NCBI GenBank assembly: GCA_017452265.1
Contig: JAFTMS010000031.1
Coordinates: forward strand, 1 to 64,000
Origin: Bacteroidales bacterium
GTDB taxonomy: Bacteria > Bacteroidota > Bacteroidia > Bacteroidales > UBA932
Direction: 5' to 3'
Length of the DNA: 64,000 bases
This document shows positions 1-64,000 of this stretch, in pieces. Positions within the stretch are counted from its first letter, which is position 1, and every line of letters begins with the position of its first letter. The notes beneath the pieces are model-generated. The model saw only the letters and a program-made list of their open reading frames with translations. It ran no database searches and was not told the origin of the DNA. Both the position numbers and the translations under genes were made by a program.

Positions 1-383
1 ATTTGCCTCAATAAGGTAACTATACTTACTATCACATAGATTTTGTTCCCTGTCGTCACTACTCAAAACTGCTACATTTTTATGACTTACAGGGCGGCAG
101 GTGGTCTTGCACCATTGGTGCGGGATTACCTGTCTGTCAGCAGGCTGTCGCAGGCCGATGAGTAGTGCGGGTTTTCCCGCGCCATTTTTTATGCCGTCCC
201 AATAGAAACACATACAGGGAAGGCAGCAGACAGTTTTCTCATAAAATTTGTTTGATTCACATGGCCTGCAAGGCTGCTTAAATCTGTCTGCCGCCTTCTT
301 TTTCAGCTTATTTCAAAGATTAAAGTTTAATAATCTTTTATAAAAAAACACATAAAATATTGATTAGCAAATCTTTAAAATAA
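1..383. other. Gene-free region with several hairpins
   Basis: No protein-coding gene is supported here. The stretch has strong secondary-structure potential: GCACC at 109-113 pairs with GGTGC at 117-121 inside a longer AGGT/ACCT stem (99-131), and GGCAGCAGACAG at 222-233 pairs with CTGTCTGCCGCC at 284-295 across a 50-base apical region. This could be a structured noncoding RNA, a leader, or the downstream part of a gene outside the window. I compared it by eye with tmRNA, RNase P, SRP RNA, cobalamin and TPP riboswitch signatures and found no convincing match. Confidence 0.35.
167..190 (+). terminator. Rho-independent terminator-like hairpin
   Basis: GCGGG (167-171) and CCCGC (176-180) form a 5-bp GC stem with a TTTT loop, followed by GCCA and a run of six T (185-190). 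This would end a rightward transcript coming from left of the window or from the structured region itself. The stem is short, so the call is tentative. Confidence 0.45.
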
Positions 384-411
384 TTAAGGTCGGTAAATTT
401 ACCGACCTTAA
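384..411 (-). terminator. Perfect 28-bp palindrome, probable galK terminator
   Basis: Positions 384-397 and 398-411 are exact reverse complements, centred on AAATTT. It lies 65 bp beyond the galK stop on the side where leftward transcription ends, and the leftward strand continues into TTAATTATTTTAA, which fits a factor-independent terminator. A perfect palindrome of this length could also bind a dimeric protein. Confidence 0.6.
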
Positions 412-475
412 TACATATAAGTTACTGAGCAGTAATACTTTAGGTGCTTGCGGATTTTTGCCGCGCATTACGGAT

Positions 476-1612
476 TTACTCGAGTTTGCGGGCTCCGTCA
501 CTGATCACAACAGGGATTACGATCGGTTCGTGGCCGTATTTCTCTGAGAATGACTTCTTTGCCTTCTCGATGAATGCATCGTAGAGTTCTTCCTTCACGA
601 GGTTGATTGTACAGCCGCCGAAGCCGCCGCCCATGATTCGCGAACCTGTCACGCCGCATTCCTGTGCCACGGCAGCAAGGAAGTCAAGCTCTTCGCAAGA
701 CACTTCGTAGTCCTTCGACATGCCCCAGTGAGTCTCATACATACGTGCTCCGACCGTCTCATAGTCGCCTTTCTCAAGAGCGTCGCACACGTCAAGAACG
801 CGCTTTTCCTCTCCGATGACATAACGGGCCCTCATGTAGTCCTCCTCAGAAATCCGATCCTTTATGGCCTCAAGCTGCTCCATAGTCGCGCCACGGAGGA
901 ATTCCTGTCCGAGCACCTTGGCAACACGCTCGCATGAAGCGCGGCGGTCGTTGTAAGGCGAGCCGACGAGTTCGTGCTTTACGCATGAGTTCAGAAGGAC
1001 GAGACGATAGCCGTGCTGAGCCGGATCGAACGGGAAGTACTCGAACTCCATCGAGCGGCAGTCCAGACGCATGAGGTGACCTGCCTTGCCGAAGCATGAA
1101 GCGAACTGGTCCATGATTCCGCACTTCACTCCGCAGTAGTTGTGCTCAGTGCTCTGGCCGATACGCGCAAGCTCGAAGCGGTCTATTCCATTATCGAACA
1201 GACAGTTGATTGCATATGCGAATGTGCTTTCAAGCGCAGCGGAAGAAGACATTCCGGCTCCGAGAGGCACATCGCCAGCAAATACGGTGTCGAAACCTCC
1301 CACCTTTCCGCCTCGCTTGATGGTCTCGCGGCACACTCCGAAGATATATCTTGCCCAACTCTGTACAGGAGCGTCCTCCTCATTCAGACCAAATTCGCAA
1401 TACTCATCGAGGTCCAGAGCGAATGCGCGCACCTTGTCGGTGCCGTTGAGTCTGATTTCCGCAATCATGCCCTTATCGATGGCTCCCGGGAATACGAATC
1501 CGCCGTTGTAGTCGGTATGCTCACCGATGAGGTTGATACGTCCTGCAGACGCAAAGAACTCACCCTCAGTCTGATAGAGGGTCTTGAATTTTTCAGCAAT
1601 TCTCTGTTTCAT
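476..1612 (-). CDS. galK: Galactokinase
   Basis: Phosphorylates alpha-D-galactose to galactose-1-phosphate with ATP, the first committed step of the Leloir pathway, in the cytoplasm. The 378-residue protein is full length for the GHMP kinase family. Visible signatures are the galactokinase motif GRINLIGEHTDYNGG at residues 24-38, the GHMP ATP-binding loop PLGAGMSSSAAL near 116-127, the catalytic-base region GIMDQF with Asp168, and the C-terminal GSRIMGGGFGGC loop. It stands alone, with its own canonical promoter (1684-1713) and a palindromic terminator (384-411). No galT, galM or transporter gene adjoins it. Confidence 0.97.
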   Translation of the reverse strand: MKQRIAEKFKTLYQTEGEFFASAGRINLIGEHTDYNGGFVFPGAIDKGMIAEIRLNGTDKVRAFALDLDEYCEFGLNEEDAPVQSWARYIFGVCRETIKRGGKVGGFDTVFAGDVPLGAGMSSSAALESTFAYAINCLFDNGIDRFELARIGQSTEHNYCGVKCGIMDQFASCFGKAGHLMRLDCRSMEFEYFPFDPAQHGYRLVLLNSCVKHELVGSPYNDRRASCERVAKVLGQEFLRGATMEQLEAIKDRISEEDYMRARYVIGEEKRVLDVCDALEKGDYETVGARMYETHWGMSKDYEVSCEELDFLAAVAQECGVTGSRIMGGGFGGCTINLVKEELYDAFIEKAKKSFSEKYGHEPIVIPVVISDGARKLE

Positions 1613-1683
1613 ATTTTAGTGTATTAATGTTTTCTATAGATGTTTGCGTATGAAAATATCCTCCCCTCCCTCATAAAATCTTT

Positions 1684-1713
1684 CAAAGTTAAGAATATAT
1701 GTTGACATTGCAA
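1684..1713 (-). promoter_or_regulatory. Bacteroidetes-type promoter of galK
   Basis: Read on the minus strand, TTG (complement of 1711-1713) is followed after exactly 19 bp by TAACTTTG (complement of 1684-1691). This is the Bacteroidetes sigma-ABfr consensus TTG-N19-21-TAnnTTTG. It lies about 70 bp upstream of the galK start, leaving a leader of roughly 65 nt. Confidence 0.7.
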
Positions 1714-1757
1714 GAAATGCGGATACAACATTTGTCGCAAAACTGCGAAATTTCAGC

Positions 1758-2732
1758 TCAATCCACTTTGAGGACAATCGGGCAGTGGTCACTTACACCT
1801 CCTGCGTATCTTGGACCGGAATATGTCCTGAGCGGCTTTTCTCCAGGATGCTTCCTGTCGTATGTCATCAGGAAAGGGATGCGGCATATTTCCATATCGG
1901 AAATTTCAGAAATACAGCTGCTGACGATGAACATGTCTATGAGTTCCCATTTTCCTTCATACCTTATCGTGCCTTCACCGGCTTCGTGAACGGACAGTCC
2001 TTTGTTCATGTGCCGGCCGTCCATGATGGAAAACTGCGGAGCGTCGGGAGTGTCGTTGAAATCTCCCATGATTATCTGCCTTGCGGCAGCATTTTCAGTG
2101 GCCAGAGAGTCGCACAAGGCCTTCAGACATGACATTGCTGCGTTTCTACGGCCTTCTGAAGCGTCCGCACCTCCGTATTTGGAAGGGTGATGGTTTACCA
2201 TGAAGTCATATTCCGTATCTGAGGATTCATGAATCAGTCTTGCGTAAAGAATATCCCTCGTAGACATTTTCGAGCCGCCATCTACAGGTGTGGATATGCC
2301 TTCAGAAACAAGGTCAAATACTGATTCACGATAAAGAAGCGCTACATCGATCCCCCTCCTGTCTCCTGATTCGTGATGCACGATCCTGTAGTCATACTTA
2401 CGCAAAAGCGTGACATTCAGAAGCCTCGAAAGCACCCATCTGTTCTCCACTTCCGCCAGGCCGATGACGTCCGGCATTCTGCCGTATCTGTCCCCCATCC
2501 AGAGCACGGCCTTCGCCACTGCATCGCACTTGGTATAGAATCTCTTCTTCGTCCATCTCCTTCCTCCCATCGAGGAAAATTCCCTGTCAGACTCCCCTGC
2601 TCCCCCATCATGATAATCGAAAAAGTTCTCCAGATTCCAGAACACTACAAGTACATCACCCTTATCAGACTTCGGCTGAGCAAAACAAACGGCATATGCA
2701 AGGATGCAAGATAAAGCCAAAAACAACTTCAT
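1758..2732 (-). CDS. Secreted endonuclease/exonuclease/phosphatase family protein
   Basis: The 324-residue protein begins with a hydrophobic signal peptide (residues 1-18, cleavage near CFAQ) and belongs to the Mg-dependent EEP superfamily (DNase I / sphingomyelinase fold). Visible family motifs are FWNLENFF near residues 31-38 with the metal-binding Asn/Glu, GLAEVEN, MGDFNDTPD, and the C-terminal SDHCPIVL with the Asp-His pair. Members hydrolyse phosphodiesters in nucleic acids, phospholipids or inositol phosphates; the substrate cannot be told from sequence. It is monocistronic and divergent from ychF. A second, unrelated EEP protein lies at 31,894. Confidence 0.88.
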   Translation of the reverse strand: MKLFLALSCILAYAVCFAQPKSDKGDVLVVFWNLENFFDYHDGGAGESDREFSSMGGRRWTKKRFYTKCDAVAKAVLWMGDRYGRMPDVIGLAEVENRWVLSRLLNVTLLRKYDYRIVHHESGDRRGIDVALLYRESVFDLVSEGISTPVDGGSKMSTRDILYARLIHESSDTEYDFMVNHHPSKYGGADASEGRRNAAMSCLKALCDSLATENAAARQIIMGDFNDTPDAPQFSIMDGRHMNKGLSVHEAGEGTIRYEGKWELIDMFIVSSCISEISDMEICRIPFLMTYDRKHPGEKPLRTYSGPRYAGGVSDHCPIVLKVD

Positions 2733-2861
2733 AATACATATATATGATTACAGACGGCAAAAGTGCGATGAAATAGGATGTAAGAGGCTAAAAAAGAGAA
2801 AAAAATAAGGTTAAAAAGACTAAAAAAGAGAAATAATCATAAGAAAAAGAAAAAGTTGGCG

Positions 2862-2869
2862 TAAATTTG
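2862..2869 (+). promoter_or_regulatory. -7 box of the ychF promoter in an A/G-rich gap
   Basis: TAAATTTG matches the Bacteroidetes -7 consensus TAnnTTTG and lies 52 bp upstream of the ychF start. No TTG is found at the usual 19-21 bp spacing. The preceding 2,790-2,860 stretch is almost pure purine and holds two copies of CTAAAAAAGAGAAA about 30 bp apart, which may act as an UP-like or bending element. Confidence 0.5.
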
Positions 2870-2920
2870 CGTACTTTTATTACGGAATCGTATTTTTTAC
2901 ATTTTAACAGATAAATTGAC

Positions 2921-4024
2921 ATGGCACTTAAATGCGGTATAGTCGGACTACCTAATGTCGGCAAATCAACTTTGTTCAACTGCGTAAGCTCGGGAAAGGC
3001 ACAGAGCGCAAACTTCCCTTTCTGCACAATCGAGCCTAACATAGGCTCTACAATCGTCCCGGACAAGCGTCTTGAGGTGCTCGAAAGCCTCTGCAACCCT
3101 AAGAGGGTGATTCCGGCAACTGTGGAAATCGTAGATATCGCAGGACTCGTGAAGGGTGCAAGCAAAGGTGAAGGCCTTGGAAACCAGTTCCTTGCAAACA
3201 TCAGGGAGACAGACGCCATCCTGCATGTGCTCCGTTGCTTCGACGATCCGAACATCGTGCATGTGGACGGAAGCGTGGCCCCTGTCCGTGACAAGGAAGT
3301 CATCGATATGGAGCTTCAGCTTAAGGATCTCGAAACTGTGGAAAACCGCCTTTCAAAGGTGCAGAAGCAGGCTCAGACAGGCGGAGACAAGAACGCCAGG
3401 AAGCTCTGCGACCTGCTGCTCAGATACAGGGATGCACTCGAACAGGGAAAGTCATGCCGCACAGTAGCTTTGGAAAATGCTGAAGAAGAACAGCTTGCAA
3501 AGGAACTTTTCCTTCTCACCAACAAGCCTGTGATGTATGTCTGCAACGTGGACGAGGCGTCGGCAAAGACAGGAAACCGGTATGTGGAGCAGGTTCGTGA
3601 AGCCGTGAAGGACGAGAATGCGGAAATCCTCGTCATCGCCGCAAAGATAGAATCAGACATAGCCGAGCTCGAAAGCTACGAAGAACGTCAGATGTTCCTT
3701 GAGGAAATGGGCCTTGAGGAATCAGGAGTGGTAAGGCTCATACAGAGCGCATATTCCCTTCTGAACCTCCGCACATATTTCACAGCAGGTGCAGACGAAT
3801 GCCGCGCATGGACAATCAACAAGGGAGACAAGGCACCTAAGGCAGCCGGAGTCATCCACACGGACTTCGAAAAAGGATTCATCCGTGCGGAAGTGATCAA
3901 ATACGAGGATTTTGTGGAGCTTAAATCAGAATCCGCATGTCGTGCAGCCGGCAAGCTCGGAATCGAAGGAAAGGAATACGTCGTTCAGGACGGAGACATC
4001 ATGCACTTCCTTTTCAACGTGTAA
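2921..4024 (+). CDS. ychF: Redox-regulated ATPase YchF (Obg-family)
   Basis: Universal cytoplasmic P-loop ATPase that associates with ribosomes. The 367-residue length is typical. The Walker A loop GLPNVGKST is at residues 8-16 and the G3 region VDIAGLVKGASKGEGLGN follows. The specificity loop reads CNVDE in place of the NKxD of true GTPases, as expected for ATP-preferring YchF. A C-terminal TGS domain (about 280-365) ends in VQDGDIMHFLFNV. Its last 11 bases overlap the 3' end of the convergent TlpA-like gene. Confidence 0.97.
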   Translation: MALKCGIVGLPNVGKSTLFNCVSSGKAQSANFPFCTIEPNIGSTIVPDKRLEVLESLCNPKRVIPATVEIVDIAGLVKGASKGEGLGNQFLANIRETDAILHVLRCFDDPNIVHVDGSVAPVRDKEVIDMELQLKDLETVENRLSKVQKQAQTGGDKNARKLCDLLLRYRDALEQGKSCRTVALENAEEEQLAKELFLLTNKPVMYVCNVDEASAKTGNRYVEQVREAVKDENAEILVIAAKIESDIAELESYEERQMFLEEMGLEESGVVRLIQSAYSLLNLRTYFTAGADECRAWTINKGDKAPKAAGVIHTDFEKGFIRAEVIKYEDFVELKSESACRAAGKLGIEGKEYVVQDGDIMHFLFNV

Positions 4025-4514
4025 GCGCCTCTATAGCGGAAGAAACATCGTCATATGAAGGGACGGGGTCATCGGTGAATATATACCGTATGATTCCGTC
4101 TCTGTCAGATATATACACACGCGGAATCTGCATGGAGGCGAATTTCTCATACACTTTCCTCGAATCCTGCGCTGAATAAGGCATTTCAAGGCCGTTTTCC
4201 TTCCAATAAGACAAGACTTCATCCGAACCCTCTTCACGGCTTATAACGGCAAATCCGACGCTTTTCGGGGCATAATCGTCATATATATTCTGAATCACAG
4301 GCAAAGCCTGACGGCAATCCGGACACGAAGTATGGAAAAATACCACCACAGAGACGTTTCCCTTCAGTGATTCATCAGTAACCACACTGCCGTCACTCAT
4401 GATGACCTCAAAATCCGGCAGTTTCTCCCCCACCTTCAGATCCGCCACTTCAGGATTGTCCTTGATGCATCCTGAAAGCACGGCAGCCATGATTATGAGC
4501 AACATCCTTTTCAT
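4014..4514 (-). CDS. TlpA-like thioredoxin-fold lipoprotein
   Basis: A 166-residue envelope thiol-disulfide oxidoreductase. The N-terminus carries a lipoprotein signal with lipobox LSGC (Cys16), so it should be anchored in a membrane and face the periplasm. A redoxin/AhpC-TSA fold follows, with the active-site CPDC at residues 64-67 and a likely cis-proline at IPRVY. Such proteins reduce or shuffle disulfides of secreted proteins or act in cytochrome c maturation; the partner is unknown. It is monocistronic and overlaps ychF tail to tail by 11 bp. Confidence 0.85.
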   Translation of the reverse strand: MKRMLLIIMAAVLSGCIKDNPEVADLKVGEKLPDFEVIMSDGSVVTDESLKGNVSVVVFFHTSCPDCRQALPVIQNIYDDYAPKSVGFAVISREEGSDEVLSYWKENGLEMPYSAQDSRKVYEKFASMQIPRVYISDRDGIIRYIFTDDPVPSYDDVSSAIEALTR

Positions 4515-4531
4515 ACGGCAAAAATAAAAAA

Positions 4532-4562
4532 TATCCCGATAACCTTGACGATTATCGGGATA
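4532..4562 (-). terminator. Rho-independent terminator of ppiD
   Basis: An 11-bp perfect stem (4532-4542 with 4552-4562, arm TATCCCGATAA) closes a 9-base loop. On the minus strand it is followed by a T-rich tail. It sits 68 bp beyond the ppiD stop and ends the leftward envelope-gene transcript. Confidence 0.85.
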
Positions 4563-4629
4563 AAGATTCCTCGACTACGCTCGTAATAACGTTAGAGCGC
4601 TTTAATGAATAGCTCTGATGAGCGTTCCA

Positions 4630-6714
4630 TTAATAGAAACGTGCGCGGTTGTCCTTCACTTCAGCGTCGTTCATCATCGTGTAGACAAGGCTCTGGAGCA
4701 TGTACTGTGCTTCCTGTGCGCTGCGTGCCTTTGCGTCATCCTCTGTGTAGAATGAGCCTGTATCGCGGCCTGTCACCTTGTAAACATATACTCCGATGTT
4801 GCCTGCAACCGGTCCGCAAATCCTGCCTTCCTCAGCAACAGAAGCTGCTCCGATAAACTTAGGATCGAGACCCTGTGAAGTGAGTGAAGAGAATGCGACT
4901 CCCTCCTTTGTGCTCACAGTCGTTCCGAGAGCCTCAGCAACAGCCTCCATAGAGCCCTTGCCGGCAATCTTCTCAGAAGCTTCGGCAACCTTCTTCTCAG
5001 CAAGCTTCTCCCTGTAGAGGATATCCTTTATACGTGACGAGACTTCCTTTACAGGAGCATATCCATCTTCATGAATGCCCTTGAGAGCAGCTACAATGAA
5101 ATATTCGTTGTTTATGGTGATGATGTTAGACACATTGCCGACCTTCGCTTCGAATGCCCATCTTGTAACCTCCTTAGTGCCGTCGATTGCACCGAGTCTG
5201 TCAGAGCTTTCGAGCATCTTGTTGACAGGATGCGCATATACGCCCTCCTCCTTCACTGCATTCTGGAAATTCTCATACTTTCCTACAGCCTTGGTTGCAA
5301 ATGTGTTTGCCTTGGTGTAATAGCTGTTCACAGTCTCCTTGCTTGGAACAGTGCCCTTTTCAAGGATTGCTACCTTCTTCTTTGCAATCGGCTGAGATTT
5401 CCTTGTCACCTCAACGATATGCTTTCCATACTGGGTATCAATGATATAAGGTCTGTTAAGCGTTGCAGTAACAACTGACTCGAAGCCTGGAATCATATAG
5501 TTCTGAGTCATCCAGCCGATATCTCCACGCTCGACCACAGATGTGTTCTGGTCTGCAGAATACTGCTCTGCAAGAGTAGAGAAGTTCCTTGAGTTCACAA
5601 CACCGAGAAGGCTGTCTGCCTTTGCCTCGTTCTCGCCCTGAAGAAGGATGTGTCTTACGAACACTGAATCCGGAACCATAGCCTCTTCCATCACTCGGAC
5701 AGCATAGAACGTGTTGCCGTCTGAAATGACCTCCGAGACTTCAGCACCGTCTGTGAATGCGAAGTCATTCACAGCCCTGCTCACTGAATTGAGTTCACCT
5801 GCCTTGTACCAGCGATCCTCATATTTCCTGTCTGAGTTTGCAAGAAGGAATCCCCTCATGTTCTCAGCAGAAACAAACTCGTCATATACCTCGACAAGAG
5901 CCTGATTTGCAGCTGCGATGTCCTCGGCTGAAGGCTCTACCTCGAACACTACATATTCGATGTCCCTGCTTGCATTCTGCTTGAAGAACTTCTTGTGATC
6001 CTCGTAATACTTCTTGATTTCAGAGTCAGAAACAACGATTGTAGAATCCTTTGCATATCCGAAAGGAACCATTACGAACTCGACATCGAAAGTGTTGTTG
6101 TTCTCGGCGATCTTTTCGGTCAGCATGAAAGGAGCCGTATAGTTGCTCTGAGAGAAGAGTGAGTTGTACTTTGCGTAATACTGGTTCGTCTTTGCCATGT
6201 TCTGGAGATAGTCCCAGTAAAGCTTGAGACGGCCTGTCTGGTCTGTGTTGATGTAGTTGATGAACTCGACGAGAGCCTCTTTCGAGAAGTTGCCCTGCTC
6301 GTCACAGAAAGCCGGATTCTGTGAGAATACAGGTGAAATCATGTCTCCAGAAATAAGAGACAGCATTTCCTCCTCACCAACATGGATGCCTGCCTTCTCA
6401 GCATTCCTGATGAAGAGATACTTGTTCACGAGATCTCCCCAAGCCTCTTCTCTGATAGCATTCTGCTGCTGCTCGCTCTTTACGGAAGAGCCTGTAATAA
6501 TTTCATTGATGGTTGTGAACTTCTCTACATCTGACTGAAAGTCTACATAGGAAATAGATTTTCCGTCGATTTCTCCCACGTCATATTTAGATGACATTGA
6601 AGAAGATACGGACTGGAGTGTGTTCGGGTCGATGATAAACGACAACAGTGCCACAGCTATGAGCACTGTAATCAGAATTCCGAACTTGACACGGATTGTT
6701 TCAAGAACTGCCAT
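4630..6714 (-). CDS. ppiD: Periplasmic peptidyl-prolyl isomerase / chaperone, PpiD-SurA type
   Basis: A 694-residue folding factor for outer-membrane and secreted proteins. One N-terminal transmembrane helix (about residues 11-28) anchors it to the inner membrane. A SurA_N-like helical domain follows, then a parvulin rotamase domain at about residues 351-438 with the family pattern VRHILL, GDIGWM and YGKHIVEV. The architecture and length match PpiD. In Bacteroidales this gene commonly closes a coaX-OMP-TPR-lptC series, as here. A 120-bp gap separates it from lptC, so it may also have its own promoter. Confidence 0.92.
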   Translation of the reverse strand: MAVLETIRVKFGILITVLIAVALLSFIIDPNTLQSVSSSMSSKYDVGEIDGKSISYVDFQSDVEKFTTINEIITGSSVKSEQQQNAIREEAWGDLVNKYLFIRNAEKAGIHVGEEEMLSLISGDMISPVFSQNPAFCDEQGNFSKEALVEFINYINTDQTGRLKLYWDYLQNMAKTNQYYAKYNSLFSQSNYTAPFMLTEKIAENNNTFDVEFVMVPFGYAKDSTIVVSDSEIKKYYEDHKKFFKQNASRDIEYVVFEVEPSAEDIAAANQALVEVYDEFVSAENMRGFLLANSDRKYEDRWYKAGELNSVSRAVNDFAFTDGAEVSEVISDGNTFYAVRVMEEAMVPDSVFVRHILLQGENEAKADSLLGVVNSRNFSTLAEQYSADQNTSVVERGDIGWMTQNYMIPGFESVVTATLNRPYIIDTQYGKHIVEVTRKSQPIAKKKVAILEKGTVPSKETVNSYYTKANTFATKAVGKYENFQNAVKEEGVYAHPVNKMLESSDRLGAIDGTKEVTRWAFEAKVGNVSNIITINNEYFIVAALKGIHEDGYAPVKEVSSRIKDILYREKLAEKKVAEASEKIAGKGSMEAVAEALGTTVSTKEGVAFSSLTSQGLDPKFIGAASVAEEGRICGPVAGNIGVYVYKVTGRDTGSFYTEDDAKARSAQEAQYMLQSLVYTMMNDAEVKDNRARFY

Positions 6715-6834
6715 TTTTTAATATTTTTATTAATTATTTTCCTGCAAATACGTAACTGTTTTAATCAGACTACGCTATTGGGGTGCGAAGATAGCAATTT
6801 TCTGTCAATCTACCGCCATTTTTAGAATCTACCG

Positions 6835-7461
6835 CTATTTTTTTTGCAATGGGCCTATAAAATTGACAGAATCACGCAAAACATACGTACTGTCCTGTAC
6901 TACAATAGCGTAACTGTTGAACGTGTTGAAGAGTTTGGAATGTCTTGCCCTCTGGTCAGACTCCATGCCGTATCCCTGGGCAAAACCGTCAGGGGAATAC
7001 ATGCGGACATAGCAGTGGGTGTATATCTTCTCGTTCTCCTGATCCCAATAAAGAGTATCGGTCTCCATGACCTCCTGATTCATCAGGTTCTTCACGACCA
7101 CATTTCCATATGCCTCCCAGCTTTCTCTTCCGTCTTCATATTTCAGATGCCTTGCCCTGTCCGCAACTATTTCAGTCTCAAGCTTTTCATCATCTGTATA
7201 ACCGAAGACTTCAAACCCGGCAGGGAAAAGTTCATAAGACAGAGAGTCATTTTCATAACGCTCCATCCTGGGGGCCTCGGCCCTCATCTGTATCTTCCCG
7301 TTCTCGGTCTGGACAATGAACATGTCATCTACCGTCTGGACAGGCGTCTCACCTATGTTCAGCGAATCAGCTTCCCCAAGCTTGCCTTTGCAGGAATAAA
7401 CGATGAAAGCAACCGCCGCAGCGGTTGCCGTCATCTTCATGATATGAATAATATTTTTCAA
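6835..7461 (-). CDS. lptC: LPS export ABC-transporter periplasmic protein LptC
   Basis: A 208-residue bitopic or lipid-anchored component that relays lipopolysaccharide from the LptBFG transporter to LptA. The N-terminus has a hydrophobic segment ending in VYSC (Cys24), so the Bacteroidetes form looks like a lipoprotein. A beta-jellyroll LptC domain follows, recognisable by RAEAPRMERYENDS, a FEVFGY block and AYGNVVVKNL. Met8 is a plausible alternative start. It lies 6 bp downstream of the TPR gene in the same leftward operon. Confidence 0.85.
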   Translation of the reverse strand: MKNIIHIMKMTATAAAVAFIVYSCKGKLGEADSLNIGETPVQTVDDMFIVQTENGKIQMRAEAPRMERYENDSLSYELFPAGFEVFGYTDDEKLETEIVADRARHLKYEDGRESWEAYGNVVVKNLMNQEVMETDTLYWDQENEKIYTHCYVRMYSPDGFAQGYGMESDQRARHSKLFNTFNSYAIVVQDSTYVLRDSVNFIGPLQKK

Positions 7462-7467
7462 TATCTG

Positions 7468-8817
7468 CTATTTCTGTGTTCTGACAGTCGTGGTGGCCCT
7501 CATGCCGCCGCATGAAACAGTATATGACTGGCCGTCAGTAACATCGTACATGAACGCCTCAGCTGTCTGAGGGAAGTACGCGCTATACTGCCTGATGTGG
7601 TTGTTGGCATCCTCTGCGAGAGTTTCGTCAGCATTCTTCGCCTTCACCATATAATCAACTGCAACCCAGTACTTTGCACGCTGCTCGATATCATTTCCCG
7701 AACAAGGTACACTTCCCCAGATGGTACCGATGAGCATATAGGACTTACCGTCTACAACGTCAGCAGCCTCGACAGCCTGCTGTGCGGCAGTGACAGCCTT
7801 GGCATTGTTTCCGTTCTTGTAACAGAACACAGCAAGTTCATAATAGTAGTTTGCGTCAGTATCCGCATCGGTCTCTGCTGAAGCGATTGCCTCCTCCATG
7901 TACTTCACTGCATTGTCAAGGTCGTTTCTGCCAGCATAGAGCTTGTAAAGATAGTATGCAGAAGAAGCTGAAGGCTCCAGCCTGTACATTGTATTTACAG
8001 AGTTGAGGAAGAGGTCGTTGTCTGTACATCCCTCAGTGATGCTCATCATCTTCACGATGTTCTTCGCAAGGGCGAGATCGTCCGGAGCAGCCTCATACCT
8101 TGGACCGAAGAGAGCGATGAGGTTTTCGCAGCTTGCCACCTGGCTACCGATGAATATCTTCTCGATGTCGTCGATGTTCTTTGCAATGAGCTTGGCATCA
8201 GTCTCGTTCTTAGGGGTCACTTTCCCAAGAGACTCTACCGAAGTCTCATATACGGCAATCACCTTTTCAGGATCAAGAAGACCGTCCTTGTAAAGGTCAC
8301 ATGCAACGTTCATATAGATTGTGAAGATGTTAGGACTTGTCTTCTCCTTGAGTCTGTTCACAACCTTGTCAAGCTCTTCATAAAGAAGCTTTGAGTCATC
8401 CTGTCTGAAATTATACATGTCCGCAGCCTTCTTGTTGAGGTTGCTAGTCGCATATTTAGGGAAGTACTCGACAATCTGATCGTAAAGGACCATAAGCGAG
8501 TCCACGAGCTGCTCCTTGTATATCGGATTCGCCTGGTTCTTCTTTATCTGGTCCTTGATGAGCATGGTACCGTTCGAAAGAAGGTTATAACGTGCTGTAG
8601 GAGGGCAGTATTTGTAAGCCTTTCTCCAGTTAGGCATTGCGGATTCATAGTTCTTCTGCTTGTAGTACTCTGTGTAATACGAGAGATACTTGATGCATTC
8701 GGTGCTGTCAGGGCCATACTTTCCCTGCGCGGATACGGTGCTGCTCGCAAAAAGCGCCATCGCAGCGATTGAAATCAACAGTACAATTTTTTTCATAGTG
8801 GTATTTTGTGTTTTCAT
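7468..8817 (-). CDS. Secreted tetratricopeptide-repeat protein
   Basis: A 449-residue protein with a signal peptide (MKKIVLLISIAAMALFASS, cleavage near VSAQG). The start at 8817 overlaps the upstream gene stop by one base; Met8 (8796) would give a cleaner signal peptide. Helical TPR-like repeats run through the body: a SYYTEYYKQKNYESAMPNWR block near the N-terminus and two more typical repeats around YKLYAGRNDLDNAVKYMEEA and CYKNGNNAKAVTAAQQAVE. It is probably a periplasmic scaffold or assembly factor. Its conserved place between the outer-membrane protein and lptC argues for an envelope role. Confidence 0.8.
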   Translation of the reverse strand: MKTQNTTMKKIVLLISIAAMALFASSTVSAQGKYGPDSTECIKYLSYYTEYYKQKNYESAMPNWRKAYKYCPPTARYNLLSNGTMLIKDQIKKNQANPIYKEQLVDSLMVLYDQIVEYFPKYATSNLNKKAADMYNFRQDDSKLLYEELDKVVNRLKEKTSPNIFTIYMNVACDLYKDGLLDPEKVIAVYETSVESLGKVTPKNETDAKLIAKNIDDIEKIFIGSQVASCENLIALFGPRYEAAPDDLALAKNIVKMMSITEGCTDNDLFLNSVNTMYRLEPSASSAYYLYKLYAGRNDLDNAVKYMEEAIASAETDADTDANYYYELAVFCYKNGNNAKAVTAAQQAVEAADVVDGKSYMLIGTIWGSVPCSGNDIEQRAKYWVAVDYMVKAKNADETLAEDANNHIRQYSAYFPQTAEAFMYDVTDGQSYTVSCGGMRATTTVRTQK

Positions 8818-10130
8818 TAATTATATCTTGGCTTCTGGAACCAGATGTCGTGGATGTTGAATCCGACATTCAGTGTCACATATCTTTCCCGTATCATGTT
8901 GTTTCTCGTGCTCGCCCTCTGTCCCAGATCCACTCCGAGAGAAACTCCGTTGTACCATCTGAATACGGGCAGAGTCATTCCGAGGGTTATTCCCATGGAG
9001 TTCACGTTGTTCCCGTCCAGCTGATAATAGGCCTTGTCATAATATACTCCGGCCCTGTATGCACATCTTCTGAAATAATAGCGTATGTCATTTCTGTTAG
9101 GCACAATCTCGAAACCGGCCCTCACCGAATGAGATATGGTAGTATTGAACCTGGAATCGCCTACAACAGAAAATCCCTCAGCCTTGTTCATTCCGGAACG
9201 CTTCCAGTTCGACCTCAGATAGTTGATTTCAGCGCTCCATTTGTCACTGCCCTTGAATGCTATTCCAAGTCCAAGCTCGTCTCCGAACCTCATGCCCGAC
9301 CTTCCGAGGGTATCCACACTGTATCTCAAAGTGTCACTCACGCTTGACTGATTCGCATACCTGTAGTTCGTCACATATCCGTTCATCTTCGTTCCGAGCT
9401 TATATGTCGCTCCCGCGATCATGCTCACATTTCCTCCCAGCTTCTGCTCCCACTGTACTCCGAACTTTCCTGTAAGTCCGTTGAGCATCAGCTCGCTTCC
9501 CGAATTGAGTGACCTGTATGAAGAATTGGAATAATCCATGTTGGTGACCTTGTCTATATTACCGAAATAGTAAATCATCTCCGCTCCTACGGAAAGCCTT
9601 TTCCAGAATGTGGCACCAGCACCCAGAAACAGCTGATAGATGCTTCCCGTTCCATATGAGTCATACGATATGTTTCCGGTCTGTCCGATTATTTCGGGAT
9701 CGGTCTCTATTGAAGAAAAATCGTATCCGACATCGCTGTAAGGAGTTATTCCCACCATGAAAGCAGAAGACCTCCATATAGGGAAGCTCATGACGAAATC
9801 GTAGATGTTGAACGTATTATGTCCCGACCTTATGTCTCCCTGCTGATAGATGCTGTTGTTCTGGACAAGCCCGAAGTCCGCCATGAATGCAAGCGAATCC
9901 CTTGCCGTCACGGCAGCAGGGTTGAGATAGTTTATGAACCTCTTGTTACGTGTGGCGATTCCGGTTCCGCCCATGCTCTTGTTGTACGCCGTACCTTCCT
10001 TCGAGATGTCTCCTATACCGAAAATCGAATATGGAGAATAAGCGCCATAAGTGCCCTCCTGCGCATTTGCAAGGACACTGACAACGAGAAATACAGACAG
10101 AAGAACTACCCTTTCAATCTTTCTTATCAT
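8817..10130 (-). CDS. Outer-membrane beta-barrel protein
   Basis: A 437-residue protein with a signal peptide (cleavage near VLANAQ). The remainder shows alternating aromatic/hydrophobic beta strands typical of a barrel and ends in the aromatic-rich IWFQKPRYN. The early motif SMGGTGIATRNKRFINYLNPA resembles the start of FadL/PorV-like barrels of Bacteroidetes. It overlaps coaX by 17 bp upstream and the TPR gene by 1 bp downstream, so it is operonic. The transported substrate or partner is unknown. Confidence 0.8.
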   Translation of the reverse strand: MIRKIERVVLLSVFLVVSVLANAQEGTYGAYSPYSIFGIGDISKEGTAYNKSMGGTGIATRNKRFINYLNPAAVTARDSLAFMADFGLVQNNSIYQQGDIRSGHNTFNIYDFVMSFPIWRSSAFMVGITPYSDVGYDFSSIETDPEIIGQTGNISYDSYGTGSIYQLFLGAGATFWKRLSVGAEMIYYFGNIDKVTNMDYSNSSYRSLNSGSELMLNGLTGKFGVQWEQKLGGNVSMIAGATYKLGTKMNGYVTNYRYANQSSVSDTLRYSVDTLGRSGMRFGDELGLGIAFKGSDKWSAEINYLRSNWKRSGMNKAEGFSVVGDSRFNTTISHSVRAGFEIVPNRNDIRYYFRRCAYRAGVYYDKAYYQLDGNNVNSMGITLGMTLPVFRWYNGVSLGVDLGQRASTRNNMIRERYVTLNVGFNIHDIWFQKPRYN

Positions 10131-10851
10131 ATTCTATAGCCATTAAAGCCAACCCCATAAGTACGAGGTTACAAACTACAAAGATGGAGTTTTTCATCCG
10201 TTTTGCAAAATAAATTGCATCACCCCCTGTAAAAACAGCGATATTTTCGGGATGACGGCAAATGTATCCGTCTATTTCAAACATCATGCCTGAAATCACT
10301 CCGGAAGTCACAGATGTCTCTGCATCACAACCTGTTTCCGGAAATTCCTCCGGAGCAGACATAAGCGGAATGTTCCTTGAATATCTGTTGAGAGCCTTGA
10401 ACCTGGTACGACATCCCGGGGATACATTTCCTCCTTCGTAATCTCCCTGTACGTCAAGAAAATCCACGGTGAGCATAGCTCCGAAATCGAATATGGTGCA
10501 TCCACGGCCCTTGAAGAGATACCTTGAAGCCACGATGGAAGCGGCTCTGTCCGGAGTTATATGCAGAGGAAGCCCGTAATGTTCAAGGACAGCAGCATCC
10601 ACCACCATAAGGCGGGAGCACTCCCCTTTCAGCCTTGTCACAGCCTGATGGGAGAAATTTCTGACGCTGCTGAGCACCATCACGTCAGGCTTCTGTCTTG
10701 CAGTCATCGACAATATGAAGTCCAGCATCCTTTCGCCCTGATAGCGGAAGGTCTTTCCGAGTGTGATGCCGTCACACCATGCAGCCTTGATGGCTGTGTT
10801 TCCTATGTCAATTATAAGATTTGCCACGTCACAATCGTTTGCAGCCGACAA
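10114..10851 (-). CDS. coaX: Type III pantothenate kinase
   Basis: Catalyses ATP-dependent phosphorylation of pantothenate, the first step of coenzyme A synthesis. The 245-residue length fits CoaX. The ASKHA phosphate-binding loop DIGNTAIK is at residues 15-22. The central pattern FDFGAMLTVDFLD...GGNVSPGCRTRFKAL and the C-terminal VFTGGDA are characteristic. It is the first gene of the envelope operon and starts 14 bp after the mfd stop, so it may be cotranscribed with mfd. Confidence 0.92.
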   Translation of the reverse strand: MSAANDCDVANLIIDIGNTAIKAAWCDGITLGKTFRYQGERMLDFILSMTARQKPDVMVLSSVRNFSHQAVTRLKGECSRLMVVDAAVLEHYGLPLHITPDRAASIVASRYLFKGRGCTIFDFGAMLTVDFLDVQGDYEGGNVSPGCRTRFKALNRYSRNIPLMSAPEEFPETGCDAETSVTSGVISGMMFEIDGYICRHPENIAVFTGGDAIYFAKRMKNSIFVVCNLVLMGLALMAIEYDKKD

Positions 10852-10864
10852 AAATACAAATTTT

Positions 10865-13800
10865 CTACAACTTCTTCAAAATGTCATAGGCCTTGGCTAT
10901 CGTATCCACGTTTCGGACGAAGATCCTGAGTCTGTTGTCGTTCATCTTCAGTTCGAATAGCTTCGGATTCATATTGACGTTTTCCAGAATCTTCGAGAAG
11001 CGGTCGCTCTTGTAGTACTGAGACATCTGGTTGGATATGAAGAAGGCTATCATGACGCCGTTCTTGATGATTATCTTCTCGAAACCGAGCTTCTGTCCCA
11101 ACTGCCTGATCCTCACGATGTCGAAGAGCCTGAGAAGTTCGTCCGGCATAGGTCCGAAACGGTCTGAAAGCCTTGACTTCATCTGCTCTATCTCCTTGTC
11201 GGAAGTCAGAGAATCCAGTTCCTTATATATACGTATCTTCTCGGCGGTCATGTCTATGTAGCTGTCCGGAATGAGGGCGAGCTGGTCGGTCTCTATCGTA
11301 CAGTCGGACACATAGCTGTCGCTTACGTTCTTCGACGTGAGTCCGGTCTCCACTCCGAGTTCCTCCATGGCCTCCGCGAGAATCTTCTGATACGTCTCGA
11401 AACCCATATCGGTTATGAAACCGCTCTGCTCCGCTCCGAGAAGGTTTCCGGCACCTCTGATGTCGAGATCCTGCATGGCTATGTTGAAGCCGCTTCCGAG
11501 GTCGGAGAACGATTCTATGGCCTTGAGGCGGCGGCGTGCATCCTCGGTCATTGATACCAGAGGCGGAACCATCAGATAGCAGAATGCACGTCGGTTCGAA
11601 CGTCCCACACGTCCGCGAAGCTGATGAAGGTCACTGAGCCCTATGTTCTGAGCCTGGTTTATTATTATGGTATTGGCATTCGGGATGTCGAGTCCGTTCT
11701 CGATTATGGTCGTGCACAGAAGCATGTCATAATCCCCCGCCATAAAATCCAGTATCTTGTTTTCCAGCACCTTAGGTTCCATCTGTCCGTGAGCTGCACA
11801 TATCTTCATGTCCGGCACGAGCCTCTTCAGGATGTCCTCTATTGCAGGAAGTTCCTCCACACGGTTGTGGACGAAGAACACCTGTCCTCCCCTATTGAGC
11901 TCGTAGTCTATGATCTTGCGCACCTCGTCATGGTCAAAAAGCATGATTTCTGTCTGCACAGGAATACGGTTAGGTGGCGGAGTGCTTATGATGGAAAGGT
12001 CACGCGCTCCGAGAAGCGAGAACTGAAGCGTCCTCGGAATCGGCGTTGCAGTCAGCGTCAACGTATCTACAGAAGCCTTGAGCTGACGCAGCCTTTCCTT
12101 GGCACTCACTCCGAACTTCTGCTCCTCATCGATTATAAGCAGTCCGAGATCCTTGAATTCAAAGCCTTTGCCTATAAGCTTATGGGTACCGATGACAATG
12201 TCGAGCGTACCTGCCTTGAGCCTTTTCTGTATGTCCGAAACCTCCTTTGCCGTGCGCAGGCGGCTCACATATTCCACATTGCACGGAAGATTCTTCAGAC
12301 GGTTCCTGAAAGTGTTGTAATGCTGCAGGGCGAGGATGGTCGTCGGCACGAGTACAGCCACCTGCTTGCTGTCCGCCACTGCCTTGAATGCCGCACGTAC
12401 GGCCACCTCAGTCTTGCCGAAGCCCACGTCGCCGCAGACCAGACGGTCCATCGGACAATCGCCCTCCATATCCCTTTTGACAGCGTATACAGCCTTCTCC
12501 TGGTCAGGAGTGTCCTCATACATGAAGGAAGACTCCAGTTCCTGCTGAAGATATGTGTCGGCGGAGAATGCGAATCCCTTCACGCTCTTTCTCTTGGCAT
12601 AGAGCTGTATCAGGTCCTTTGCGATGTCCTTCACCTTGGACTTCGTGCTCGCCTTGAGGTTCTGCCATGCCTTCGAACCGAGCTTATGTATCTTAGGCGG
12701 TTCGGAATCCTTTGATTTATAGCGCGATATCTTATGCAGGGCATGTACGGACACAAACACCACATCGTTGTCCTTGTATGTAAGCTTCACCACCTCATGC
12801 ATCCTTCCCTTGTCGTCCTTCATACGCACGAGACCTCCGAATATGCCCACTCCGTAGTCTATATGCACGATATAGTCCCCTATCGCGAATGATGTGAGGT
12901 CGTTGATCGTGAGCTGTTCGCTCTTTTCGACGCTGCGGCGTATGCTCACCCTGTGGAAACGGTCGAAGATCTCATGGTCGCTGTAGCAGCAGACCTTGTC
13001 CCCATGGTCTATGAAGCCGTTGTGGATGTTGCATCGGGCAATGAATTCAGGCATTATGCCTCCGTTCTGGGACAGTATCGACTTCAGCCTTTCGAGCTGG
13101 GACTGCTTGTCGCCGTAAATGCGCACCCTGTAGCCCTCTTCGAGCCTTTTTCTGATGTCTTCGGTCAGAAGTTCGAAATTCTTGTTGAAGACAGGCTGAG
13201 GAGATATGCCGAACCTTACCGCATCCTCGCTCTGGCGAGAAAGAGGCACTTCGAGATATATGCGCCTGAACCTTTCCAATAGAGGAAAGAATTCCTTGTT
13301 CTTGTACATGTCCGAGGAATCAAGCCATATGAGGGTGCTGTCCGGAAGTATGTCCGAAACAGGAGTCACGGTCTCCCCTTCCTCGTCCGAGGCCACTATG
13401 TCCGGATATATTTCAGCCGCCGTCACCTTCTCCTTCGAAAGCTGCGTATTGCAGTCGAATATGTTTATGGTCTCTATCTCGTCGCCGAAGAAGGACACGC
13501 GGAAAGGATCGTTATATGAATATGAGAATATGTCCACGATGGCTCCCCTTATGGCGAACTGTCCCGGCTCCGATACGAAATCCACCCTCTCGAAACCGTT
13601 GGAAAACAGCGAATTGACTATATCGTCATGGCTTATCTCATCACCGACAGTCAGCTTCAGGAGCGATTCCCTGATCTTTCCCGCATCAGGAATACCCTCT
13701 TCAAGAGCCGCAGGATACGTAACTATCAGCAGCGGGCCTTCCTTATAGTCAAGGACCTTTCCTATGGCCGACGTCCTCTGCACACCGAGCGTGGACTTGT

Positions 13801-14053
13801 AGTTGCTCCTTTCCAGATTCCTTCCCGAATCCGGCAGAAAGAACACATTATCACCTTCGATAAGATTATAAAGATCTGCTGCACAGTATTCTGCACTGTC
13901 CTTGTCCGGCAGGACAATCATCTGGATGCCGTCATGGCAGAGCTGCGACACGACGAACCACCTTGCCGAAAGGAAGAGGCCGGAACAGAATGCTTCCCGA
14001 GAACCTTTTATTCTTTCCGTCAATTTCTCTACAGATTCCGAACTTATTAACAT
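10865..14053 (-). CDS. mfd: Transcription-repair coupling factor Mfd
   Basis: A 1062-residue DNA translocase that removes RNA polymerase stalled at lesions and recruits UvrA. Domains in order are an N-terminal UvrB-like region, the RNA-polymerase-interacting (CarD-like) domain around GDYIVHIDYGVGIFGGL, a RecG-like SF2 motor with Walker A GDVGFGKTEVAV and the DEEQ box in LLIIDEEQKFGV, helicase motifs including LTATPIPRTLQ and QLRGRVGRS, and a C-terminal TRCF domain. It is slightly shorter than E. coli Mfd (1148), as is common in Bacteroidetes. It is divergent from ruvB across a 290-bp gap. Confidence 0.97.
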   Translation of the reverse strand: MLISSESVEKLTERIKGSREAFCSGLFLSARWFVVSQLCHDGIQMIVLPDKDSAEYCAADLYNLIEGDNVFFLPDSGRNLERSNYKSTLGVQRTSAIGKVLDYKEGPLLIVTYPAALEEGIPDAGKIRESLLKLTVGDEISHDDIVNSLFSNGFERVDFVSEPGQFAIRGAIVDIFSYSYNDPFRVSFFGDEIETINIFDCNTQLSKEKVTAAEIYPDIVASDEEGETVTPVSDILPDSTLIWLDSSDMYKNKEFFPLLERFRRIYLEVPLSRQSEDAVRFGISPQPVFNKNFELLTEDIRKRLEEGYRVRIYGDKQSQLERLKSILSQNGGIMPEFIARCNIHNGFIDHGDKVCCYSDHEIFDRFHRVSIRRSVEKSEQLTINDLTSFAIGDYIVHIDYGVGIFGGLVRMKDDKGRMHEVVKLTYKDNDVVFVSVHALHKISRYKSKDSEPPKIHKLGSKAWQNLKASTKSKVKDIAKDLIQLYAKRKSVKGFAFSADTYLQQELESSFMYEDTPDQEKAVYAVKRDMEGDCPMDRLVCGDVGFGKTEVAVRAAFKAVADSKQVAVLVPTTILALQHYNTFRNRLKNLPCNVEYVSRLRTAKEVSDIQKRLKAGTLDIVIGTHKLIGKGFEFKDLGLLIIDEEQKFGVSAKERLRQLKASVDTLTLTATPIPRTLQFSLLGARDLSIISTPPPNRIPVQTEIMLFDHDEVRKIIDYELNRGGQVFFVHNRVEELPAIEDILKRLVPDMKICAAHGQMEPKVLENKILDFMAGDYDMLLCTTIIENGLDIPNANTIIINQAQNIGLSDLHQLRGRVGRSNRRAFCYLMVPPLVSMTEDARRRLKAIESFSDLGSGFNIAMQDLDIRGAGNLLGAEQSGFITDMGFETYQKILAEAMEELGVETGLTSKNVSDSYVSDCTIETDQLALIPDSYIDMTAEKIRIYKELDSLTSDKEIEQMKSRLSDRFGPMPDELLRLFDIVRIRQLGQKLGFEKIIIKNGVMIAFFISNQMSQYYKSDRFSKILENVNMNPKLFELKMNDNRLRIFVRNVDTIAKAYDILKKL

Positions 14054-14311
14054 TTTACATAATTTTCTGTTGATAACCTGTCGAAAACCATGTTGACAAA
14101 GTATGAAAAATAAATTTGGAGAATCGGCGCAACCTGTATATTCCGGCCTTCAGAATTATTTTCAAAATTTTTCATCAACATTTTTCCAAGAACTTCACAC
14201 CAGGCTTTTCAACACTTTATCACTATCCCAACACATTGTATATCAAGCGGTTCATAGAGTTTTCAACATATCAACAATGAAATAATCATCATCAAATCAT
14301 AAAATTATATC
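14054..14311. other. AT-rich divergent intergenic region with DnaA-box-like cluster
   Basis: This gap between leftward mfd and rightward ruvB has no supported gene. It contains repeated 9-mers of the TTWTCAACA type on both strands: TTATCAACA (complement of 14069-14077, one mismatch to the DnaA box TTATCCACA), TTGTCAACA (complement, near 14,092), TCATCAACA (near 14,173), TTTTCAACA twice (near 14,207 and 14,260) and ATATCAACA (near 14,268). Such a cluster in AT-rich DNA between divergent genes is what an origin or a DnaA-responsive promoter region looks like. It is a candidate only. Confidence 0.4.
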
Positions 14312-14319
14312 TATATTTG
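14312..14319 (+). promoter_or_regulatory. -7 box of the ruvB promoter
   Basis: TATATTTG matches TAnnTTTG and ends 24 bp before the chosen ruvB ATG at 14,344. Its position argues against an upstream start at 14,317, which would fall inside the promoter. Confidence 0.5.
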
Positions 14320-14343
14320 TATATAATTATTTTGTTGTTGACC

Positions 14344-15372
14344 ATGGCGACCGATTTCGACCCGCACAATATCAATGAGGGCAAAGATAAGGATTTGGAC
14401 GGAATAATCCGTCCGCAGGACCTCCAGGAGTTTACAGGACAGGACAAGATAGTGGCTAACCTCAAGATTTTCGTGGCTGCGGCCAAGATGAGAGGGGAGT
14501 CGCTGGATCATGTGCTGTTCCACGGGCCTCCGGGCTTGGGAAAGACTACCCTCGCGCACATAATAGCCAACGAGCTTGGCGTGAACATGAAGGTCACTTC
14601 CGGCCCGATACTCGACAAGCCGGGAGATCTCGCCGGACTGCTTACGTCGCTGGAGCAGGGGGACGTCCTTTTCATAGATGAAATCCACAGACTTTCTCCG
14701 GTGGTGGAGGAATATCTCTATTCCGCCATGGAGGACTTTGTGATAGACATAATGATTGACAAGGGCCCTGGAGCGCGTTCTGTACGCATTTCACTGAATC
14801 CTTTCACGCTTGTGGGAGCCACGACAAGAAGCGGTCTGCTCACGTCTCCGCTCCGTGCCCGTTTCGGAATCACCTGTGCCCTTGAATATTACGACACCCT
14901 CACCCTCGTGAGCATCGTCAAGCGCAGCGCATCCATCCTGAAGATAGGAATAGAGCAGGATGCCGCATATGAAATCGCCCTCAGAAGCCGCGGAACGCCA
15001 CGTATCGCCAATTCGCTTCTGCGCCGTGTGCGTGATTTCGCCCAGGTCATGGGAAGCGGAAGGATAGATCTGGAAATCGCTCGTTATGCCCTCGACGCCC
15101 TGAACATCGACAAGAGGGGACTGGACGCCATCGACAACAAGATTCTACGTACCATCATCACTAAATTCAAGGGAGGCCCTGTGGGAGCCAACACCATTGC
15201 AACGGCGGTGGGGGAGGACCAGGGCACGCTGGAGGAAGTGTACGAGCCTTTCCTCATTAAGGAGGGCTTCATCATTAGGACACCGCGTGGGCGTGAGGCT
15301 ACAGAGTTGGCGTATAAGCATTTAGGACTCGAAAAAGGCTGCGCGGCAGGGGAGGAACCGTCGCTGTTCTGA
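14344..15372 (+). CDS. ruvB: Holliday junction branch-migration ATPase RuvB
   Basis: AAA+ motor that with RuvA drives branch migration of Holliday junctions. The 342-residue protein starts [10 protein letters not shown]; an in-frame earlier start exists but lies over the promoter. Visible motifs are Walker [10 protein letters not shown], Walker [11 protein letters not shown], sensor 1 / arginine region [19 protein letters not shown], and the C-terminal winged helix ending [17 protein letters not shown]. The stop overlaps the next ATG (TGATG), so translation is probably coupled to the downstream gene. The partner ruvA lies 9 kb away on the other strand. Confidence 0.97.
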
Positions 15373-16526
15373 TGAAAAGATACATATATATAATATTGCT
15401 GGCCACTCTTTCTGCGCTTCCCGCAGCATCTTATGCCTGCACATCGGCCATCATTCCCGGATGGGCCACTCCGGATGGCCGTCCGCTTTTGTGGAAACAT
15501 CGTGATACCGGCACTTTGGACAACCGTCTGGAGCATTTCAAGGGAGAGAAATATGCCTTTGTCGGTCTGGTGAATTCGCCGTCCGAGGGTGGGGAAGTGT
15601 GGATAGGAAGCAATACGGCCGGATTCGCCATCATGAATACGGCATCCTATTGCCTGAAGGATGACGATGTGCCGGCCTGCGATATGGACCGCGAAGGTTT
15701 CCTTATGTACCGCGCACTTGAAATCTGCGCCACTCTGGAGGACTTTGAACATTTTCTTGATACATTGTCCCGTCCGATGGGAGTGGAGGCGAATTTCGGC
15801 TGTATTGACGCCTTCGGTGGGGCTGCATATTACGAAACGGACAATGACGGCTGGTTCAAGAGGGATGTAGACGCTATGCAGGAAGGGTATTGTGTGGTGA
15901 CGAACTTTTCTGTGACAGGCAGGCCAGAGGACTGGAAAGGTGTGGAGCGATTCCGCACGGCGGATGCTGTAATGGCCCGTCAGAGCAGGTCTGAAGGACG
16001 TTTCGACGATATGTCTCCGTATTTCCTTATGGACTCATTGTCAAGATCTTACGAGCATCAGGGAGATTCTCTCTTCATTCCGCGATACATCACTTCGTCG
16101 TCTGTTGCGATCCGCGGTGTAAAAGAAGGGGAGTCTGCAGACAAGTCTGTGATATACACTGCTTTGGGCTATCCTGATTGCTCCGTCATGATTCCTGTCC
16201 CCGTATCTGAGGAAGACCATATACCTGCATGTCTCAGAAAGGGGAGCGGCACCATGAACTGCGAGGCATGCGACTTCTCGCTTTCGCTGAAATATTCATA
16301 CATATTCAGGGAAGGCAGGAACGGGCCGACGGATTTTACGCATACGGAGGAACTTGCAGAGTGCGCATGCAAGGCAGAGAAACGCATCAGAAGGCCTTTT
16401 GAGCGTCTTTTTGACTCTTTCAGTCGTGGACGTATCGATGCTGAAACGTATGCTGAAAAATACGACCGTATATCCGAAAAATGGATGAATATCATATATA
16501 AGGAATTTGATACCTATCATAATTGA
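15372..16526 (+). CDS. Secreted C45-type Ntn hydrolase / acyltransferase-like protein
   Basis: A 384-residue protein with a signal peptide that would cleave at SYA|CTSAII, leaving Cys23 as the N-terminal residue. That is the nucleophile expected for an N-terminal-nucleophile hydrolase, and the following WKHRDTG and GSNTAGFAIMNTASYCL blocks resemble the C45 family (isopenicillin-N acyltransferase-like, carcinine hydrolase-like). Family members cleave or form amide bonds of small molecules or peptides; the substrate is unknown. It overlaps the ruvB stop, an odd pairing for a secreted hydrolase with a DNA-repair gene. Confidence 0.75.
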   Translation: MKRYIYIILLATLSALPAASYACTSAIIPGWATPDGRPLLWKHRDTGTLDNRLEHFKGEKYAFVGLVNSPSEGGEVWIGSNTAGFAIMNTASYCLKDDDVPACDMDREGFLMYRALEICATLEDFEHFLDTLSRPMGVEANFGCIDAFGGAAYYETDNDGWFKRDVDAMQEGYCVVTNFSVTGRPEDWKGVERFRTADAVMARQSRSEGRFDDMSPYFLMDSLSRSYEHQGDSLFIPRYITSSSVAIRGVKEGESADKSVIYTALGYPDCSVMIPVPVSEEDHIPACLRKGSGTMNCEACDFSLSLKYSYIFREGRNGPTDFTHTEELAECACKAEKRIRRPFERLFDSFSRGRIDAETYAEKYDRISEKWMNIIYKEFDTYHN

Positions 16527-16616
16527 GGGGTAAAATGATGATTTAATTGGTAAATCCCCCGAAAATTCTTAAACTTGTGCCGAAATTTCATAACATCCTA
16601 TAACATTATAGATAAA

Positions 16617-18563
16617 ATGGCTGAAAAACTTATTTCTAAGATTCCTGAGGGACCTTTGGCCGAGAAATGGACAAAGCACAAATCTCAGATCCGTGTTGTC
16701 AGCCCTGGCAACAAGAGAAAAATGGAAGTCATCGTAGTCGGAACAGGTCTTGGAGGAGCATCTGCAGCTGCTTCTCTCGGAGAGCTTGGCTACAATGTCA
16801 AGGTGTTCTGTATCAGCGACTCACCACGTCGTGCGCACTCTATTGCGGCACAGGGTGGTATCAACGCTGCCAAGAACTATCAGAACGACAATGACTCTGT
16901 CTACCGTCTCTTCTACGACACAATCAAAGGTGGAGACTACCGTGCACGCGAGGCTAACGTTTACCGTCTTGCCGAGGTCAGCAACAACATCATCGACCAG
17001 TGCGTTGCACAGGGTGTTCCTTTTGCAAGGGAATACGGCGGACTTCTCGCCAACCGCTCTTTCGGAGGTGCGCAGGTAAGCCGTACCTTCTATGCCCGCG
17101 GACAAACCGGACAGCAGCTCCTTCTCGGTGCTTACGCAGCCCTGAACCGTCAGATCGCAGCCGGCACAGTGAAGAGCTATCCGCGCTATGAGATGCTCGA
17201 TGTTGTGCTCATCAACGGTGAGGCCAAGGGTATCATCGCAAGGAACCTCGTGACAGGAAAGATCGAGAGATTCGGCGCACATGCCGTGGTAATCGCTACA
17301 GGTGGCTACGGTAACACATATTTCCTTTCTACAAATGCAATGAACTCAAACGGTTCAGCTGCTTGGCAGTGCTACAAGAAGGGCGCATTCTTCGCAAACC
17401 CTTGCTTCGCACAGATTCACCCTACATGTATTCCTGTACACGGTGACCAGCAGTCTAAGCTCACCCTCATGTCTGAGTCGCTCCGTAACGACGGACGTAT
17501 CTGGGTTCCTAAGAAGATGGAGGACGTGAAGGCGCTCCGCGCAGGAACAAAGAAGGCTTCAGACATCGCTGAAGAGGATCGTGACTACTATCTCGAGCGC
17601 CGTTACCCTGCATTCGGTAACCTCGTGCCTCGTGACGTGGCTTCACGTGCTGCAAAGGAGCGTTGCGACGCAGGATATGGTGTGAACAACACAGGTCTCG
17701 CTGTATTCCTCGACTTCAAGACAGCCATCGAAAGACTCGGTGAGGATGTGATCAGGGCAAGGTACGGTAACCTCTTCCAGATGTATGAGAAGATCACCGA
17801 CACCAACCCATACAAGGAGCCTATGATGATCTATCCTGCAATCCACTACACTATGGGCGGCATCTGGGTAGACTACAACCTTCAGACTACAGTTCCCGGT
17901 CTTTACGCTATCGGTGAGGCTAACTTCTCTGACCACGGCGGAAACCGTCTCGGTGCATCAGCCCTCATGCAGGGTCTTGCAGACGGATATTTCATCCTTC
18001 CGTACACAATCGGAGATTATCTCGCAGGCAAGTTCAAGGAGCCTAAGACAGACGTCAACGCACCTGAATTCGCAGAGGCTGAGAAGGCTGTTACGGACAA
18101 GATCAACAAACTCCTGAACATCAAGGGAAAGAGGTCTGTGGATTCATTCCACAAGGAGCTCGGACACATCATGTGGGAGTATGTCGGAATGGCACGTAAC
18201 GAGGCTGGTCTCAAGAAGGCTATCGAGCTTATCAAGGCACTCAAGAAGGAGTTCTGGCAGAATGTATATGTAGCTGGTGAGAACGAACATTTCAATCAGG
18301 AGCTTGAGAAGGCACTCCGTCTCGTGGACTTCTTTGAAATCGGAGAGCTCATGGCACGCGACGCGCTCAACCGCAACGAGTCCTGCGGAGGACATTTCCG
18401 TGAGGAGATGCAGACCGAGGACGGCGAGACAAAGCGTGACGACGAGAACTACATGTATGTTGCCGCATGGGAGTACAAGGGTGAGGAAGCTGTTCCTGAA
18501 CTCCATAAGGAACCTCTTGTATATGAGAATATTAAGATAGCTACCAGAAACTATAAAGACTAA
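16617..18563 (+). CDS. frdA: Fumarate reductase / succinate dehydrogenase flavoprotein subunit
   Basis: Catalytic subunit that interconverts fumarate and succinate, central to anaerobic respiration of Bacteroidales. The protein starts [12 protein letters not shown] (648 residues). The FAD-binding [20 protein letters not shown], the covalent-FAD histidine in [11 protein letters not shown] and substrate-site blocks around [18 protein letters not shown] and [11 protein letters not shown] are intact. It is 7 bp upstream of frdB. In other Bacteroidetes a cytochrome b gene (frdC) usually precedes frdA. Here the preceding gene is a secreted hydrolase, so the membrane anchor is absent from this locus. 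Confidence 0.95.
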
Positions 18564-18569
18564 TTAGAC

Positions 18570-19349
18570 ATGGATTTGACATTGAAAGTATGGCGTCAGA
18601 AAAACGCCAAGGCTCAAGGACATTTTGAGACCTATCAGGTTAAGAATATATCCGCAGACAGCTCTTTCCTCGAGATGCTCGATATCCTCAATGAGCAGCT
18701 TATCGCTGAGGGTGCAGATCCGGTAGCTGTCGAGAAAGGCTGCAAGAGCAGCGGTCCGGTTTCATTCGACCACGACTGCCGAGAAGGTATCTGCGGTGCA
18801 TGTTCACTCTATATCAACGGTCGTGCGCACGGTCCGGACGATGAGGTGACCACATGCCAGCTTCACATGCGTAAGTTCAAGGATGGTGACACGATCACTA
18901 TCGAGCCGTGGAGATCAAAGGGATTCCCTGTAATCAAGGACCTCGTCGTAGACCGTCAGGCATACGACAAGATTCTTCAGGCAGGCGGATATGTATCAGT
19001 TGGTACAGGCGGAGTTCCGGACGGAAACGCTATTCCGATTCCTTATGAGAAGGCAGAAGAGAGCATGGATGGAGCTGCCTGCATCGGCTGCGGCGCTTGT
19101 GCTGCGACCTGCAAGAACGGTTCTGCAATGCTCTTCGTGGCAGCTCGCGTAAGCTCACTCGCTCTGCTTCCGCAGGGTAAGGTAGAAGGTGCAAAGCGTG
19201 CCAAGGCAATGGTTGCAAAGATGGATGAGCTCGGATTCGGTGCCTGCACCAACACCCGTGCCTGCGAGATGGAGTGCCCTAAGCACATCACCGTATCGCA
19301 CATCGCACGCCTGAACCGCGAGTACCTCTGCGCAAAGTTCCAGGACTAA
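18570..19349 (+). CDS. frdB: Fumarate reductase / succinate dehydrogenase iron-sulfur subunit
   Basis: Electron-transfer subunit linking the flavoprotein to the quinone-binding membrane subunit. In its 259 residues the plant-type [2Fe-2S] cluster motif [16 protein letters not shown] is followed by a C-terminal ferredoxin-like domain with [14 protein letters not shown] and [10 protein letters not shown], which hold the [4Fe-4S] and [3Fe-4S] clusters. It follows frdA by 7 bp and is closed by a strong terminator at 19,383. No third subunit follows. Confidence 0.95.
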
Positions 19350-19382
19350 AAGCTTTCTGAATATACTGATATTCAATACAAT

Positions 19383-19417
19383 AAAAGGTGGTTACATACA
19401 TTGTGACCACCTTTTTT
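19383..19417 (+). terminator. Rho-independent terminator of frdAB
   Basis: A 13-bp stem (19383-19395 with 19403-19415, one G-T pair, core AAGGTGGT/ACCACCTT) with a 7-base loop runs into TTTTTT at 19412-19417, 34 bp after the frdB stop. Confidence 0.9.
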
Positions 19418-19438
19418 ATATTATTTTTAAATATAATT

Positions 19439-19603
19439 GTAATGGTTATTGGAGGGTGTAGAATAAGTTTGGCTTGGTTGCGTCGGAACAAGTTCCGACT
19501 TCATCCCTCCCACGACTTAGTCGCGGGCCCCTCCCGTTCACGAGGCCACGGGCGGCCACCCCATCCAAACTTATCCTGCACCCATCGCTGAATTAACCAT
19601 TAC
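19439..19603. repeat. 165-bp inverted-repeat (MITE-like) element
   Basis: The ends are exact 10-bp inverted repeats, GTAATGGTTA (19439-19448) and TAACCATTAC (19594-19603). A second inner pair, GGGTGTAGAATAAGTTTGG and CCAAACTTATCCTGCACCC, matches at all but two positions. Inside are a short hairpin GTCGGAAC/GTTCCGAC (19,482-19,499) and a GC-rich CCCACG...CGGGC block. The whole can fold as one long hairpin. It lies between convergent frdB and hflX, and its right end covers the hflX stop codon. It may be a nonautonomous insertion or a complex bidirectional terminator. Confidence 0.6.
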
Positions 19604-20790
19604 CAAAGGAAATTGTCGAATGGATAGCGACCGGCGTGAATTTCGGCTACCATTTTGTACAGATCTCCGCGCAGTTTGTCTATACCGATCCTGTCTTTTG
19701 CCGAGATGAATATGCAAGGCGTATTTTCCTTTGCAATCCAGCTGTTCTTAAATTCTTCCAGCGTGTAATTTACCTGCTTTTTAGGCTCCAGAGAGAACTC
19801 ATCGTATTCTTCATATCTGTATGCATCGATCTTGTTGAAAACGACGAAAACAGGCTTGTCTATGGCCTTTATATCCTTCAGCGTCTCCTCCACAACCTTG
19901 ATATGTTCCTCGAAATTAGGGTGTGATATATCCACCACATGCATCAGGATATCCGCCTCACGAACCTCGTCCAGCGTACTCTTGAATGCCTCCACAAGCT
20001 GTGTCGGCAGCTTCCTTATGAATCCCACTGTATCACTGAGAAGGAAAGGCACATTTTCGATCACAACCTTTCTCACCGTCGTATCAAGCGTAGCAAACAG
20101 CTTGTTTTCCGCAAAAACGTCGCTTTTAGCCAGCAGATTCATCAAAGTGCTCTTACCTACATTCGTGTATCCGACGAGCGAAATACGCACCAAAGAACCC
20201 CTGTTTCCGCGCTGTGACGCCATCTGCTTGTCAACCTTCTTCAACTGTTCCTTCAGCCTCGAAATCTTGTCCTGGATTATTCGACGGTCCGTCTCGATCT
20301 GCGTCTCACCCGGACCTCTCATGCCGATACCTCCCTTCTGCCTTTCAAGATGCGTCCACATTCTCGTTAGTCTCGGAAGAAGATATTGATACTGAGCAAG
20401 TTCTACCTGCATTTTTGCATATGCCGTCTTGGCTCTTTGAGCGAATATGTCCAGAATCAGGTTAGTTCTGTCCAGAATCCTTATGTTCAGTTCGCGCTCT
20501 ATGTTTCTCAGCTGGGTAGGGGAGAGCTCGTCATCGAAAATCACCACTTCGATTTCATTTTCCTCGATGTACTGCTTGATTTCCTGCAGCTTTCCGCTTC
20601 TTATATATGTTCTCGAATCAGGCCTGTCCACCTTCTGTATGAACTTCTTCACACCGATTGCTCCGGCCGTTTCCGCAAGAAATTCCAGTTCGTCAAGATA
20701 CTCCATCACCTGCCTTTCGTCGTCTCCCTGCTTTATGACTCCGACGAAGACAGCCTTTTCATTATGCTGCTCTTCTATAATTTTCGCCAT
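19600..20790 (-). CDS. hflX: GTPase HflX
   Basis: Ribosome-associated GTPase that rescues or splits stalled 70S ribosomes under stress. The 396-residue protein has the HflX N-terminal domain (FVGVIKQGDDERQVMEYLDE; QLRNIERELNIRILDRT), the linker GMRGPGETQIETDRR, and a G domain with Walker A VGYTNVGKSTL, G3 DTVGFIRKLP and G4 NKID. It is monocistronic. Its last residues NFLW and stop fall in the inverted-repeat end at 19,594-19,603. Confidence 0.95.
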   Translation of the reverse strand: MAKIIEEQHNEKAVFVGVIKQGDDERQVMEYLDELEFLAETAGAIGVKKFIQKVDRPDSRTYIRSGKLQEIKQYIEENEIEVVIFDDELSPTQLRNIERELNIRILDRTNLILDIFAQRAKTAYAKMQVELAQYQYLLPRLTRMWTHLERQKGGIGMRGPGETQIETDRRIIQDKISRLKEQLKKVDKQMASQRGNRGSLVRISLVGYTNVGKSTLMNLLAKSDVFAENKLFATLDTTVRKVVIENVPFLLSDTVGFIRKLPTQLVEAFKSTLDEVREADILMHVVDISHPNFEEHIKVVEETLKDIKAIDKPVFVVFNKIDAYRYEEYDEFSLEPKKQVNYTLEEFKNSWIAKENTPCIFISAKDRIGIDKLRGDLYKMVAEIHAGRYPFDNFLW

Positions 20791-20805
20791 TTGCTCTTTA
20801 TATTT

Positions 20806-20837
20806 TCATTCTGGCGTTGTTGCGCTCCTCAGAATGA
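20806..20837. repeat. Short palindromic dispersed repeat copy
   Basis: TCATTCTG (20806-20813) and CAGAATGA (20830-20837) are perfect inverted repeats around a loop containing GCGCTCCT. The ends resemble the dispersed palindromic units at 24,308, 24,443, 25,105 and 54,558. It lies upstream of hflX. Confidence 0.45.
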
Positions 20838-20850
20838 CTTTTTAATTTAG

Positions 20851-20888
20851 AAAAAATAACGCCGAGCAATTCGTTTGTTCGGCGTTAT
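20851..20888 (-). terminator. Rho-independent terminator of tonB
   Basis: ATAACGCCGA (20856-20865) pairs perfectly with TCGGCGTTAT (20879-20888). On the minus strand the stem is followed by a run of T (complement of AAAAAA at 20851-20856). It is 23 bp beyond the tonB stop. Confidence 0.85.
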
Positions 20889-20910
20889 CATATATTTGAT
20901 TGTCAAATGA

Positions 20911-21600
20911 TTATCTCAACTGGAAGATAACAGGGAATGTATAGGTTACCGGAACCGCACGGTCTCTCTGCTTTCCTGGCTTCCACTTTGGAGACATTGA
21001 AACCACTCTGACAGCCTCTTTGTCAAGCGATGGATCGACTCCACGGAGAACCTTTACCTTTGTTACCGAGCCATCCTTCTCTACTGTAAACTGGAGTGTC
21101 ACACGGCCCTGAACACCGTTTTCCTTTGCAATCTCCGGATATACAAGCCTTGAATTCACCCACTTTGAGAACTGGTTAGCATCACCGCCCTGGAATGACG
21201 GCTTTTCCTCTACCAGCTGGAACGGAATAGCTTCCTCTTCAACGACTTCCTCTTCAACTTCCACATAATCCATGATTTCAACTCCGAGGTTTGCATCGTC
21301 CTCAAGGTTCATGAACATATCGTCCTCAAGCTCGATTTCATCGTCCACGATGTCGATCTGGTCTGAAAGGACAGGAATCTTCGGTGCTGATGGTGGAGGT
21401 GGAGGTGTGTCCTGAGTGATTGGAATGATTTCCTCTTCCGCTGCGATTTCAGTTGTGTCCTCAAGCGTCGACACCGTTGTCTCCTTGCTTGTGTACTCGA
21501 AGGCGCCGAGTGTGATGGCCAGTGAAACTACAAGACCGATCTCCACAAAAAGGAGCTTCTTGTTTTCAAGGTTTGCCTTTTCTGACTTTTTGATTTCCAT
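20911..21600 (-). CDS. tonB: Energy transducer TonB
   Basis: Transmits proton-motive-force energy from ExbBD to TonB-dependent outer-membrane receptors such as SusC. The 229-residue protein has a short cytoplasmic segment, one N-terminal transmembrane helix (LLFVEIGLVVSLAITLGAF, about residues 15-33), a periplasmic linker with TPPPPPSAPK and a strikingly acidic stretch (about residues 80-120), and a C-terminal TonB domain (about 145-229: RLVYPEIAKENGVQGRVTLQ ... RGVDPSLDKEAVRVVSMSPKW). exbB and exbD are not nearby. It is divergent from ybeY. Confidence 0.93.
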   Translation of the reverse strand: MEIKKSEKANLENKKLLFVEIGLVVSLAITLGAFEYTSKETTVSTLEDTTEIAAEEEIIPITQDTPPPPPSAPKIPVLSDQIDIVDDEIELEDDMFMNLEDDANLGVEIMDYVEVEEEVVEEEAIPFQLVEEKPSFQGGDANQFSKWVNSRLVYPEIAKENGVQGRVTLQFTVEKDGSVTKVKVLRGVDPSLDKEAVRVVSMSPKWKPGKQRDRAVPVTYTFPVIFQLR

Positions 21601-21714
21601 ATTGATTGTTAGTTTTTCTATATTCTTAAGTTTTATGGCGTAGTCTGCGCTACTCCATTTTGCCCGGTAAAGTTATAAATTATATTTTTTATTTCAAACT
21701 TTTTATACATTTTG

Positions 21715-21722
21715 TAGCTTTG
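21715..21722 (+). promoter_or_regulatory. -7 box upstream of ybeY
   Basis: TAGCTTTG matches TAnnTTTG and lies 16 bp before the ybeY ATG (21,739), implying a very short leader for the ybeY-mnmG transcript. No well-spaced TTG is seen. Confidence 0.45.
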
Positions 21723-21738
21723 CAGAAAATTTTATGCC

Positions 21739-22158
21739 ATGATTTCTTATTATTTCGAGGATACCGATTTTGTGTTCAAAGGCAAGACACTGAACAACAG
21801 ATGGCTTAAGCTGGTGGCTGAAAGCGAGATAAGACGCATCGGACAGATTTCCATAATTTTCTGTTCCGACAATTATATATTGGACGTCAATCAGAAATAT
21901 CTCCAGCATGATTATTTCACCGACATCATCACGTTTGACTATTGCGAAGGCGATCGTCTTTCCGGAGACCTTTTCATAAGTGTGGATTCCGTCCGGGAGA
22001 ATGCAATAGAGTACGGTACCGATTTCGCTGACGAACTGAACAGGGTCATAGTTCATGGGGTGCTCCATCTTATCGGCTATGATGATCATTGCGAAGAGGA
22101 CATCGCTCAGATGAGGTCAAAGGAAAATTATTACCTTTCATTGAGGAATCTGCTTTAG
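21739..22158 (+). CDS. ybeY: Endoribonuclease YbeY (16S rRNA maturation)
   Basis: Zn-dependent endoribonuclease involved in 16S rRNA 3'-end processing and ribosome quality control. At 139 residues it is the usual length. The zinc-binding signature HGVLHLIGYDDH has the expected three His residues, and DIITFDY is a conserved preceding block. The stop lies 3 bp before the mnmG start, indicating an operon. Confidence 0.95.
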   Translation: MISYYFEDTDFVFKGKTLNNRWLKLVAESEIRRIGQISIIFCSDNYILDVNQKYLQHDYFTDIITFDYCEGDRLSGDLFISVDSVRENAIEYGTDFADELNRVIVHGVLHLIGYDDHCEEDIAQMRSKENYYLSLRNLL

Positions 22159-22161
22159 GAT

Positions 22162-24270
22162 ATGCGTAAGGAGTATGATGTTATAGTTGTAGGCGGCGGA
22201 CATGCCGGCTGTGAGGCTGCAATGGCCGCTTCTCGCATGGGTTCTTCTGTGCTTCTCATATCTATGGATATGAACAAATTTGCACAGATGTCCTGCAATC
22301 CGGCTATTGGTGGTATTGCTAAAGGTCAGATTGTCAGAGAAATAGATGCTCTTGGAGGATATACCGGCATAGTCACTGACGCCTCGACTCTCCAGTTCAG
22401 GATGCTGAACAGATCCAAAGGTCCTGCTATGTGGAGCCCTCGCGCACAGTGTGATAAAATCCAATTTTCCCTGTACTGGCGTAAAATACTCGAAAGTGCC
22501 TGTAACTTAGACCTTTATCAAGATTCTGTGACCGGTTTTATCTTTTCTGGTTCAAAAATTTCGGGAGTCCGTACGACTACAGGCGCAATTTTCAATTCTC
22601 GGACGGTTATTCTTACCGCCGGAACCTTCCTTGACGGCCGTATGTTCATTGGGCGTACCATGTTCGAGGGAGGAAGGATAGGGGAGTTGCCTTCCCATGG
22701 TCTGACCCGGCAGCTCGTAGAGATGGGAGTTCGGACTGCGCGCATGAAGACAGGTACTCCGCCTCGTATCGACATTTCGTCTGTCGACACGTCGAAGCTT
22801 CTTCATCAGTTCGGTGATGAGACTCCTGAAAAGTTTTCTTATCTTCCGTACCTGTCCACGGCTCAGAACGGAACTCCTCAGATGCCTTGTTTCGTAGTAC
22901 ATACCAATCCTCGTGTGCATGACATATTGAGAAGCGGCTTCAATGACTCTCCGTTGTTTTCAGGTCTTATAACAGGTATAGGTCCGCGCTACTGTCCGAG
23001 CATAGAAGATAAGCTCAGGACATTTGCCGACAAGACCGAACATCAGCTTTTCCTTGAGCCGGAGGGAAGGGGAACAAATGAATATTATCTTCAGGGTTTC
23101 TCTTCTTCTCTGCCGCTTGATGTACAGATGGATGCCCTTCATGCTATTGAAGGGCTTGAAGATTCAAAGGTATACCGACCTGCCTATGATGTTGAATATG
23201 ATTACTTTGATCCTGTTCAACTTAAACCATCACTTGAGCTGAAGAATATAGAAAATCTGTTCTTTGCCGGCCAAATTAATGGTACAACCGGATACGAAGA
23301 GGCTGCTGCTCAAGGACTTATAGCCGGAATGAATGCTCATCTCAAGGTTGCTGGAAAGGATCCTTTCATATTGAAGCGTGACCAGGCTTATATCGGAGTC
23401 CTTATTGATGATCTGATAACGAAGGGCGTAGATGAACCTTACAGGATGTTTACATCAAGGGCTGAGTATAGGACACTTCTGAGGCAGGACAATGCTGATT
23501 TCAGGCTCACACCGTTATCTTTTAAGGTTGGTCTTGCGGACAGATTCAGATATGATTATACCATGAAGAAATATGAGTCTGTAGAGCTTTTCAATCAGTT
23601 TTTTGCTGATGCATCTGTGAAGCCTGATGATGTAAATCAGTACTTGACTACTGTTTCTTCAGCTGAAATTAATTCAAGAAAGAGAATAACAGAACTTATT
23701 TCAAGACCTCAAACCTCGGTAAGTGAAATTTTAAATTTAGTTCCACGTGGAACTTTTTCTAAATTCGATATTGATCTGGAATCGGAATTTTCTTCGCCTT
23801 TGAATAATTTGCTTAATGAGGGCGTGAAATATTGTGATCTTATCAAGTATGGTTCCTACGCTTCTTTGAAGGATAAATTTTCTGGTGAATATTCTTCGGA
23901 GAATCTGTCTTATCAGGATGCTGTGCATATTCTCCAGTATAATACAGAGTATCCTGTCGCTGATTTAGATTCTTCATCATTGGATTCAAAAATAATGACT
24001 GAATACAAGAGGGAAGTGTTGGACGCTTCTGAAATATCCATTAAATATAAAGGATACATTCAGCGTGAGCAGCAGATGGCAGATAAAATCATGAGGTTGG
24101 AGAATCTGATTATACCGGAAGATTTTGATTTTGACAGGGTCGAGAGTCTGTCGATAGAATGTCGTCAGAAGCTCAAGAAATATGCTCCAAGAACGATAGC
24201 ACAGGCATCAAGAATATCTGGGGTATCTCCGGCGGATATATCTGTGCTTCTTGTGTATTTTGGTAGATAA
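22162..24270 (+). CDS. mnmG: tRNA uridine 5-carboxymethylaminomethyl modification enzyme MnmG, with insertion
   Basis: With MnmE this FAD enzyme builds cmnm5U34 in tRNA anticodons. The FAD motif VVGGGHAGCEAAMAASRMG, the CNPAIGGIAKGQIVREIDALGG block and GQINGTTGYEEAAAQGLIAG are intact. At 702 residues it is about 70 longer than typical MnmG (about 620-630). The extra length lies between LNLVPRGTF (about residue 528) and the conserved EISIKYKGYIQREQQ near residue 633. That second half is visibly AT-richer than the first. A parS-like palindrome is embedded at the start of the insertion and another overlaps the stop codon. Confidence 0.95.
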   Translation: MRKEYDVIVVGGGHAGCEAAMAASRMGSSVLLISMDMNKFAQMSCNPAIGGIAKGQIVREIDALGGYTGIVTDASTLQFRMLNRSKGPAMWSPRAQCDKIQFSLYWRKILESACNLDLYQDSVTGFIFSGSKISGVRTTTGAIFNSRTVILTAGTFLDGRMFIGRTMFEGGRIGELPSHGLTRQLVEMGVRTARMKTGTPPRIDISSVDTSKLLHQFGDETPEKFSYLPYLSTAQNGTPQMPCFVVHTNPRVHDILRSGFNDSPLFSGLITGIGPRYCPSIEDKLRTFADKTEHQLFLEPEGRGTNEYYLQGFSSSLPLDVQMDALHAIEGLEDSKVYRPAYDVEYDYFDPVQLKPSLELKNIENLFFAGQINGTTGYEEAAAQGLIAGMNAHLKVAGKDPFILKRDQAYIGVLIDDLITKGVDEPYRMFTSRAEYRTLLRQDNADFRLTPLSFKVGLADRFRYDYTMKKYESVELFNQFFADASVKPDDVNQYLTTVSSAEINSRKRITELISRPQTSVSEILNLVPRGTFSKFDIDLESEFSSPLNNLLNEGVKYCDLIKYGSYASLKDKFSGEYSSENLSYQDAVHILQYNTEYPVADLDSSSLDSKIMTEYKREVLDASEISIKYKGYIQREQQMADKIMRLENLIIPEDFDFDRVESLSIECRQKLKKYAPRTIAQASRISGVSPADISVLLVYFGR
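23739..23754. other. parS-like ParB-binding palindrome 1
   Basis: AGTTCCACGTGGAACT is a perfect 16-bp palindrome. Its core GTTCCACGTGGAAC differs from the widespread parS consensus GTTTCACGTGAAAC by one symmetrical base pair, and this form is known from other bacteria. It lies in frame within mnmG and encodes Val-Pro-Arg-Gly-Thr. Confidence 0.7.
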
Positions 24271-24306
24271 AGGAAAGTAGTTCCACGTGGAACTACTTTC
24301 CTTTAT
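24267..24306. terminator. 40-bp perfect palindrome with parS-like core at the mnmG stop
   Basis: Positions 24267-24286 are the exact reverse complement of 24287-24306. The central 14 bp are again GTTCCACGTGGAAC. The palindrome overlaps the mnmG TAA stop (24268-24270), ends in TTTATT on the right, and would serve as a terminator for mnmG. It thus looks like a combined terminator and ParB-binding site (parS-like site 2). Confidence 0.75.
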
Positions 24307-24307
24307 T

Positions 24308-24343
24308 AGATTCTCACGCCTCTGTCGAGGCTCAGAATGACGT
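24308..24343. repeat. Short palindromic dispersed repeat copy
   Basis: AGATTCTCACGCC...GGCTCAGAATGACGT has imperfect inverted ends and resembles the AGATTGCCACG...AATGACGT units at 25,105 and 54,558. It follows directly after the mnmG terminator palindrome. Confidence 0.45.
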
Positions 24344-24442
24344 ATTGCAATTAATATTATGCGGTGATAAGTCTCATTGCGACCTTATCGCGTCATTGTA
24401 AAGACAATGTACATCATGCGAGTTTATAGACGATTTGGTTAT

Positions 24443-24475
24443 GTCATTGTGAGGCTCGCAAAGCCGTGGCAATCT
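24443..24475. repeat. Short palindromic dispersed repeat copy (inverted)
   Basis: GTCATTGTGAGGCTCGCAAAG...GGCAATCT is the reverse-complement orientation of the AGATTGCC...AATGAC unit. It ends 14 bp before the ruvA stop, so the mnmG-ruvA gap is filled largely by two opposed copies. Confidence 0.45.
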
Positions 24476-24488
24476 CTGAAAATATGCC

Positions 24489-25076
24489 TTACAAGCGCTT
24501 TAAAGCCAGTTTTATGATTTCTTCGAGCGTCGCCGCCGGCTTTTCTTTCAATACTGCCGACACTGCCTTGTTTACATTTGCCTTTGTAAATCCAAGCATT
24601 ACGAGAGCTGTCACAGCTTCGTCCACCATTGCATTCGAAGACGTGCTGAACAATGCCTGGCTCTCTGCTCCTGCGCCTTTGACTATCTTGTCTTTCAGCT
24701 CCAGAATGAGTCTCTGGGCGCTTTTAAGGCCGATTCCCTTAATGCTTTTAATCTTGTTGATGTCTTCCGAAAGTATGGCGTTTCTGATTTCTTCCGCGGT
24801 CAAAGATGAAAGCATCATCCTTGCTGTCGATGCTCCTATTCCTGACACACCGATCAGCAGGCGGAACAGTTCGCGTTCGTCCTTTGAGGCGAAACCATAA
24901 TACAGTTCTTCGTCTTCACGGATGTAATGGTGAATGTATACGGTGGCGTCGGATTTTCCGTTCAATCCTTCGTAAGTCTGAAGCGATATCAGTATCCTGT
25001 AGCCTATTCCATAGCATTCAAGGATGACTTCTGTAGGTGTCAGTTCCGTTACGGAACCTTTAATATAGTCTATCAT
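24489..25076 (-). CDS. ruvA: Holliday junction branch-migration protein RuvA
   Basis: DNA-binding partner of RuvB; tetramers hold the four-way junction. The 195-residue length is typical. Domain I starts MIDYIKGSVTELTPTEVILE with an OB fold. Helix-hairpin-helix motifs follow (LIGVSGIGASTARMMLS and IKSIKGIGLKSAQRLILELK), and a C-terminal RuvB-binding domain includes EAVTALVMLGFTKANVNKAV. It is leftward, unlike its rightward neighbours, and is not linked to ruvB or ruvC. Confidence 0.96.
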   Translation of the reverse strand: MIDYIKGSVTELTPTEVILECYGIGYRILISLQTYEGLNGKSDATVYIHHYIREDEELYYGFASKDERELFRLLIGVSGIGASTARMMLSSLTAEEIRNAILSEDINKIKSIKGIGLKSAQRLILELKDKIVKGAGAESQALFSTSSNAMVDEAVTALVMLGFTKANVNKAVSAVLKEKPAATLEEIIKLALKRL

Positions 25077-25104
25077 GATTTGTTTGTTTAATTTTCTTCA
25101 ATTT

Positions 25105-25140
25105 AGATTGCCACGTCACTGTCGTTCCTCGCAATGACGT
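25105..25140. repeat. Short palindromic dispersed repeat copy
   Basis: AGATTGCCACGTCACTG...CCTCGCAATGACGT, with opposed GATTGC and GCAATGAC ends, lies upstream of the ruvA start. The unit recurs at 54,558 and in variant form at 24,308, 24,443 and 20,806. It has the look of a REP-type repeat found only between genes. Confidence 0.5.
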
Positions 25141-25238
25141 TCATTGCACTGATGCTTGTTTTGCGTATATTATGTTCAATGATTATCCGTTATCCGTGCA
25201 GTACGTATTTGATTATTCATACATCGTTATGGCTACCA

Positions 25239-25366
25239 TCACACAGAAAATTCGCTAAAAAGCTGTGTGACGGTTCCGATTGCATCGCCGAATGTGCTAC
25301 TGGTGCGCTGTATTGAGGGTATCTAAAAGCGTCACACGAAAAAATGCCACAAAACCTGTGTGACGC
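25239..25366. repeat. Two tandem related hairpins upstream of sufS
   Basis: In a 502-bp gene-free gap (25,077-25,578), TCACACAG (25239-25246) pairs with CTGTGTGA (25263-25270). About 90 bp on, GCGTCACAC (25329-25337) pairs with GTGTGACGC (25358-25366). Both loops are A-rich and both units continue as TGTGTGACG-TCC, so they are diverged copies of one element. No coding potential is convincing in this gap. Confidence 0.55.
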
Positions 25367-25527
25367 TCCCATGCTGTTCATTTCGGTCTTTGAGCTCCAG
25401 TTGAAATGACAAAGTGAGCTTTACTCAGAATGAACAATGGTAGACAATTTACTGCACCTTTAGCGGACAATCAATTTTGTTCTGCAAAATTATGATAATA
25501 ATCTGTATAATGAAACATTGTTTTTGT

Positions 25528-25535
25528 TAAATTTG
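25528..25535 (+). promoter_or_regulatory. -7 box upstream of the suf genes
   Basis: TAAATTTG fits TAnnTTTG and lies 43 bp before the sufS start. No TTG lies at the ideal spacing, so strength is uncertain. Confidence 0.45.
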
Positions 25536-25578
25536 CAGGATTTTAGGAGCGTAACTCACGACAATAAAAAATAGGACA

Positions 25579-26805
25579 ATGAATGTAAATGAAATACGCG
25601 AAATGTTTCCGGCACTTTCAAGGAAGGTGTATGGGAAGGATCTTGTGTATTTCGACAATGCAGCCACTTCCCAGCGTGTTCAGACTGTCATCGACAAGTG
25701 GAACGAGATAAGCGTGCAGTCAAATGCCAATATCCATAGGGCAGTGCATCGCATGGCTGATGAGGCCACTCAGGCGTATGAACAGGCCAGAGATGCTGTG
25801 AAGGACTTCCTCAATGCTGAAAGCAGACAGGAGATAGTTTTTACGAGCGGTACAACGGCAGCAATCAACCTTATTGCCTTCTGTTTCGGTGAGGCTTTTG
25901 TGAGGGAAGGGGATGAAGTTGTTGTAAGTGAGGCTGAGCACCATTCCAACATAGTGCCGTGGCAGATGATGTGTCAGAGGAAGGGTGCTGTCTTGAAGGT
26001 TCTGCCTGTGGACGATTCCGGACACATTGCATTGGAAAAGCTTGATACGCTTCTTACTGACAAGGTGAAGATACTTGCGGTAACACATGTCTCGAATGTG
26101 CTCGGAATCATCAATCCTATCCGGCAGATTATAGAAAAGTGTCATGAGAAGGGGATTCCGGTGCTTGTGGACGGAGCCCAGGGGGCGGTACACTGTATGC
26201 CTGACGTAAAGGAACTGGATTGCGACTTCTATGTATTTTCCGGTCACAAGCTTTACGCTGCCACAGGTACCGGAGTGCTTTACGGAAAGAAAAAATGGCT
26301 GGAGCAGATGCCTCCGTATATGGGAGGCGGCGAGATGGTTGGAACTGTGAAATTTTCAGGGACGACTTATGCTCCGCTTCCGATGAAGTATGAGGCCGGC
26401 ACTCAGAACTTCGCTTCCGCCGCGACTTTAAAGCCTGCTTTAGAATTTATTAACTTATTGAATAATAATGAGTTAATAAAATATAACGATACCATAAGAG
26501 ATTATCTTCTTGATAAGCTGACAGCAGATAAGAGAATAAGGCTTTATGGTGTTCCGCGTGGAACAAATGAAGAAAAGATACCGCTTTTTTCCTTTTCTGT
26601 CGAAGGAGTGCATCACGAAGATCTGGCTCTGATTCTCGACAAGATGGGGATTGCCGCAAGGTCGGGTCAGATGTGTGCCGAACCGGTAATGGACCGTTTC
26701 GGTGTGACCGGAATGCTCAGGGTGTCGCTCGCTCCATACAATACGATGGAAGAGGCGGAATATTTTGTGAAATGCCTTGATAAGGCGATTAATATGTTGG
26801 TATAA
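25579..26805 (+). CDS. sufS: Cysteine desulfurase SufS
   Basis: PLP enzyme that takes sulfur from cysteine as a persulfide for Fe-S cluster assembly. The 408-residue protein shows YFDNAATSQRVQTVID at the N-terminus, the lysine that binds PLP in FSGHKLYAATGTG, and the active-site cysteine in the group-II context RSGQMCAEPVMDRFG. It is 1 bp upstream of sufE, its sulfur acceptor. sufBCD are not in the window. A parS-like site lies inside the gene at 26,550. Confidence 0.95.
   Translation: MNVNEIREMFPALSRKVYGKDLVYFDNAATSQRVQTVIDKWNEISVQSNANIHRAVHRMADEATQAYEQARDAVKDFLNAESRQEIVFTSGTTAAINLIAFCFGEAFVREGDEVVVSEAEHHSNIVPWQMMCQRKGAVLKVLPVDDSGHIALEKLDTLLTDKVKILAVTHVSNVLGIINPIRQIIEKCHEKGIPVLVDGAQGAVHCMPDVKELDCDFYVFSGHKLYAATGTGVLYGKKKWLEQMPPYMGGGEMVGTVKFSGTTYAPLPMKYEAGTQNFASAATLKPALEFINLLNNNELIKYNDTIRDYLLDKLTADKRIRLYGVPRGTNEEKIPLFSFSVEGVHHEDLALILDKMGIAARSGQMCAEPVMDRFGVTGMLRVSLAPYNTMEEAEYFVKCLDKAINMLV
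26550..26565. other. parS-like palindrome 3
   Basis: TGTTCCGCGTGGAACA inside sufS matches the perfect palindrome TGTTCCACGTGGAACA at 15 of 16 positions and is the same motif as sites at 23,739 and 24,280. It encodes part of VPRGT, as does site 1, in a protein position where this is not a SufS signature. Confidence 0.6.
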
Positions 26806-26806
26806 A

Positions 26807-27217
26807 ATGACTTTACAAGAAGCTGAAAATGCCGTTGTCGAGGAATTCTCGATGTATGACGAATGGCTTGACAAATATGAATATCTTATAGAGTTGGGAA
26901 AGTCGCTCGAGGATTATCCTGAATCCGAGAAGACGGAGGATAAACTCATCAGGGGCTGCCAGTCAAGGGTATGGCTGGACTATCATATTGAAGAAGGAAA
27001 GATAGTGTTCAATGCAGACAGCGATGCCATAATCACAAAGGGAATCATTTCTCTGCTGATAGGAATTTATTCGGGAAGAACGCCGCAGGAGATTCTTTCG
27101 TCGGATTTCTCGGTGGTGGAGAAGATAGGTCTGAAGGAGAACCTGTCACCTACGAGAGCGAACGGGCTGGTGTCGATGATTGCCAAAATCAGAGAGGTGG
27201 CGACAGTCAATGCATAG
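26807..27217 (+). CDS. sufE: Sulfur acceptor protein SufE
   Basis: Accepts the persulfide sulfur from SufS and passes it to the SUF scaffold. The 136-residue protein is taken from ATG 26,807, two bases after the sufS stop; the longer in-frame reading would overlap sufS by 29 bp. The active cysteine lies in the characteristic GCQSRVWL loop, followed by the conserved SDAIITKGIISLLIGIYSGR. Transcribed with sufS and the DUF59 gene. Confidence 0.94.
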   Translation: MTLQEAENAVVEEFSMYDEWLDKYEYLIELGKSLEDYPESEKTEDKLIRGCQSRVWLDYHIEEGKIVFNADSDAIITKGIISLLIGIYSGRTPQEILSSDFSVVEKIGLKENLSPTRANGLVSMIAKIREVATVNA

Positions 27218-27219
27218 TT

Positions 27220-27594
27220 ATGGGACTGAAGGATTATTTCAAGAAGAAGGCTGCCGAAAGGGCAGAGGAAGAAAAGGAAAGGATAATGAAGATAGAAAGA
27301 GATATAATCATGGCGCTCAGGCAGGTGTATGATCCTGAGATTCCCGTGAATGTATATGACCTCGGACTTATATACGAGATCAAGGTCGACGAAGATCACA
27401 ATGTATACATCCAGATGACGTTGACAGCGCCGAACTGTCCTATGGCAGACTATGTCGTGGAGCAGGTCAAGACGGCCATAGAGGACGTTCCTGGAGTGGT
27501 CAGTGCGAGGATAGACCTTGTTTTCGAACCTGTATGGGACAAGAGCAGAATGTCTGAAGAGGCACTTGTGGAGCTCGGCCTCGACGATGACTGA
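27220..27594 (+). CDS. DUF59 / MIP18-family Fe-S assembly protein (SufT-like)
   Basis: A 124-residue protein with a charged N-terminal helix (residues 1-25) and a MIP18/PaaD-like domain: LRQVYDPEIPVNVYDLGLIY, TLTAPNCPMADYV with the conserved Cys, and VDLVFEPVWD-like ending. Members help deliver Fe-S clusters to target proteins. It starts 2 bp after the sufE stop, so it completes a sufS-sufE-sufT-like operon. Confidence 0.9.
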   Translation: MGLKDYFKKKAAERAEEEKERIMKIERDIIMALRQVYDPEIPVNVYDLGLIYEIKVDEDHNVYIQMTLTAPNCPMADYVVEQVKTAIEDVPGVVSARIDLVFEPVWDKSRMSEEALVELGLDDD

Positions 27595-27660
27595 AGGACA
27601 GACGGGGAGGGAGAAGCCGTAGGGTTGGAAAACGGAATGAGAAGGCCTGTGAGGGAGGAT

Positions 27661-28149
27661 ATGGAGAAGGTGGAACTGTATCTGTCTTTAGGTTCTGACA
27701 TGGGAGACCGCCGGCAGAATATTGAAAATGCATTGAGCCTCCTGAATATTGAGCTTGGAACACCATACAAGGCACTTTCGAGCATTATCGAGACGGAGCC
27801 GTGGGGATTCGAGTCGGAAGACAAGTTTCTTAATGCAGCCGTCATGTATGAACTGGAATTGCCGAAGGGGTTCAATCCTGAAGCGGAAGCATTGATGGTT
27901 CTGGAGATATGCAAGAGTGTGGAAAAGAGATTGGGAAGGACTGGCGCGCCACAATATGATAAGAAAGGTGAGCGTATATATTCATCCAGACCGATAGATG
28001 TAGATATACTCCTTTTTGGAGATTACAGAATTGATTGCGAAGAACTTACTATACCTCATAAACTTATGTATGCGAGAGAGTTCGTGATGAGGCCGTTGAA
28101 GGAGATTGCCACTGCTCTTCCCGAGCCTCGCAGGGACATCGAGGACTGA
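27661..28149 (+). CDS. folK: Hydroxymethyldihydropterin pyrophosphokinase FolK
   Basis: Transfers pyrophosphate from ATP to 6-hydroxymethyl-dihydropterin in folate synthesis. From ATG 27,661 the protein has 162 residues and begins MEKVELYLSLGSDMGDR, as the family requires; an in-frame ATG at 27,625 would add 12 atypical residues. The signature RPIDVDILLFGD and the upstream ETEPWGFESEDKFLNAAV are intact. It follows the DUF59 gene by 66 bp. Confidence 0.92.
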   Translation: MEKVELYLSLGSDMGDRRQNIENALSLLNIELGTPYKALSSIIETEPWGFESEDKFLNAAVMYELELPKGFNPEAEALMVLEICKSVEKRLGRTGAPQYDKKGERIYSSRPIDVDILLFGDYRIDCEELTIPHKLMYAREFVMRPLKEIATALPEPRRDIED

Positions 28150-28207
28150 ACCCATGCAAAATTCTGAATGAGAATGAAAATAATGAAATTATAAATATGA
28201 AACTATT

Positions 28208-29749
28208 ATGACACAGGAAGAACTTTTCAAGATTCTGGTTGCTCACTGCAAGGAGTACGGATTCATTTTCCCTTCAAGCGAGATTTATGATGGTCTCGGT
28301 GCTGTATATGACTATGGCCAGCTCGGTTCGGAGCTCAAGAATAACATCAAGAGATACTGGTGGGAGGCCATGACAAGACTTCACGAGAACATCGTAGGCA
28401 TTGATTCGGCAATCTTCATGCATCCTAGGATATGGGAGGCTTCAGGCCATGTAGGTGCCTTTAATGACCCTCTTATCGACAACAAGGATTCGAAGAAGAG
28501 ATACCGTGCCGATGTCCTTATCGAAGACTATATCGGCAAGCTTGAGGACAAGATTGCCAAGGATGTGGAGAAGGGCCGCAGGAAGTTCGGCGAGGCATTC
28601 GACGAGGAGCAGTTCAAGGCCACAAATCCTAACGTCCTCCGCAATCAGAAGAAGATAGACGAAGTGCGCAAGAGAATGGCAGATGCACTCAACGCCAACG
28701 ACCTTGCAGAGCTACGTCAGATCATCATCGACTGCGAGATCGCATGTCCTATCTCAGGAACGAAGAACTGGACTGATGTGCGACAGTTCAACCTCATGTT
28801 CTCGACTCAGTTAGGTAGCGTATCAGGAGAGTCAAACATCATCTACCTCCGTCCCGAGACTGCGCAGGGCATCTTCGTGAACTACCTGAACGTTCAGAAG
28901 ACAGGCCGTATGAAGATTCCTTTCGGTATCGCACAGATCGGAAAGGCATTCAGGAATGAGATCGTTGCACGTCAGTTCATCTTCCGAATGAGAGAGTTCG
29001 AGCAGATGGAGATGCAGTTCTTCATCAAGCCGGGCACAGAGCTTGACTGGTTCGCAAAATGGAAGGAGAACCGTATGGCATGGCACACAGCTCTTGGAAT
29101 GGGCGAGGAGAACTACCGTTTCCACGACCACGACAAGCTCGCGCACTATGCAAACGCTGCGACCGACATCGAATTCCGCTTCCCGTTCGGCTTCAAGGAA
29201 CTTGAGGGAATCCACTCACGTACGGATTTTGACCTTGGAAACCATCAGAAGTTCTCTGGAAAGAAGATTCAGTATTTCGATCCTGAAGCAGGAGAAAACT
29301 ACACTCCATACGTGGTCGAGACATCAATCGGCGTAGACCGTATGGTGCTTGCGGTTCTTTCTCATTCATACAAGGAGGAGCAGCTCGAGAACGGCGAAAG
29401 CCGCGTAGTCCTCAGCATCCCTGCACCGCTTGCTCCGGTGAAGGTGGCAGTGCTTCCGCTCATCAAGAAGGACGGCCTTCCAGAGCTTGCTCAGAAGATC
29501 ATGGACGACCTCAAGTACGACTACAGCTGCCAGTACGACGAGAAGGATTCAATCGGCAAGAGATACCGTCGTCAGGACGCCATCGGAACACCGTTCTGCG
29601 TGACTGTAGACCACGATTCCCTCAATGACGGCTGCGTGACTATCCGTCACCGCGATTCGATGGAGCAGGAGCGTGTGAAGATCGAGGATCTGAACGCCAT
29701 CATCGGAAAGGAAGTGAACCTCAGCAATCTTCTTAAGAAGCTGAATTAA
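28208..29749 (+). CDS. glyS: Glycine-tRNA ligase (homodimeric class II)
   Basis: Charges tRNA-Gly. The 513-residue protein is the eukaryotic/archaeal-like alpha2 type used by Bacteroidetes rather than the alpha2beta2 GlyQS. Visible are the N-terminal IYDGLGAVYDYGQLGSELKN, class II motif 2 around FRNEIVARQFIFRMREFEQM, motif 3 with SIGVDRMVLAVL, and a C-terminal anticodon-binding domain (SCQYDEKDSIGKRYRRQDAI). The next gene starts 4 bp after its stop. Confidence 0.96.
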   Translation: MTQEELFKILVAHCKEYGFIFPSSEIYDGLGAVYDYGQLGSELKNNIKRYWWEAMTRLHENIVGIDSAIFMHPRIWEASGHVGAFNDPLIDNKDSKKRYRADVLIEDYIGKLEDKIAKDVEKGRRKFGEAFDEEQFKATNPNVLRNQKKIDEVRKRMADALNANDLAELRQIIIDCEIACPISGTKNWTDVRQFNLMFSTQLGSVSGESNIIYLRPETAQGIFVNYLNVQKTGRMKIPFGIAQIGKAFRNEIVARQFIFRMREFEQMEMQFFIKPGTELDWFAKWKENRMAWHTALGMGEENYRFHDHDKLAHYANAATDIEFRFPFGFKELEGIHSRTDFDLGNHQKFSGKKIQYFDPEAGENYTPYVVETSIGVDRMVLAVLSHSYKEEQLENGESRVVLSIPAPLAPVKVAVLPLIKKDGLPELAQKIMDDLKYDYSCQYDEKDSIGKRYRRQDAIGTPFCVTVDHDSLNDGCVTIRHRDSMEQERVKIEDLNAIIGKEVNLSNLLKKLN

Positions 29750-29753
29750 GGAA

Positions 29754-31922
29754 ATGTTTGAATTTCAGAAGATTATAATAATACTTATAGCGTCTGTATC
29801 GGCTTTGTCATGCAGCACGGAAGACGAGAAAGCAGCACGGGAACTGGCCGAAAGGGTGGTTCCCGGCTACGTTTCCGGACTGCGCTTCGAACAGATTTCC
29901 GACACGCTGGATGTATTCGAACTCAGCTCGGAAGGAGGAAAGACGGTCATCAGGGGCAACAATGCCAATTCAATGGCTGTCGGCCTGAACCATTATCTCA
30001 AGAATTACTGTGGAGTCTCGGTGTCATGGTATGCCTCGGATCCAGTACAATATCCTGCCGCAATGCCTTCAGTGGACGGATATGTCCGTATTGAAGCACG
30101 TGCACAGGAGCGTTTCTTCCTGAACTACTGCACTTTCGGATACACGATGCCGTGGTGGAAATGGGAGGACTGGGAACGTCTCATCGACTGGATGGCCCTT
30201 AACGGAGTGACCATGCCGCTTGCAACGACCGGGCAGGAAGCTGTATGGCAGAAGGTGTGGCGCAGTCACGGCCTCACGGACTGGCAGATACGCAGCTATT
30301 TCACAGGACCTGCGCATCTCGCATGGCACCGCATGAGCAATATCGACTCGTTCGGAGGCCCTCTTCCGCAGGGCTGGATAGACTCTCAGGCGGAGCTTCA
30401 GAAGAAGATACTCAGGCGGGAAAGACAGCTCAACATGAAGCCCGTTCTGCCGGCTTTCGGAGGACACGTCCCGGAGCAGCTGGCAGAAATATATCCGCAG
30501 GCGCAGATTACTCAGGTGAAGGGCTGGGCCGGCTTCCCTCAGGAGAATCTGTGTCATTTTCTGGCTCCTATGGATTCTCTTTATGCCCGTATACAGAAGG
30601 AGTACATGCAGGAGCAGGAACGTCTTTTCGGCACCGACCATATCTACGGAGTGGACCTGTTCAATGAAATCGAAGCCCCGTCGTGGGATCCGAACACCCT
30701 TGCCGAAATGTCGCGCAATGCCTATCAGTCCATGGCTGACGTGGATCCGGAGGCGGTATGGCTGCAGATGGGATGGATGTTCTACTACGACAGAAAGCAC
30801 TGGACACCTGAGAATGTGAAGGCATATCTCGGAGCTGTGCCGCAGGGCAGGGTGGTGCTTCTGGACTATTACCTCGAAAATACGCTTGTATGGAAGACTA
30901 CGGAACGTTTCTACGGCCAGCCTTATATTCTCTGCTATCTCGGCAATTTCGGAGGAAATACGCGTCTTTCCGGCCATTTTCACCAGACTTCGGAGCGCAT
31001 CGAGGAAACATTCGCCGACGGAGGACGTAATCTTATAGGCATAGGATCCACCCTCGAGGGCTTCGGCGTGAACCAGTTCATGTTCGAATATGTGTTCGAC
31101 AAGGCCTGGAACAGCGGAATGACGGATTCATGCTGGGTGGAAAGCCTTGCGGACAGACGAATGGGAAGGTCTTGCGGAAAGTCCCGTAAGGTGTGGAAGG
31201 ATCTGTGTGACAGCATATATGTAGGAGGCTCGTTCTCATGTCAGACACCTCTTGTGTGTGCGCGTCCGTGTCTTGAAGGATTCTGGCATTGGACAGCCAT
31301 CCATAACGTGAGGTATGACAACAGTACTCTTGTACGCATATGGAAAGAACTTCTTGACATGTACTCAGACCGTGACACCTATCGTTTCGATGTCGTGAAT
31401 ATAGGATGTCAGGTCCTTGGAAATCATTTTGCAGGGCTTCGTGGCAGCTTTACGAGGGCATATGCAGAAAGAGATGCTGCTGAAGTGCAGCGCATAGGAA
31501 TGGAAATGCTTTCGCTCGCTCACGACATTGATGCGCTTGCCGCCTGCGAGCCTCAGTTCAGATTAGAAAAGTGGCTTGATGATGCGGCATCATGGGCAGA
31601 AAGCCCTGAAGAAAAGGAATATTACCGCCGCAATGCCCGCACACTGATTTCCACGTGGGGAGACGAATGCACGATAAGGGACTACGGCACAAGACTCTGG
31701 AGCGGTTTTCTTGAGTCCTACTGCATTCCTCGTTGGAAAATGTTCATAGAGGAAATTACCGGATGCATAAGTGAAGGACGCGAATACGATGAAACAGCCT
31801 TTTTCGAGCGTCTTACGGAGTTTGAGGATGCGTGGGCGAAGGAAGGGGGCGATGTTGTGTATCGTGAACCGGTTGATTATAAAGAACTTTCATATGAAAT
31901 CATTGAGAAATACGGTCTTTAG
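29754..31922 (+). CDS. GH89 alpha-N-acetylglucosaminidase lipoprotein
   Basis: Removes terminal alpha-linked GlcNAc, as human NAGLU does on heparan sulfate and related bacterial enzymes do on mucin-type alpha1,4-GlcNAc. The 722-residue protein has a lipoprotein signal (SALSC, Cys20), an NAGLU N-terminal domain (GNNANSMAVGLNHYLKNYC), the catalytic TIM barrel (NYCTFGYTMPWWKWEDWERL; DLFNEIEAPSWDP with Glu305 in the position of the human catalytic Glu316) and a C-terminal helical domain. It sits 4 bp after glyS, an unexpected partner, and overlaps the next gene by 29 bp. Confidence 0.9.
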   Translation: MFEFQKIIIILIASVSALSCSTEDEKAARELAERVVPGYVSGLRFEQISDTLDVFELSSEGGKTVIRGNNANSMAVGLNHYLKNYCGVSVSWYASDPVQYPAAMPSVDGYVRIEARAQERFFLNYCTFGYTMPWWKWEDWERLIDWMALNGVTMPLATTGQEAVWQKVWRSHGLTDWQIRSYFTGPAHLAWHRMSNIDSFGGPLPQGWIDSQAELQKKILRRERQLNMKPVLPAFGGHVPEQLAEIYPQAQITQVKGWAGFPQENLCHFLAPMDSLYARIQKEYMQEQERLFGTDHIYGVDLFNEIEAPSWDPNTLAEMSRNAYQSMADVDPEAVWLQMGWMFYYDRKHWTPENVKAYLGAVPQGRVVLLDYYLENTLVWKTTERFYGQPYILCYLGNFGGNTRLSGHFHQTSERIEETFADGGRNLIGIGSTLEGFGVNQFMFEYVFDKAWNSGMTDSCWVESLADRRMGRSCGKSRKVWKDLCDSIYVGGSFSCQTPLVCARPCLEGFWHWTAIHNVRYDNSTLVRIWKELLDMYSDRDTYRFDVVNIGCQVLGNHFAGLRGSFTRAYAERDAAEVQRIGMEMLSLAHDIDALAACEPQFRLEKWLDDAASWAESPEEKEYYRRNARTLISTWGDECTIRDYGTRLWSGFLESYCIPRWKMFIEEITGCISEGREYDETAFFERLTEFEDAWAKEGGDVVYREPVDYKELSYEIIEKYGL

Positions 31923-32667
31923 CGCAGCAGTGCTTTCTGCGCTTATGGTGCTGGCTTCATGCGGCACACATCTGACCGTGATGACATACAATGTCGGAGC
32001 ATTCGGCAAATATATGGAGGACAGCACTTCCGACGTGGCTGATATCATCCGTTCATGCGGAGCGGACATTGTGGCTCTCAACGAACTGGACAGCTGCAAC
32101 AGAAGACATCCGGTCCATCAGGCTGAAAAGCTGGCTGAAGAGTTGGGAGGATGGGATTTCCGTTTCGGTTCCGCATTTCCTTTCGCAGGAGGGGCTTATG
32201 GCAACGGGGTGGTTTCTGAATCTGAAATCATCCGTTTCGGGCGTGTCTTGCTTCCGGTGTCGGACGGGGCAGAGCAGCGGAATTTCATCGTGGTCGAGAC
32301 GAAGGATTGCGTTCTGGCGGCAGTGCATCTCGACCATAAGGGACAAAGGGCTTCATTGGATCAGGCTTTGTTTATAAATAAATGGTTTACAGATAATTAT
32401 TCTGAATGTTCAAAGCCTGTGCTTTTATGTGGAGATATGAATTCCGTTCCCGGAAGCGAGGTGATGGCAGAGCTTGAAAAGTCATGGGACATGCTTACCG
32501 AAACATCCCCGACATATCCGTCTGAATATCCGGAAATATGCATTGACTACATCTTACGCCTCAAGTCTTCTCCAAAAGTCCGTCTCATCTCTACCGAAGT
32601 CGTATCCACTCCGGCCACAGCCACCGCCTCCGACCATCTTCCGGTCTGCGTCAGAATGATATATTGA
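31894..32667 (+). CDS. Endonuclease/exonuclease/phosphatase family lipoprotein
   Basis: A 257-residue EEP-superfamily protein. The start at 31,894 is chosen because it gives a lipoprotein signal with lipobox LASC; it lies inside the last 29 bp of the GH89 gene in another frame. Motifs are MTYNVGAFG, ALNELDSCN, CGDMNSVPGSE and the final SDHLPVCVRM. A surface- or periplasm-exposed phosphodiesterase is likely, with unknown substrate. Pairing with GH89 suggests a role in glycan or phospholipid scavenging. Confidence 0.85.
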   Translation: MKSLRNTVFSAAVLSALMVLASCGTHLTVMTYNVGAFGKYMEDSTSDVADIIRSCGADIVALNELDSCNRRHPVHQAEKLAEELGGWDFRFGSAFPFAGGAYGNGVVSESEIIRFGRVLLPVSDGAEQRNFIVVETKDCVLAAVHLDHKGQRASLDQALFINKWFTDNYSECSKPVLLCGDMNSVPGSEVMAELEKSWDMLTETSPTYPSEYPEICIDYILRLKSSPKVRLISTEVVSTPATATASDHLPVCVRMIY

Positions 32668-32828
32668 AGAGCTGTCACCTCATCTACATGCAGTGAGGTT
32701 AGCTCTGCCACTTCGTTCACAGGAATTCCCTTCTGCAAGAGTTTCAAAGCTATAGCCTTACGCTCCGTATCCTGTCCCTCCTTTTTTGCGAGGGACATCT
32801 GATTCCTTAAATCTCTCTCCGTTGTCAT
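32547..32828 (-). pseudogene. C-terminal remnant of a PD-(D/E)XK nuclease/transposase (Rpn-like) protein
   Basis: The first 55 residues (MTTERDLRNQMSLAKKEG... then ALKLLQKGIPVNEVAELTSL) look like the C-terminal tail of PD-(D/E)XK nuclease family transposase-type proteins, which typically end in a charged helix followed by LLxxGMSxEEVAExTGL. The nuclease domain is missing upstream. The remaining reading frame only mirrors the opposite strand of the EEP gene. It is therefore taken as a decayed fragment rather than a working gene. Confidence 0.55.
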
Positions 32829-32860
32829 AAAATTATTGAAACTTGGGAAACTGGAGAATA

Positions 32861-33571
32861 TTATTTCAAATAGTCGTTTATCAATTGTTTAATAGTATCT
32901 TGAGCATCTTCTTTTCCTACTAAGGCTATCAGTTTGTTGTAATCTTCAATTTCATTACCCGTAAAAGTTATTATAATTTGGCGTTGTATGCTTCCGGCAA
33001 TGTGGGTGTAATTTTCAGGGTGTGCCCAAAAACAATTGACGCAGAACATATCGTCTTTCTCTTTCCAATTGGCGCAATGTTCACAAGTCCAAGACTTTGC
33101 ACGGTTTGCAGAGGGACTTAACAGCATATAGCAATCAATGTTATCTGTTTTTTGTTCACCACCAATTTCATAAGGTATCCGATGATCGACTTGTAGCAGT
33201 TCTTCATCCATAGTTTCCCAATAGATAAAGCATCTTGCTCCGTATTTGTCTATCAGAGCACGTTTCAAAGCTTTTGAAAGTATGGTTCTGCCAGCAACTT
33301 TAGATAGTTTATTTTCTGTTTCGTCAGGATTGCCAAAACGGTATGCAGCCATTCTTTTCCCTTCAGAGTTTTTTATATAATAGGTTTCTATTGGAATGCC
33401 TTGTTCTTTCACATCCCTGACAGCACGTGGCGGATGCTTATAGCCATATATATTTTCCAGTTCTTCTGTAGTTATATGTCCATGCTTTAAAATATGTTGA
33501 ATAACTGTCGCCGGTCGTTTGTTCGTCACGGAATTCAGCTTTTCTATGAATTTCTTGGGAAAATTCTTCAT
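32861..33571 (-). CDS. HNH restriction endonuclease
   Basis: A 236-residue protein. The N-terminal part (about 1-60) looks like a winged-helix or DNA-recognition domain (VIQHILKHGHITTEELENIY). The core carries an HNH motif, LLQVDHRIPYEIGG followed by TDNIDCYMLLSPSANRAKS, and then four Cys in CEHCANW and FCVNC that would bind zinc. Its ATG overlaps the stop of the adenine-methylase gene by 4 bp, the usual arrangement of a type II restriction-modification pair. Base composition is visibly AT-richer than flanking genes, suggesting transfer. The recognition site is unknown. Confidence 0.82.
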   Translation of the reverse strand: MKNFPKKFIEKLNSVTNKRPATVIQHILKHGHITTEELENIYGYKHPPRAVRDVKEQGIPIETYYIKNSEGKRMAAYRFGNPDETENKLSKVAGRTILSKALKRALIDKYGARCFIYWETMDEELLQVDHRIPYEIGGEQKTDNIDCYMLLSPSANRAKSWTCEHCANWKEKDDMFCVNCFWAHPENYTHIAGSIQRQIIITFTGNEIEDYNKLIALVGKEDAQDTIKQLINDYLK

Positions 33572-34479
33572 ACTGCAAGTTCTTCAAAGATTGACAATTG
33601 GGTAGCTACATTCATTTGACGATATTTCAGATTCCGGCTTATGTACAATGCTTCATATGTAATGTCCTTTTTTCCTAAAAGGACCGCCTGGCTGGAAACA
33701 CCTGCATTTAGATATACTTTTTTGCAATCGAGCCATTCCGGCAGGTCATTGCCGTATTTTTTTTCACCGCACTTGCCGTCGTAACTGATGACGAAATCTA
33801 TTCCACGATGGTTCAGGGAGTCTACAGCTTCTACAAATTCATTGAAATCAATACCTGACAAATAACGGCAGTCACGCACGTTGGACACTCCTTGATAGGG
33901 TGGATCCATATACACCAAATCTCCGGGACGCGCCATTTCAAGAACTTCTCGATAATCGGTAGACATGAATAAGGCTTTGTTTTTCAATAGACCTGAGATG
34001 GCATGTACATTGGTGGCTAAAGTCTTTGGATTTGTGCCGTTCCGTCTTTTGTCTGGTGATTGATTGAACTTTCCATTCTTGCCGTATCTGACAGATCCTT
34101 TTACGCAACGTGCCAAGAGATAAAGAATCTTTTCGGGATCCTGTTCTCCACTGTTGAACAGCTCTCGTACATGATAATAGTGCTCCACGCTTCCGTTGGT
34201 AAAGTCGAACTGCTCTCTCCAAAGTTTGTTATAATTGGCAGCAAGCAGTTCCGGTGTTTCGATGGCACTTTTCAATAAAGTCATTAAAGGAAAATTAATA
34301 TCGTTAATGACATACATGTCAGCACGTTTTTGCTGCGCTGTCGCTATGGTTACTGCGGCCATTCCGGCAAACGGTTCGATCAGGCGATTGAATTTTTTAG
34401 GGAAATATGCAAGAATCTGAGGAGCCAGATTCCTTTTGGAACCCTGATATTGTACTATATGTGGAGCTGCTTGCTTCAT
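33568..34479 (-). CDS. D12-class N6-adenine DNA methyltransferase (Dam-like)
   Basis: Protects host DNA from the cognate HNH nuclease. The 303-residue protein has the N-terminal QYQGSKRNLAPQI and SAM-binding motif I FAGMAAVTIA, the acidic ADMYVINDIN, and the catalytic motif IV DLVYMDPPYQG of the alpha-class (D12) adenine methylases. It is the first gene of the pair and overlaps the nuclease start by 4 bp, so the methylase is made first. AT-rich like its partner. Confidence 0.92.
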   Translation of the reverse strand: MKQAAPHIVQYQGSKRNLAPQILAYFPKKFNRLIEPFAGMAAVTIATAQQKRADMYVINDINFPLMTLLKSAIETPELLAANYNKLWREQFDFTNGSVEHYYHVRELFNSGEQDPEKILYLLARCVKGSVRYGKNGKFNQSPDKRRNGTNPKTLATNVHAISGLLKNKALFMSTDYREVLEMARPGDLVYMDPPYQGVSNVRDCRYLSGIDFNEFVEAVDSLNHRGIDFVISYDGKCGEKKYGNDLPEWLDCKKVYLNAGVSSQAVLLGKKDITYEALYISRNLKYRQMNVATQLSIFEELAV

Positions 34480-34605
34480 GGCTATATACTCTTATTGATA
34501 CTGAATGCAAAGATAATAATTTTCTTATGCATCTATCTGAAAAAAATGCAGTGTTATAATGTACAAAAAAATGAGATTTCTGTATCAGTTATTTCATTTT
34601 ATTGC

Positions 34606-34645
34606 TATATTTGTCGCTGTATAAAACACCACAGCACACCACACT
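34606..34645 (+). promoter_or_regulatory. Promoter -7 box and paired CACCACA operator
   Basis: TATATTTG (34606-34613) is a TAnnTTTG -7 box. Thirteen bases further on lie two CACCACA heptamers (34627-34633 and 34637-34643) exactly 10 bp apart, one helical turn, as expected for a protein binding one face of the DNA at +7 to +25. The same pair in the same orientation occurs at the MFS promoter (57,435-57,453), 17 of 20 bases identical. Confidence 0.65.
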
Positions 34646-34693
34646 AAAGATAAAATATTTGTAACTTATTAATAACCAAACATTTTTAGAATC

Positions 34694-36706
34694 ATGAAGA
34701 AAATTTTTTATGCTCTTATGCTTAGCCTTGCAGTAGTTGTGGGCTGTTCTGAAGAGTATGATGATTCTGCTCTCGTAGGCAGAATGGAACAGATTGAGAA
34801 GGAGAATGATGCACTTGATGCAGCACTCTCATCTCTTATGGAAAGAATCGCAGCTGCAGAAGAGGCAGTTGAGAATCTTGAGAAGGCGGCAGCCGCTCAG
34901 GACTATGTGACATCTGTTGTCGCTTCAGAGGACGGCAAGGGTGTCATCGTTTCATTCAAGACAGCAGAGTCTATATTCATTCCGCTCGACCTTGATGCAT
35001 CTCAGGTGGACGGAGTGGTTGTCGCAAAGGTGACTGTCGGTGAAAACGAGGCTGTTTTCGAGTACACAGACGGTACAAAAGTGACTCTTCCGCTTTACAA
35101 GGCACAGGAGTTCGCTCTCGTTCTTGATGCAGCACACCTTACAGTGAATGCAGGCGAGACCGTGAAGATCGCTTACTCTGTGACAGGAGCAACTGAAAAC
35201 ACTGTAGTTGATGTTCTTGCAACTTCAGCCGGTTATGTGGCTAAGGTTGTCGAGTCAAATGTCGAGGTGACTGTTCCAAAGCCGTTTGTTGATGGCTCTG
35301 TTCTCGTTTGGGCAGACAACGGCGACGGCAAGACTTCAATAAAGAAGGTGACTTTCGAGGAAAACAGCATTTCAGTTGAGGAAGTGGCTGAGGTCCCTGC
35401 AGAAGGCGGTTCTGTAGTTATCAAGGGTGTTTCAAACGTCGAGGTGACAGCTGAGGTTGTCGAGGGTGCAGACTGGCTCACAGCAGCTCCTGCAGCAAAG
35501 GCAGAATTCTCATTCGAATTCACAGCAGCAGCCAACGAAGGCGAAGCACGCACAGCAAAGGTAGCCCTCAAGACAGCAGCAGGTGCAGTTCTCTACAATG
35601 TAGAAGTTGCTCAGGCAGCAGGAAAGAAGGCTGCTCCTGAACTTAAGAGAGTTTGGGGTAAATATGCTGAAACTGCTGACGGATGGATCATCATGGGTGC
35701 AGGTAATCTTGACAGAGGTATGGCAATGGATGACAGATATATCTATGTATCGAAGTCTACAGCTTATGCTCCTGTGATCAAGGCATATGATTATGAAGGA
35801 AATGAAGCTTTGGATGTGAACGTCACCGGAATGGGTACAGGAAACGAGTGGGGCGATGCGATGCAATATACAGTCAATTGTGTAAGGACAATACCTAAGG
35901 CTGACGGCGGATATGTCCTTCTTGCATGTAACCTTAAACTGGATGCATCTCATGTTCTTCAGGTCTGGGCTTGGCCTGATGGTGTGGAAGCGGCTCCTAC
36001 ATGTATCGCAAGATATGCATATGACAACCTTGCAGGTGCAAGTGATCACAGAAGATATGGTGACAGGTTCAATGTGACAGGAACTTGGGAGGATGGCCAG
36101 CTTTGGTTCCCTTCGATGCAGGCTGATGACCATGGTAAGACTATTGTATTCTCTGTCAAGAGTGGAGTCGTGACAGGACATGCAGACAAGAACATGGGAC
36201 CTCTCTATTTCTACAGAATGGAGCCTACCCAGTCTACAATGAAGGACGTGTTCTTCTACGGTGATTCAGAAGAGGCTTTCATGACCGGAAACGGAGTTGC
36301 CAAATTTGTTAAGAATGAAGGTACTGCTCATTCTACAGGATGGATCAACTGGGCTGTAACTGACGATTATACATCAACTCACGGACTTACATACGGATAC
36401 AATTCTTTTGAAATCGGCGGTAAGAAATATGTTGCATATGTCAAGGTTGAATCTGTCAACGGTAAGAAGGGCCGTCTTGTTGTGATTGAGGATGGAGACG
36501 GAACTCTTGCAGGTTTCAAGACAGCTCTTACAGACAATGCCGTGGCTTGGGAATTCCCTATTCAGCATGAGTCAGACTTTGCAGCAGAGTCACTTTGTGC
36601 AACAGGCAATTCACTCGGTAACTGCAATGTGGTCGTAGTCGACGGAGTGACTTACATCGGAGCACACATTCAGGGTATCGGATGCTCACTCTTCCGTTTT
36701 GAATAA
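34694..36706 (+). CDS. Surface lipoprotein with coiled coil, BACON-like and DUF5018-like domains
   Basis: A 670-residue lipoprotein (VVGC, Cys18). A coiled coil (about 24-70, EQIEKENDALDAALSSLMER) leads into a DUF4988-like beta segment, a BACON-like domain (about 230-310, VPAEGGSVVIKGVSNVEVTA, WLTAAPAAKAEFSFEFTAAA) and a 350-residue C-terminal beta-rich domain starting RVWGKYAET. That last domain is clearly related to the C-terminal half of the PUL protein at 44,642 (shared RVWG, DR-M-MDD-Y-Y, VVIEDGDGTLAGFKTAL versus VVLEHDGTAAGLQAAL). It is probably a glycan-binding protein; it has its own operator and terminator. Confidence 0.7.
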   Translation: MKKIFYALMLSLAVVVGCSEEYDDSALVGRMEQIEKENDALDAALSSLMERIAAAEEAVENLEKAAAAQDYVTSVVASEDGKGVIVSFKTAESIFIPLDLDASQVDGVVVAKVTVGENEAVFEYTDGTKVTLPLYKAQEFALVLDAAHLTVNAGETVKIAYSVTGATENTVVDVLATSAGYVAKVVESNVEVTVPKPFVDGSVLVWADNGDGKTSIKKVTFEENSISVEEVAEVPAEGGSVVIKGVSNVEVTAEVVEGADWLTAAPAAKAEFSFEFTAAANEGEARTAKVALKTAAGAVLYNVEVAQAAGKKAAPELKRVWGKYAETADGWIIMGAGNLDRGMAMDDRYIYVSKSTAYAPVIKAYDYEGNEALDVNVTGMGTGNEWGDAMQYTVNCVRTIPKADGGYVLLACNLKLDASHVLQVWAWPDGVEAAPTCIARYAYDNLAGASDHRRYGDRFNVTGTWEDGQLWFPSMQADDHGKTIVFSVKSGVVTGHADKNMGPLYFYRMEPTQSTMKDVFFYGDSEEAFMTGNGVAKFVKNEGTAHSTGWINWAVTDDYTSTHGLTYGYNSFEIGGKKYVAYVKVESVNGKKGRLVVIEDGDGTLAGFKTALTDNAVAWEFPIQHESDFAAESLCATGNSLGNCNVVVVDGVTYIGAHIQGIGCSLFRFE

Positions 36707-36736
36707 TCAGAAACGTCAGATGATCATATGAATATT

Positions 36737-36770
36737 GCGGCAGCTCCAGATGATGGGGCTGCCGCTTTTC
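36737..36770 (+). terminator. Rho-independent terminator of the 34,694 gene
   Basis: GCGGCAGCTCC (36737-36747) pairs with GGGGCTGCCGC (36755-36765), one G-T, followed by TTTTCTT. It is 30 bp after the stop codon. Confidence 0.85.
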
Positions 36771-37165
36771 TTATTCCAAGACGTGACTCTGGACATGCTG
36801 CCTTATGCCTCAAATATTCATAAAATACAACCCGCTGTGACTCATTGCGTTGCAGGAAGTGCGTGCCGACCGAAGTAAGCACGCACTTTGCGTAATTGCT
36901 GAATTGTCAGGAAATTACATTTTACGCAAATTCTCTTCGCAGTGCCACAGCCGCAAAATGAAAAGAGATTTGGTGAAGATTCTGCTGGACAACTTCACTA
37001 AGTCTGACGAAAAAGGGCCTGAACTGATGAATTTCGCTGGATTTAGTGAAGAAATGGGCTGAAAAGTTCACTAAATCATGAATGATTGAAAAGATGCCTT
37101 GTCGTAGTCATTCAGAAGATGCTGAGAATATACCGCCAGAAGGTGCTGCGGCGGGTAAGATGCTG
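36771..37165. other. Gene-free gap with hairpins and direct repeats
   Basis: No gene is supported between the terminator and the GntR regulator stop. AAGTGCGTGC (36857-36866) pairs with GCACGCACTT (36879-36888), and TTTGCGTAA (36887-36895) with TTACGCAAA (36922-36930), giving two adjacent stems. Further on, TTCACTAA occurs twice (near 36,993 and 37,068), and AGAAGGTGCTGCGGCG is repeated directly (near 37,140 and 37,170), the second copy touching the regulator's 3' end. A 70-codon frame at 36,850 has no recognisable features. Confidence 0.4.
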
Positions 37166-38197
37166 TCAGAAGGTGCTGCGGCGTGTCATGCGGAAGTCGC
37201 AGTGGACTTTCCAGGTCTTTTTATTGAGGATCATCATGGCAACTGTGCGTCCCATCTGCTTGAAGTCTGCCGAGATGGTCGTGAGACCGCCGAGAACCAC
37301 TTCATTCAGATCGAATTCGTTGTAGGATATTATCCCTATGTCCTTTCCGGTCTTCAGTCCGCATGCCTTTATGTTCCTTGCAAGACCGGAGAGACCCCAG
37401 TCGAGCTGCGAATTCAGGACGAGGAAGGTCTCGTTGCGAGAAATCTTTTCAGGAGGCGTGGTCATGAATTCCACCGGGATGCCGTATTCCATGCAGAAAC
37501 GCTCCACACCCTTGCAGATATGCCCTCCATAGAGGCTGGAAGGAAGGGTGAGGACACGCAGGCAGGAAGTCTTCTTCAGCTTTTCGAGGCCCTGTTTAAG
37601 CCCGTCGTAGACGTCGTTTTCGAAGTCCTGATACACGGCTCCGTAATTGCCAGGATACCTTTCCAGCCAGTGGTCCACCATGATCAGCTTGCGGTTCGGA
37701 ATCTTGGAAATCAGTTTTACGGCAGTGTTCTGCGACTTCTCGTCCAGAGGAAAATGAGGACTTATGACGTAATAGTCATAACGGTCGAGATGCGTTTCAA
37801 GATAGTATGTAAACAGGTCAAGGTCTTGATTATGAAGCAGTATGGTTATCTCGGCCTTGCCTCCCAGCTCTTCCGTCAATGAGTTGAACAGCACCTCCTT
37901 ATATATGCTCAGCTTGTCGAACAGCACCAGTACGCGCGGCTTGGCATCCGGATCCACCTCTGCCACATAGAATCCCTTTCCCTGCTGCGGCACAAGCATC
38001 CCCTTCTCACGGAGGATTCCGTAGGTCTTCTTCACCGTCTCCTTCGATATTCCCATCTGCAACGCAAAGTCGTTCATGGATGCAATCTGTTCGCCGGGCT
38101 TCAGAATGCCTCCGCGTATGGCCTCTTCAAACTGTTCCACAAGCTGTTTGTAGATGGGGGCCTTGCTGTTAGTATCGATTGAAATCTCTATGCTCAT
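37166..38197 (-). CDS. GntR-family regulator with sugar-binding-like domain
   Basis: A 343-residue transcription factor. The N-terminal GntR winged helix (about 1-75) shows PIYKQLVEQFEEAIRGGILK and DFALQMGISKETVKKTYGIL. The rest (about 85-343) resembles a LacI-type periplasmic-binding-protein fold (PRVLVLFD, LIMVDHWLERYPG, IGIISYNEFDLNEVVLGGLT), which would sense a sugar. It is the last gene of the leftward PUL operon, 22 bp from the GH20 gene. It is the best candidate to bind the paired CACCACA operators. This GntR/LacI hybrid type is known in Bacteroidetes sugar loci such as the fucose regulator. Confidence 0.88.
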   Translation of the reverse strand: MSIEISIDTNSKAPIYKQLVEQFEEAIRGGILKPGEQIASMNDFALQMGISKETVKKTYGILREKGMLVPQQGKGFYVAEVDPDAKPRVLVLFDKLSIYKEVLFNSLTEELGGKAEITILLHNQDLDLFTYYLETHLDRYDYYVISPHFPLDEKSQNTAVKLISKIPNRKLIMVDHWLERYPGNYGAVYQDFENDVYDGLKQGLEKLKKTSCLRVLTLPSSLYGGHICKGVERFCMEYGIPVEFMTTPPEKISRNETFLVLNSQLDWGLSGLARNIKACGLKTGKDIGIISYNEFDLNEVVLGGLTTISADFKQMGRTVAMMILNKKTWKVHCDFRMTRRSTF

Positions 38198-38218
38198 GGC
38201 AGTTTCAAAGGTTTGAGT

Positions 38219-39778
38219 TTATAGTCTGAACGCAGGATCGTTGAACGAAAGGCGTCCCGTCTGGGCCTTCAGGCTTTCGTTGAAAAGGTCGAAAGTGCTG
38301 TATCCGAGGCTTCTGAACACCTGTATCAGCTGGAGGCAGCGCTCACGGAATCCGAAGAATTCACGGTTCTCCTGAGGTGTCCATCCGATTTCCGCAATGG
38401 CGAAAGCACGCGGATAAAGCATGTATTCGGCATGTGCAGGGTAGGGAATCAGCTCGCACCAGAGATTGCCCTGAAGTCCGAGGATATGGTGATGATATTC
38501 CGAATCTATGCCCTCAAGAGGATCATATCCATATACATGTCTGAGCGACTGCATATGACCGACAGCCTTTGGCTCTTTTCTTATAAGATCCTGATAATAA
38601 TCAAGATAGACGTACGTATTGGGTGACATTATCACATCGTGGCCCATTGATGCCGCCTTTATTCCGCCCGGTGTGCCTCTCCACGACATCACCGTGGCCT
38701 GTTCCGGCAGTCCTGTGTCCACGATTTCGTCCCATCCGATGACCGTCCGGCCTCTTTCACGGAGGAACTTCTCTATGTGGCGCACAAGATAGCCCTGCAG
38801 CTCATGCACGTCCTTCATTCCCTCTTCCTCCATCCTTCTGCGGCAGTTCACGCACTCTCCCCAGTCCTTCTTCACGGCTTCGTCGCCTCCGATATGGATA
38901 TATTCATACGGGAAAAGTTCGATGACCTCCTCAAGTACGGTCTCCAGAAACTTCAATGTGCCGTCATTTCCTACGCACAGATCCCAGGAAAACGGTCTTG
39001 GCTTTCCGTCTTTTCCGACGCATGAAATCTCAGGATATGCCCTGTTCACCTCCATGCTGTGGCCTGGCATCTCTATTTCCGGGATTATGTCTATGTATCG
39101 TTCAGCCGCATACGCCACGATTTCACGGATGTCATCCTTCGTGTAGAACCCTCCGTAGGCCTCCGGATCTTCAGCATTTGAGAACGGGTATCCCATGCCT
39201 TCCCACTCATGGTAAGTCTCTCCCTTGCGCCATGCCACATGACCGGTCAGAGCCGGATAAGCGTCAATCTGAAGTCTCCAGCCGGCGGCGTCGGTGAGGT
39301 GCAGGTGCATCACGTTCATCCTGAGAAGGGCAAGTGCGTCTATCTGCTTGAGTATGAAATCCTTGCCTTTGAAGCTGCGGGATTCGTCAATCATTATGCC
39401 CCTGTGGCGGAAACGAGGGTAATCGAAGATGCGGCAATGTTTCACGTCGTCGTCAATAAGACGCAGCATCTCCACGGTCTGACGTCCACGGAAAGCTCCT
39501 TTTTCAGTCAGTGCCTTGATCGTCACGCCCTTTTTCCCGATTATGACTTCGTAAGCCTCTTCTCTTGCAAATTTCTCAAGGTCTGAAACAGAGGCTTCGA
39601 ATTCCTTGTCGCCGAACACCACTCTTATGTCCGACCCGTCCGGCCGAAGCGTGTATATAGCACCGGAAACGCTGTATCCGACCGGCGCCGGGATGATTCT
39701 CGATGGATCGGATACGGCTGATAATGATATGTTTACGATAAGTAATGCCGCTAAAGCAGTCAAAAGTTTTCGTGGCAT
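38219..39778 (-). CDS. GH20 beta-N-acetylhexosaminidase
   Basis: Releases terminal beta-GlcNAc or beta-GalNAc by substrate-assisted catalysis. From ATG 39,778 the 519-residue protein starts with a signal peptide (MPRKLLTALAALLIVNISLS); a longer reading would add ten residues without merit. A GH20b N-terminal domain precedes the barrel, which shows NVMHLHLTDAAGWRLQI, PEIEMPGHS and the catalytic pair in YIHIGGDEAVKKDW (Asp299-Glu300). It is 41 bp downstream of the DUF4855-DUF6259 gene. Confidence 0.93.
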   Translation of the reverse strand: MPRKLLTALAALLIVNISLSAVSDPSRIIPAPVGYSVSGAIYTLRPDGSDIRVVFGDKEFEASVSDLEKFAREEAYEVIIGKKGVTIKALTEKGAFRGRQTVEMLRLIDDDVKHCRIFDYPRFRHRGIMIDESRSFKGKDFILKQIDALALLRMNVMHLHLTDAAGWRLQIDAYPALTGHVAWRKGETYHEWEGMGYPFSNAEDPEAYGGFYTKDDIREIVAYAAERYIDIIPEIEMPGHSMEVNRAYPEISCVGKDGKPRPFSWDLCVGNDGTLKFLETVLEEVIELFPYEYIHIGGDEAVKKDWGECVNCRRRMEEEGMKDVHELQGYLVRHIEKFLRERGRTVIGWDEIVDTGLPEQATVMSWRGTPGGIKAASMGHDVIMSPNTYVYLDYYQDLIRKEPKAVGHMQSLRHVYGYDPLEGIDSEYHHHILGLQGNLWCELIPYPAHAEYMLYPRAFAIAEIGWTPQENREFFGFRERCLQLIQVFRSLGYSTFDLFNESLKAQTGRLSFNDPAFRL

Positions 39779-39819
39779 GTTGAAGTGTGGTCTTTTAAGG
39801 GACAACAAAGTTAGTAATC

Positions 39820-42800
39820 TTACTTCTCAAAAACAAGTACCGTGATGCCGTGCTGGCCGAGACGGAGCTTCGAGCCGTCGGATGATACGGACACATCTCC
39901 TATTGAACTGCATTCCACGAATTCATAGCCCGGCACGCTGATTCTGCCTGAAGCCCCGTCCTCCGAAAGGGTAGTAGCCACAACCGCCAGGCGGTTTCCG
40001 TTAGCATATCCTCTTGCCACAATGTCATCGGAAGAGCATGTGAAACCGTCCGTATGGACAAATGTTCCGGCCCCGAGAAGCAGTTCAGGATACTTATGGC
40101 GGATGGCGTTGACCTGCGCCAGATACTGCTGATAATGAGGTGTTTCATCGATGAGCCCACGGCAGCGGAACACTTCGATGTCGTTTACGAGTCCCTTCAG
40201 CAGCGTATTGTTTACCCTGCGCTCGATGTCGGTGTCGTCACGCACGCAGCGGTCGGACCAGATTACTTCAGGGAATGTATATCTGAACCATTCAGGGAAG
40301 CTTTCAGGAAGCGCTGTAAACTCCACGATATGTACGAAATCGCAGAACTGCGCCGTACAGTCGTTGAGCCACTCCGTTCCGAGGCAGAATTCAGGGTTCT
40401 TGGCCTTGATGTGGTCACGTATCTCCTTGAGAGCGTCCGCCTTGTAGCGTCCCGTGTAGATGTCCTGCACAGGAAATTCGCCGGAAATGTCCCAGTTCGG
40501 GAACTCTTCTGCCACACCAAGCTGATCGTAGAACACAGCATCTGCTCCATATGCCATTGCCCTGTCTGCCCAGTCAAGGAGCATGTCGCGCCATTCGCGG
40601 TCGGCCATGTTTGCGATTGAGAATGTGCGTGTGTCGTAATATCCGAGTGTCGTCCCTTCGCCCGTAAACTTGTAATGCTCGGCGAATTCCGCTCCTGTAT
40701 TGTCCTTGTTGGCCACCTTCTTTCCGTTTCCGCGGAGGTAGAAGTCGCTTTCCCTGTCGATGAGACGGCCGTTGTAGTAGAGCACGAGCCTGTTGCCGTC
40801 CTCACGATAGTCCGCGATGGCCTTCTTCCATGCTTCTTCGCCGCCCTGCGTCTCATCGATGTAATAGTTCGGATAGCCGTTGTCCATCCCATCACTCCAC
40901 CAGCCGAATGCCAGCACAGCGTTGCATCCGACGCTCTTTCCGCAGTCGTTGATGCGTCCCGGAAGGTCTGTGTACTTGCGGAGATATTCGCCGTACTGAT
41001 GCTTGAATATGATGCGCTGCCATCCCGTCATCTCCTTCACCCACTGAGGCACGTCCTGCTTGTCCCACCATGTGTCCATCCACTCGCGGTATATGTGCGA
41101 TGTCTCTGTCCAGGAGCCCATGTAAGGCTTGATTATGCTCACGTCGCAGCTCCAGGAATCACCGCACATAGCGTTCGGATAGCGGTAGAAGCCGGCTTCG
41201 AGGCGGTCGAACTGTCCCGGCTCGGAAGGATAGGCGCGGAGGCCGTGCCAGGTCTGCTGGAGGCTCCGGTCGTGGCTGCCGAAATAGAGGCCGTCGTTTT
41301 CGCCGAAGAAGGCGTAGCAGTTGGATGCCGCATGACGGGGATACTGAAGGTCGAACTGACGGAAATACTGGTCCGGCTTCATGTAGAGTGTCTTCGGGTT
41401 CACGTTCACGATGGTGCCGAGAGGATCGTCAAAGACCTGTCCGCCGGTGTGGGTGGTAAGCAGCCTGTGGCCCTGGGGAAGCTTCATGTCGCCGACAAGA
41501 GGGTACTGAAGCTCACGGATTATGGTTTCCGGCTCGTTGTTGGTCACAGTGCTGCCGAAGCGTACTGCACCGTCCTCAAGGGTAATCGTGAGTGTAAGAT
41601 CCATGTCCAGCGTCTTTTTCCTGTGCCTGAGGTCATTGTATCTTATGGTGATGACGTTTCCGTTCCGGGACACTTCCGCTGCATTGCAGTTTCCGTCAAT
41701 CTGCATCTCCTTCTCGTCATGAGTGTTGTAGAACATTCTCCAGAGTCCTGCGCCCCCGGCGTAATCATGCCCTGTCTTCTTGTTCACAAGGGAAAGGAGC
41801 GCTCCGTCTTCACCGATCTTCACCATGACCTTTTCATCTTCCAGAACGTATCCAGGGGCCTTTTCTGCCCTCATAGGAGAGTTTATGACGAACTTGCAGT
41901 ATTCGTGGTACATCTTCATGTCTTCCGGCTCCCTGGAAGCCGAAAGCTCATACATTCCGTTGGTTCCGGTGTATATCGCCAAAGGCTTCTTTCCGTAGTA
42001 TCCGGCTTCCTTGAAATATCTGAAATAGTCGCGGAGCATCTTCCTGTTTGCTTCCGCACGCGGGTTCTTTTCTCCGTTTGTGAGCCTTTCGAGGATGGAT
42101 GAGCAAGGTGTCACACCCTCGCCATGAGTGCCCTCGAATTCCAGTTCCATGCCCATGCCGTATTTTTCGACGGCAGCCAGAGTGCTTTCAAAAGGTTTCT
42201 CGTTGTTCCAGTCCCAGTAGTGGTTCGGCTGCATGTACACCATGTCGAAGCCGAGCTCCTTCCAATGCTCATAGCCCGGTGCCATGTAGTACGGAATCCA
42301 GTACATGCCGTAGTTCATGCTGTGGGCATATGCCGATACAGGCTTGAGAATCTGATCCCAGCGCTTGTACTGATAGTTGAGGCTGCCCTCGGTGCAGTAG
42401 AGTTCCTCGTCGATGATGTAGAATCCGGCAAGGTCGAGATGCTCCGGAGCCACCTTGTCCCAGGCCTCCCTGATTCTGTCGATCATCCATTTGAAGGCAG
42501 CTATCTGGTCCTCCAGTTTCGAGAAATCCATCTGACGGCCGTCGATTTCGCCCCAGTATGTGGTTGAGGATTTCTTGTCTGCGAAGACCTCGAACATGAT
42601 CGGAGTGGGCAGAGTGGCGACTACGGAATGTCTGAAGGCTGGCTTTCCGATGCGCTGTGCGGCATTTCCGACAGTCCTGTCGAGAACCTTTATCTGGCCG
42701 GTTTCCTCATTGAACCAATAGTCGATCCAGTCCTCCCACGACTCTTTCACAGCCGAACGGTTGTGCGGTGTGATGGCGAAGTCCAGTCCGCCCCTCTTGT

Positions 42801-43074
42801 GGTCGTGCCCGGCCCAGAGGATGAAGGCTTCGAAGAGCCAGTGCTCCTTTCCGTTTTCGTCGGTATATGTCACATGAGCCTTTGCTCTTTCCTCCGTCCA
42901 TGTATCCGGCTTCTTGTATGAATATCCTCCCTGCAGAAGCGTGATGTCGGCAAATTCAGGAATGGCATCCCTCTGTCTTTCCCATTTGTAGGTCGTGCCC
43001 TTTCGTGCCGCTCCGCAGGATAATGTCAGGCAGAGAGTCACGATTGTCAGGATGATGGTCTTGATAATCTTCAT
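39820..43074 (-). CDS. DUF4855-DUF6259 fusion lipoprotein, putative glycoside hydrolase
   Basis: A 1084-residue lipoprotein (LTLSC, Cys20). Residues about 30-405 form a DUF4855 domain with conserved acidic motifs FYIIDEELY (218-226) and GMELEFEGTHGE (308-319), plausible active-site residues. From about 405 to the end lies a DUF6259-like region: a beta-sandwich (DYAGGAGLWRMFYNTHDEKE) followed by a TIM-barrel-like part with FGWWSDGMDNGYPNYYID, DAVFYDQLGVAEEFPNW and LGTEWLND. The domain order suggests two enzymes or an enzyme plus binding module acting on one glycan. Activities are not established. The next gene upstream is a DUF4855 paralogue. Confidence 0.75.
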   Translation of the reverse strand: MKIIKTIILTIVTLCLTLSCGAARKGTTYKWERQRDAIPEFADITLLQGGYSYKKPDTWTEERAKAHVTYTDENGKEHWLFEAFILWAGHDHKRGGLDFAITPHNRSAVKESWEDWIDYWFNEETGQIKVLDRTVGNAAQRIGKPAFRHSVVATLPTPIMFEVFADKKSSTTYWGEIDGRQMDFSKLEDQIAAFKWMIDRIREAWDKVAPEHLDLAGFYIIDEELYCTEGSLNYQYKRWDQILKPVSAYAHSMNYGMYWIPYYMAPGYEHWKELGFDMVYMQPNHYWDWNNEKPFESTLAAVEKYGMGMELEFEGTHGEGVTPCSSILERLTNGEKNPRAEANRKMLRDYFRYFKEAGYYGKKPLAIYTGTNGMYELSASREPEDMKMYHEYCKFVINSPMRAEKAPGYVLEDEKVMVKIGEDGALLSLVNKKTGHDYAGGAGLWRMFYNTHDEKEMQIDGNCNAAEVSRNGNVITIRYNDLRHRKKTLDMDLTLTITLEDGAVRFGSTVTNNEPETIIRELQYPLVGDMKLPQGHRLLTTHTGGQVFDDPLGTIVNVNPKTLYMKPDQYFRQFDLQYPRHAASNCYAFFGENDGLYFGSHDRSLQQTWHGLRAYPSEPGQFDRLEAGFYRYPNAMCGDSWSCDVSIIKPYMGSWTETSHIYREWMDTWWDKQDVPQWVKEMTGWQRIIFKHQYGEYLRKYTDLPGRINDCGKSVGCNAVLAFGWWSDGMDNGYPNYYIDETQGGEEAWKKAIADYREDGNRLVLYYNGRLIDRESDFYLRGNGKKVANKDNTGAEFAEHYKFTGEGTTLGYYDTRTFSIANMADREWRDMLLDWADRAMAYGADAVFYDQLGVAEEFPNWDISGEFPVQDIYTGRYKADALKEIRDHIKAKNPEFCLGTEWLNDCTAQFCDFVHIVEFTALPESFPEWFRYTFPEVIWSDRCVRDDTDIERRVNNTLLKGLVNDIEVFRCRGLIDETPHYQQYLAQVNAIRHKYPELLLGAGTFVHTDGFTCSSDDIVARGYANGNRLAVVATTLSEDGASGRISVPGYEFVECSSIGDVSVSSDGSKLRLGQHGITVLVFEK

Positions 43075-43097
43075 ATTGAGTTAGAAACTGGTATTTC

Positions 43098-44642
43098 TTA
43101 TTTTCTGAGTGGTGAATTTACGATAAAGTTGCAGTATTCAAGGTACATTTCCCTGTCTTTTCCGTATGTGGATGTCGCGAGTTCATACATGGCGTCAGTG
43201 CCTGAATATGTGGCGATGCGCGCCTTTCCGTAGTGTCCCGAATCCTTGAGTCCGTTCATATAGTCACGCAGGAGCTGCCTGTTCCTTTCCGCGTATGGAT
43301 TTGGAGTGCCTGCTGAGCCGAGATCAGTGTCTGTGTAGAGCATTTCCAGAATTGATGAACTTGTCCTCGGTACGCCTTCCTCATATTGACTCCATCCCGA
43401 CTCTCCGTGCGTACCCTCGAACTCTATCTCCATTCCGAGCCCGTACATGTCCATGGCGCCGAAAACCCATGACCAGGATTTCTTCTGCTCCTTCTCCGGA
43501 TAGTCCCAGTATTTGTTCGGCTGTATCCACGTGTAGTCGATACCTAAGGCATCGGTCATATCATGTCCGTCGGCCTGATAGTACGGAATCCAGAAGAGAC
43601 CGTACTTCATGCTATGCAAATAATCAGAAACATCCGGGAGTATCTGATCCCATCTCTTGTAGGCGTAGTTCCAGCCCGAAGGCTTTGCTACCAGCTCCTC
43701 CGAAAGAATATAGAAACCGGCGAGTTCGAGGTTTTCCGGGGCCGCCTTGTCCCAGAGTTCGCGCACATAGTCTATGTACCACATGTATGCGAGAACCTGA
43801 TCGGAAGTTTCCTTGAAATCCAATTGCCTGCCGTGTACATTGCCCCAGTATGTCGTGGATGAGTTCTTGTCCGAGAAATATTCGAGCATCACAGGATCCG
43901 GCATAGTGATGACGACACAATGTCTGAAAGACGGCTTCCCGATGCGCGCAATGGCATCCGAAATGGCCTTGTCGAGCACGTCAGTTACTCCTCCTGAAGC
44001 AAGCCAGTAGTCTGCAAAGTCCTTCCAGGAGTCCTGAGAGGCCGATTTTGTGCCGTTTGCTATGCAGAGTGACACGCCTCTGGAAGCATCCTCGCCTCCG
44101 ATGAAAAGGAATGCCTCATGCAGCCATCTTTCTTTTCCGTCTTTATCCGTGAATGTAAGGTGGGGGGCGATCCGGTCTGAGTCCCAGGTGTTCGGGGTCT
44201 TTTTCGTCATGCCTCCCGGAATCAGGTCAAGGTCGGCAAACGACGGGATCTCTTCCCTGGCCGCCTCCCAATCGTAAAGGAACGGTGTGGTTATCGTGAG
44301 TTTATGGACGGAACTGTACATGTCTCCTCGTATGCCCACAGCATAGATCATATATTCCCTTTCACGCTCCAGTCCCGGGACGGTAATCTTTCCGCCCTCT
44401 TCGGCATAGCCCTCTTCGACGATTTTTATGGCATCCGGCTCATCGGCGACCGGACTTTCCATGGCGAGGGCATATACCTCGTCCGTGTTCACGCTCTTTA
44501 TGGAAAGCGTCACATACGAGTCGGCTATGTTCTCTACCGAGATCTCTATCGCCGGCTTGGGAGTATAGGAAGGCTTGCCCTCCTCTTCGCACGAGACGGA
44601 GAGAAGGGTTAAAGCCAAAAGTATATTCAATCGTTTGAACAT
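43098..44642 (-). CDS. DUF4855 lipoprotein with N-terminal Fn3-like domain
   Basis: A 514-residue lipoprotein (SVSC, Cys18). A fibronectin-III-like domain (about 30-120) precedes a DUF4855 domain (about 125-514) homologous to that of the neighbouring 1084-residue protein: IGKPSFRH, STTYWGNVHGRQLDF, AGFYILSEELV (308-318), GMEIEFEGTHGES (403-415) and YSGTDAMYELATS all have counterparts there. It lacks the DUF6259 part. The start overlaps the DUF1735 gene stop (TGATG). Probably exposed at the cell surface and acts on the PUL glycan. Confidence 0.78.
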   Translation of the reverse strand: MFKRLNILLALTLLSVSCEEEGKPSYTPKPAIEISVENIADSYVTLSIKSVNTDEVYALAMESPVADEPDAIKIVEEGYAEEGGKITVPGLEREREYMIYAVGIRGDMYSSVHKLTITTPFLYDWEAAREEIPSFADLDLIPGGMTKKTPNTWDSDRIAPHLTFTDKDGKERWLHEAFLFIGGEDASRGVSLCIANGTKSASQDSWKDFADYWLASGGVTDVLDKAISDAIARIGKPSFRHCVVITMPDPVMLEYFSDKNSSTTYWGNVHGRQLDFKETSDQVLAYMWYIDYVRELWDKAAPENLELAGFYILSEELVAKPSGWNYAYKRWDQILPDVSDYLHSMKYGLFWIPYYQADGHDMTDALGIDYTWIQPNKYWDYPEKEQKKSWSWVFGAMDMYGLGMEIEFEGTHGESGWSQYEEGVPRTSSSILEMLYTDTDLGSAGTPNPYAERNRQLLRDYMNGLKDSGHYGKARIATYSGTDAMYELATSTYGKDREMYLEYCNFIVNSPLRK

Positions 44643-46621
44643 CAGTTCATCTTGTATAGAACGAGGCCTCCACCGGATTGCATTGCAGCAAGATAAGTGT
44701 CTCCCGATCCGGTCACATGCACGGCGCAGTCGCCTACCTGATAACCATCTTCTATAGGAGATTTGATGCTGAAATCTATGCCGGAAGGATCCTGTACAGG
44801 TGCCTCAAATGCAATTACCTTATTTTCGAGAGCCGCCTGCAGTCCGGCTGCGGTGCCGTCGTGTTCAAGCACGATGACTCTTCCTTGGGTCTTTGTCTCC
44901 TCCAGCTGGAAATAAGCGATGTAGTGCTTGTTTCCGTTGTCGAAGAAGTTGAAACCGTATGCTCTTGTATAATCGGCTTCACTTGTCCAGTTCACTGCAG
45001 CTCCATCAGCAGAGAATGCGAATCCGGTCTGTGTGGTGATGACAGCAGGAGTGAATGTTCCCGGATATAGGCCGAGGTCAGTGATTGTGCTTGCTGCAAG
45101 CATCGACGGGTCACCCCATGTTATCGCACCGTTAGGCCAATAGGATGTATATGCATCCGTGCTGTTGGCAGTGTCTGCACCACCGTTAGGCAAGCCGTTC
45201 ACGATATCTACCCTTACTGCCTGATATGGCTTGTTGTAGTCCGGAAGGATGATGGAACCGGACTGCCAGGTGCCGTTGTATACCATTTTGTCTCCAAGAC
45301 GGCGTCCTGCGTTTGTGACGGCAAATACCAAAGGCGGATTGTTGATGCCGTTGACCCACGCATAGAACTTATTGGTCTCTGATATTCCGAGATTACCTGC
45401 AAGAAGGATGTCTTTGCCGCCATTCACGGTCTCATCGGTATTCTTCACGACTCTGACGAAAGACAACGGGTACGTTCCGCCTGCGACTCCCTCGATATTC
45501 ACGTCTTCTATGACAGAAGCATCAGATATGCTGATGGCTTTGATGCATATCTTGCTTGCGCTTGAACTTGCAATATATACATACTCGTCATCCATCGTCA
45601 TGTTTCTGTCGGTATTCAGGTCGAATCCTAACGGCTGATACCAAGGAAGCGCCGAGGACGTTGAATAAAGTCCCCATACACGGCTGAAGAGTTGCGGAGG
45701 GATCGGCTCAAGACCCTTGATCACGATGAATGTGGTACCGTTGTCCGTTTCCACGCCGTCGATGCTCATTCCCTTGATCTTCACAGGTGCCACATAACCG
45801 TCCCAGTCCGTCTTCACGAGGCCTGTAGCCTCATCCACGAGTGCTGCTGTGTTGAGCGTGACAGGAAGGAGGGCGTATGACTCTCCTGCCTTTATGGTAG
45901 GATCGTTCCCGAGTGTCACGAGACCATCGGGAGCAAGTGTATATGCTGTACCGTTTGCCTCGTTGTAGGCGCTCACAAGACTCTCGTCCATTTCGAAGTG
46001 AACATCAAGGTCGATGCCCGGAATGGCCTTGTCTATGCGTACGGTAATGTTCATGGTTTCCTCTGCAGGTTCCGATTCCCACTCGATGGTCTTGCTGAGG
46101 AGTGTCTGCTCCGCAGTGACGGTAGACTTCACGAGGTTGAGGATGAAAAGGTTTCTGCCTTCATTCACATCAAGATCGTCCGAATGGAGCACGACAGGAA
46201 TGCAGTACGAGTTTTCAGGCTCTTCGGACATGTAACCGGCAACTTTTGCAATATCCCATGAGATAGTCGCCGACTTCGTCACTTCCTTTGTGCCGAAAGA
46301 GATGCTTTCAGTGCTGAATGAATAGAACTGGCCGTCTTTCGGAAGCGGAAAATAGCTTGTTTCGAACTCCTTGTTGTATGCAATAAGGTCGCTGTTGGAT
46401 GTGGAAATTTCCACGGTTCCTTCGTTGAGGCCCTTTCCGCTCTTTATGATGGCGAAGTCGTATGAACCGCCGTAAATCGGAAGGGTAACCACATTATCAT
46501 TCTCGGCATTATTGAAACCGAATGAATCATCAGGCAGAAAGTTGTTTCTGTCGTCCGCACATGACGCCACGGATGCAACCGTCAGTGCAGAAAGCATGAT
46601 ATTCTTTAAAATCTTCTTCAT
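44642..46621 (-). CDS. DUF1735 surface glycan-binding lipoprotein (SusE/F position)
   Basis: A 659-residue lipoprotein (SVASC, Cys21) directly after SusD, where SusE/F-like binding proteins are encoded. Two DUF1735-type beta domains (about 45-170 and 175-310) carry the typical IYGGSYDFAIIKSGKG and AYNEANGTAYTLAPDG patterns. The C-terminal 350 residues (from LFSRVWGLYST) form a DUF5018-like, possibly propeller-like domain shared with the lone lipoprotein at 34,694. It would hold the substrate for SusCD at the cell surface. Confidence 0.82.
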   Translation of the reverse strand: MKKILKNIMLSALTVASVASCADDRNNFLPDDSFGFNNAENDNVVTLPIYGGSYDFAIIKSGKGLNEGTVEISTSNSDLIAYNKEFETSYFPLPKDGQFYSFSTESISFGTKEVTKSATISWDIAKVAGYMSEEPENSYCIPVVLHSDDLDVNEGRNLFILNLVKSTVTAEQTLLSKTIEWESEPAEETMNITVRIDKAIPGIDLDVHFEMDESLVSAYNEANGTAYTLAPDGLVTLGNDPTIKAGESYALLPVTLNTAALVDEATGLVKTDWDGYVAPVKIKGMSIDGVETDNGTTFIVIKGLEPIPPQLFSRVWGLYSTSSALPWYQPLGFDLNTDRNMTMDDEYVYIASSSASKICIKAISISDASVIEDVNIEGVAGGTYPLSFVRVVKNTDETVNGGKDILLAGNLGISETNKFYAWVNGINNPPLVFAVTNAGRRLGDKMVYNGTWQSGSIILPDYNKPYQAVRVDIVNGLPNGGADTANSTDAYTSYWPNGAITWGDPSMLAASTITDLGLYPGTFTPAVITTQTGFAFSADGAAVNWTSEADYTRAYGFNFFDNGNKHYIAYFQLEETKTQGRVIVLEHDGTAAGLQAALENKVIAFEAPVQDPSGIDFSIKSPIEDGYQVGDCAVHVTGSGDTYLAAMQSGGGLVLYKMN

Positions 46622-46632
46622 GTTCTTTCAGA

Positions 46633-48615
46633 TTAGAATCCGTAGTTCTGTGTGAGGTTCGTCATTTCGGCGAGCTGGTCGCTGTCGAAAGGAAGCAGGT
46701 AGTCCTTGTCGCCGAACTTTGCATACTTTGCAAGAGGGAAATCCTCACTCGAACGTACCCATGAATCATGATAGTTCACAGGGTCGTTGAGATTGAGCGT
46801 CCAGTTGAGGCTCGGGAATTCTGTCTTGGCGGTCATCCAGCGGCAACTGTCGTAGAAATGCATAGGGCCTTCGATCGCGAACTCGATCATCTTCTCCTGA
46901 CGGAAGCACCAGCGGAGAAGTTCCGGATCACTGTCAATTCCCGGATATGCCTCCTTGAGAGAGTTAAGTCCTGAACGCTCACGGATCAAGTCGATGTATT
47001 TGATCGCTTCGTCGTAGTCTCCTGTCTCAATGCAGCATTCAGCATAGTTGAAATACACTTCTGCGAGGCGGAAAGCAGGGAATACATACTTGATCGACTG
47101 GTAGTCTGATCCAACGTCGAGCGGGTTGTCGGCCTTGTAGAGACGACGCCACGCGTAACCGAAATAGTTATTCGAAGATGTCTGGTCCCAACGCTCGCAG
47201 AGTGCACCTGAGCCTCTCCAGAAATGGCACCTCATATCTTCAGCAGTCCATTCTGCCTTTGAGGTTTTAGGATTGGTCATGGTCTTGAGGGCAGGGTCGC
47301 AAGGCCAGTAGTAACCGTTAGGAATCAAGGATGCATAGTAGCGTGGCTCGCGGTTGAGTGTCGAGTTGTGTGCCTCGAACTCAGGAGCCCAGTCTGCGTC
47401 GATCTGCTGTCTGATGGTCGTGAAGCCTTCTGCCACATAACCGGACTGTTCATCTATTACAGGTTTCGAATAGTCGTTCATTCCTGTAGTCCTGTCATAT
47501 CCCGTCACAGGGTAGCGTCCGGTCTCGAACATTGCGTACGCGTCCACAAGCTTGAATGAAGGAGTCAGTGACTGCCATCCTTCGACGGTGATGTTGCGCG
47601 GTGCGCATGCTCCGATGAATCCGCCTGTACGTCCGAGCCAGTCGGTGTAGAAATTCATCCACCATCCCCAGATGGTCTCCTCGTTCCACTGCTTGAAGAA
47701 GATCTGCTGGTAGTTGCGGACTCCGTCTGTAAACTTGTCGCCTGTGGTTTCATCAGCTTTCACAAGACTGTACATGTTGAGGTCGATGATTTCCTTTGCA
47801 GCCTTCTTTGCAGTTTCCCATTTCGTTTCATCGTACTGTTGAGGGAAGATCTTATCGCCATAGCAGTTGGTCATCCCCTTGTACAGTTCGTTGCCGTTGA
47901 AAAGAGGTGATGCCGCATAAAGAAGCACTCTTGATTTCACGGCCATAGCCGCACCCTTGGTCGCACGTCCCATATCCGAAGATTCCTGAAGACCCACTTC
48001 AGTGATGCTGAACGGAAGCACCTCGATGGCCTTGTCAAGTTCGGAGACGATGAAATCGATATTCTCGTCCAGGGTGTTGCGGTCAAGAGACTCTCCCAGC
48101 ACATCTGTCGGCGCAGCCTGATCGCCCCAGATTATCACCGGTCCATAGGTGCGTAAGAGGAGGAAATAATAGTATGCACGCATGAAACGTGCCTCAGCCT
48201 TCATATAGTCGCGTACACGCTGGTTGTCCTCCACGTCAAGGTGTATGTTATCGATGACGAGGGTGCAGTGCGCGATGGCCTTGTAATAGTTCTCCCACAT
48301 AAAGTATCCGGTGATGGATGCCGGACTGTAGTCTCCTACGCGAAGGTCGAAGACCGTGTTGGCGTATGCCGATGCGTTCACCTGACGTGCATCTGTACGG
48401 CCTGAAAAACCTCCCTCGGAGGAAGCGTCCACTGGATTTTCCTCCTTAGGAAGATATGCATACATATGTGCCGCCAACTGCCTTGCAGTACCTCTCTTGC
48501 TGAACATCTCTTCAAGAGTGGCCTGATCCTGCAGTTCTACGTCGAAATAGGAGTCGCAGGAAAGTGCAGACATTGCAAGCAGAACGATTGCTGATAATGT
48601 TATTATTCTTTTCAT
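46633..48615 (-). CDS. SusD/RagB-family surface glycan-binding protein
   Basis: The lid lipoprotein of a SusC transporter. The 660-residue protein starts with a lipoprotein signal (SALSC, Cys20), then shows the N-terminal SusD-like region with TPR helices (ARFMRAYYYFLLLRTYGPVIIW is the hallmark, here spanning about residues 142-163) and a C-terminal RagB domain (FPAFRLAEVYFNYAECCIE; FAIEGPMHFYDSCRW). It is 12 bp downstream of susC. Confidence 0.95.
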   Translation of the reverse strand: MKRIITLSAIVLLAMSALSCDSYFDVELQDQATLEEMFSKRGTARQLAAHMYAYLPKEENPVDASSEGGFSGRTDARQVNASAYANTVFDLRVGDYSPASITGYFMWENYYKAIAHCTLVIDNIHLDVEDNQRVRDYMKAEARFMRAYYYFLLLRTYGPVIIWGDQAAPTDVLGESLDRNTLDENIDFIVSELDKAIEVLPFSITEVGLQESSDMGRATKGAAMAVKSRVLLYAASPLFNGNELYKGMTNCYGDKIFPQQYDETKWETAKKAAKEIIDLNMYSLVKADETTGDKFTDGVRNYQQIFFKQWNEETIWGWWMNFYTDWLGRTGGFIGACAPRNITVEGWQSLTPSFKLVDAYAMFETGRYPVTGYDRTTGMNDYSKPVIDEQSGYVAEGFTTIRQQIDADWAPEFEAHNSTLNREPRYYASLIPNGYYWPCDPALKTMTNPKTSKAEWTAEDMRCHFWRGSGALCERWDQTSSNNYFGYAWRRLYKADNPLDVGSDYQSIKYVFPAFRLAEVYFNYAECCIETGDYDEAIKYIDLIRERSGLNSLKEAYPGIDSDPELLRWCFRQEKMIEFAIEGPMHFYDSCRWMTAKTEFPSLNWTLNLNDPVNYHDSWVRSSEDFPLAKYAKFGDKDYLLPFDSDQLAEMTNLTQNYGF

Positions 48616-48627
48616 TTACTATTCTGA

Positions 48628-51600
48628 TTAGAAGTTGACGTTCAATCCGATACTTACGTTACGCGTGATAGGGTATTTCGTACCGTATGCTGTATCAAGT
48701 TCGGGATCCCAGAGCTTGAACTTGGAGAATGTGAGAAGATTGGTGCCTGCAACATAGATGCGGAGGGCCTGGATTTTTGCCTTCTTTGTCCATGTCTTAG
48801 GGAAAGTATAGCCGATTTCTGCATTCTTGAGACGGAGGAAGCTCATGTCGCGTGTCCAGTAGTCTGATGTCTGCACGTTGTTGTTGGAGCGTGTGGTTCC
48901 GAGTCTCGGATAAGGAGCATCAGCGTTGTTGTTGTCCACTGTCCAGTGATTCTGCGCCACATCTTTGAATACCTGTCCAGTTAGCTGAGGTGATGAAGAG
49001 GCACCATACAGATTCGAACCTCCGATCTGACGTGATACGTGGGCCACGCCGTTGAAGAAAACAGACACGTCAAATCCCTTCCATCCTGCGCTGACACCGA
49101 AACCGTAGTTGATTTCAGGATATATGGTGTAGCCGATGGAAACCTTGTCGTACTGGTCTACAACACCGTCACCGTTGATGTCGCGGTACTTGATGTCACC
49201 CGGCTGCACGTCTCCGAAGGTCTGTGTCGGCCAGTTCTCTATCTCCTCCCAGCTTGTGAAAAGACCTTCAGAAATGAGGCCTTTTCTCTGTCCATAGGCA
49301 AAGCCCACTTCGTTGAGGTATTCCTCCACCTGTGACGGCTGGTCATTGTAGATGAGCCGGTTACGGTTAAATGTGAAGTTTCCTCTTGCTGAGAGACGGA
49401 AGCCGTTGGCGAATACGTGGTCATATTCTGCGGACATGTCAAATCCTCTGTTCAGCATTTCTCCGATGTTCACATACTGGTCTTTCTGGAGACCCACAGC
49501 TGAAGGCGTGGACTGGCGCATGAGGAAGATGCCGTCACGATAGTCCTGGAATATATCCGCCTGGAGCGTGAAGTCGTTGAAGAGGCCGAGTTCGATACCG
49601 ATGTTGGCCTTTGTCGCCTCTTCCCATTCCACATATGCGTTTCCTTCTTCGTCAGTGGTGATACCTCCGACGGTGACATATCCTGTTGCCGATGAGTTCG
49701 GAACAGTACCCCAGGCCGCGCCGGTCGCGTTTGTATTGAGGGTGGTGTTGTATGCGAAGCGGCGTGAACCTCCGATTTCGTCGTTACCTACTTTTCCGTA
49801 TGATGCCTTGAATTTAAGGAGGTTGATCACATCAGAAACACCTTCCCACCAAGGCTCGTTGCTTATCATATATCCGATTGCCAAGGCAGGGAAGAAACCG
49901 AACCTGTGGCCAGGAGCAAAATTCTCAGAACCGTTGTAACCCATGTTGAACTCGGCGAAATAGCGGTCCTTGTATGAATATGTCGCACGTGCCGCCACAC
50001 CCATGGACTTGTAAGGGAAGGCGGCGATGTATGTGCCCGGATTCGTAAGATGGAGGCTTCTCATACTGTAGAGAGCCATTGCGCTGACACGGTGTGCATA
50101 TGCGAACTGGCGCTCGTAGGTGACAGAACCTTCGAAGTTGATGTATCTTGAGTTCTGAGATTTGGTATTAGGCACGCTTGTGCTGAGGGAGATGTATCCG
50201 GCATAGTCGTCGATGACCTCATACTGAAGTTCTCCTGTTTCCGAATTTCGTCCTATTGCCCTGTATGTCTTAGGCAGAATGCTTCTCGTAAGGACGTTGG
50301 TGTTGGTCGCATCGAAAGAGAACGCCACTCTTGCCTTGAGGCCTTCTGTCACGAAATCAGAGAAATCCTGCTCAAGGGATACGGTGGTCTGAGCCACGTT
50401 GCTGCTTGTATTGGCGTATCCTCTTTCGTTAAGGAGATTATACGGGTTTGCTGTGCCCTTGATGGCCGCGAGGGTTCCGTCTGAATATTTAAGCGGAATC
50501 GCAGTCGGAGTCATGACCATAGTCTGCTGGAGAAGGGCGTCAAGACCTGCTGCCGGGGCATTCTTCACGGTAAACTGCGTGGAGAGGTTCATGCCGAGAA
50601 CGGTTGATTTCGTGAGGTTGATGTCCACGTTTGTACGGAAATTGAACTTCTGGTAGCTCATCTGAGCATCGTAGCGGTCGTTTGAAGCGGTGTTGAGAAT
50701 ACCGTCCTCAAGGTAGTATGAGCCTCCGACGTAATAACGTACCGACTTTGTACCTCCGGTCACGCTGACGTTGGCTCTTGTCGTCATAGCCTGATTCTTG
50801 AAGACTTCGTTCACCCAGTCTACGGACGGATAGATGTCCGGATCTGCATTCGGATCTCCCATAGCCGTCAGCATGAACTGCTCCTTCTGATATGGCGTGT
50901 AGATTGCGTCCTGTCCGCTGTTTATATACATATTGTTGAGGAAGTCGATGAATTCCCCGGTGTCTGCCATTTCAGGAAGTTTCACAGGAGAGGTTATACC
51001 TGTCTCTACCTTGATGTTGAGCTGGGGCTTGGATTCTGAACCTCGGCGCGTGGTGATGAGGACGATACCGTTCGCACCGCGCACACCATACAGTGCTGTT
51101 GCAGAGGCATCCTTGAGAATCGAGAGTGAGGCGATATCCTCTGTGTCAACCATGTCCATGCTGCGTTCTACACCATCCACGAGGATGAGCGGTGTCGAGT
51201 TGGCTCCGAATGTACTTACGCCTCGGATCCAGAAGTCTGCCGAAGCACCGGGTTCACCGGTTTTCTGGATTGCAACCACACCGGCCAGTTTTCCGGCCAG
51301 ACTTGTAGAAAGATTACCTTGTGACTGTGCAAGGGTAGTCATGTCCACGGTGCTGATGGATCCGATTACTGAAGCCTTTCTCTGCGTACCGTAGGCCACT
51401 TTCACAACTCCTTCGAGTTCATTGGCTGCCGGAACGAGCTTGATTGTAAGTTTGGTCTGGTCGCCGACTGTCACTTCTTCGTCGAGATAGCCGAGGAAGG
51501 ATGCGACAAGCACATCTGAAGGGGATACACTGATGTTGAAGCGTCCCTGGTCGTCTGTCATGGCGCCTCTTGTCTCTCCCTTTACTACAACGTAGGCACC

Positions 51601-51750
51601 GGCTACTCCTGTGTCTGTCTCATCGAGGATGACACCGGTGACGTTTCTGTCTTGCGCGGACGCCGGCTGGACTGCCAACGCAGCACAAACGAGCATCAGG
51701 CAGGATGCAAGCATCTTCCCGAGTGCTGTCATACGTGTTTTGATCATCAT
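48628..51750 (-). CDS. SusC/RagA-family TonB-dependent outer-membrane transporter
   Basis: Imports oligosaccharides with SusD, powered by TonB. From ATG 51,750 the protein has 1040 residues. It has a signal peptide (cleavage near PASAQD), a carboxypeptidase-like domain (VTGVILDETDTGVAGAYVVV), a plug (SLSILKDASATALYGVRGANG), and a 22-strand barrel ending PITRNVSIGLNVNF. No STN domain is present, so it is not of the anti-sigma-coupled type. The longer in-frame reading into the gap would start at a non-ATG codon. Only 26 bp separate it from the ROK kinase gene, so it is inside the operon rather than first. Confidence 0.96.
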   Translation of the reverse strand: MMIKTRMTALGKMLASCLMLVCAALAVQPASAQDRNVTGVILDETDTGVAGAYVVVKGETRGAMTDDQGRFNISVSPSDVLVASFLGYLDEEVTVGDQTKLTIKLVPAANELEGVVKVAYGTQRKASVIGSISTVDMTTLAQSQGNLSTSLAGKLAGVVAIQKTGEPGASADFWIRGVSTFGANSTPLILVDGVERSMDMVDTEDIASLSILKDASATALYGVRGANGIVLITTRRGSESKPQLNIKVETGITSPVKLPEMADTGEFIDFLNNMYINSGQDAIYTPYQKEQFMLTAMGDPNADPDIYPSVDWVNEVFKNQAMTTRANVSVTGGTKSVRYYVGGSYYLEDGILNTASNDRYDAQMSYQKFNFRTNVDINLTKSTVLGMNLSTQFTVKNAPAAGLDALLQQTMVMTPTAIPLKYSDGTLAAIKGTANPYNLLNERGYANTSSNVAQTTVSLEQDFSDFVTEGLKARVAFSFDATNTNVLTRSILPKTYRAIGRNSETGELQYEVIDDYAGYISLSTSVPNTKSQNSRYINFEGSVTYERQFAYAHRVSAMALYSMRSLHLTNPGTYIAAFPYKSMGVAARATYSYKDRYFAEFNMGYNGSENFAPGHRFGFFPALAIGYMISNEPWWEGVSDVINLLKFKASYGKVGNDEIGGSRRFAYNTTLNTNATGAAWGTVPNSSATGYVTVGGITTDEEGNAYVEWEEATKANIGIELGLFNDFTLQADIFQDYRDGIFLMRQSTPSAVGLQKDQYVNIGEMLNRGFDMSAEYDHVFANGFRLSARGNFTFNRNRLIYNDQPSQVEEYLNEVGFAYGQRKGLISEGLFTSWEEIENWPTQTFGDVQPGDIKYRDINGDGVVDQYDKVSIGYTIYPEINYGFGVSAGWKGFDVSVFFNGVAHVSRQIGGSNLYGASSSPQLTGQVFKDVAQNHWTVDNNNADAPYPRLGTTRSNNNVQTSDYWTRDMSFLRLKNAEIGYTFPKTWTKKAKIQALRIYVAGTNLLTFSKFKLWDPELDTAYGTKYPITRNVSIGLNVNF

Positions 51751-51776
51751 AATAAGGTTGGTTAATATATTTACTG

Positions 51777-52667
51777 TCAATTTGTTTCAGTCAGGGATGC
51801 GGCTCCTGCGAGCACTGTGCCCTGTATGTCTTCAAGCACTGAAATGCCGATGCCTTCTCCAAGTCCTGACTTTATCGTGGCTTCCATAAGGTCGAAGGAT
51901 TTCGAGATCTGGCCTCCGAAGAGGATATGCCTTATGCCGAGTCTTGAAATCACGCTTCCGGCCCCATCGACATAATGTCCTGCTGCCTCTTCGAATGCCT
52001 CGCAGGCCGCCGCATCGCCTTTCCGTGCCTTGGCGGCAATCTCCTTCACGTCTTCGCCTTCTGCAAGTTGTCCGCCCCTTTCGGAGTAGAAACGGAGTAT
52101 GGCACGTCTCGACGCATAGTCTTCGAGGATACCGTCTCTGTATGGCATGTTCCATATCTTCACGGCCGGCGAACCGTTCTCATCTTCCTGCACCTCTCCA
52201 TCCTTCGAATATGCGAATCCGAGTCCGGTTCCGAATGTGGACAGGGCGACGTTTCCTTCGCTCAGTTCCGGATGGAGTGTGAGTGCGCCGAGCAGCGCTC
52301 CGTTCACGTCGTGCACGAATCCGAGCCTTGTGTCCGGGTCTATGACGTCTGCGAGTATCTCACGGAACGTCTTTCCGTATACGGAGGCGAACTTGTGCTT
52401 CATCAGGAATGTTCCGCTGTGGTAGTCGAAAGGGCCCGGAATCGCCGCGCAGACAGCCTTGACGGCATATCCTTCTTCTGCGGCGCGCCTTGCCTGCACT
52501 CCGACAGCCTCGCGGAAGGCCTCCTCTATTTCCTCCGCAGAACCGTCCGACGCAATGGGGGTGCTTGCGAAAGTTCCCCCGACAGCTCCCTTTCCGGAGA
52601 TGCCGAGGGCGGACTTTACGAATGTTCCTCCTACGTCGAGCAGGATTATGCGGCTATTTTTCGTCAT
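51777..52667 (-). CDS. ROK-family sugar kinase without the zinc motif
   Basis: A 296-residue ROK protein, probably phosphorylating a hexose or N-acetylhexosamine in the cytoplasm. The ATP loop LDVGGTFVKSALG (about 9-21), AAIPGPFDY and the catalytic-Asp segment VHDVNGALLGAL (Asp in HDVN) are present. The usual zinc-binding CxCGxxGCxE is replaced by NMPYRDGILE ahead of DYASRRAI, so all zinc cysteines are missing. It overlaps the upstream gene by 14 bp. Confidence 0.85.
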   Translation of the reverse strand: MTKNSRIILLDVGGTFVKSALGISGKGAVGGTFASTPIASDGSAEEIEEAFREAVGVQARRAAEEGYAVKAVCAAIPGPFDYHSGTFLMKHKFASVYGKTFREILADVIDPDTRLGFVHDVNGALLGALTLHPELSEGNVALSTFGTGLGFAYSKDGEVQEDENGSPAVKIWNMPYRDGILEDYASRRAILRFYSERGGQLAEGEDVKEIAAKARKGDAAACEAFEEAAGHYVDGAGSVISRLGIRHILFGGQISKSFDLMEATIKSGLGEGIGISVLEDIQGTVLAGAASLTETN

Positions 52668-54525
52668 TCTCGAATCCCTCCCTGAGGGTGGTCTTGTGGA
52701 TGCGGATCGGTTCCTTTCCGAGGTTCTCTACGACGTACTTGCCCATGTCGGCCGGCACGCAGACTATGTCCATGAAGTCCATGTCGTAGCAACGCTCAGG
52801 ATGCTCCACGCTGCGTACGCGCGCCCTGTCGCCGTCCACGAGGGTGAGCACGTGGAACTTCTCGTTCTTCGTGTCCTGCTCGCACATCTTCTCGAACTCG
52901 AGGCGGCGGAGGGAGATGTACATCTGCGGATTCTCACCGAGGATGTATTCCTCCCAGCCTTCTCCCTTGGCTTCGAGGCGCGGCTTCTGGACGATGTAGT
53001 CCGGACTGTTAGGGTCGTGTATCACGGATGTCCTTCTGTCCTGGTTCACGTTCAGCTCGCCGAGATGCGTGTGGATCGGGCGCTGCTTGCCGTCGAAGTC
53101 CAGACGGAGGTAGTCGTACATCTTGTATGTGTATGAGCCGATCGTGAGCGAACCGATTTCGAGGATGACCTGGTTGCGTCCGCTTGAGTGGATTGTTCCA
53201 GCAGGAAGCATCACCTGAAGGCCCGGAACTGAAGGCTCGTAGCTTACATACTTCTCGTAGTCGCACGGAATCTGCTTCGTGTCGGCATCCTCGATCTCCT
53301 TGAAGAACTGAGGGATGTCGGCGTCGTCGCGGAAGCCGATGAAGGTCTTTGCCTCATGGCCTGTCACCACGACATAGTAGCTCTCGTCCTGACGGCCGAA
53401 CTCATTGTAGTTCTCGATGTTGAACTTTCCGCCCGAGTGGCACTGGATGGACATGTTTCCTGTGGAATGGTACGAGTCGTCCCAGTTGAAGCGGATAGGG
53501 AAGTATCCCTGATATTTGTTCACGCACTTCTCTCCCATGAGGCTTATGCCCTCCTTGTGGACGAACGAGCAGTAGTTGATGTCGAGCATCTCCTTGCCTG
53601 CCTCCACGAGTACGCTGACCTCCATCGGGATGAAGTCGAACACCCATGCTGCGTTCCTCATCTCCTTCGGGAGATTGCGGTGCTTCTTCATGTACGAGCC
53701 GCCCCATACGCCTTCGAGGTAGCAAGGCTTTGCGCGGAACGGATACTTCACGAGCTGTGCGCAGATGTCGGCGAATGTGCTGAAAGGCATCATCTGGAGC
53801 TTCTTAGGATCGTTGTCGAGGAAATAGTAGTCCGGGACATTGTTCTTCCAGAGTTCCTTTCTGAGCTGTACGGCGCACTCGAAGTCGCAGTAGTAGCAGC
53901 GGCGGATGGTGCGGTTGATGATGCCCGGGCGCTCCTTGCCGAGGTTGGAGTATTCACCGCCCCTGATGCGGAGCATGGTCTTCATCGGGGTGATGTCGAA
54001 CCAGCACTTCACGTCGTAGAGGTCGCGGAGCTCCGGAATCATGGAGCCGTATCCTGCAACGACCGTAAGCTTGCCCGGAGCCTTCATTGCAGGCACATCC
54101 TTGCGGAACTGAGCCATCTTTGCCTCGTCGAAAAGGCCGGTGTAGCCGCCGTGGTAGAGCTTGCCGTAGAGGAGGGTCGGGTCTATCTTAGTGTCCCAGA
54201 TAAGGAGCGGGTCGATCATGTCGTCGATCTCCTTGCCGGACTTGAGGACGGCCTTGTTGGAGTCCACGGCCTCGAACTCGAATCCGTGGATGACGCACTC
54301 CCTTGCGAGAAGGTTCAGGAAGAGGTTCCAGTTGGCTGTGGTGTAGCCGTCGATGCCGACGATGACGCCTTCAGACTTCACACGGTCGGCGATTTCGGCG
54401 ACGAATTTCTTGGCGACGTTCGGTGTGCCGCCGGATACTATTGAATTGATTGTTTCCTCTGACAGGGCCGGACGGTTCACCGGCTTCGGATCGTCAAAAG
54501 GAAAGGGGTTGTACATGAAGCTCAT
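52654..54525 (-). CDS. Class I phosphomannose-isomerase-like cupin protein with N-terminal extension
   Basis: A 623-residue cytoplasmic protein. The C-terminal half (about 300-590) has the cupin pattern of class I mannose-6-phosphate isomerases (YHSTGNMSIQCHSGGKFNIE; ITVVVTGHEAKTF-like; LPAGTIHSSGRNQVILE with the Pro-Ala-Gly-Thr-Ile-His zinc region). The N-terminal 250 residues (VIVGIDGYTTANWNLFLNLL, GKLTVVAGYGSMIPELRDLY) resemble the start of uridine-kinase-like folds but lack a clear Walker A GKS/T, so that part may be non-catalytic. Proteins of this build occur beside ROK kinases in Bacteroidetes PULs. The substrate is inferred to be a phosphorylated hexose. Confidence 0.65.
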   Translation of the reverse strand: MSFMYNPFPFDDPKPVNRPALSEETINSIVSGGTPNVAKKFVAEIADRVKSEGVIVGIDGYTTANWNLFLNLLARECVIHGFEFEAVDSNKAVLKSGKEIDDMIDPLLIWDTKIDPTLLYGKLYHGGYTGLFDEAKMAQFRKDVPAMKAPGKLTVVAGYGSMIPELRDLYDVKCWFDITPMKTMLRIRGGEYSNLGKERPGIINRTIRRCYYCDFECAVQLRKELWKNNVPDYYFLDNDPKKLQMMPFSTFADICAQLVKYPFRAKPCYLEGVWGGSYMKKHRNLPKEMRNAAWVFDFIPMEVSVLVEAGKEMLDINYCSFVHKEGISLMGEKCVNKYQGYFPIRFNWDDSYHSTGNMSIQCHSGGKFNIENYNEFGRQDESYYVVVTGHEAKTFIGFRDDADIPQFFKEIEDADTKQIPCDYEKYVSYEPSVPGLQVMLPAGTIHSSGRNQVILEIGSLTIGSYTYKMYDYLRLDFDGKQRPIHTHLGELNVNQDRRTSVIHDPNSPDYIVQKPRLEAKGEGWEEYILGENPQMYISLRRLEFEKMCEQDTKNEKFHVLTLVDGDRARVRSVEHPERCYDMDFMDIVCVPADMGKYVVENLGKEPIRIHKTTLREGFENDEK

Positions 54526-54557
54526 AATCTGTATCTTTTATTGTACTTGTTTATTTT

Positions 54558-54637
54558 AGATTGCCACGTCGCTGACGTGTTTTACGTCATCCTGAGGAGG
54601 GGCTTGTCCCCGACGTGAGGATCTTTCTCAATGACGT
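54558..54637. repeat. Dispersed palindromic repeat, composite copy
   Basis: TTTAGATTGCCACGTCGCTGA, then a CGTCATCCTGAGGAGG...GAGGATCTTTCTCAATGACGTT unit. The first part matches the unit at 25,105 and the second is a related palindrome around GGGGCTTGTCCCC. It fills the 111-bp gap between the isomerase-like and cupin genes inside the PUL operon, and might attenuate transcription there. Confidence 0.5.
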
Positions 54638-56100
54638 TATTGTATGTTGAAGAATTCGAATCCCATCATTTCGGCGAAGTCCTCCAGTTCCTTGCGCCAG
54701 TCTCCGTCCACGATTGCATAATGCTGTGTGGCCCCTATGCGCAGAACCTGCTCCCAAAGCTCCTTCACCGGCACCACCGGACGGAAGATGCTGTGGCTGT
54801 ATGTCGCCAGAAGGTGCTTCCTGTCGCTCTGCGGCGTGTCCTTCTCGGAAAGGCTCTCTGCCATGAAGGTGATGAGCTTGTACTTTCCGTCTTCCTCGTA
54901 AAGTCCTGCCACCGTCTTCATTCCCGGGCTGAAACGGTTCCATGCGAACGGCGCTCCGGCATATTTCCAGTGTGTCTTGGCGAAACGTACGTCGCGTGAT
55001 ATGATCACGTTCTCCTGCCACTGGGGGTCATTGTGGTCGTTCGGGCCAGCGTGTCCTCCGGCGAATGTGCCGAAATCGTCCTCAATGTGGAAAGGCTCTA
55101 TGAAGTTCACGTTCTTTCCGCTCATGAGCTTGAGGATGTAGGTGATGAGTCCGGCTCCTATATCCGCCTCAGGCACAAGCACACTCATGTTCTCGTTGAA
55201 CCACTGAGGGTAGAATCCCGCGCGGCATCCCGCCGTCCTGAACGTCGCCTGGTCGATGTCGTTGTATACATAGCAGTCGATGTCGTTCTTTTCAGCGAGC
55301 TTCTTTATTCCGAGCGTCGCCTTCACGCAGCCGATGAACTTGTCGTACTCGACGTCCTCCATCATCCTGTATTTACCCGTAAGCTCGTCAGCATATTCCT
55401 TTACCTCCTCTTCCGTAAGATTCTCTATTTCAGTGCCGTAGTCGCTGTACGGAAGGTAGTGGATTTCCGGGCCTATCATCGTGAAGAGGTCGTAGTTGTC
55501 GATGTAGGTGCTCCACATCGCCTCGTTCATGTTGGCCATGAGGCCGACGGTAGACTTGCGGAGAATCGCGCGTGTCCTTGCCGCGTTGGCATATACCTTC
55601 AGCTGCTCTGTCACCTGCTCGCGTGTGCCCATGATGGTCTTCACGTTCTTTCTCGGTATCCTTCTGATGCTTCCTGAGCCTTCGAGCGAGCCTACGAGCG
55701 TGCCTGCGCAGAGATAGTCCACGAAATCGTCCTCGTCGAGGGTGGTCTCGAAGGTCATCTTAGGCTTGGCCACATTGCAGAAGATGATCGGAATGTCCGG
55801 ACAGTCGCGCAGGAAGCGTATCCACGCAAAATCCTCGCTCCATGACAGGAATTCCGCATATATGAAGTCCACCTTCCCGGCATAGAAGAGGTCCATCGCC
55901 TTTTCCGCGTCCTCCCTTTCGTAGACTATGCCCGGATATGCAAGGTCAAGGAAATCCATCGTTGCCATGATTTCCTTGACCGCCTTCTCCTTACGTTCTC
56001 CGTATGTACCCCTTTGAGGGCCGTAGAGATTCTTGAATCTTGGGGAGGCTATGAGCAGAAGACCTGCCTTCGGTTTTCTGTTTTTCAGTTCTGCTTTCAT
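54637..56100 (-). CDS. L-fucose/L-arabinose isomerase-like protein
   Basis: A 487-residue protein of the FucI/AraA-like isomerase superfamily. Supporting patterns are the N-terminal Rossmann-type KAGLLLIASPRF, and metal-site-like residues in VPEADIGAGLITY, EPFHIEDDFGTFAGGHAGP (Glu, Asp, His) and the late QHYAIVDGDW, in the order seen in arabinose isomerases. The sequence is divergent from both named enzymes, so the sugar cannot be stated. It lies between the MFS transporter (6 bp) and the cupin protein, pointing to aldose-ketose conversion of the imported sugar. Confidence 0.7.
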   Translation of the reverse strand: MKAELKNRKPKAGLLLIASPRFKNLYGPQRGTYGERKEKAVKEIMATMDFLDLAYPGIVYEREDAEKAMDLFYAGKVDFIYAEFLSWSEDFAWIRFLRDCPDIPIIFCNVAKPKMTFETTLDEDDFVDYLCAGTLVGSLEGSGSIRRIPRKNVKTIMGTREQVTEQLKVYANAARTRAILRKSTVGLMANMNEAMWSTYIDNYDLFTMIGPEIHYLPYSDYGTEIENLTEEEVKEYADELTGKYRMMEDVEYDKFIGCVKATLGIKKLAEKNDIDCYVYNDIDQATFRTAGCRAGFYPQWFNENMSVLVPEADIGAGLITYILKLMSGKNVNFIEPFHIEDDFGTFAGGHAGPNDHNDPQWQENVIISRDVRFAKTHWKYAGAPFAWNRFSPGMKTVAGLYEEDGKYKLITFMAESLSEKDTPQSDRKHLLATYSHSIFRPVVPVKELWEQVLRIGATQHYAIVDGDWRKELEDFAEMMGFEFFNIQ

Positions 56101-56105
56101 ATCTT

Positions 56106-57413
56106 TTATCTGTTTATCTTGTCATAATCTTTCTGGTAATGGGTTCTGCTGACTATCAGACAGAGTGCTCCGCACACGATCCACACGGCTCCGAGCACAG
56201 GGAACGTCGCCGAGAGGCTGCCCATGCTGTCCTTCATGGCGCCGAGGATGACAGGAGCGAGGGCGCCGACCGCAAAGCCTGTGGTGATGAGGGCGCTTGA
56301 ACATGAGGCATGGAGCCTTGAAGGTGTCACATCATAGAGCACCGTATATATGTTTGCATCGAAGAATGCACGGAAGAATCCCCAGCCGGCAAAGCATAGA
56401 TAGATGAGCCAGAGGGCCTTGCTGCTGCCGACGAAGAAGAGGAATATTGCTCCGAGAATGAGGCCGAGGCCCTGGATCACCATCCTTATCTTGTGGTCGC
56501 GCACCGCAAACTTGTCTGAAAGCGTGCCTGCGAGCAGGACGCCGGCGAATGCTGCTACGTATGTATAGAACATAGAGTTGAAGCCGGCAGTGGCCTGGCT
56601 CTGGCCGAATTCCTCTTGCAGGAAGGCCGGAACCCATGTCATGTAGCCGGTGATCACGAATATGAAGCCGCTGAATCCGATTGTCAGGGCGAGTGCAGTC
56701 GGTGTGGTGAAAACGGTCTTGAAGCCGTCGAGAATGCCCGGCTTCAGGGCGTCGTCAGCCTTGAGGGAAGCGCTTTCTGACCCCCCCTCATCAGACGCGT
56801 TTACTTCATTGCGTGGTGCTTCGGCGATGTGTCCCACGGCCTTGTCCCTCAGTCTAAAGGCCATCACAATGCCCCAGATGATGCCTGCCGCACCGAAGAT
56901 GATGAATGAATACTTCCATCCCAGCTTGTCGGCGATGAGCCCTGCAAGCCAGCCGGCGAGGATCACTCCCACATAGTATGACGTCTGGTGGATGGACATC
57001 GCGCGTGCACGTGTATCTGTATGGTACTGTCCGAGCAGCGAGTAGTTCGCAGGACCGAAGAACGCCTCTCCGCCTCCTGTCGCCACACTTCGCATGATGA
57101 TGAGCATCACGACACCGTTCGCAAGGCCTGTGAACATGGTTGCGACGCTCCAGAACAGGATGCTTACAGTAGTCACCCACTTGCGGCTGAAACGGTCGCC
57201 GGCCCAGCCTCCGAGCGGTACCATGCAGGCGTAGCAGAGGTTGAATATCGTTGCTATGAGGCCGGCGGACGTGTCCGTAAGGCTGAGTGAGTCGCGTATT
57301 GCAGGAAGTACCGTATTGAACACCTGCCTGTCTGCCTGATTGAGCAGATATGCCATCCAGAGAAGCCCCAGAACTTCCCATTTATAGTATTTCCCAGTGC
57401 CTTTTGCTGTCAT
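56106..57413 (-). CDS. MFS sugar (acid) transporter
   Basis: A 435-residue inner-membrane transporter with 12 predicted helices. ATG 57,413 is chosen because upstream in-frame sequence runs through the promoter. The segment WMAYLLNQADRQVFNTVLPA and the loop GGWAGDRFSRKW (MFS motif A, GxxxDRxxR) place it near the anion:cation symporter (UhpT/ExuT-like) subfamily. It is the first gene of the leftward PUL operon and would bring the released sugar into the cytoplasm. Confidence 0.9.
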   Translation of the reverse strand: MTAKGTGKYYKWEVLGLLWMAYLLNQADRQVFNTVLPAIRDSLSLTDTSAGLIATIFNLCYACMVPLGGWAGDRFSRKWVTTVSILFWSVATMFTGLANGVVMLIIMRSVATGGGEAFFGPANYSLLGQYHTDTRARAMSIHQTSYYVGVILAGWLAGLIADKLGWKYSFIIFGAAGIIWGIVMAFRLRDKAVGHIAEAPRNEVNASDEGGSESASLKADDALKPGILDGFKTVFTTPTALALTIGFSGFIFVITGYMTWVPAFLQEEFGQSQATAGFNSMFYTYVAAFAGVLLAGTLSDKFAVRDHKIRMVIQGLGLILGAIFLFFVGSSKALWLIYLCFAGWGFFRAFFDANIYTVLYDVTPSRLHASCSSALITTGFAVGALAPVILGAMKDSMGSLSATFPVLGAVWIVCGALCLIVSRTHYQKDYDKINR

Positions 57414-57434
57414 TTTTTCGTATTTTTTAATTAA

Positions 57435-57482
57435 GTGTGGTGTAGTGTGGTGCAAAAGTAGATAAATTCTTGCAAATTCCAA
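57435..57482 (-). promoter_or_regulatory. PUL operon promoter with paired CACCACA operator
   Basis: On the minus strand TTG (complement of 57480-57482) is followed after 19 bp by TACTTTTG (complement of 57453-57460), a canonical Bacteroidetes promoter. Immediately downstream come two CACCACA heptamers (complements of 57446-57452 and 57436-57442), 10 bp apart, over the expected transcription start and 20-40 bp before the MFS ATG. The operator is in the same orientation relative to transcription as at 34,627. Confidence 0.72.
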
Positions 57483-57501
57483 TACAAAAATATTAATTTT
57501 G
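57470..57501 (+). promoter_or_regulatory. Divergent promoter of the NAGPA-GH127 genes
   Basis: TTG (57470-57472), a 21-bp spacer, and TAATTTTG (57494-57501) match the Bacteroidetes consensus on the plus strand. It overlaps the MFS promoter head to head, so one regulator could govern both directions. The NAGPA ATG is about 37 bp downstream. Confidence 0.65.
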
Positions 57502-57538
57502 CAGGCGTAACGACCTATTGTTAATTTTTTTTAACCGC

Positions 57539-59131
57539 ATGATCATGTTCAACACAAAATTTTCAGCATTCCTTTTGGCGGCAGCATCGTTTCTCGCCTG
57601 CACGAAGCCTGCTCCCGAAACCAAGCCTGTGCTTGATGACGCATCAGACCTTCAGGCGGAGCAGCTCACCCTCGAATCCGTCCGCCTCACATGGCAGGAC
57701 AATGCGCAGGGAGAGGCGGGATACCGCGTATTCCTCCGTGGCGAAGGCGAGGGCTATCATGTCGAGCCGCTGACAACGCTTTCCGCTGATTCAGAGATAT
57801 ATACGTTTGAAGGACTGACTGCAGGGGAGGTCTGTGATTTCGGTGTTCAGGCTGTTTCGGATGACATTACGGCTCATTCTTCCATTGTCTGGCTCAACGG
57901 CTTCAAGGTGGTGGACTGGACGAAGAAGCCTCAGGTGACAAAGGTTGATGCAACATATGCATATGTGGCTGTTTCGTATAAGATAGCCAACCTTCCGGAT
58001 GCTACGGTGGAGCACGGAGTATGCTTCAGCGCCGAAGGAGACCCGGCGGTCGGTGACATAAAGGTGCGGGGGCCGGAAATCAGACAAGGGACGGAAATCA
58101 TGCTGGTGGTTCCGAATGCGTATCTTGAGGATGGAAAGGAGTATAGGATGAGCGTATATGTCCGTGACGGCGAGGAATACATGTACAGCGACCCTCAGAC
58201 CGTGAAGCTTGCGGGGCAGCCGGCTACGTTGGAGCTTGCATGGGAGAAGCAGGAATATGCCGGAGCGGAAGGAGTGGATATATACAAGACCGTTTCGCAG
58301 CTTAACGGCCGTAACTTCAACGCCTGGTATGCCGTTGCGGATCCTTCGCTGGTGGAATTCAAGGTGCTTGATACGCCTGTCGGAAGGGCGGACTGCAAGA
58401 CGGTGGCGGAGCAGGCAGAGGCTGCAGAAGGATGCCTTGCCCTCATCAACGGAGGCATATACGGAAACTATCATATCGGAGTCATATTCACGGACGGAGA
58501 GCCTCAGGAATGGGTGGACAATGTCTACAACAACTACTGGAGCCCGACAGGCGACGGCACGCTGTGGAATATCACAAGACCGATAATCGGAGTGGACAGG
58601 AACGGCAAGGCAGAGGCATACTGGACGGCTTCACCGGCATATGGCACATATTACTATTATACGGCGCCGCTGCCGACCGTTGTCGGTGAGGCGAAGTATC
58701 CGGAAGCGTCTGCCGGAATGCCTGTGCAGTCTGCTTCATGGGAGCCTTACAATGCCCTCAGCACGGGCCCTATGCTCCTGTATGACGGAAAATGCTGCAT
58801 CAACCACGAGAAGAACGCGGCGGGAAACTATATGACCAATTACGAGTGCTGGGCCCTTGACATTTATGAGGGATGCCCGGACAGGACGGCTGTGGGAATC
58901 ACCGCTGACGGAAAGATTGTCCTCTTCATCTGTGACGGACGCATAGATGCAAGCCAGGGGGCGACGCATGAGGAAGTGGCCATGATCATGAAGGCAATAG
59001 GCTGCGTGCATGCCATGAACCTTGACGGAGGCGGCTCGACGGGCATGTGGGTGAAGGATGCCGGCATGGTCAATCATATGGACGGAAGCTGGAGGGCAGT
59101 GAAATCGACACTTGGATTTTTCAGCAAATGA
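57539..59131 (+). CDS. NAGPA-type phosphodiester glycosidase lipoprotein
   Basis: A 530-residue lipoprotein (signal ending FLAC). An Fn3-like domain (about 35-120) and a second beta domain (about 125-225) precede the C-terminal phosphodiester-glycosidase (NAGPA/DUF2233) domain, seen from LINGGIYGN, RTAVGITADGKIVLFICDGR, GATHEEVAMIMKAIGC and MNLDGGGSTGMW. The mammalian relative removes GlcNAc from GlcNAc-1-phospho-6-mannose. Here the natural target is unknown, but a sugar-phosphodiester is likely. Its stop overlaps the GH127 start (ATGA). Confidence 0.85.
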   Translation: MIMFNTKFSAFLLAAASFLACTKPAPETKPVLDDASDLQAEQLTLESVRLTWQDNAQGEAGYRVFLRGEGEGYHVEPLTTLSADSEIYTFEGLTAGEVCDFGVQAVSDDITAHSSIVWLNGFKVVDWTKKPQVTKVDATYAYVAVSYKIANLPDATVEHGVCFSAEGDPAVGDIKVRGPEIRQGTEIMLVVPNAYLEDGKEYRMSVYVRDGEEYMYSDPQTVKLAGQPATLELAWEKQEYAGAEGVDIYKTVSQLNGRNFNAWYAVADPSLVEFKVLDTPVGRADCKTVAEQAEAAEGCLALINGGIYGNYHIGVIFTDGEPQEWVDNVYNNYWSPTGDGTLWNITRPIIGVDRNGKAEAYWTASPAYGTYYYYTAPLPTVVGEAKYPEASAGMPVQSASWEPYNALSTGPMLLYDGKCCINHEKNAAGNYMTNYECWALDIYEGCPDRTAVGITADGKIVLFICDGRIDASQGATHEEVAMIMKAIGCVHAMNLDGGGSTGMWVKDAGMVNHMDGSWRAVKSTLGFFSK

Positions 59132-61143
59132 AGAAAATAATATCATCGATTGTTTTTGCGGCGGTGGCCTTGAACGCTTCCGCTCAGGACTATGTATTCA
59201 ACCGTTACCCTCTTGAGGCGACGGATTTTGCCGAACTTCCCATCGGCGCCATCAAGGCGGACGGCTGGCTCCACGAGCAGCTTGTGAAGCAGAAGGACGG
59301 AATGACCGGCCATCTGGACGAGCTGTACAGCGAAGTCGTGGGCGAGGACAACGCCTGGATCGGCGGCGAGGGCGACACATGGGAACGTGGCCCGTATTGG
59401 ATAGACGGCCTTGTTCCGCTCGCACATCTGCTTGATGATGAGGAGCTTATAGTAAAAGCGAACAAATGGGTGGAAGCCATGATAACGACTTCCGCCGATG
59501 ACGGATATTTCGGAAACAGGATTTCGCGTCCTTATATAGAAGGCTTCCAGCGTGGCAAGGCGGAGGACTGGTGGCCAAAGATGGTTGCGCTCAAGATTCT
59601 GAAGCAGCATTATATGGCAACGGGCGACGAGCGCGTGATTACGGTCATGACGAAATATTTCCGTTACCAGCTCGAGAACCTTCCCGAGAAGCCGCTCGAC
59701 CACTGGACATTCTGGGGAGAATGGCGTGGAGGTGACAATCTCGATATGGTATATTGGCTCTACAACATCACAGGGGACGATTTCCTGCTCGAACTCGGAG
59801 ACCTGATCCATAGTCAGACGACAGCCTGGACCCCGATGTTCTGGGGCGAGACCCCTGAGCTTCTTACTCAGAATTCGATGCATTGCGTGAATCTGGCCCA
59901 CGGCTTCAAGGAGCCGGTGATATGGTGGCAGAGGTCGCATGATCCTAAGGATCTGAATGCTCCGAAAAAGGCTATGGAGACCATCAGAAGGACGATAGGT
60001 CTTCCGACAGGCTTATGGGCCGGTGACGAGCAGATACATTTCGGTGAACCGACGAGAGGTTCGGAGCTCTGCACTGCGGTGGAGATGATGTATTCCCTTG
60101 AGCAGATGATGAAGGCGACAGGTGACGTGTGCTGGGCCGACCATCTGGAACGTGTGGCCTACAATGCGCTTCCGACACAGGCGACGGATGCATATGACGG
60201 ACGTCAGTACTACCAGCAGACCAATCAGATAGCCTGCTCGCGCGAGTGGAGGAACTTCGTCACCCAGCATGAGGACAACGACAATGTGTTCGGCCTTCTG
60301 AACGGCTATCCGTGCTGCACCTGCAATATGCATCAGGGCTGGCCGAAATTCGTTCAGAACCTCTGGTATGCAAGCCGTGACGGCGGCCTCGCTGCCTTCG
60401 TCTACGCTCCGGCAACGGTCACAGCAAAGGTTGCGGACGGTGTCGCTGTGTGCCTGAAGCAGGAGACCGGCTATCCGTTCGAAGAGACGGTGCGCGTGAC
60501 GGTGAGCTATCCGGACAGAAAGGTGAAGAGCGCATATTTCCCATTGTATTTCAGAATTCCGCAGTGGTGCTCCGGTGCAGCTGTTCTTGTGAACGGAGAG
60601 GCCGCGTGCGATGCTCCCAAGGGTGGCGAGCTTGTCTGTCTGCGCAGAAAATGGGCAAAAGATGATGTCGTCGAGCTGACATTCCCTATGCCGGTGCGCA
60701 CAAGCGAGTGGTACGACGGCGCGACGGTGGTGGAGCGCGGCCCGCTCGTGTATTCGCTCCGTATGGAAGAGAAGTGGGAAAAGCATGAATTCGAGCCGGA
60801 GAAGAGTGCACAGTACGGCCCGTACTACTGGACAGCGGTTTCCGATACGCCTTGGAACTACGCATTCAGCAGGGCGGATCTCGTGCCGGAGAAGCTCGGC
60901 GAGAACTTCAAGGTGGAAGCGAAGCAGTGGGACGGAAGCTATCCGTGGAATCTCGAAAACGCTCCGGTAAGCATAAAGGCAAAGGCATATGTCCTCGAAC
61001 ACTGGAAGGAATACAACGGTTCCACTGGTCCGGTGGCATATTTCCGTGAGGACGGTGACGACACTGGCGAAGAAGCATGGATAGAGCTGATACCATACGG
61101 CTGCACCACACTCCGCATAACAGAATTCCCGACACGTCTGTAA
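59128..61143 (+). CDS. GH127/GH146-like protein (beta-L-arabinofuranosidase family)
   Basis: A 671-residue secreted enzyme (signal peptide cleaving at NASAQD). The start at 59,128 overlaps the NAGPA stop by 4 bp and gives a clean signal. An alpha6/alpha6 barrel typical of former DUF1680 proteins is indicated by DNAWIGGEGDTWERGPYWIDGL, and the zinc-cysteine motif YPCCTCNMHQGWPKF matches the Cys-Cys-x-x-Asn region of GH127. GH127 founders cleave beta-L-arabinofuranosides, but the family is functionally broad, so specificity in a HexNAc-type locus is open. Confidence 0.85.
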   Translation: MKKIISSIVFAAVALNASAQDYVFNRYPLEATDFAELPIGAIKADGWLHEQLVKQKDGMTGHLDELYSEVVGEDNAWIGGEGDTWERGPYWIDGLVPLAHLLDDEELIVKANKWVEAMITTSADDGYFGNRISRPYIEGFQRGKAEDWWPKMVALKILKQHYMATGDERVITVMTKYFRYQLENLPEKPLDHWTFWGEWRGGDNLDMVYWLYNITGDDFLLELGDLIHSQTTAWTPMFWGETPELLTQNSMHCVNLAHGFKEPVIWWQRSHDPKDLNAPKKAMETIRRTIGLPTGLWAGDEQIHFGEPTRGSELCTAVEMMYSLEQMMKATGDVCWADHLERVAYNALPTQATDAYDGRQYYQQTNQIACSREWRNFVTQHEDNDNVFGLLNGYPCCTCNMHQGWPKFVQNLWYASRDGGLAAFVYAPATVTAKVADGVAVCLKQETGYPFEETVRVTVSYPDRKVKSAYFPLYFRIPQWCSGAAVLVNGEAACDAPKGGELVCLRRKWAKDDVVELTFPMPVRTSEWYDGATVVERGPLVYSLRMEEKWEKHEFEPEKSAQYGPYYWTAVSDTPWNYAFSRADLVPEKLGENFKVEAKQWDGSYPWNLENAPVSIKAKAYVLEHWKEYNGSTGPVAYFREDGDDTGEEAWIELIPYGCTTLRITEFPTRL

Positions 61144-61296
61144 ATCTACTGATCAGCTAATTTGTTGATATTTAATATATTACATCTTTCAGGGTCGGTA
61201 AAATCTCCTACCCTAAAACATATAACATGTTGATATATAACTATATAGGTGTTTTGTAAAAATAATGAACTTGACTTACACTTGCGAAACTTGAGT
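61144..61296. other. Intergenic leader with small hairpin
   Basis: This 153-bp gap between the GH127 and epimerase-like genes holds AGGGT...ACCCT (about 61,191-61,214), a weak hairpin with GGTCGGTAAA like one arm of the galK palindrome, and three ACTTG repeats 11 bp apart (61,268-61,293). No clear TAnnTTTG promoter was found. The epimerase gene may be read from the upstream promoter. Confidence 0.35.
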
Positions 61297-62232
61297 ATGA
61301 AAATCACCATATCAAACGAGTCTTTGAAGATGACCCTTCACGTTCCGGATGGTGCGAAGGGTTATTATCGTGGTACGCGTTTCGATTGGGCAGGCGTATT
61401 CGAAAGCATAGAATATCGCGGATGCAACTATGCGGAACCGTGGTTCGAGTCATATTCCCCGACCATGCACGATGCAGTCTGCGGCCCAGCCGAGGAATTC
61501 GGCCCGATAGGCTTCGATGAGGCTGCTCCCGGCGGAAGGTTCCTCAAGATTGGCGTCGGAATGCTGGAAAGAATGGATGACGGCCCGTATGACCGTTTCC
61601 GTCTGCATCCGATAGCGGAGGCAGGGGAGCGTACCGTCTCGCAGTCCGAGGATTCGGTCATATTCACACACAGGCTTGAATCACCGTCAGGCTACGGATA
61701 TGAATATTCAAAGGAAATACATATCACCGGAAAGGACAGCTTCCGCATAAGCCATTCACTCAAGAATATCGGTACGATCGGCCTCAGGACAGAAGTGTAC
61801 AATCATAATTTCTTCACTCTCGGCCTGCTGGAAACCGGCCCCGGACGTACATTGGACTTCCCTTTCAGTCCTGATGGAGACTGGAGGGCGGAGTATTCTG
61901 AAGTGGGGTTTTCCGATAAGGGAATACGCTTCACGAGGACGCTGCGTGAAGGCGAGTCGGTCTTCACGGGCAATCTTCATCAGGCCGCTCCTGCACCGTC
62001 AGGCTGCATCCCGGCCATCCTTGAGCCTGTGTGCAGTCCGAATGCCTTTGAGCTTTGCGAATCCGCAACCGGCAGGGGAGTCGTTGCTTCGTGCTCCGAG
62101 CCGATGACCAGAGCCGTCTTCTGGGCAAACCACCGCATCGCCTGCATCGAACCATATATCGACGTTTCCTTAGAACTGGGACATGAGTTCCGCTTTCATA
62201 TAGATTATAAATTGCTATCTTTGCAAGATTGA
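61297..62232 (+). CDS. Aldose 1-epimerase-like (galactose-mutarotase fold) protein
   Basis: A 311-residue cytoplasmic protein starting MKITISNESLK at 61,297. The galactose-mutarotase-like beta-sandwich is indicated by YYRGTRFDWAGVFESIEYRG near the N-terminus and TEVYNHNFFTLG with the conserved Asn-His. It has no signal peptide, so it should act on sugars after uptake, interconverting anomers or modified sugars. Its presence with GH3 and the isomerase-like protein fits downstream sugar processing. Confidence 0.78.
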   Translation: MKITISNESLKMTLHVPDGAKGYYRGTRFDWAGVFESIEYRGCNYAEPWFESYSPTMHDAVCGPAEEFGPIGFDEAAPGGRFLKIGVGMLERMDDGPYDRFRLHPIAEAGERTVSQSEDSVIFTHRLESPSGYGYEYSKEIHITGKDSFRISHSLKNIGTIGLRTEVYNHNFFTLGLLETGPGRTLDFPFSPDGDWRAEYSEVGFSDKGIRFTRTLREGESVFTGNLHQAAPAPSGCIPAILEPVCSPNAFELCESATGRGVVASCSEPMTRAVFWANHRIACIEPYIDVSLELGHEFRFHIDYKLLSLQD

Positions 62233-62274
62233 CCGGAATAATTGACGGTATGCCAATAATCAATTACTCAAGAT

Positions 62275-64000
62275 ATGAAAAGAACCATAACCTTATCAGC
62301 TGCGGCCCTTATCCTTGCCGCATGCGCCACACAGCCGAAATTCGACGGCCCGACCTATCTGAACCCGAACGCTCCAGTTGAGGACAGGGTTGAGGATGCT
62401 CTTTCACGCATGACCCTCGAAGAGAAGGTGGGCATGACTACAGCACAGTCCAAATTCAGTTCAAGAGGTGTTCCGCGTCTCGGTATCCCCGAAGTATGGC
62501 ATACGGACGGCCCTCACGGCATCCGTCCTGAAGTGCTTTGGGATGAATGGGACCAGGCAGGCTGGACAAACGACTCCTGTACGGCATTCCCGGCCCTGAT
62601 CAACCTCGCGGCGACATGGGACAAGGAGATGTCGCTTCTTTACGGAGACTGCATCGGCGAAGAGGCACGCTACCGCAAGAAGGACATCCTGCTCGGCCCT
62701 GGCGTGAACATCTGCCGCACGCCGCTGAACGGACGTAACTTCGAGTATATGGGCGAGGATCCGTATCTTGCAGGCCAGATGGTGGTTCCGTATGTAAAGG
62801 GAGTGCAGCAGAACGGTGTTGCTGCCTGCGTGAAGCACTATGCTGTGAACAATCAGGAGTTCCAGCGCACCCAGTCCAATTCAGTTGTGGACGACAGAAC
62901 CCTTTATGAGATATATCTTCCTGCGTTCAAGGCAGCCGTACAGGAAGGCGGCGCATGGGCGATCATGGGCTCGTACAACCTTTACAACGGCCAGTACAAC
63001 TGCCACAACGAGCGTCTTCTCTGCGATATCCTCAAAGGCGAATGGGGCTTTGACGGCGTTGTGGTGAGCGACTGGGGCGGATGCCGCGACAGCGAAGAGG
63101 CAGTGCGCAACGGCCTCGACATAGAGATGGGAACATGGACAAACGGTCTCCGTGGTGCTGCGAGCGACAGCTACCGTAACTACCATATGGCAGCACCGTA
63201 TCTCGAGGGCCTGAACAGCGGAAAGTACACAACAAAGGAGCTTGACGACAAGGTGCGCCGCATCCTCCGTACAATCTTCCGTACAAGCATGCGTCCTGAG
63301 CCGAACTATGGCCGTTTCGTCTGTCCTGAGCACTATCAGGCTGCCCGTGACATCGCTGCAGCCGGAGTGGTGCTTCTCAAGAATGAGGACAACGTGCTTC
63401 CTCTGGATGTTCCGCAGGGTGGAAAGATTCTGCTCGTGGGCGAGAACGCCGTGAAGAAGCTTGTCGTGGGCGGCGGTAGCTCGAACCTTAAGACGGCATA
63501 TGAAGTGAATCCGCTCGAGGGCCTTCAGAATGCATACGGCGACAATGCGGAAGTGGCATGGGTACGTGGATATGTAGGTGATACGTCAACGTCATACAAT
63601 CTGGTGGATACAGGTCAGGACCTCACCGATCACCGTTCTCCGAAAGAACTTATAGCAGAGGCGGTTGCAGCAGCAAAGGATGCTGATTACGTGATCTTCG
63701 TCGGCGGTCTGAACAAGAGCGCAAATCAGGACAACGAGGGAACTGACCGCTACAATACATTCCTTCCGTACGACCAGCAGGATGTCATCGAGGCGCTTGC
63801 ACAGGTGGCTGACAAGTTCATAGTCGTGAACATTTCCGGTTCTCCGGTGTCTATGCCGTGGGCCGACTGCGCCGATGCGATCGTACAGGGCTGGTATGGC
63901 GGAACGGAGTCCGGAAATGCCCTTGCAGACGTGCTCACAGGCAAGGTGAACCCTTCAGGAAGGCTTCCTTTCACGGTTCCGTACAAGTATGAGGACGGCC
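62275..64000 (+). CDS. GH3 beta-glycosidase lipoprotein (3' end beyond window)
   Basis: An open frame from ATG 62,275 to the window end, 575 codons, with no stop. The lipoprotein signal ends LAAC (Cys17). GH3 N-domain features are RMTLEEKVGM, WHTDGPHGIRP, ACVKHYAVNNQE and the nucleophile in GVVVSDWGG (Asp266); the start of the alpha/beta sandwich domain with VVLLKNEDNVLPL follows. GH3 enzymes act as beta-glucosidases, xylosidases or N-acetylglucosaminidases. The (KH(F/S)PG) NagZ signature is not seen, so it is the glucosidase/xylosidase-like branch. Confidence 0.92.
   Translation, partial: MKRTITLSAAALILAACATQPKFDGPTYLNPNAPVEDRVEDALSRMTLEEKVGMTTAQSKFSSRGVPRLGIPEVWHTDGPHGIRPEVLWDEWDQAGWTNDSCTAFPALINLAATWDKEMSLLYGDCIGEEARYRKKDILLGPGVNICRTPLNGRNFEYMGEDPYLAGQMVVPYVKGVQQNGVAACVKHYAVNNQEFQRTQSNSVVDDRTLYEIYLPAFKAAVQEGGAWAIMGSYNLYNGQYNCHNERLLCDILKGEWGFDGVVVSDWGGCRDSEEAVRNGLDIEMGTWTNGLRGAASDSYRNYHMAAPYLEGLNSGKYTTKELDDKVRRILRTIFRTSMRPEPNYGRFVCPEHYQAARDIAAAGVVLLKNEDNVLPLDVPQGGKILLVGENAVKKLVVGGGSSNLKTAYEVNPLEGLQNAYGDNAEVAWVRGYVGDTSTSYNLVDTGQDLTDHRSPKELIAEAVAAAKDADYVIFVGGLNKSANQDNEGTDRYNTFLPYDQQDVIEALAQVADKFIVVNISGSPVSMPWADCADAIVQGWYGGTESGNALADVLTGKVNPSGRLPFTVPYKYEDG

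Follow-up and report, generated by a model that had tools for sequence, protein, structure and literature searches.

The window, a 64,000-nucleotide stretch of DNA from an uncultured gut Bacteroidales, carries three parS-like sites in and around mnmG and sufS that very probably serve a ParABS system as its chromosomal parS cluster at the replication origin, with the second site built as a composite of parS and a transcription terminator, as judged from sequence comparison. The sites are of a known kind, and the double use of one of them as the tip of a terminator hairpin looks new. The features concerned are as follows.

21348, unstranded: cumulative GC-skew minimum of the 249-kb contig, from computed skew
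22162-24270, + strand: mnmG (gidA), 702 aa, NCBIfam TIGR00136
23740-23753, unstranded: parS site 1, exact GTTCCACGTGGAAC, in frame in mnmG, codons 527-531 (VPRGT)
24266-24307, unstranded: long hairpin with site 2 at its tip, on the + strand a 19-pair stem and 4-base loop, between the convergent mnmG and ruvA
24280-24293, unstranded: parS site 2, exact GTTCCACGTGGAAC, with 9 bases between the mnmG stop codon and the site
24489-25076, - strand: ruvA, convergent with mnmG, NCBIfam TIGR00084
25579-26805, + strand: sufS cysteine desulfurase, NCBIfam TIGR01979
26551-26564, unstranded: parS site 3, GTTCCGCGTGGAAC, one central mismatch, in frame in sufS, codons 325-329 (VPRGT)

The first-pass annotation had reported two exact copies and one single-change copy, two of them encoding VPRGT within genes, and all of this was recovered; its coordinates for the third copy, 26550-26565, are those of site 3 plus one flanking base per side. 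Its claim that the 14-mer is too rare for such clustering to be due to chance also held in a scan of the whole draft genome (2,564,470 bases, 45 contigs, 84% complete), where the three sites, all within 2.8 kb, were the only matches to GTTCCACGTGGAAC at up to one mismatch and a reversed-pattern control gave none. The broader pattern GTTYCACGTGRAAC (GTTTC form) added a single one-mismatch match, on contig C7. At up to two mismatches, 21 places were found genome-wide versus 24 for the control, so there is no excess outside the cluster, and a search for the pattern across the genus at two mismatches was too loose for use. Within the window alone, four matches at up to three mismatches compared to 2.35 expected are not unusual, and the weight of the evidence is on the exact and one-mismatch sites.

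The motif had been described as a known variant of the ParB/Spo0J site, and it is indeed the same 14-mer as in proven parS sites of Pseudomonas and Myxococcus. The 14-base core of Pseudomonas aeruginosa parS1-4 is identical to the exact sites here, and parS7 of that species (TGTTCCACGAGGAACG) has a one-off core shared with the sufS site of some relatives (PMC4368675). In Myxococcus xanthus, the 14-mer is the core of the parS consensus TGTTCCACGTGGAACG, which is bound by ParB in gel shifts; that chromosome has 22 sites in a 3-kb cluster near parA, whereas here there are three, with parAB on a different contig (PMC3899335).

The hairpin behind mnmG

Between convergent genes, bidirectional intrinsic (Rho-independent) terminators take the form of a hairpin behind the stop codon with an A-rich left arm and a T-rich right arm. 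The site 2 loci share this build, but, unlike in ordinary terminators of this type, the nearly invariant parS makes up the inner stem, with variation confined to the outer arms. The hairpin in the window folds as RNA to -28.0 kcal/mol (z -7.4) on the + strand, equalled in stability by 0 of 200 shuffles, and to -26.4 kcal/mol (z -8.6) on the - strand; it is a stable hairpin shortly behind the mnmG stop codon, as expected of an intrinsic terminator.

Among related loci, perfect extension of the arms by at least 6 pairs was present at 32 of 41 copies of site 2, compared to 2 of 48 copies of site 1 and 0 of 34 of site 3, leaving nine site 2 loci with shorter arms. Fold energies more than 2 sd under the flank-shuffled mean followed the same order (34/41, 6/48, and 9/34 for sites 2, 1, and 3). 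Mean arm extension at site 2 was 9.1; after shuffling of the partners it was 1.7, and no more than 3.1 in any of 500 shuffles. The arms also covaried across 37 distinct rows, with 91 cells changed on both sides versus 32.0 when shuffled and a covariation score of 0.351 versus 0.143 (each reached in 0/500). By simple count, 13 pairs had changes in both arms, which 29 of 500 shuffles reached, and the tally of pair types was reached by 26 of 500; in all of these shuffle controls the sequences are related and hence non-independent. The identity cut was set at 69%, and two loci just below it that were left out both run contrary to the pattern, one with arms of 1 (L077) and the other lacking site 2 (L098).

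Runs of at least four A preceded site 2 in 30 of 41 loci and runs of at least four T followed it in 31, with the reverse polarity in 5 and 3, and this polarity would fit a two-way intrinsic terminator. At site 1, T-runs of this length followed in 22 of 48 loci and A-runs preceded in one.

An unlikely reading, at roughly one chance in eight, would be a plain parS cluster in which the site 2 hairpin is a feature of the DNA, such as an extended ParB site or a cruciform, with no terminator. It draws on the palindromic nature of parS itself and on the absence of a clear U-tract in the window, whose own hairpin has no T-run of at least four behind it and was not listed by a consensus terminator scan of the window. 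A symmetric DNA site, however, would not predict that A-runs before and T-runs after are found in about three quarters of the loci and the reverse rarely, and the long arms are mostly missing from sites 1 and 3. Three loci with no parS behind mnmG (L038 and L039, of the same assembly, and L047) have different strong hairpins in this gap, although four further ones (L061, L075, L076, and L078) have no strong hairpin there. A hairpin of similar terminator-like build (19383-19415) also lies in the neighbouring convergent gene pair of the window. From these observations, 24266-24307 is predicted to be a bidirectional intrinsic terminator.

Placement at the probable origin and the partition genes

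Origin-proximal placement of the cluster, as first proposed, was borne out by the cumulative GC-skew minimum, which is 2.4 kb away, in a test on one 249-kb contig of a draft assembly, where the minimum has just 21 kb of sequence on its left. In two family members assembled as single contigs, the parS-like sites are one-mismatch forms at mnmG. Those of G010 (2.66 Mb) lie at about 0, at the sampled skew minimum (sampled stretches 130-180 kb apart), and those of G077 (2.38 Mb) lie at 1.51 Mb, in only rough agreement with an irregular sampled skew that is lowest at about 1.32-1.44 Mb. A replication origin near the parS cluster is probable.

As an origin marker, dnaA was considered and rejected, being 0.8-1.0 Mb from the parS-like sites in these two genomes (at 1.63 Mb in G010 and 0.72 Mb in G077); in the window's genome, it is on a different contig from the cluster. 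No DnaA-box cluster was found near parS, with no match to TTATCCACA at up to one mismatch between 15.6 and 27.9 kb. In Hi-C data from gut Bacteroidota, too, the origin is marked by parS clusters, whereas dnaA is not a systematic marker of it (PMC10197239).

Placement behind mnmG extends across the order, as 63 of 68 sampled mnmG 3′ ends from Bacteroidales have a parS at the stop codon, with half-sites GTTCC or GTTTC. The GTTTC form is that of TGTTTCACGTGAAACA, which PMC10197239 takes as its general parS consensus.

The first-pass annotation would have been refuted by a genome without a parB homologue, and parB was found beside a parA-like gene, on contig C22, separate from the sites, where a 255-aa ParA-like ATPase frame adjoins a 310-aa ParB. 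The ParB scores above the TIGR00180 cut-off, and its best-scoring family is nucleoid_noc, below that family's own cut-off; the ParA-like protein is below every NCBIfam cut-off. Given that ParB binding to the sites is a prediction, the palindromes might instead be operators for another DNA-binding protein, but this is highly improbable in view of their identity to proven parS, their confinement to one genomic cluster, the skew-minimum position, the parB beside a parA-like gene, and the order-wide half-sites that include the general consensus form.

The copies within mnmG and sufS

In P. aeruginosa PAO1, nine of ten parS sites are described as most likely within coding sequences (PMC4368675). 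Site 1 opens a stretch of MnmG with no alignment to Chlorobium GidA (against 3cp8, only 5-525 and 619-702 aligned) and is an extra parS at a fixed mnmG codon in this lineage. Its synonymous bases are frozen across 48 sequences that are otherwise diverged, with a median pairwise third-position identity of 0.47 and values above 0.9 in 1 of 1128 pairs. The wobble bases of codons 527-530 are invariant (48/48, 48/48, 46/46, and 48/48 sequences) and account for four of the six invariant columns among 250 four-fold columns, where the median major-base share is 0.51. These frozen positions indicate selection on the DNA rather than on the protein, in agreement with the first-pass annotation. A consensus RNA structure was also looked for at constrained mnmG codons 128-170 and was not found.

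Site 3 likewise lies in a stretch of SufS carrying insertions and deletions among relatives. In the close clade, none of 33 sufS sites is perfect, and deviations at positions 6 and 9 are mutually exclusive, while six loci from elsewhere in the genus have perfect sites. The sampling was then widened to 110 SufS sequences: the window, 29 loci, and 80 retrieved by rank from 300 searched genomes, of which 255 gave a match (one internal-stop row was skipped and one genome was counted twice). Of these sequences, 18 have a perfect site, 35 have position 6 or 9 as the only change, a further 27 are within two mismatches (8 of them elsewhere and out of frame), and 30 lack the site; both positions were changed in 0 of 110. 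The idea of a deliberately imperfect sufS copy was dropped in favour of a simpler one, that a single mismatch would be tolerated and a second rarely.

That the in-gene sites are kept for the VPRGT peptide, which both encode, with the parS likeness incidental, deserves next to no credence, since the flanking codons vary freely around frozen synonymous positions, the 2 of 48 deviating mnmG copies change the amino acid of the R codon and keep the remaining bases, 10 of 12 more distant SufS lack both peptide and site, with gaps in the loop, and the non-coding site 2 is identical in sequence.

Proposed mode of action

In the mechanism we propose, the three sites would be where ParB loads, and the new origins would be separated by ParA, whose gene adjoins parB at another place in the genome. 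The older parS in Bacteroidales would be the one directly behind the mnmG stop codon. The lineage may then have gained further copies, each an in-frame unit of five codons, GTT CCA CGT GGA ACN (Val-Pro-Arg-Gly-Thr), placed where MnmG and SufS are variable and could tolerate insertion of the unit. The copy behind mnmG would have extended outward into a long hairpin ending transcription of mnmG and the converging ruvA, such that a single palindrome would be used by ParB in its DNA form and by RNA polymerase once transcribed. That ParB binds, that transcription terminates at site 2, which copies are older, and what, if anything, is gained by the combination are all deductions here. As to such a gain, one possibility, less likely than not, is a two-way terminator that contains a centromere site because termination at parS shields ParB loading or clamp sliding from RNA polymerase, or because hairpin-bound ParB helps to stop the polymerase. 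Were this so, selection would link chromosome segregation to termination at the origin.

A literature search found no description of a composite parS-terminator. The available part of the P. aeruginosa report describes no parS fixed behind the mnmG stop or tied to a terminator hairpin, and the word "terminator" occurs nowhere in that paper (PMC4368675); likewise, attachment to mnmG and terminators are unmentioned in the available part of the gut Bacteroidota Hi-C study (PMC10197239).

For uncultured Bacteroidales, in which dnaA can be a misleading guide to the origin, a parS behind the mnmG stop offers a sequence landmark, and relatives that have or lack the terminator arms or the in-gene copies are natural material on how ParB loading coexists with transcription.

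Condensin loading is not part of the reading proposed here. In the two Bacteroidetes of the Hi-C study, no homologue of a known condensin was found (PMC10197239). Among 10 genomes searched here with PF02463 (SMC), the top frames were of RecN/RecF size, as judged by frame length, and G041 had one 1136-aa frame with a weak match (E 1.8e-5).

parS sites and the probable replication origin

Three clustered parS-like sites had been reported in the first-pass annotation. The cluster is real, and all three coordinates were recovered in the window.

Features of the window
23740-23753: parS site 1, inside mnmG (22162-24270, plus strand)
24280-24293: parS site 2, behind the mnmG stop codon, with 9 bases between
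26551-26564: parS site 3, inside sufS (25579-26805, plus strand), with one central change
32861-33571, minus strand: HNH-type endonuclease-like frame adjoining the methyltransferase-like frame, from a reading of its translation only
33568-34479, minus strand: DNA adenine methyltransferase-like frame, likewise from its translation only

The motif is as rare as had been supposed: in the 2.56-Mb draft genome, the 14-mer occurs at up to one mismatch only at sites 1-3, and a control with the reversed pattern gave 0 matches at this threshold. The wider consensus, GTTYCACGTGRAAC, has one additional one-mismatch match, on contig C7, and at up to two mismatches its 21 places resemble the 24 of the control. 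The 14-mer is identical to the core of P. aeruginosa parS1-4 as given in PMC4368675, and to the core of the M. xanthus consensus, for which ParB binding is shown in PMC3899335.

A parB homologue, the expected partner of such sites, is present as a 310-aa ParB exceeding the TIGR00180 cut-off; nucleoid_noc is its top-scoring family, yet under that family's own cut-off, and ParB_N has one match in the whole genome. Immediately upstream of parB lies a 255-aa ParA-like ATPase frame that meets no NCBIfam cut-off. SMC is usually recruited by ParB, but 10 genomes showed no evident full-length SMC. The predicted proximity to the skew minimum was also observed, as the cumulative GC skew of the 249-kb contig C29, whose first 64 kb make up the window, is lowest at 21,348, 2.4 kb from site 1, with only 21 kb of contig to the left of this minimum. 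The single-contig relative G010 has its two one-mismatch sites at 69-683, and among 20 sampled stretches its skew reaches the lowest value at the contig end. In G077, also a single contig, the skew is irregular, lowest at ~1.32-1.44 Mb, with sites at 1.51 Mb. We regard the sequence case for a putative ParABS centromere at the origin as established. The distance from dnaA to the sites is about 1.0 Mb in G010 and 0.8 Mb in G077; in G010 it lies close to where the sampled cumulative skew peaks, towards the terminus. For gut Bacteroidota studied by Hi-C, PMC10197239 describes parS clusters as the mark of the origin, a role that dnaA does not fill systematically.

In-gene copies and the spread of parS at mnmG

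Sites 1 and 3 are in frame and encode VPRGT. Site 1 was followed in 48 mnmG sequences, comprising the window and MnmG-found loci with at least 65% identity and a complete frame (two, L038 and L039, from one assembly); of the named relatives that MnmG retrieved, most are uncultured Bacteroidales, often from the gut of animals, Candidatus Cryptobacteroides among them. These sequences are well diverged, with a median third-position identity of 0.47 and values above 0.9 in 1 of 1128 pairs. The codon position of site 1 is identical in 48/48, and the proposal that selection acts here on the DNA is borne out by the wobble bases of GTT, CCA, CGT and GGA, which never vary where the codon stays within its family (48/48, 48/48, 46/46 and 48/48). 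Of 250 four-fold columns (median major-base share 0.51), 6 are invariant, and 4 of them are these wobble positions. Both departures, TGT and CAT, alter the amino acid.

Against Chlorobium GidA (3cp8), MnmG residues 526-618 are unaligned, and the parS codons open that stretch. In SufS, GTT and GGA are kept in 33/33 close relatives, and the peptide is absent and the loop gapped in 10/12 of the more distant sequences. The unaligned stretch and the gapped loop argue that parS is carried where the protein would tolerate it. In relatives without the copy in sufS, glyS is instead preceded by an imperfect match to parS with 1-2 mismatches (L062:11777, L068:11370, L070:11330, L071:11301 and L069:8046), which suggests that the third site turns over. 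Apart from mnmG, ruvA, sufS, parB and dnaA, genes (e.g., sdhB, hflX, ybeY, glyS) were named by reading their translations.

Sites at up to one mismatch occur in 118 of the 149 family genomes, but lone one-mismatch matches are weak because the reversed control also yields scattered matches. The order was sampled as 68 mnmG 3′ ends (28 loci and 40 fetched, ranked by MnmG similarity, from 114 genomes with a match). Strict GTTYCACGTGRAAC lies at -2 to +200 of the mnmG stop in 63 of these and at -2 to +30 in 54, overlaps the stop codon itself in four, and was found within mnmG in none of the 68; two of the five loci without a strict site have a one-mismatch site 3 bases behind the stop. Among 29 phylum loci, the best-scoring of 60 genomes, the site is behind mnmG in 19, behind or up to 400 bases upstream in 25, and inside in one. 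With sites mostly behind mnmG and rarely inside it, a location at mnmG seems ancient for parS, and the copies inside genes seem to have been added in the window's lineage. Already known are parS as such, its occurrence within coding sequence and the present sequence variant. In the open-licence literature searched, neither a link of parS to the mnmG stop across the order nor a parS-terminator composite was found.

The hairpin at site 2

Site 2 lies between the convergent mnmG and ruvA (24489-25076, minus strand), at the centre of a palindrome with 13 further bases on each side. The predicted plus-strand RNA hairpin (24266-24307) closes a 4-base loop with 19 pairs and folds at -28.0 kcal/mol (z -7.4); the reverse-strand fold has 18 pairs (-26.4, z -8.6). 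Among 49 lineage loci with at least 69% MnmG identity and an available mnmG stop, a site at up to one mismatch lies within 700 bases behind the stop in 41; one of the 8 lacking it is near a contig end. Two loci just under this identity cut contradict the pattern: L077 has arms of 1, and L098 lacks site 2. Arms of at least 6 perfect pairs flank site 2 in 32/41, site 1 in 2/48 and site 3 in 0/34, and the mean arm extension at site 2 is 9.1 versus 1.7 with partners shuffled. Long arms recur in the sample of 68 order loci: the site of L174, 93 bases behind the stop, has arms of 9, and that of L224, at 162 bases, arms of 13. Two in-gene mnmG copies (L062:7579 and L071:7579) have extended palindromic arms of 11 and 9 pairs despite the coding sequence.

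In the alignment of the 41 loci (37 distinct rows), the five parS pairs are invariant and 13/13 arm pairs show changes on both sides, a count also reached in 29/500 shuffles. None of 500 shuffles reached the observed number of cells changed on both sides (91 versus 32.0), the covariation score (0.351 versus 0.143) or the paired-cell share (84.2% versus 71.0%), and control structures slid along the alignment gave 21-35 cells and scores of 0.106-0.176. A-runs of at least 4 precede site 2 in 30/41 and such T-runs follow it in 31/41; the opposite polarity is seen in 5 and 3. Site 1 is followed by T-runs in 22/48 and preceded by A-runs in 1/48. The parS-less gaps of L038, L039 and L047 hold other strong hairpins and that of L066 also folds well; no equally strong hairpin was found in those of L061, L075, L076 and L078. 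A similarly built, terminator-like hairpin at 19383-19415 belongs to a second convergent pair of the window, which we read as sdhB/hflX. From these patterns we infer that site 2 forms the tip of a putative two-way intrinsic terminator. Against this reading, the window's own site-2 hairpin has no T-run of 4 behind it and was not listed in the consensus terminator scan. Such a terminator could shield ParB from transcription; we favour instead the reading that it is simply a matter of convenience, offering an existing palindrome after a stop codon.

In a separate stretch of mnmG (22474-22640, about codons 105-158), conservation of third positions across the 48 relatives is unusually high, with 14-codon windows up to 0.87 versus a mean of 0.59; TTA at codon 116 is kept in 48/48, TCT at codon 146 in 46/46 TC codons, and GTT at codon 149 in 46/46 GT codons. 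No consensus RNA structure was found in this stretch, and it is not outstanding in the 68 order-level loci. The stretch may be a DNA element embedded close to the skew minimum.
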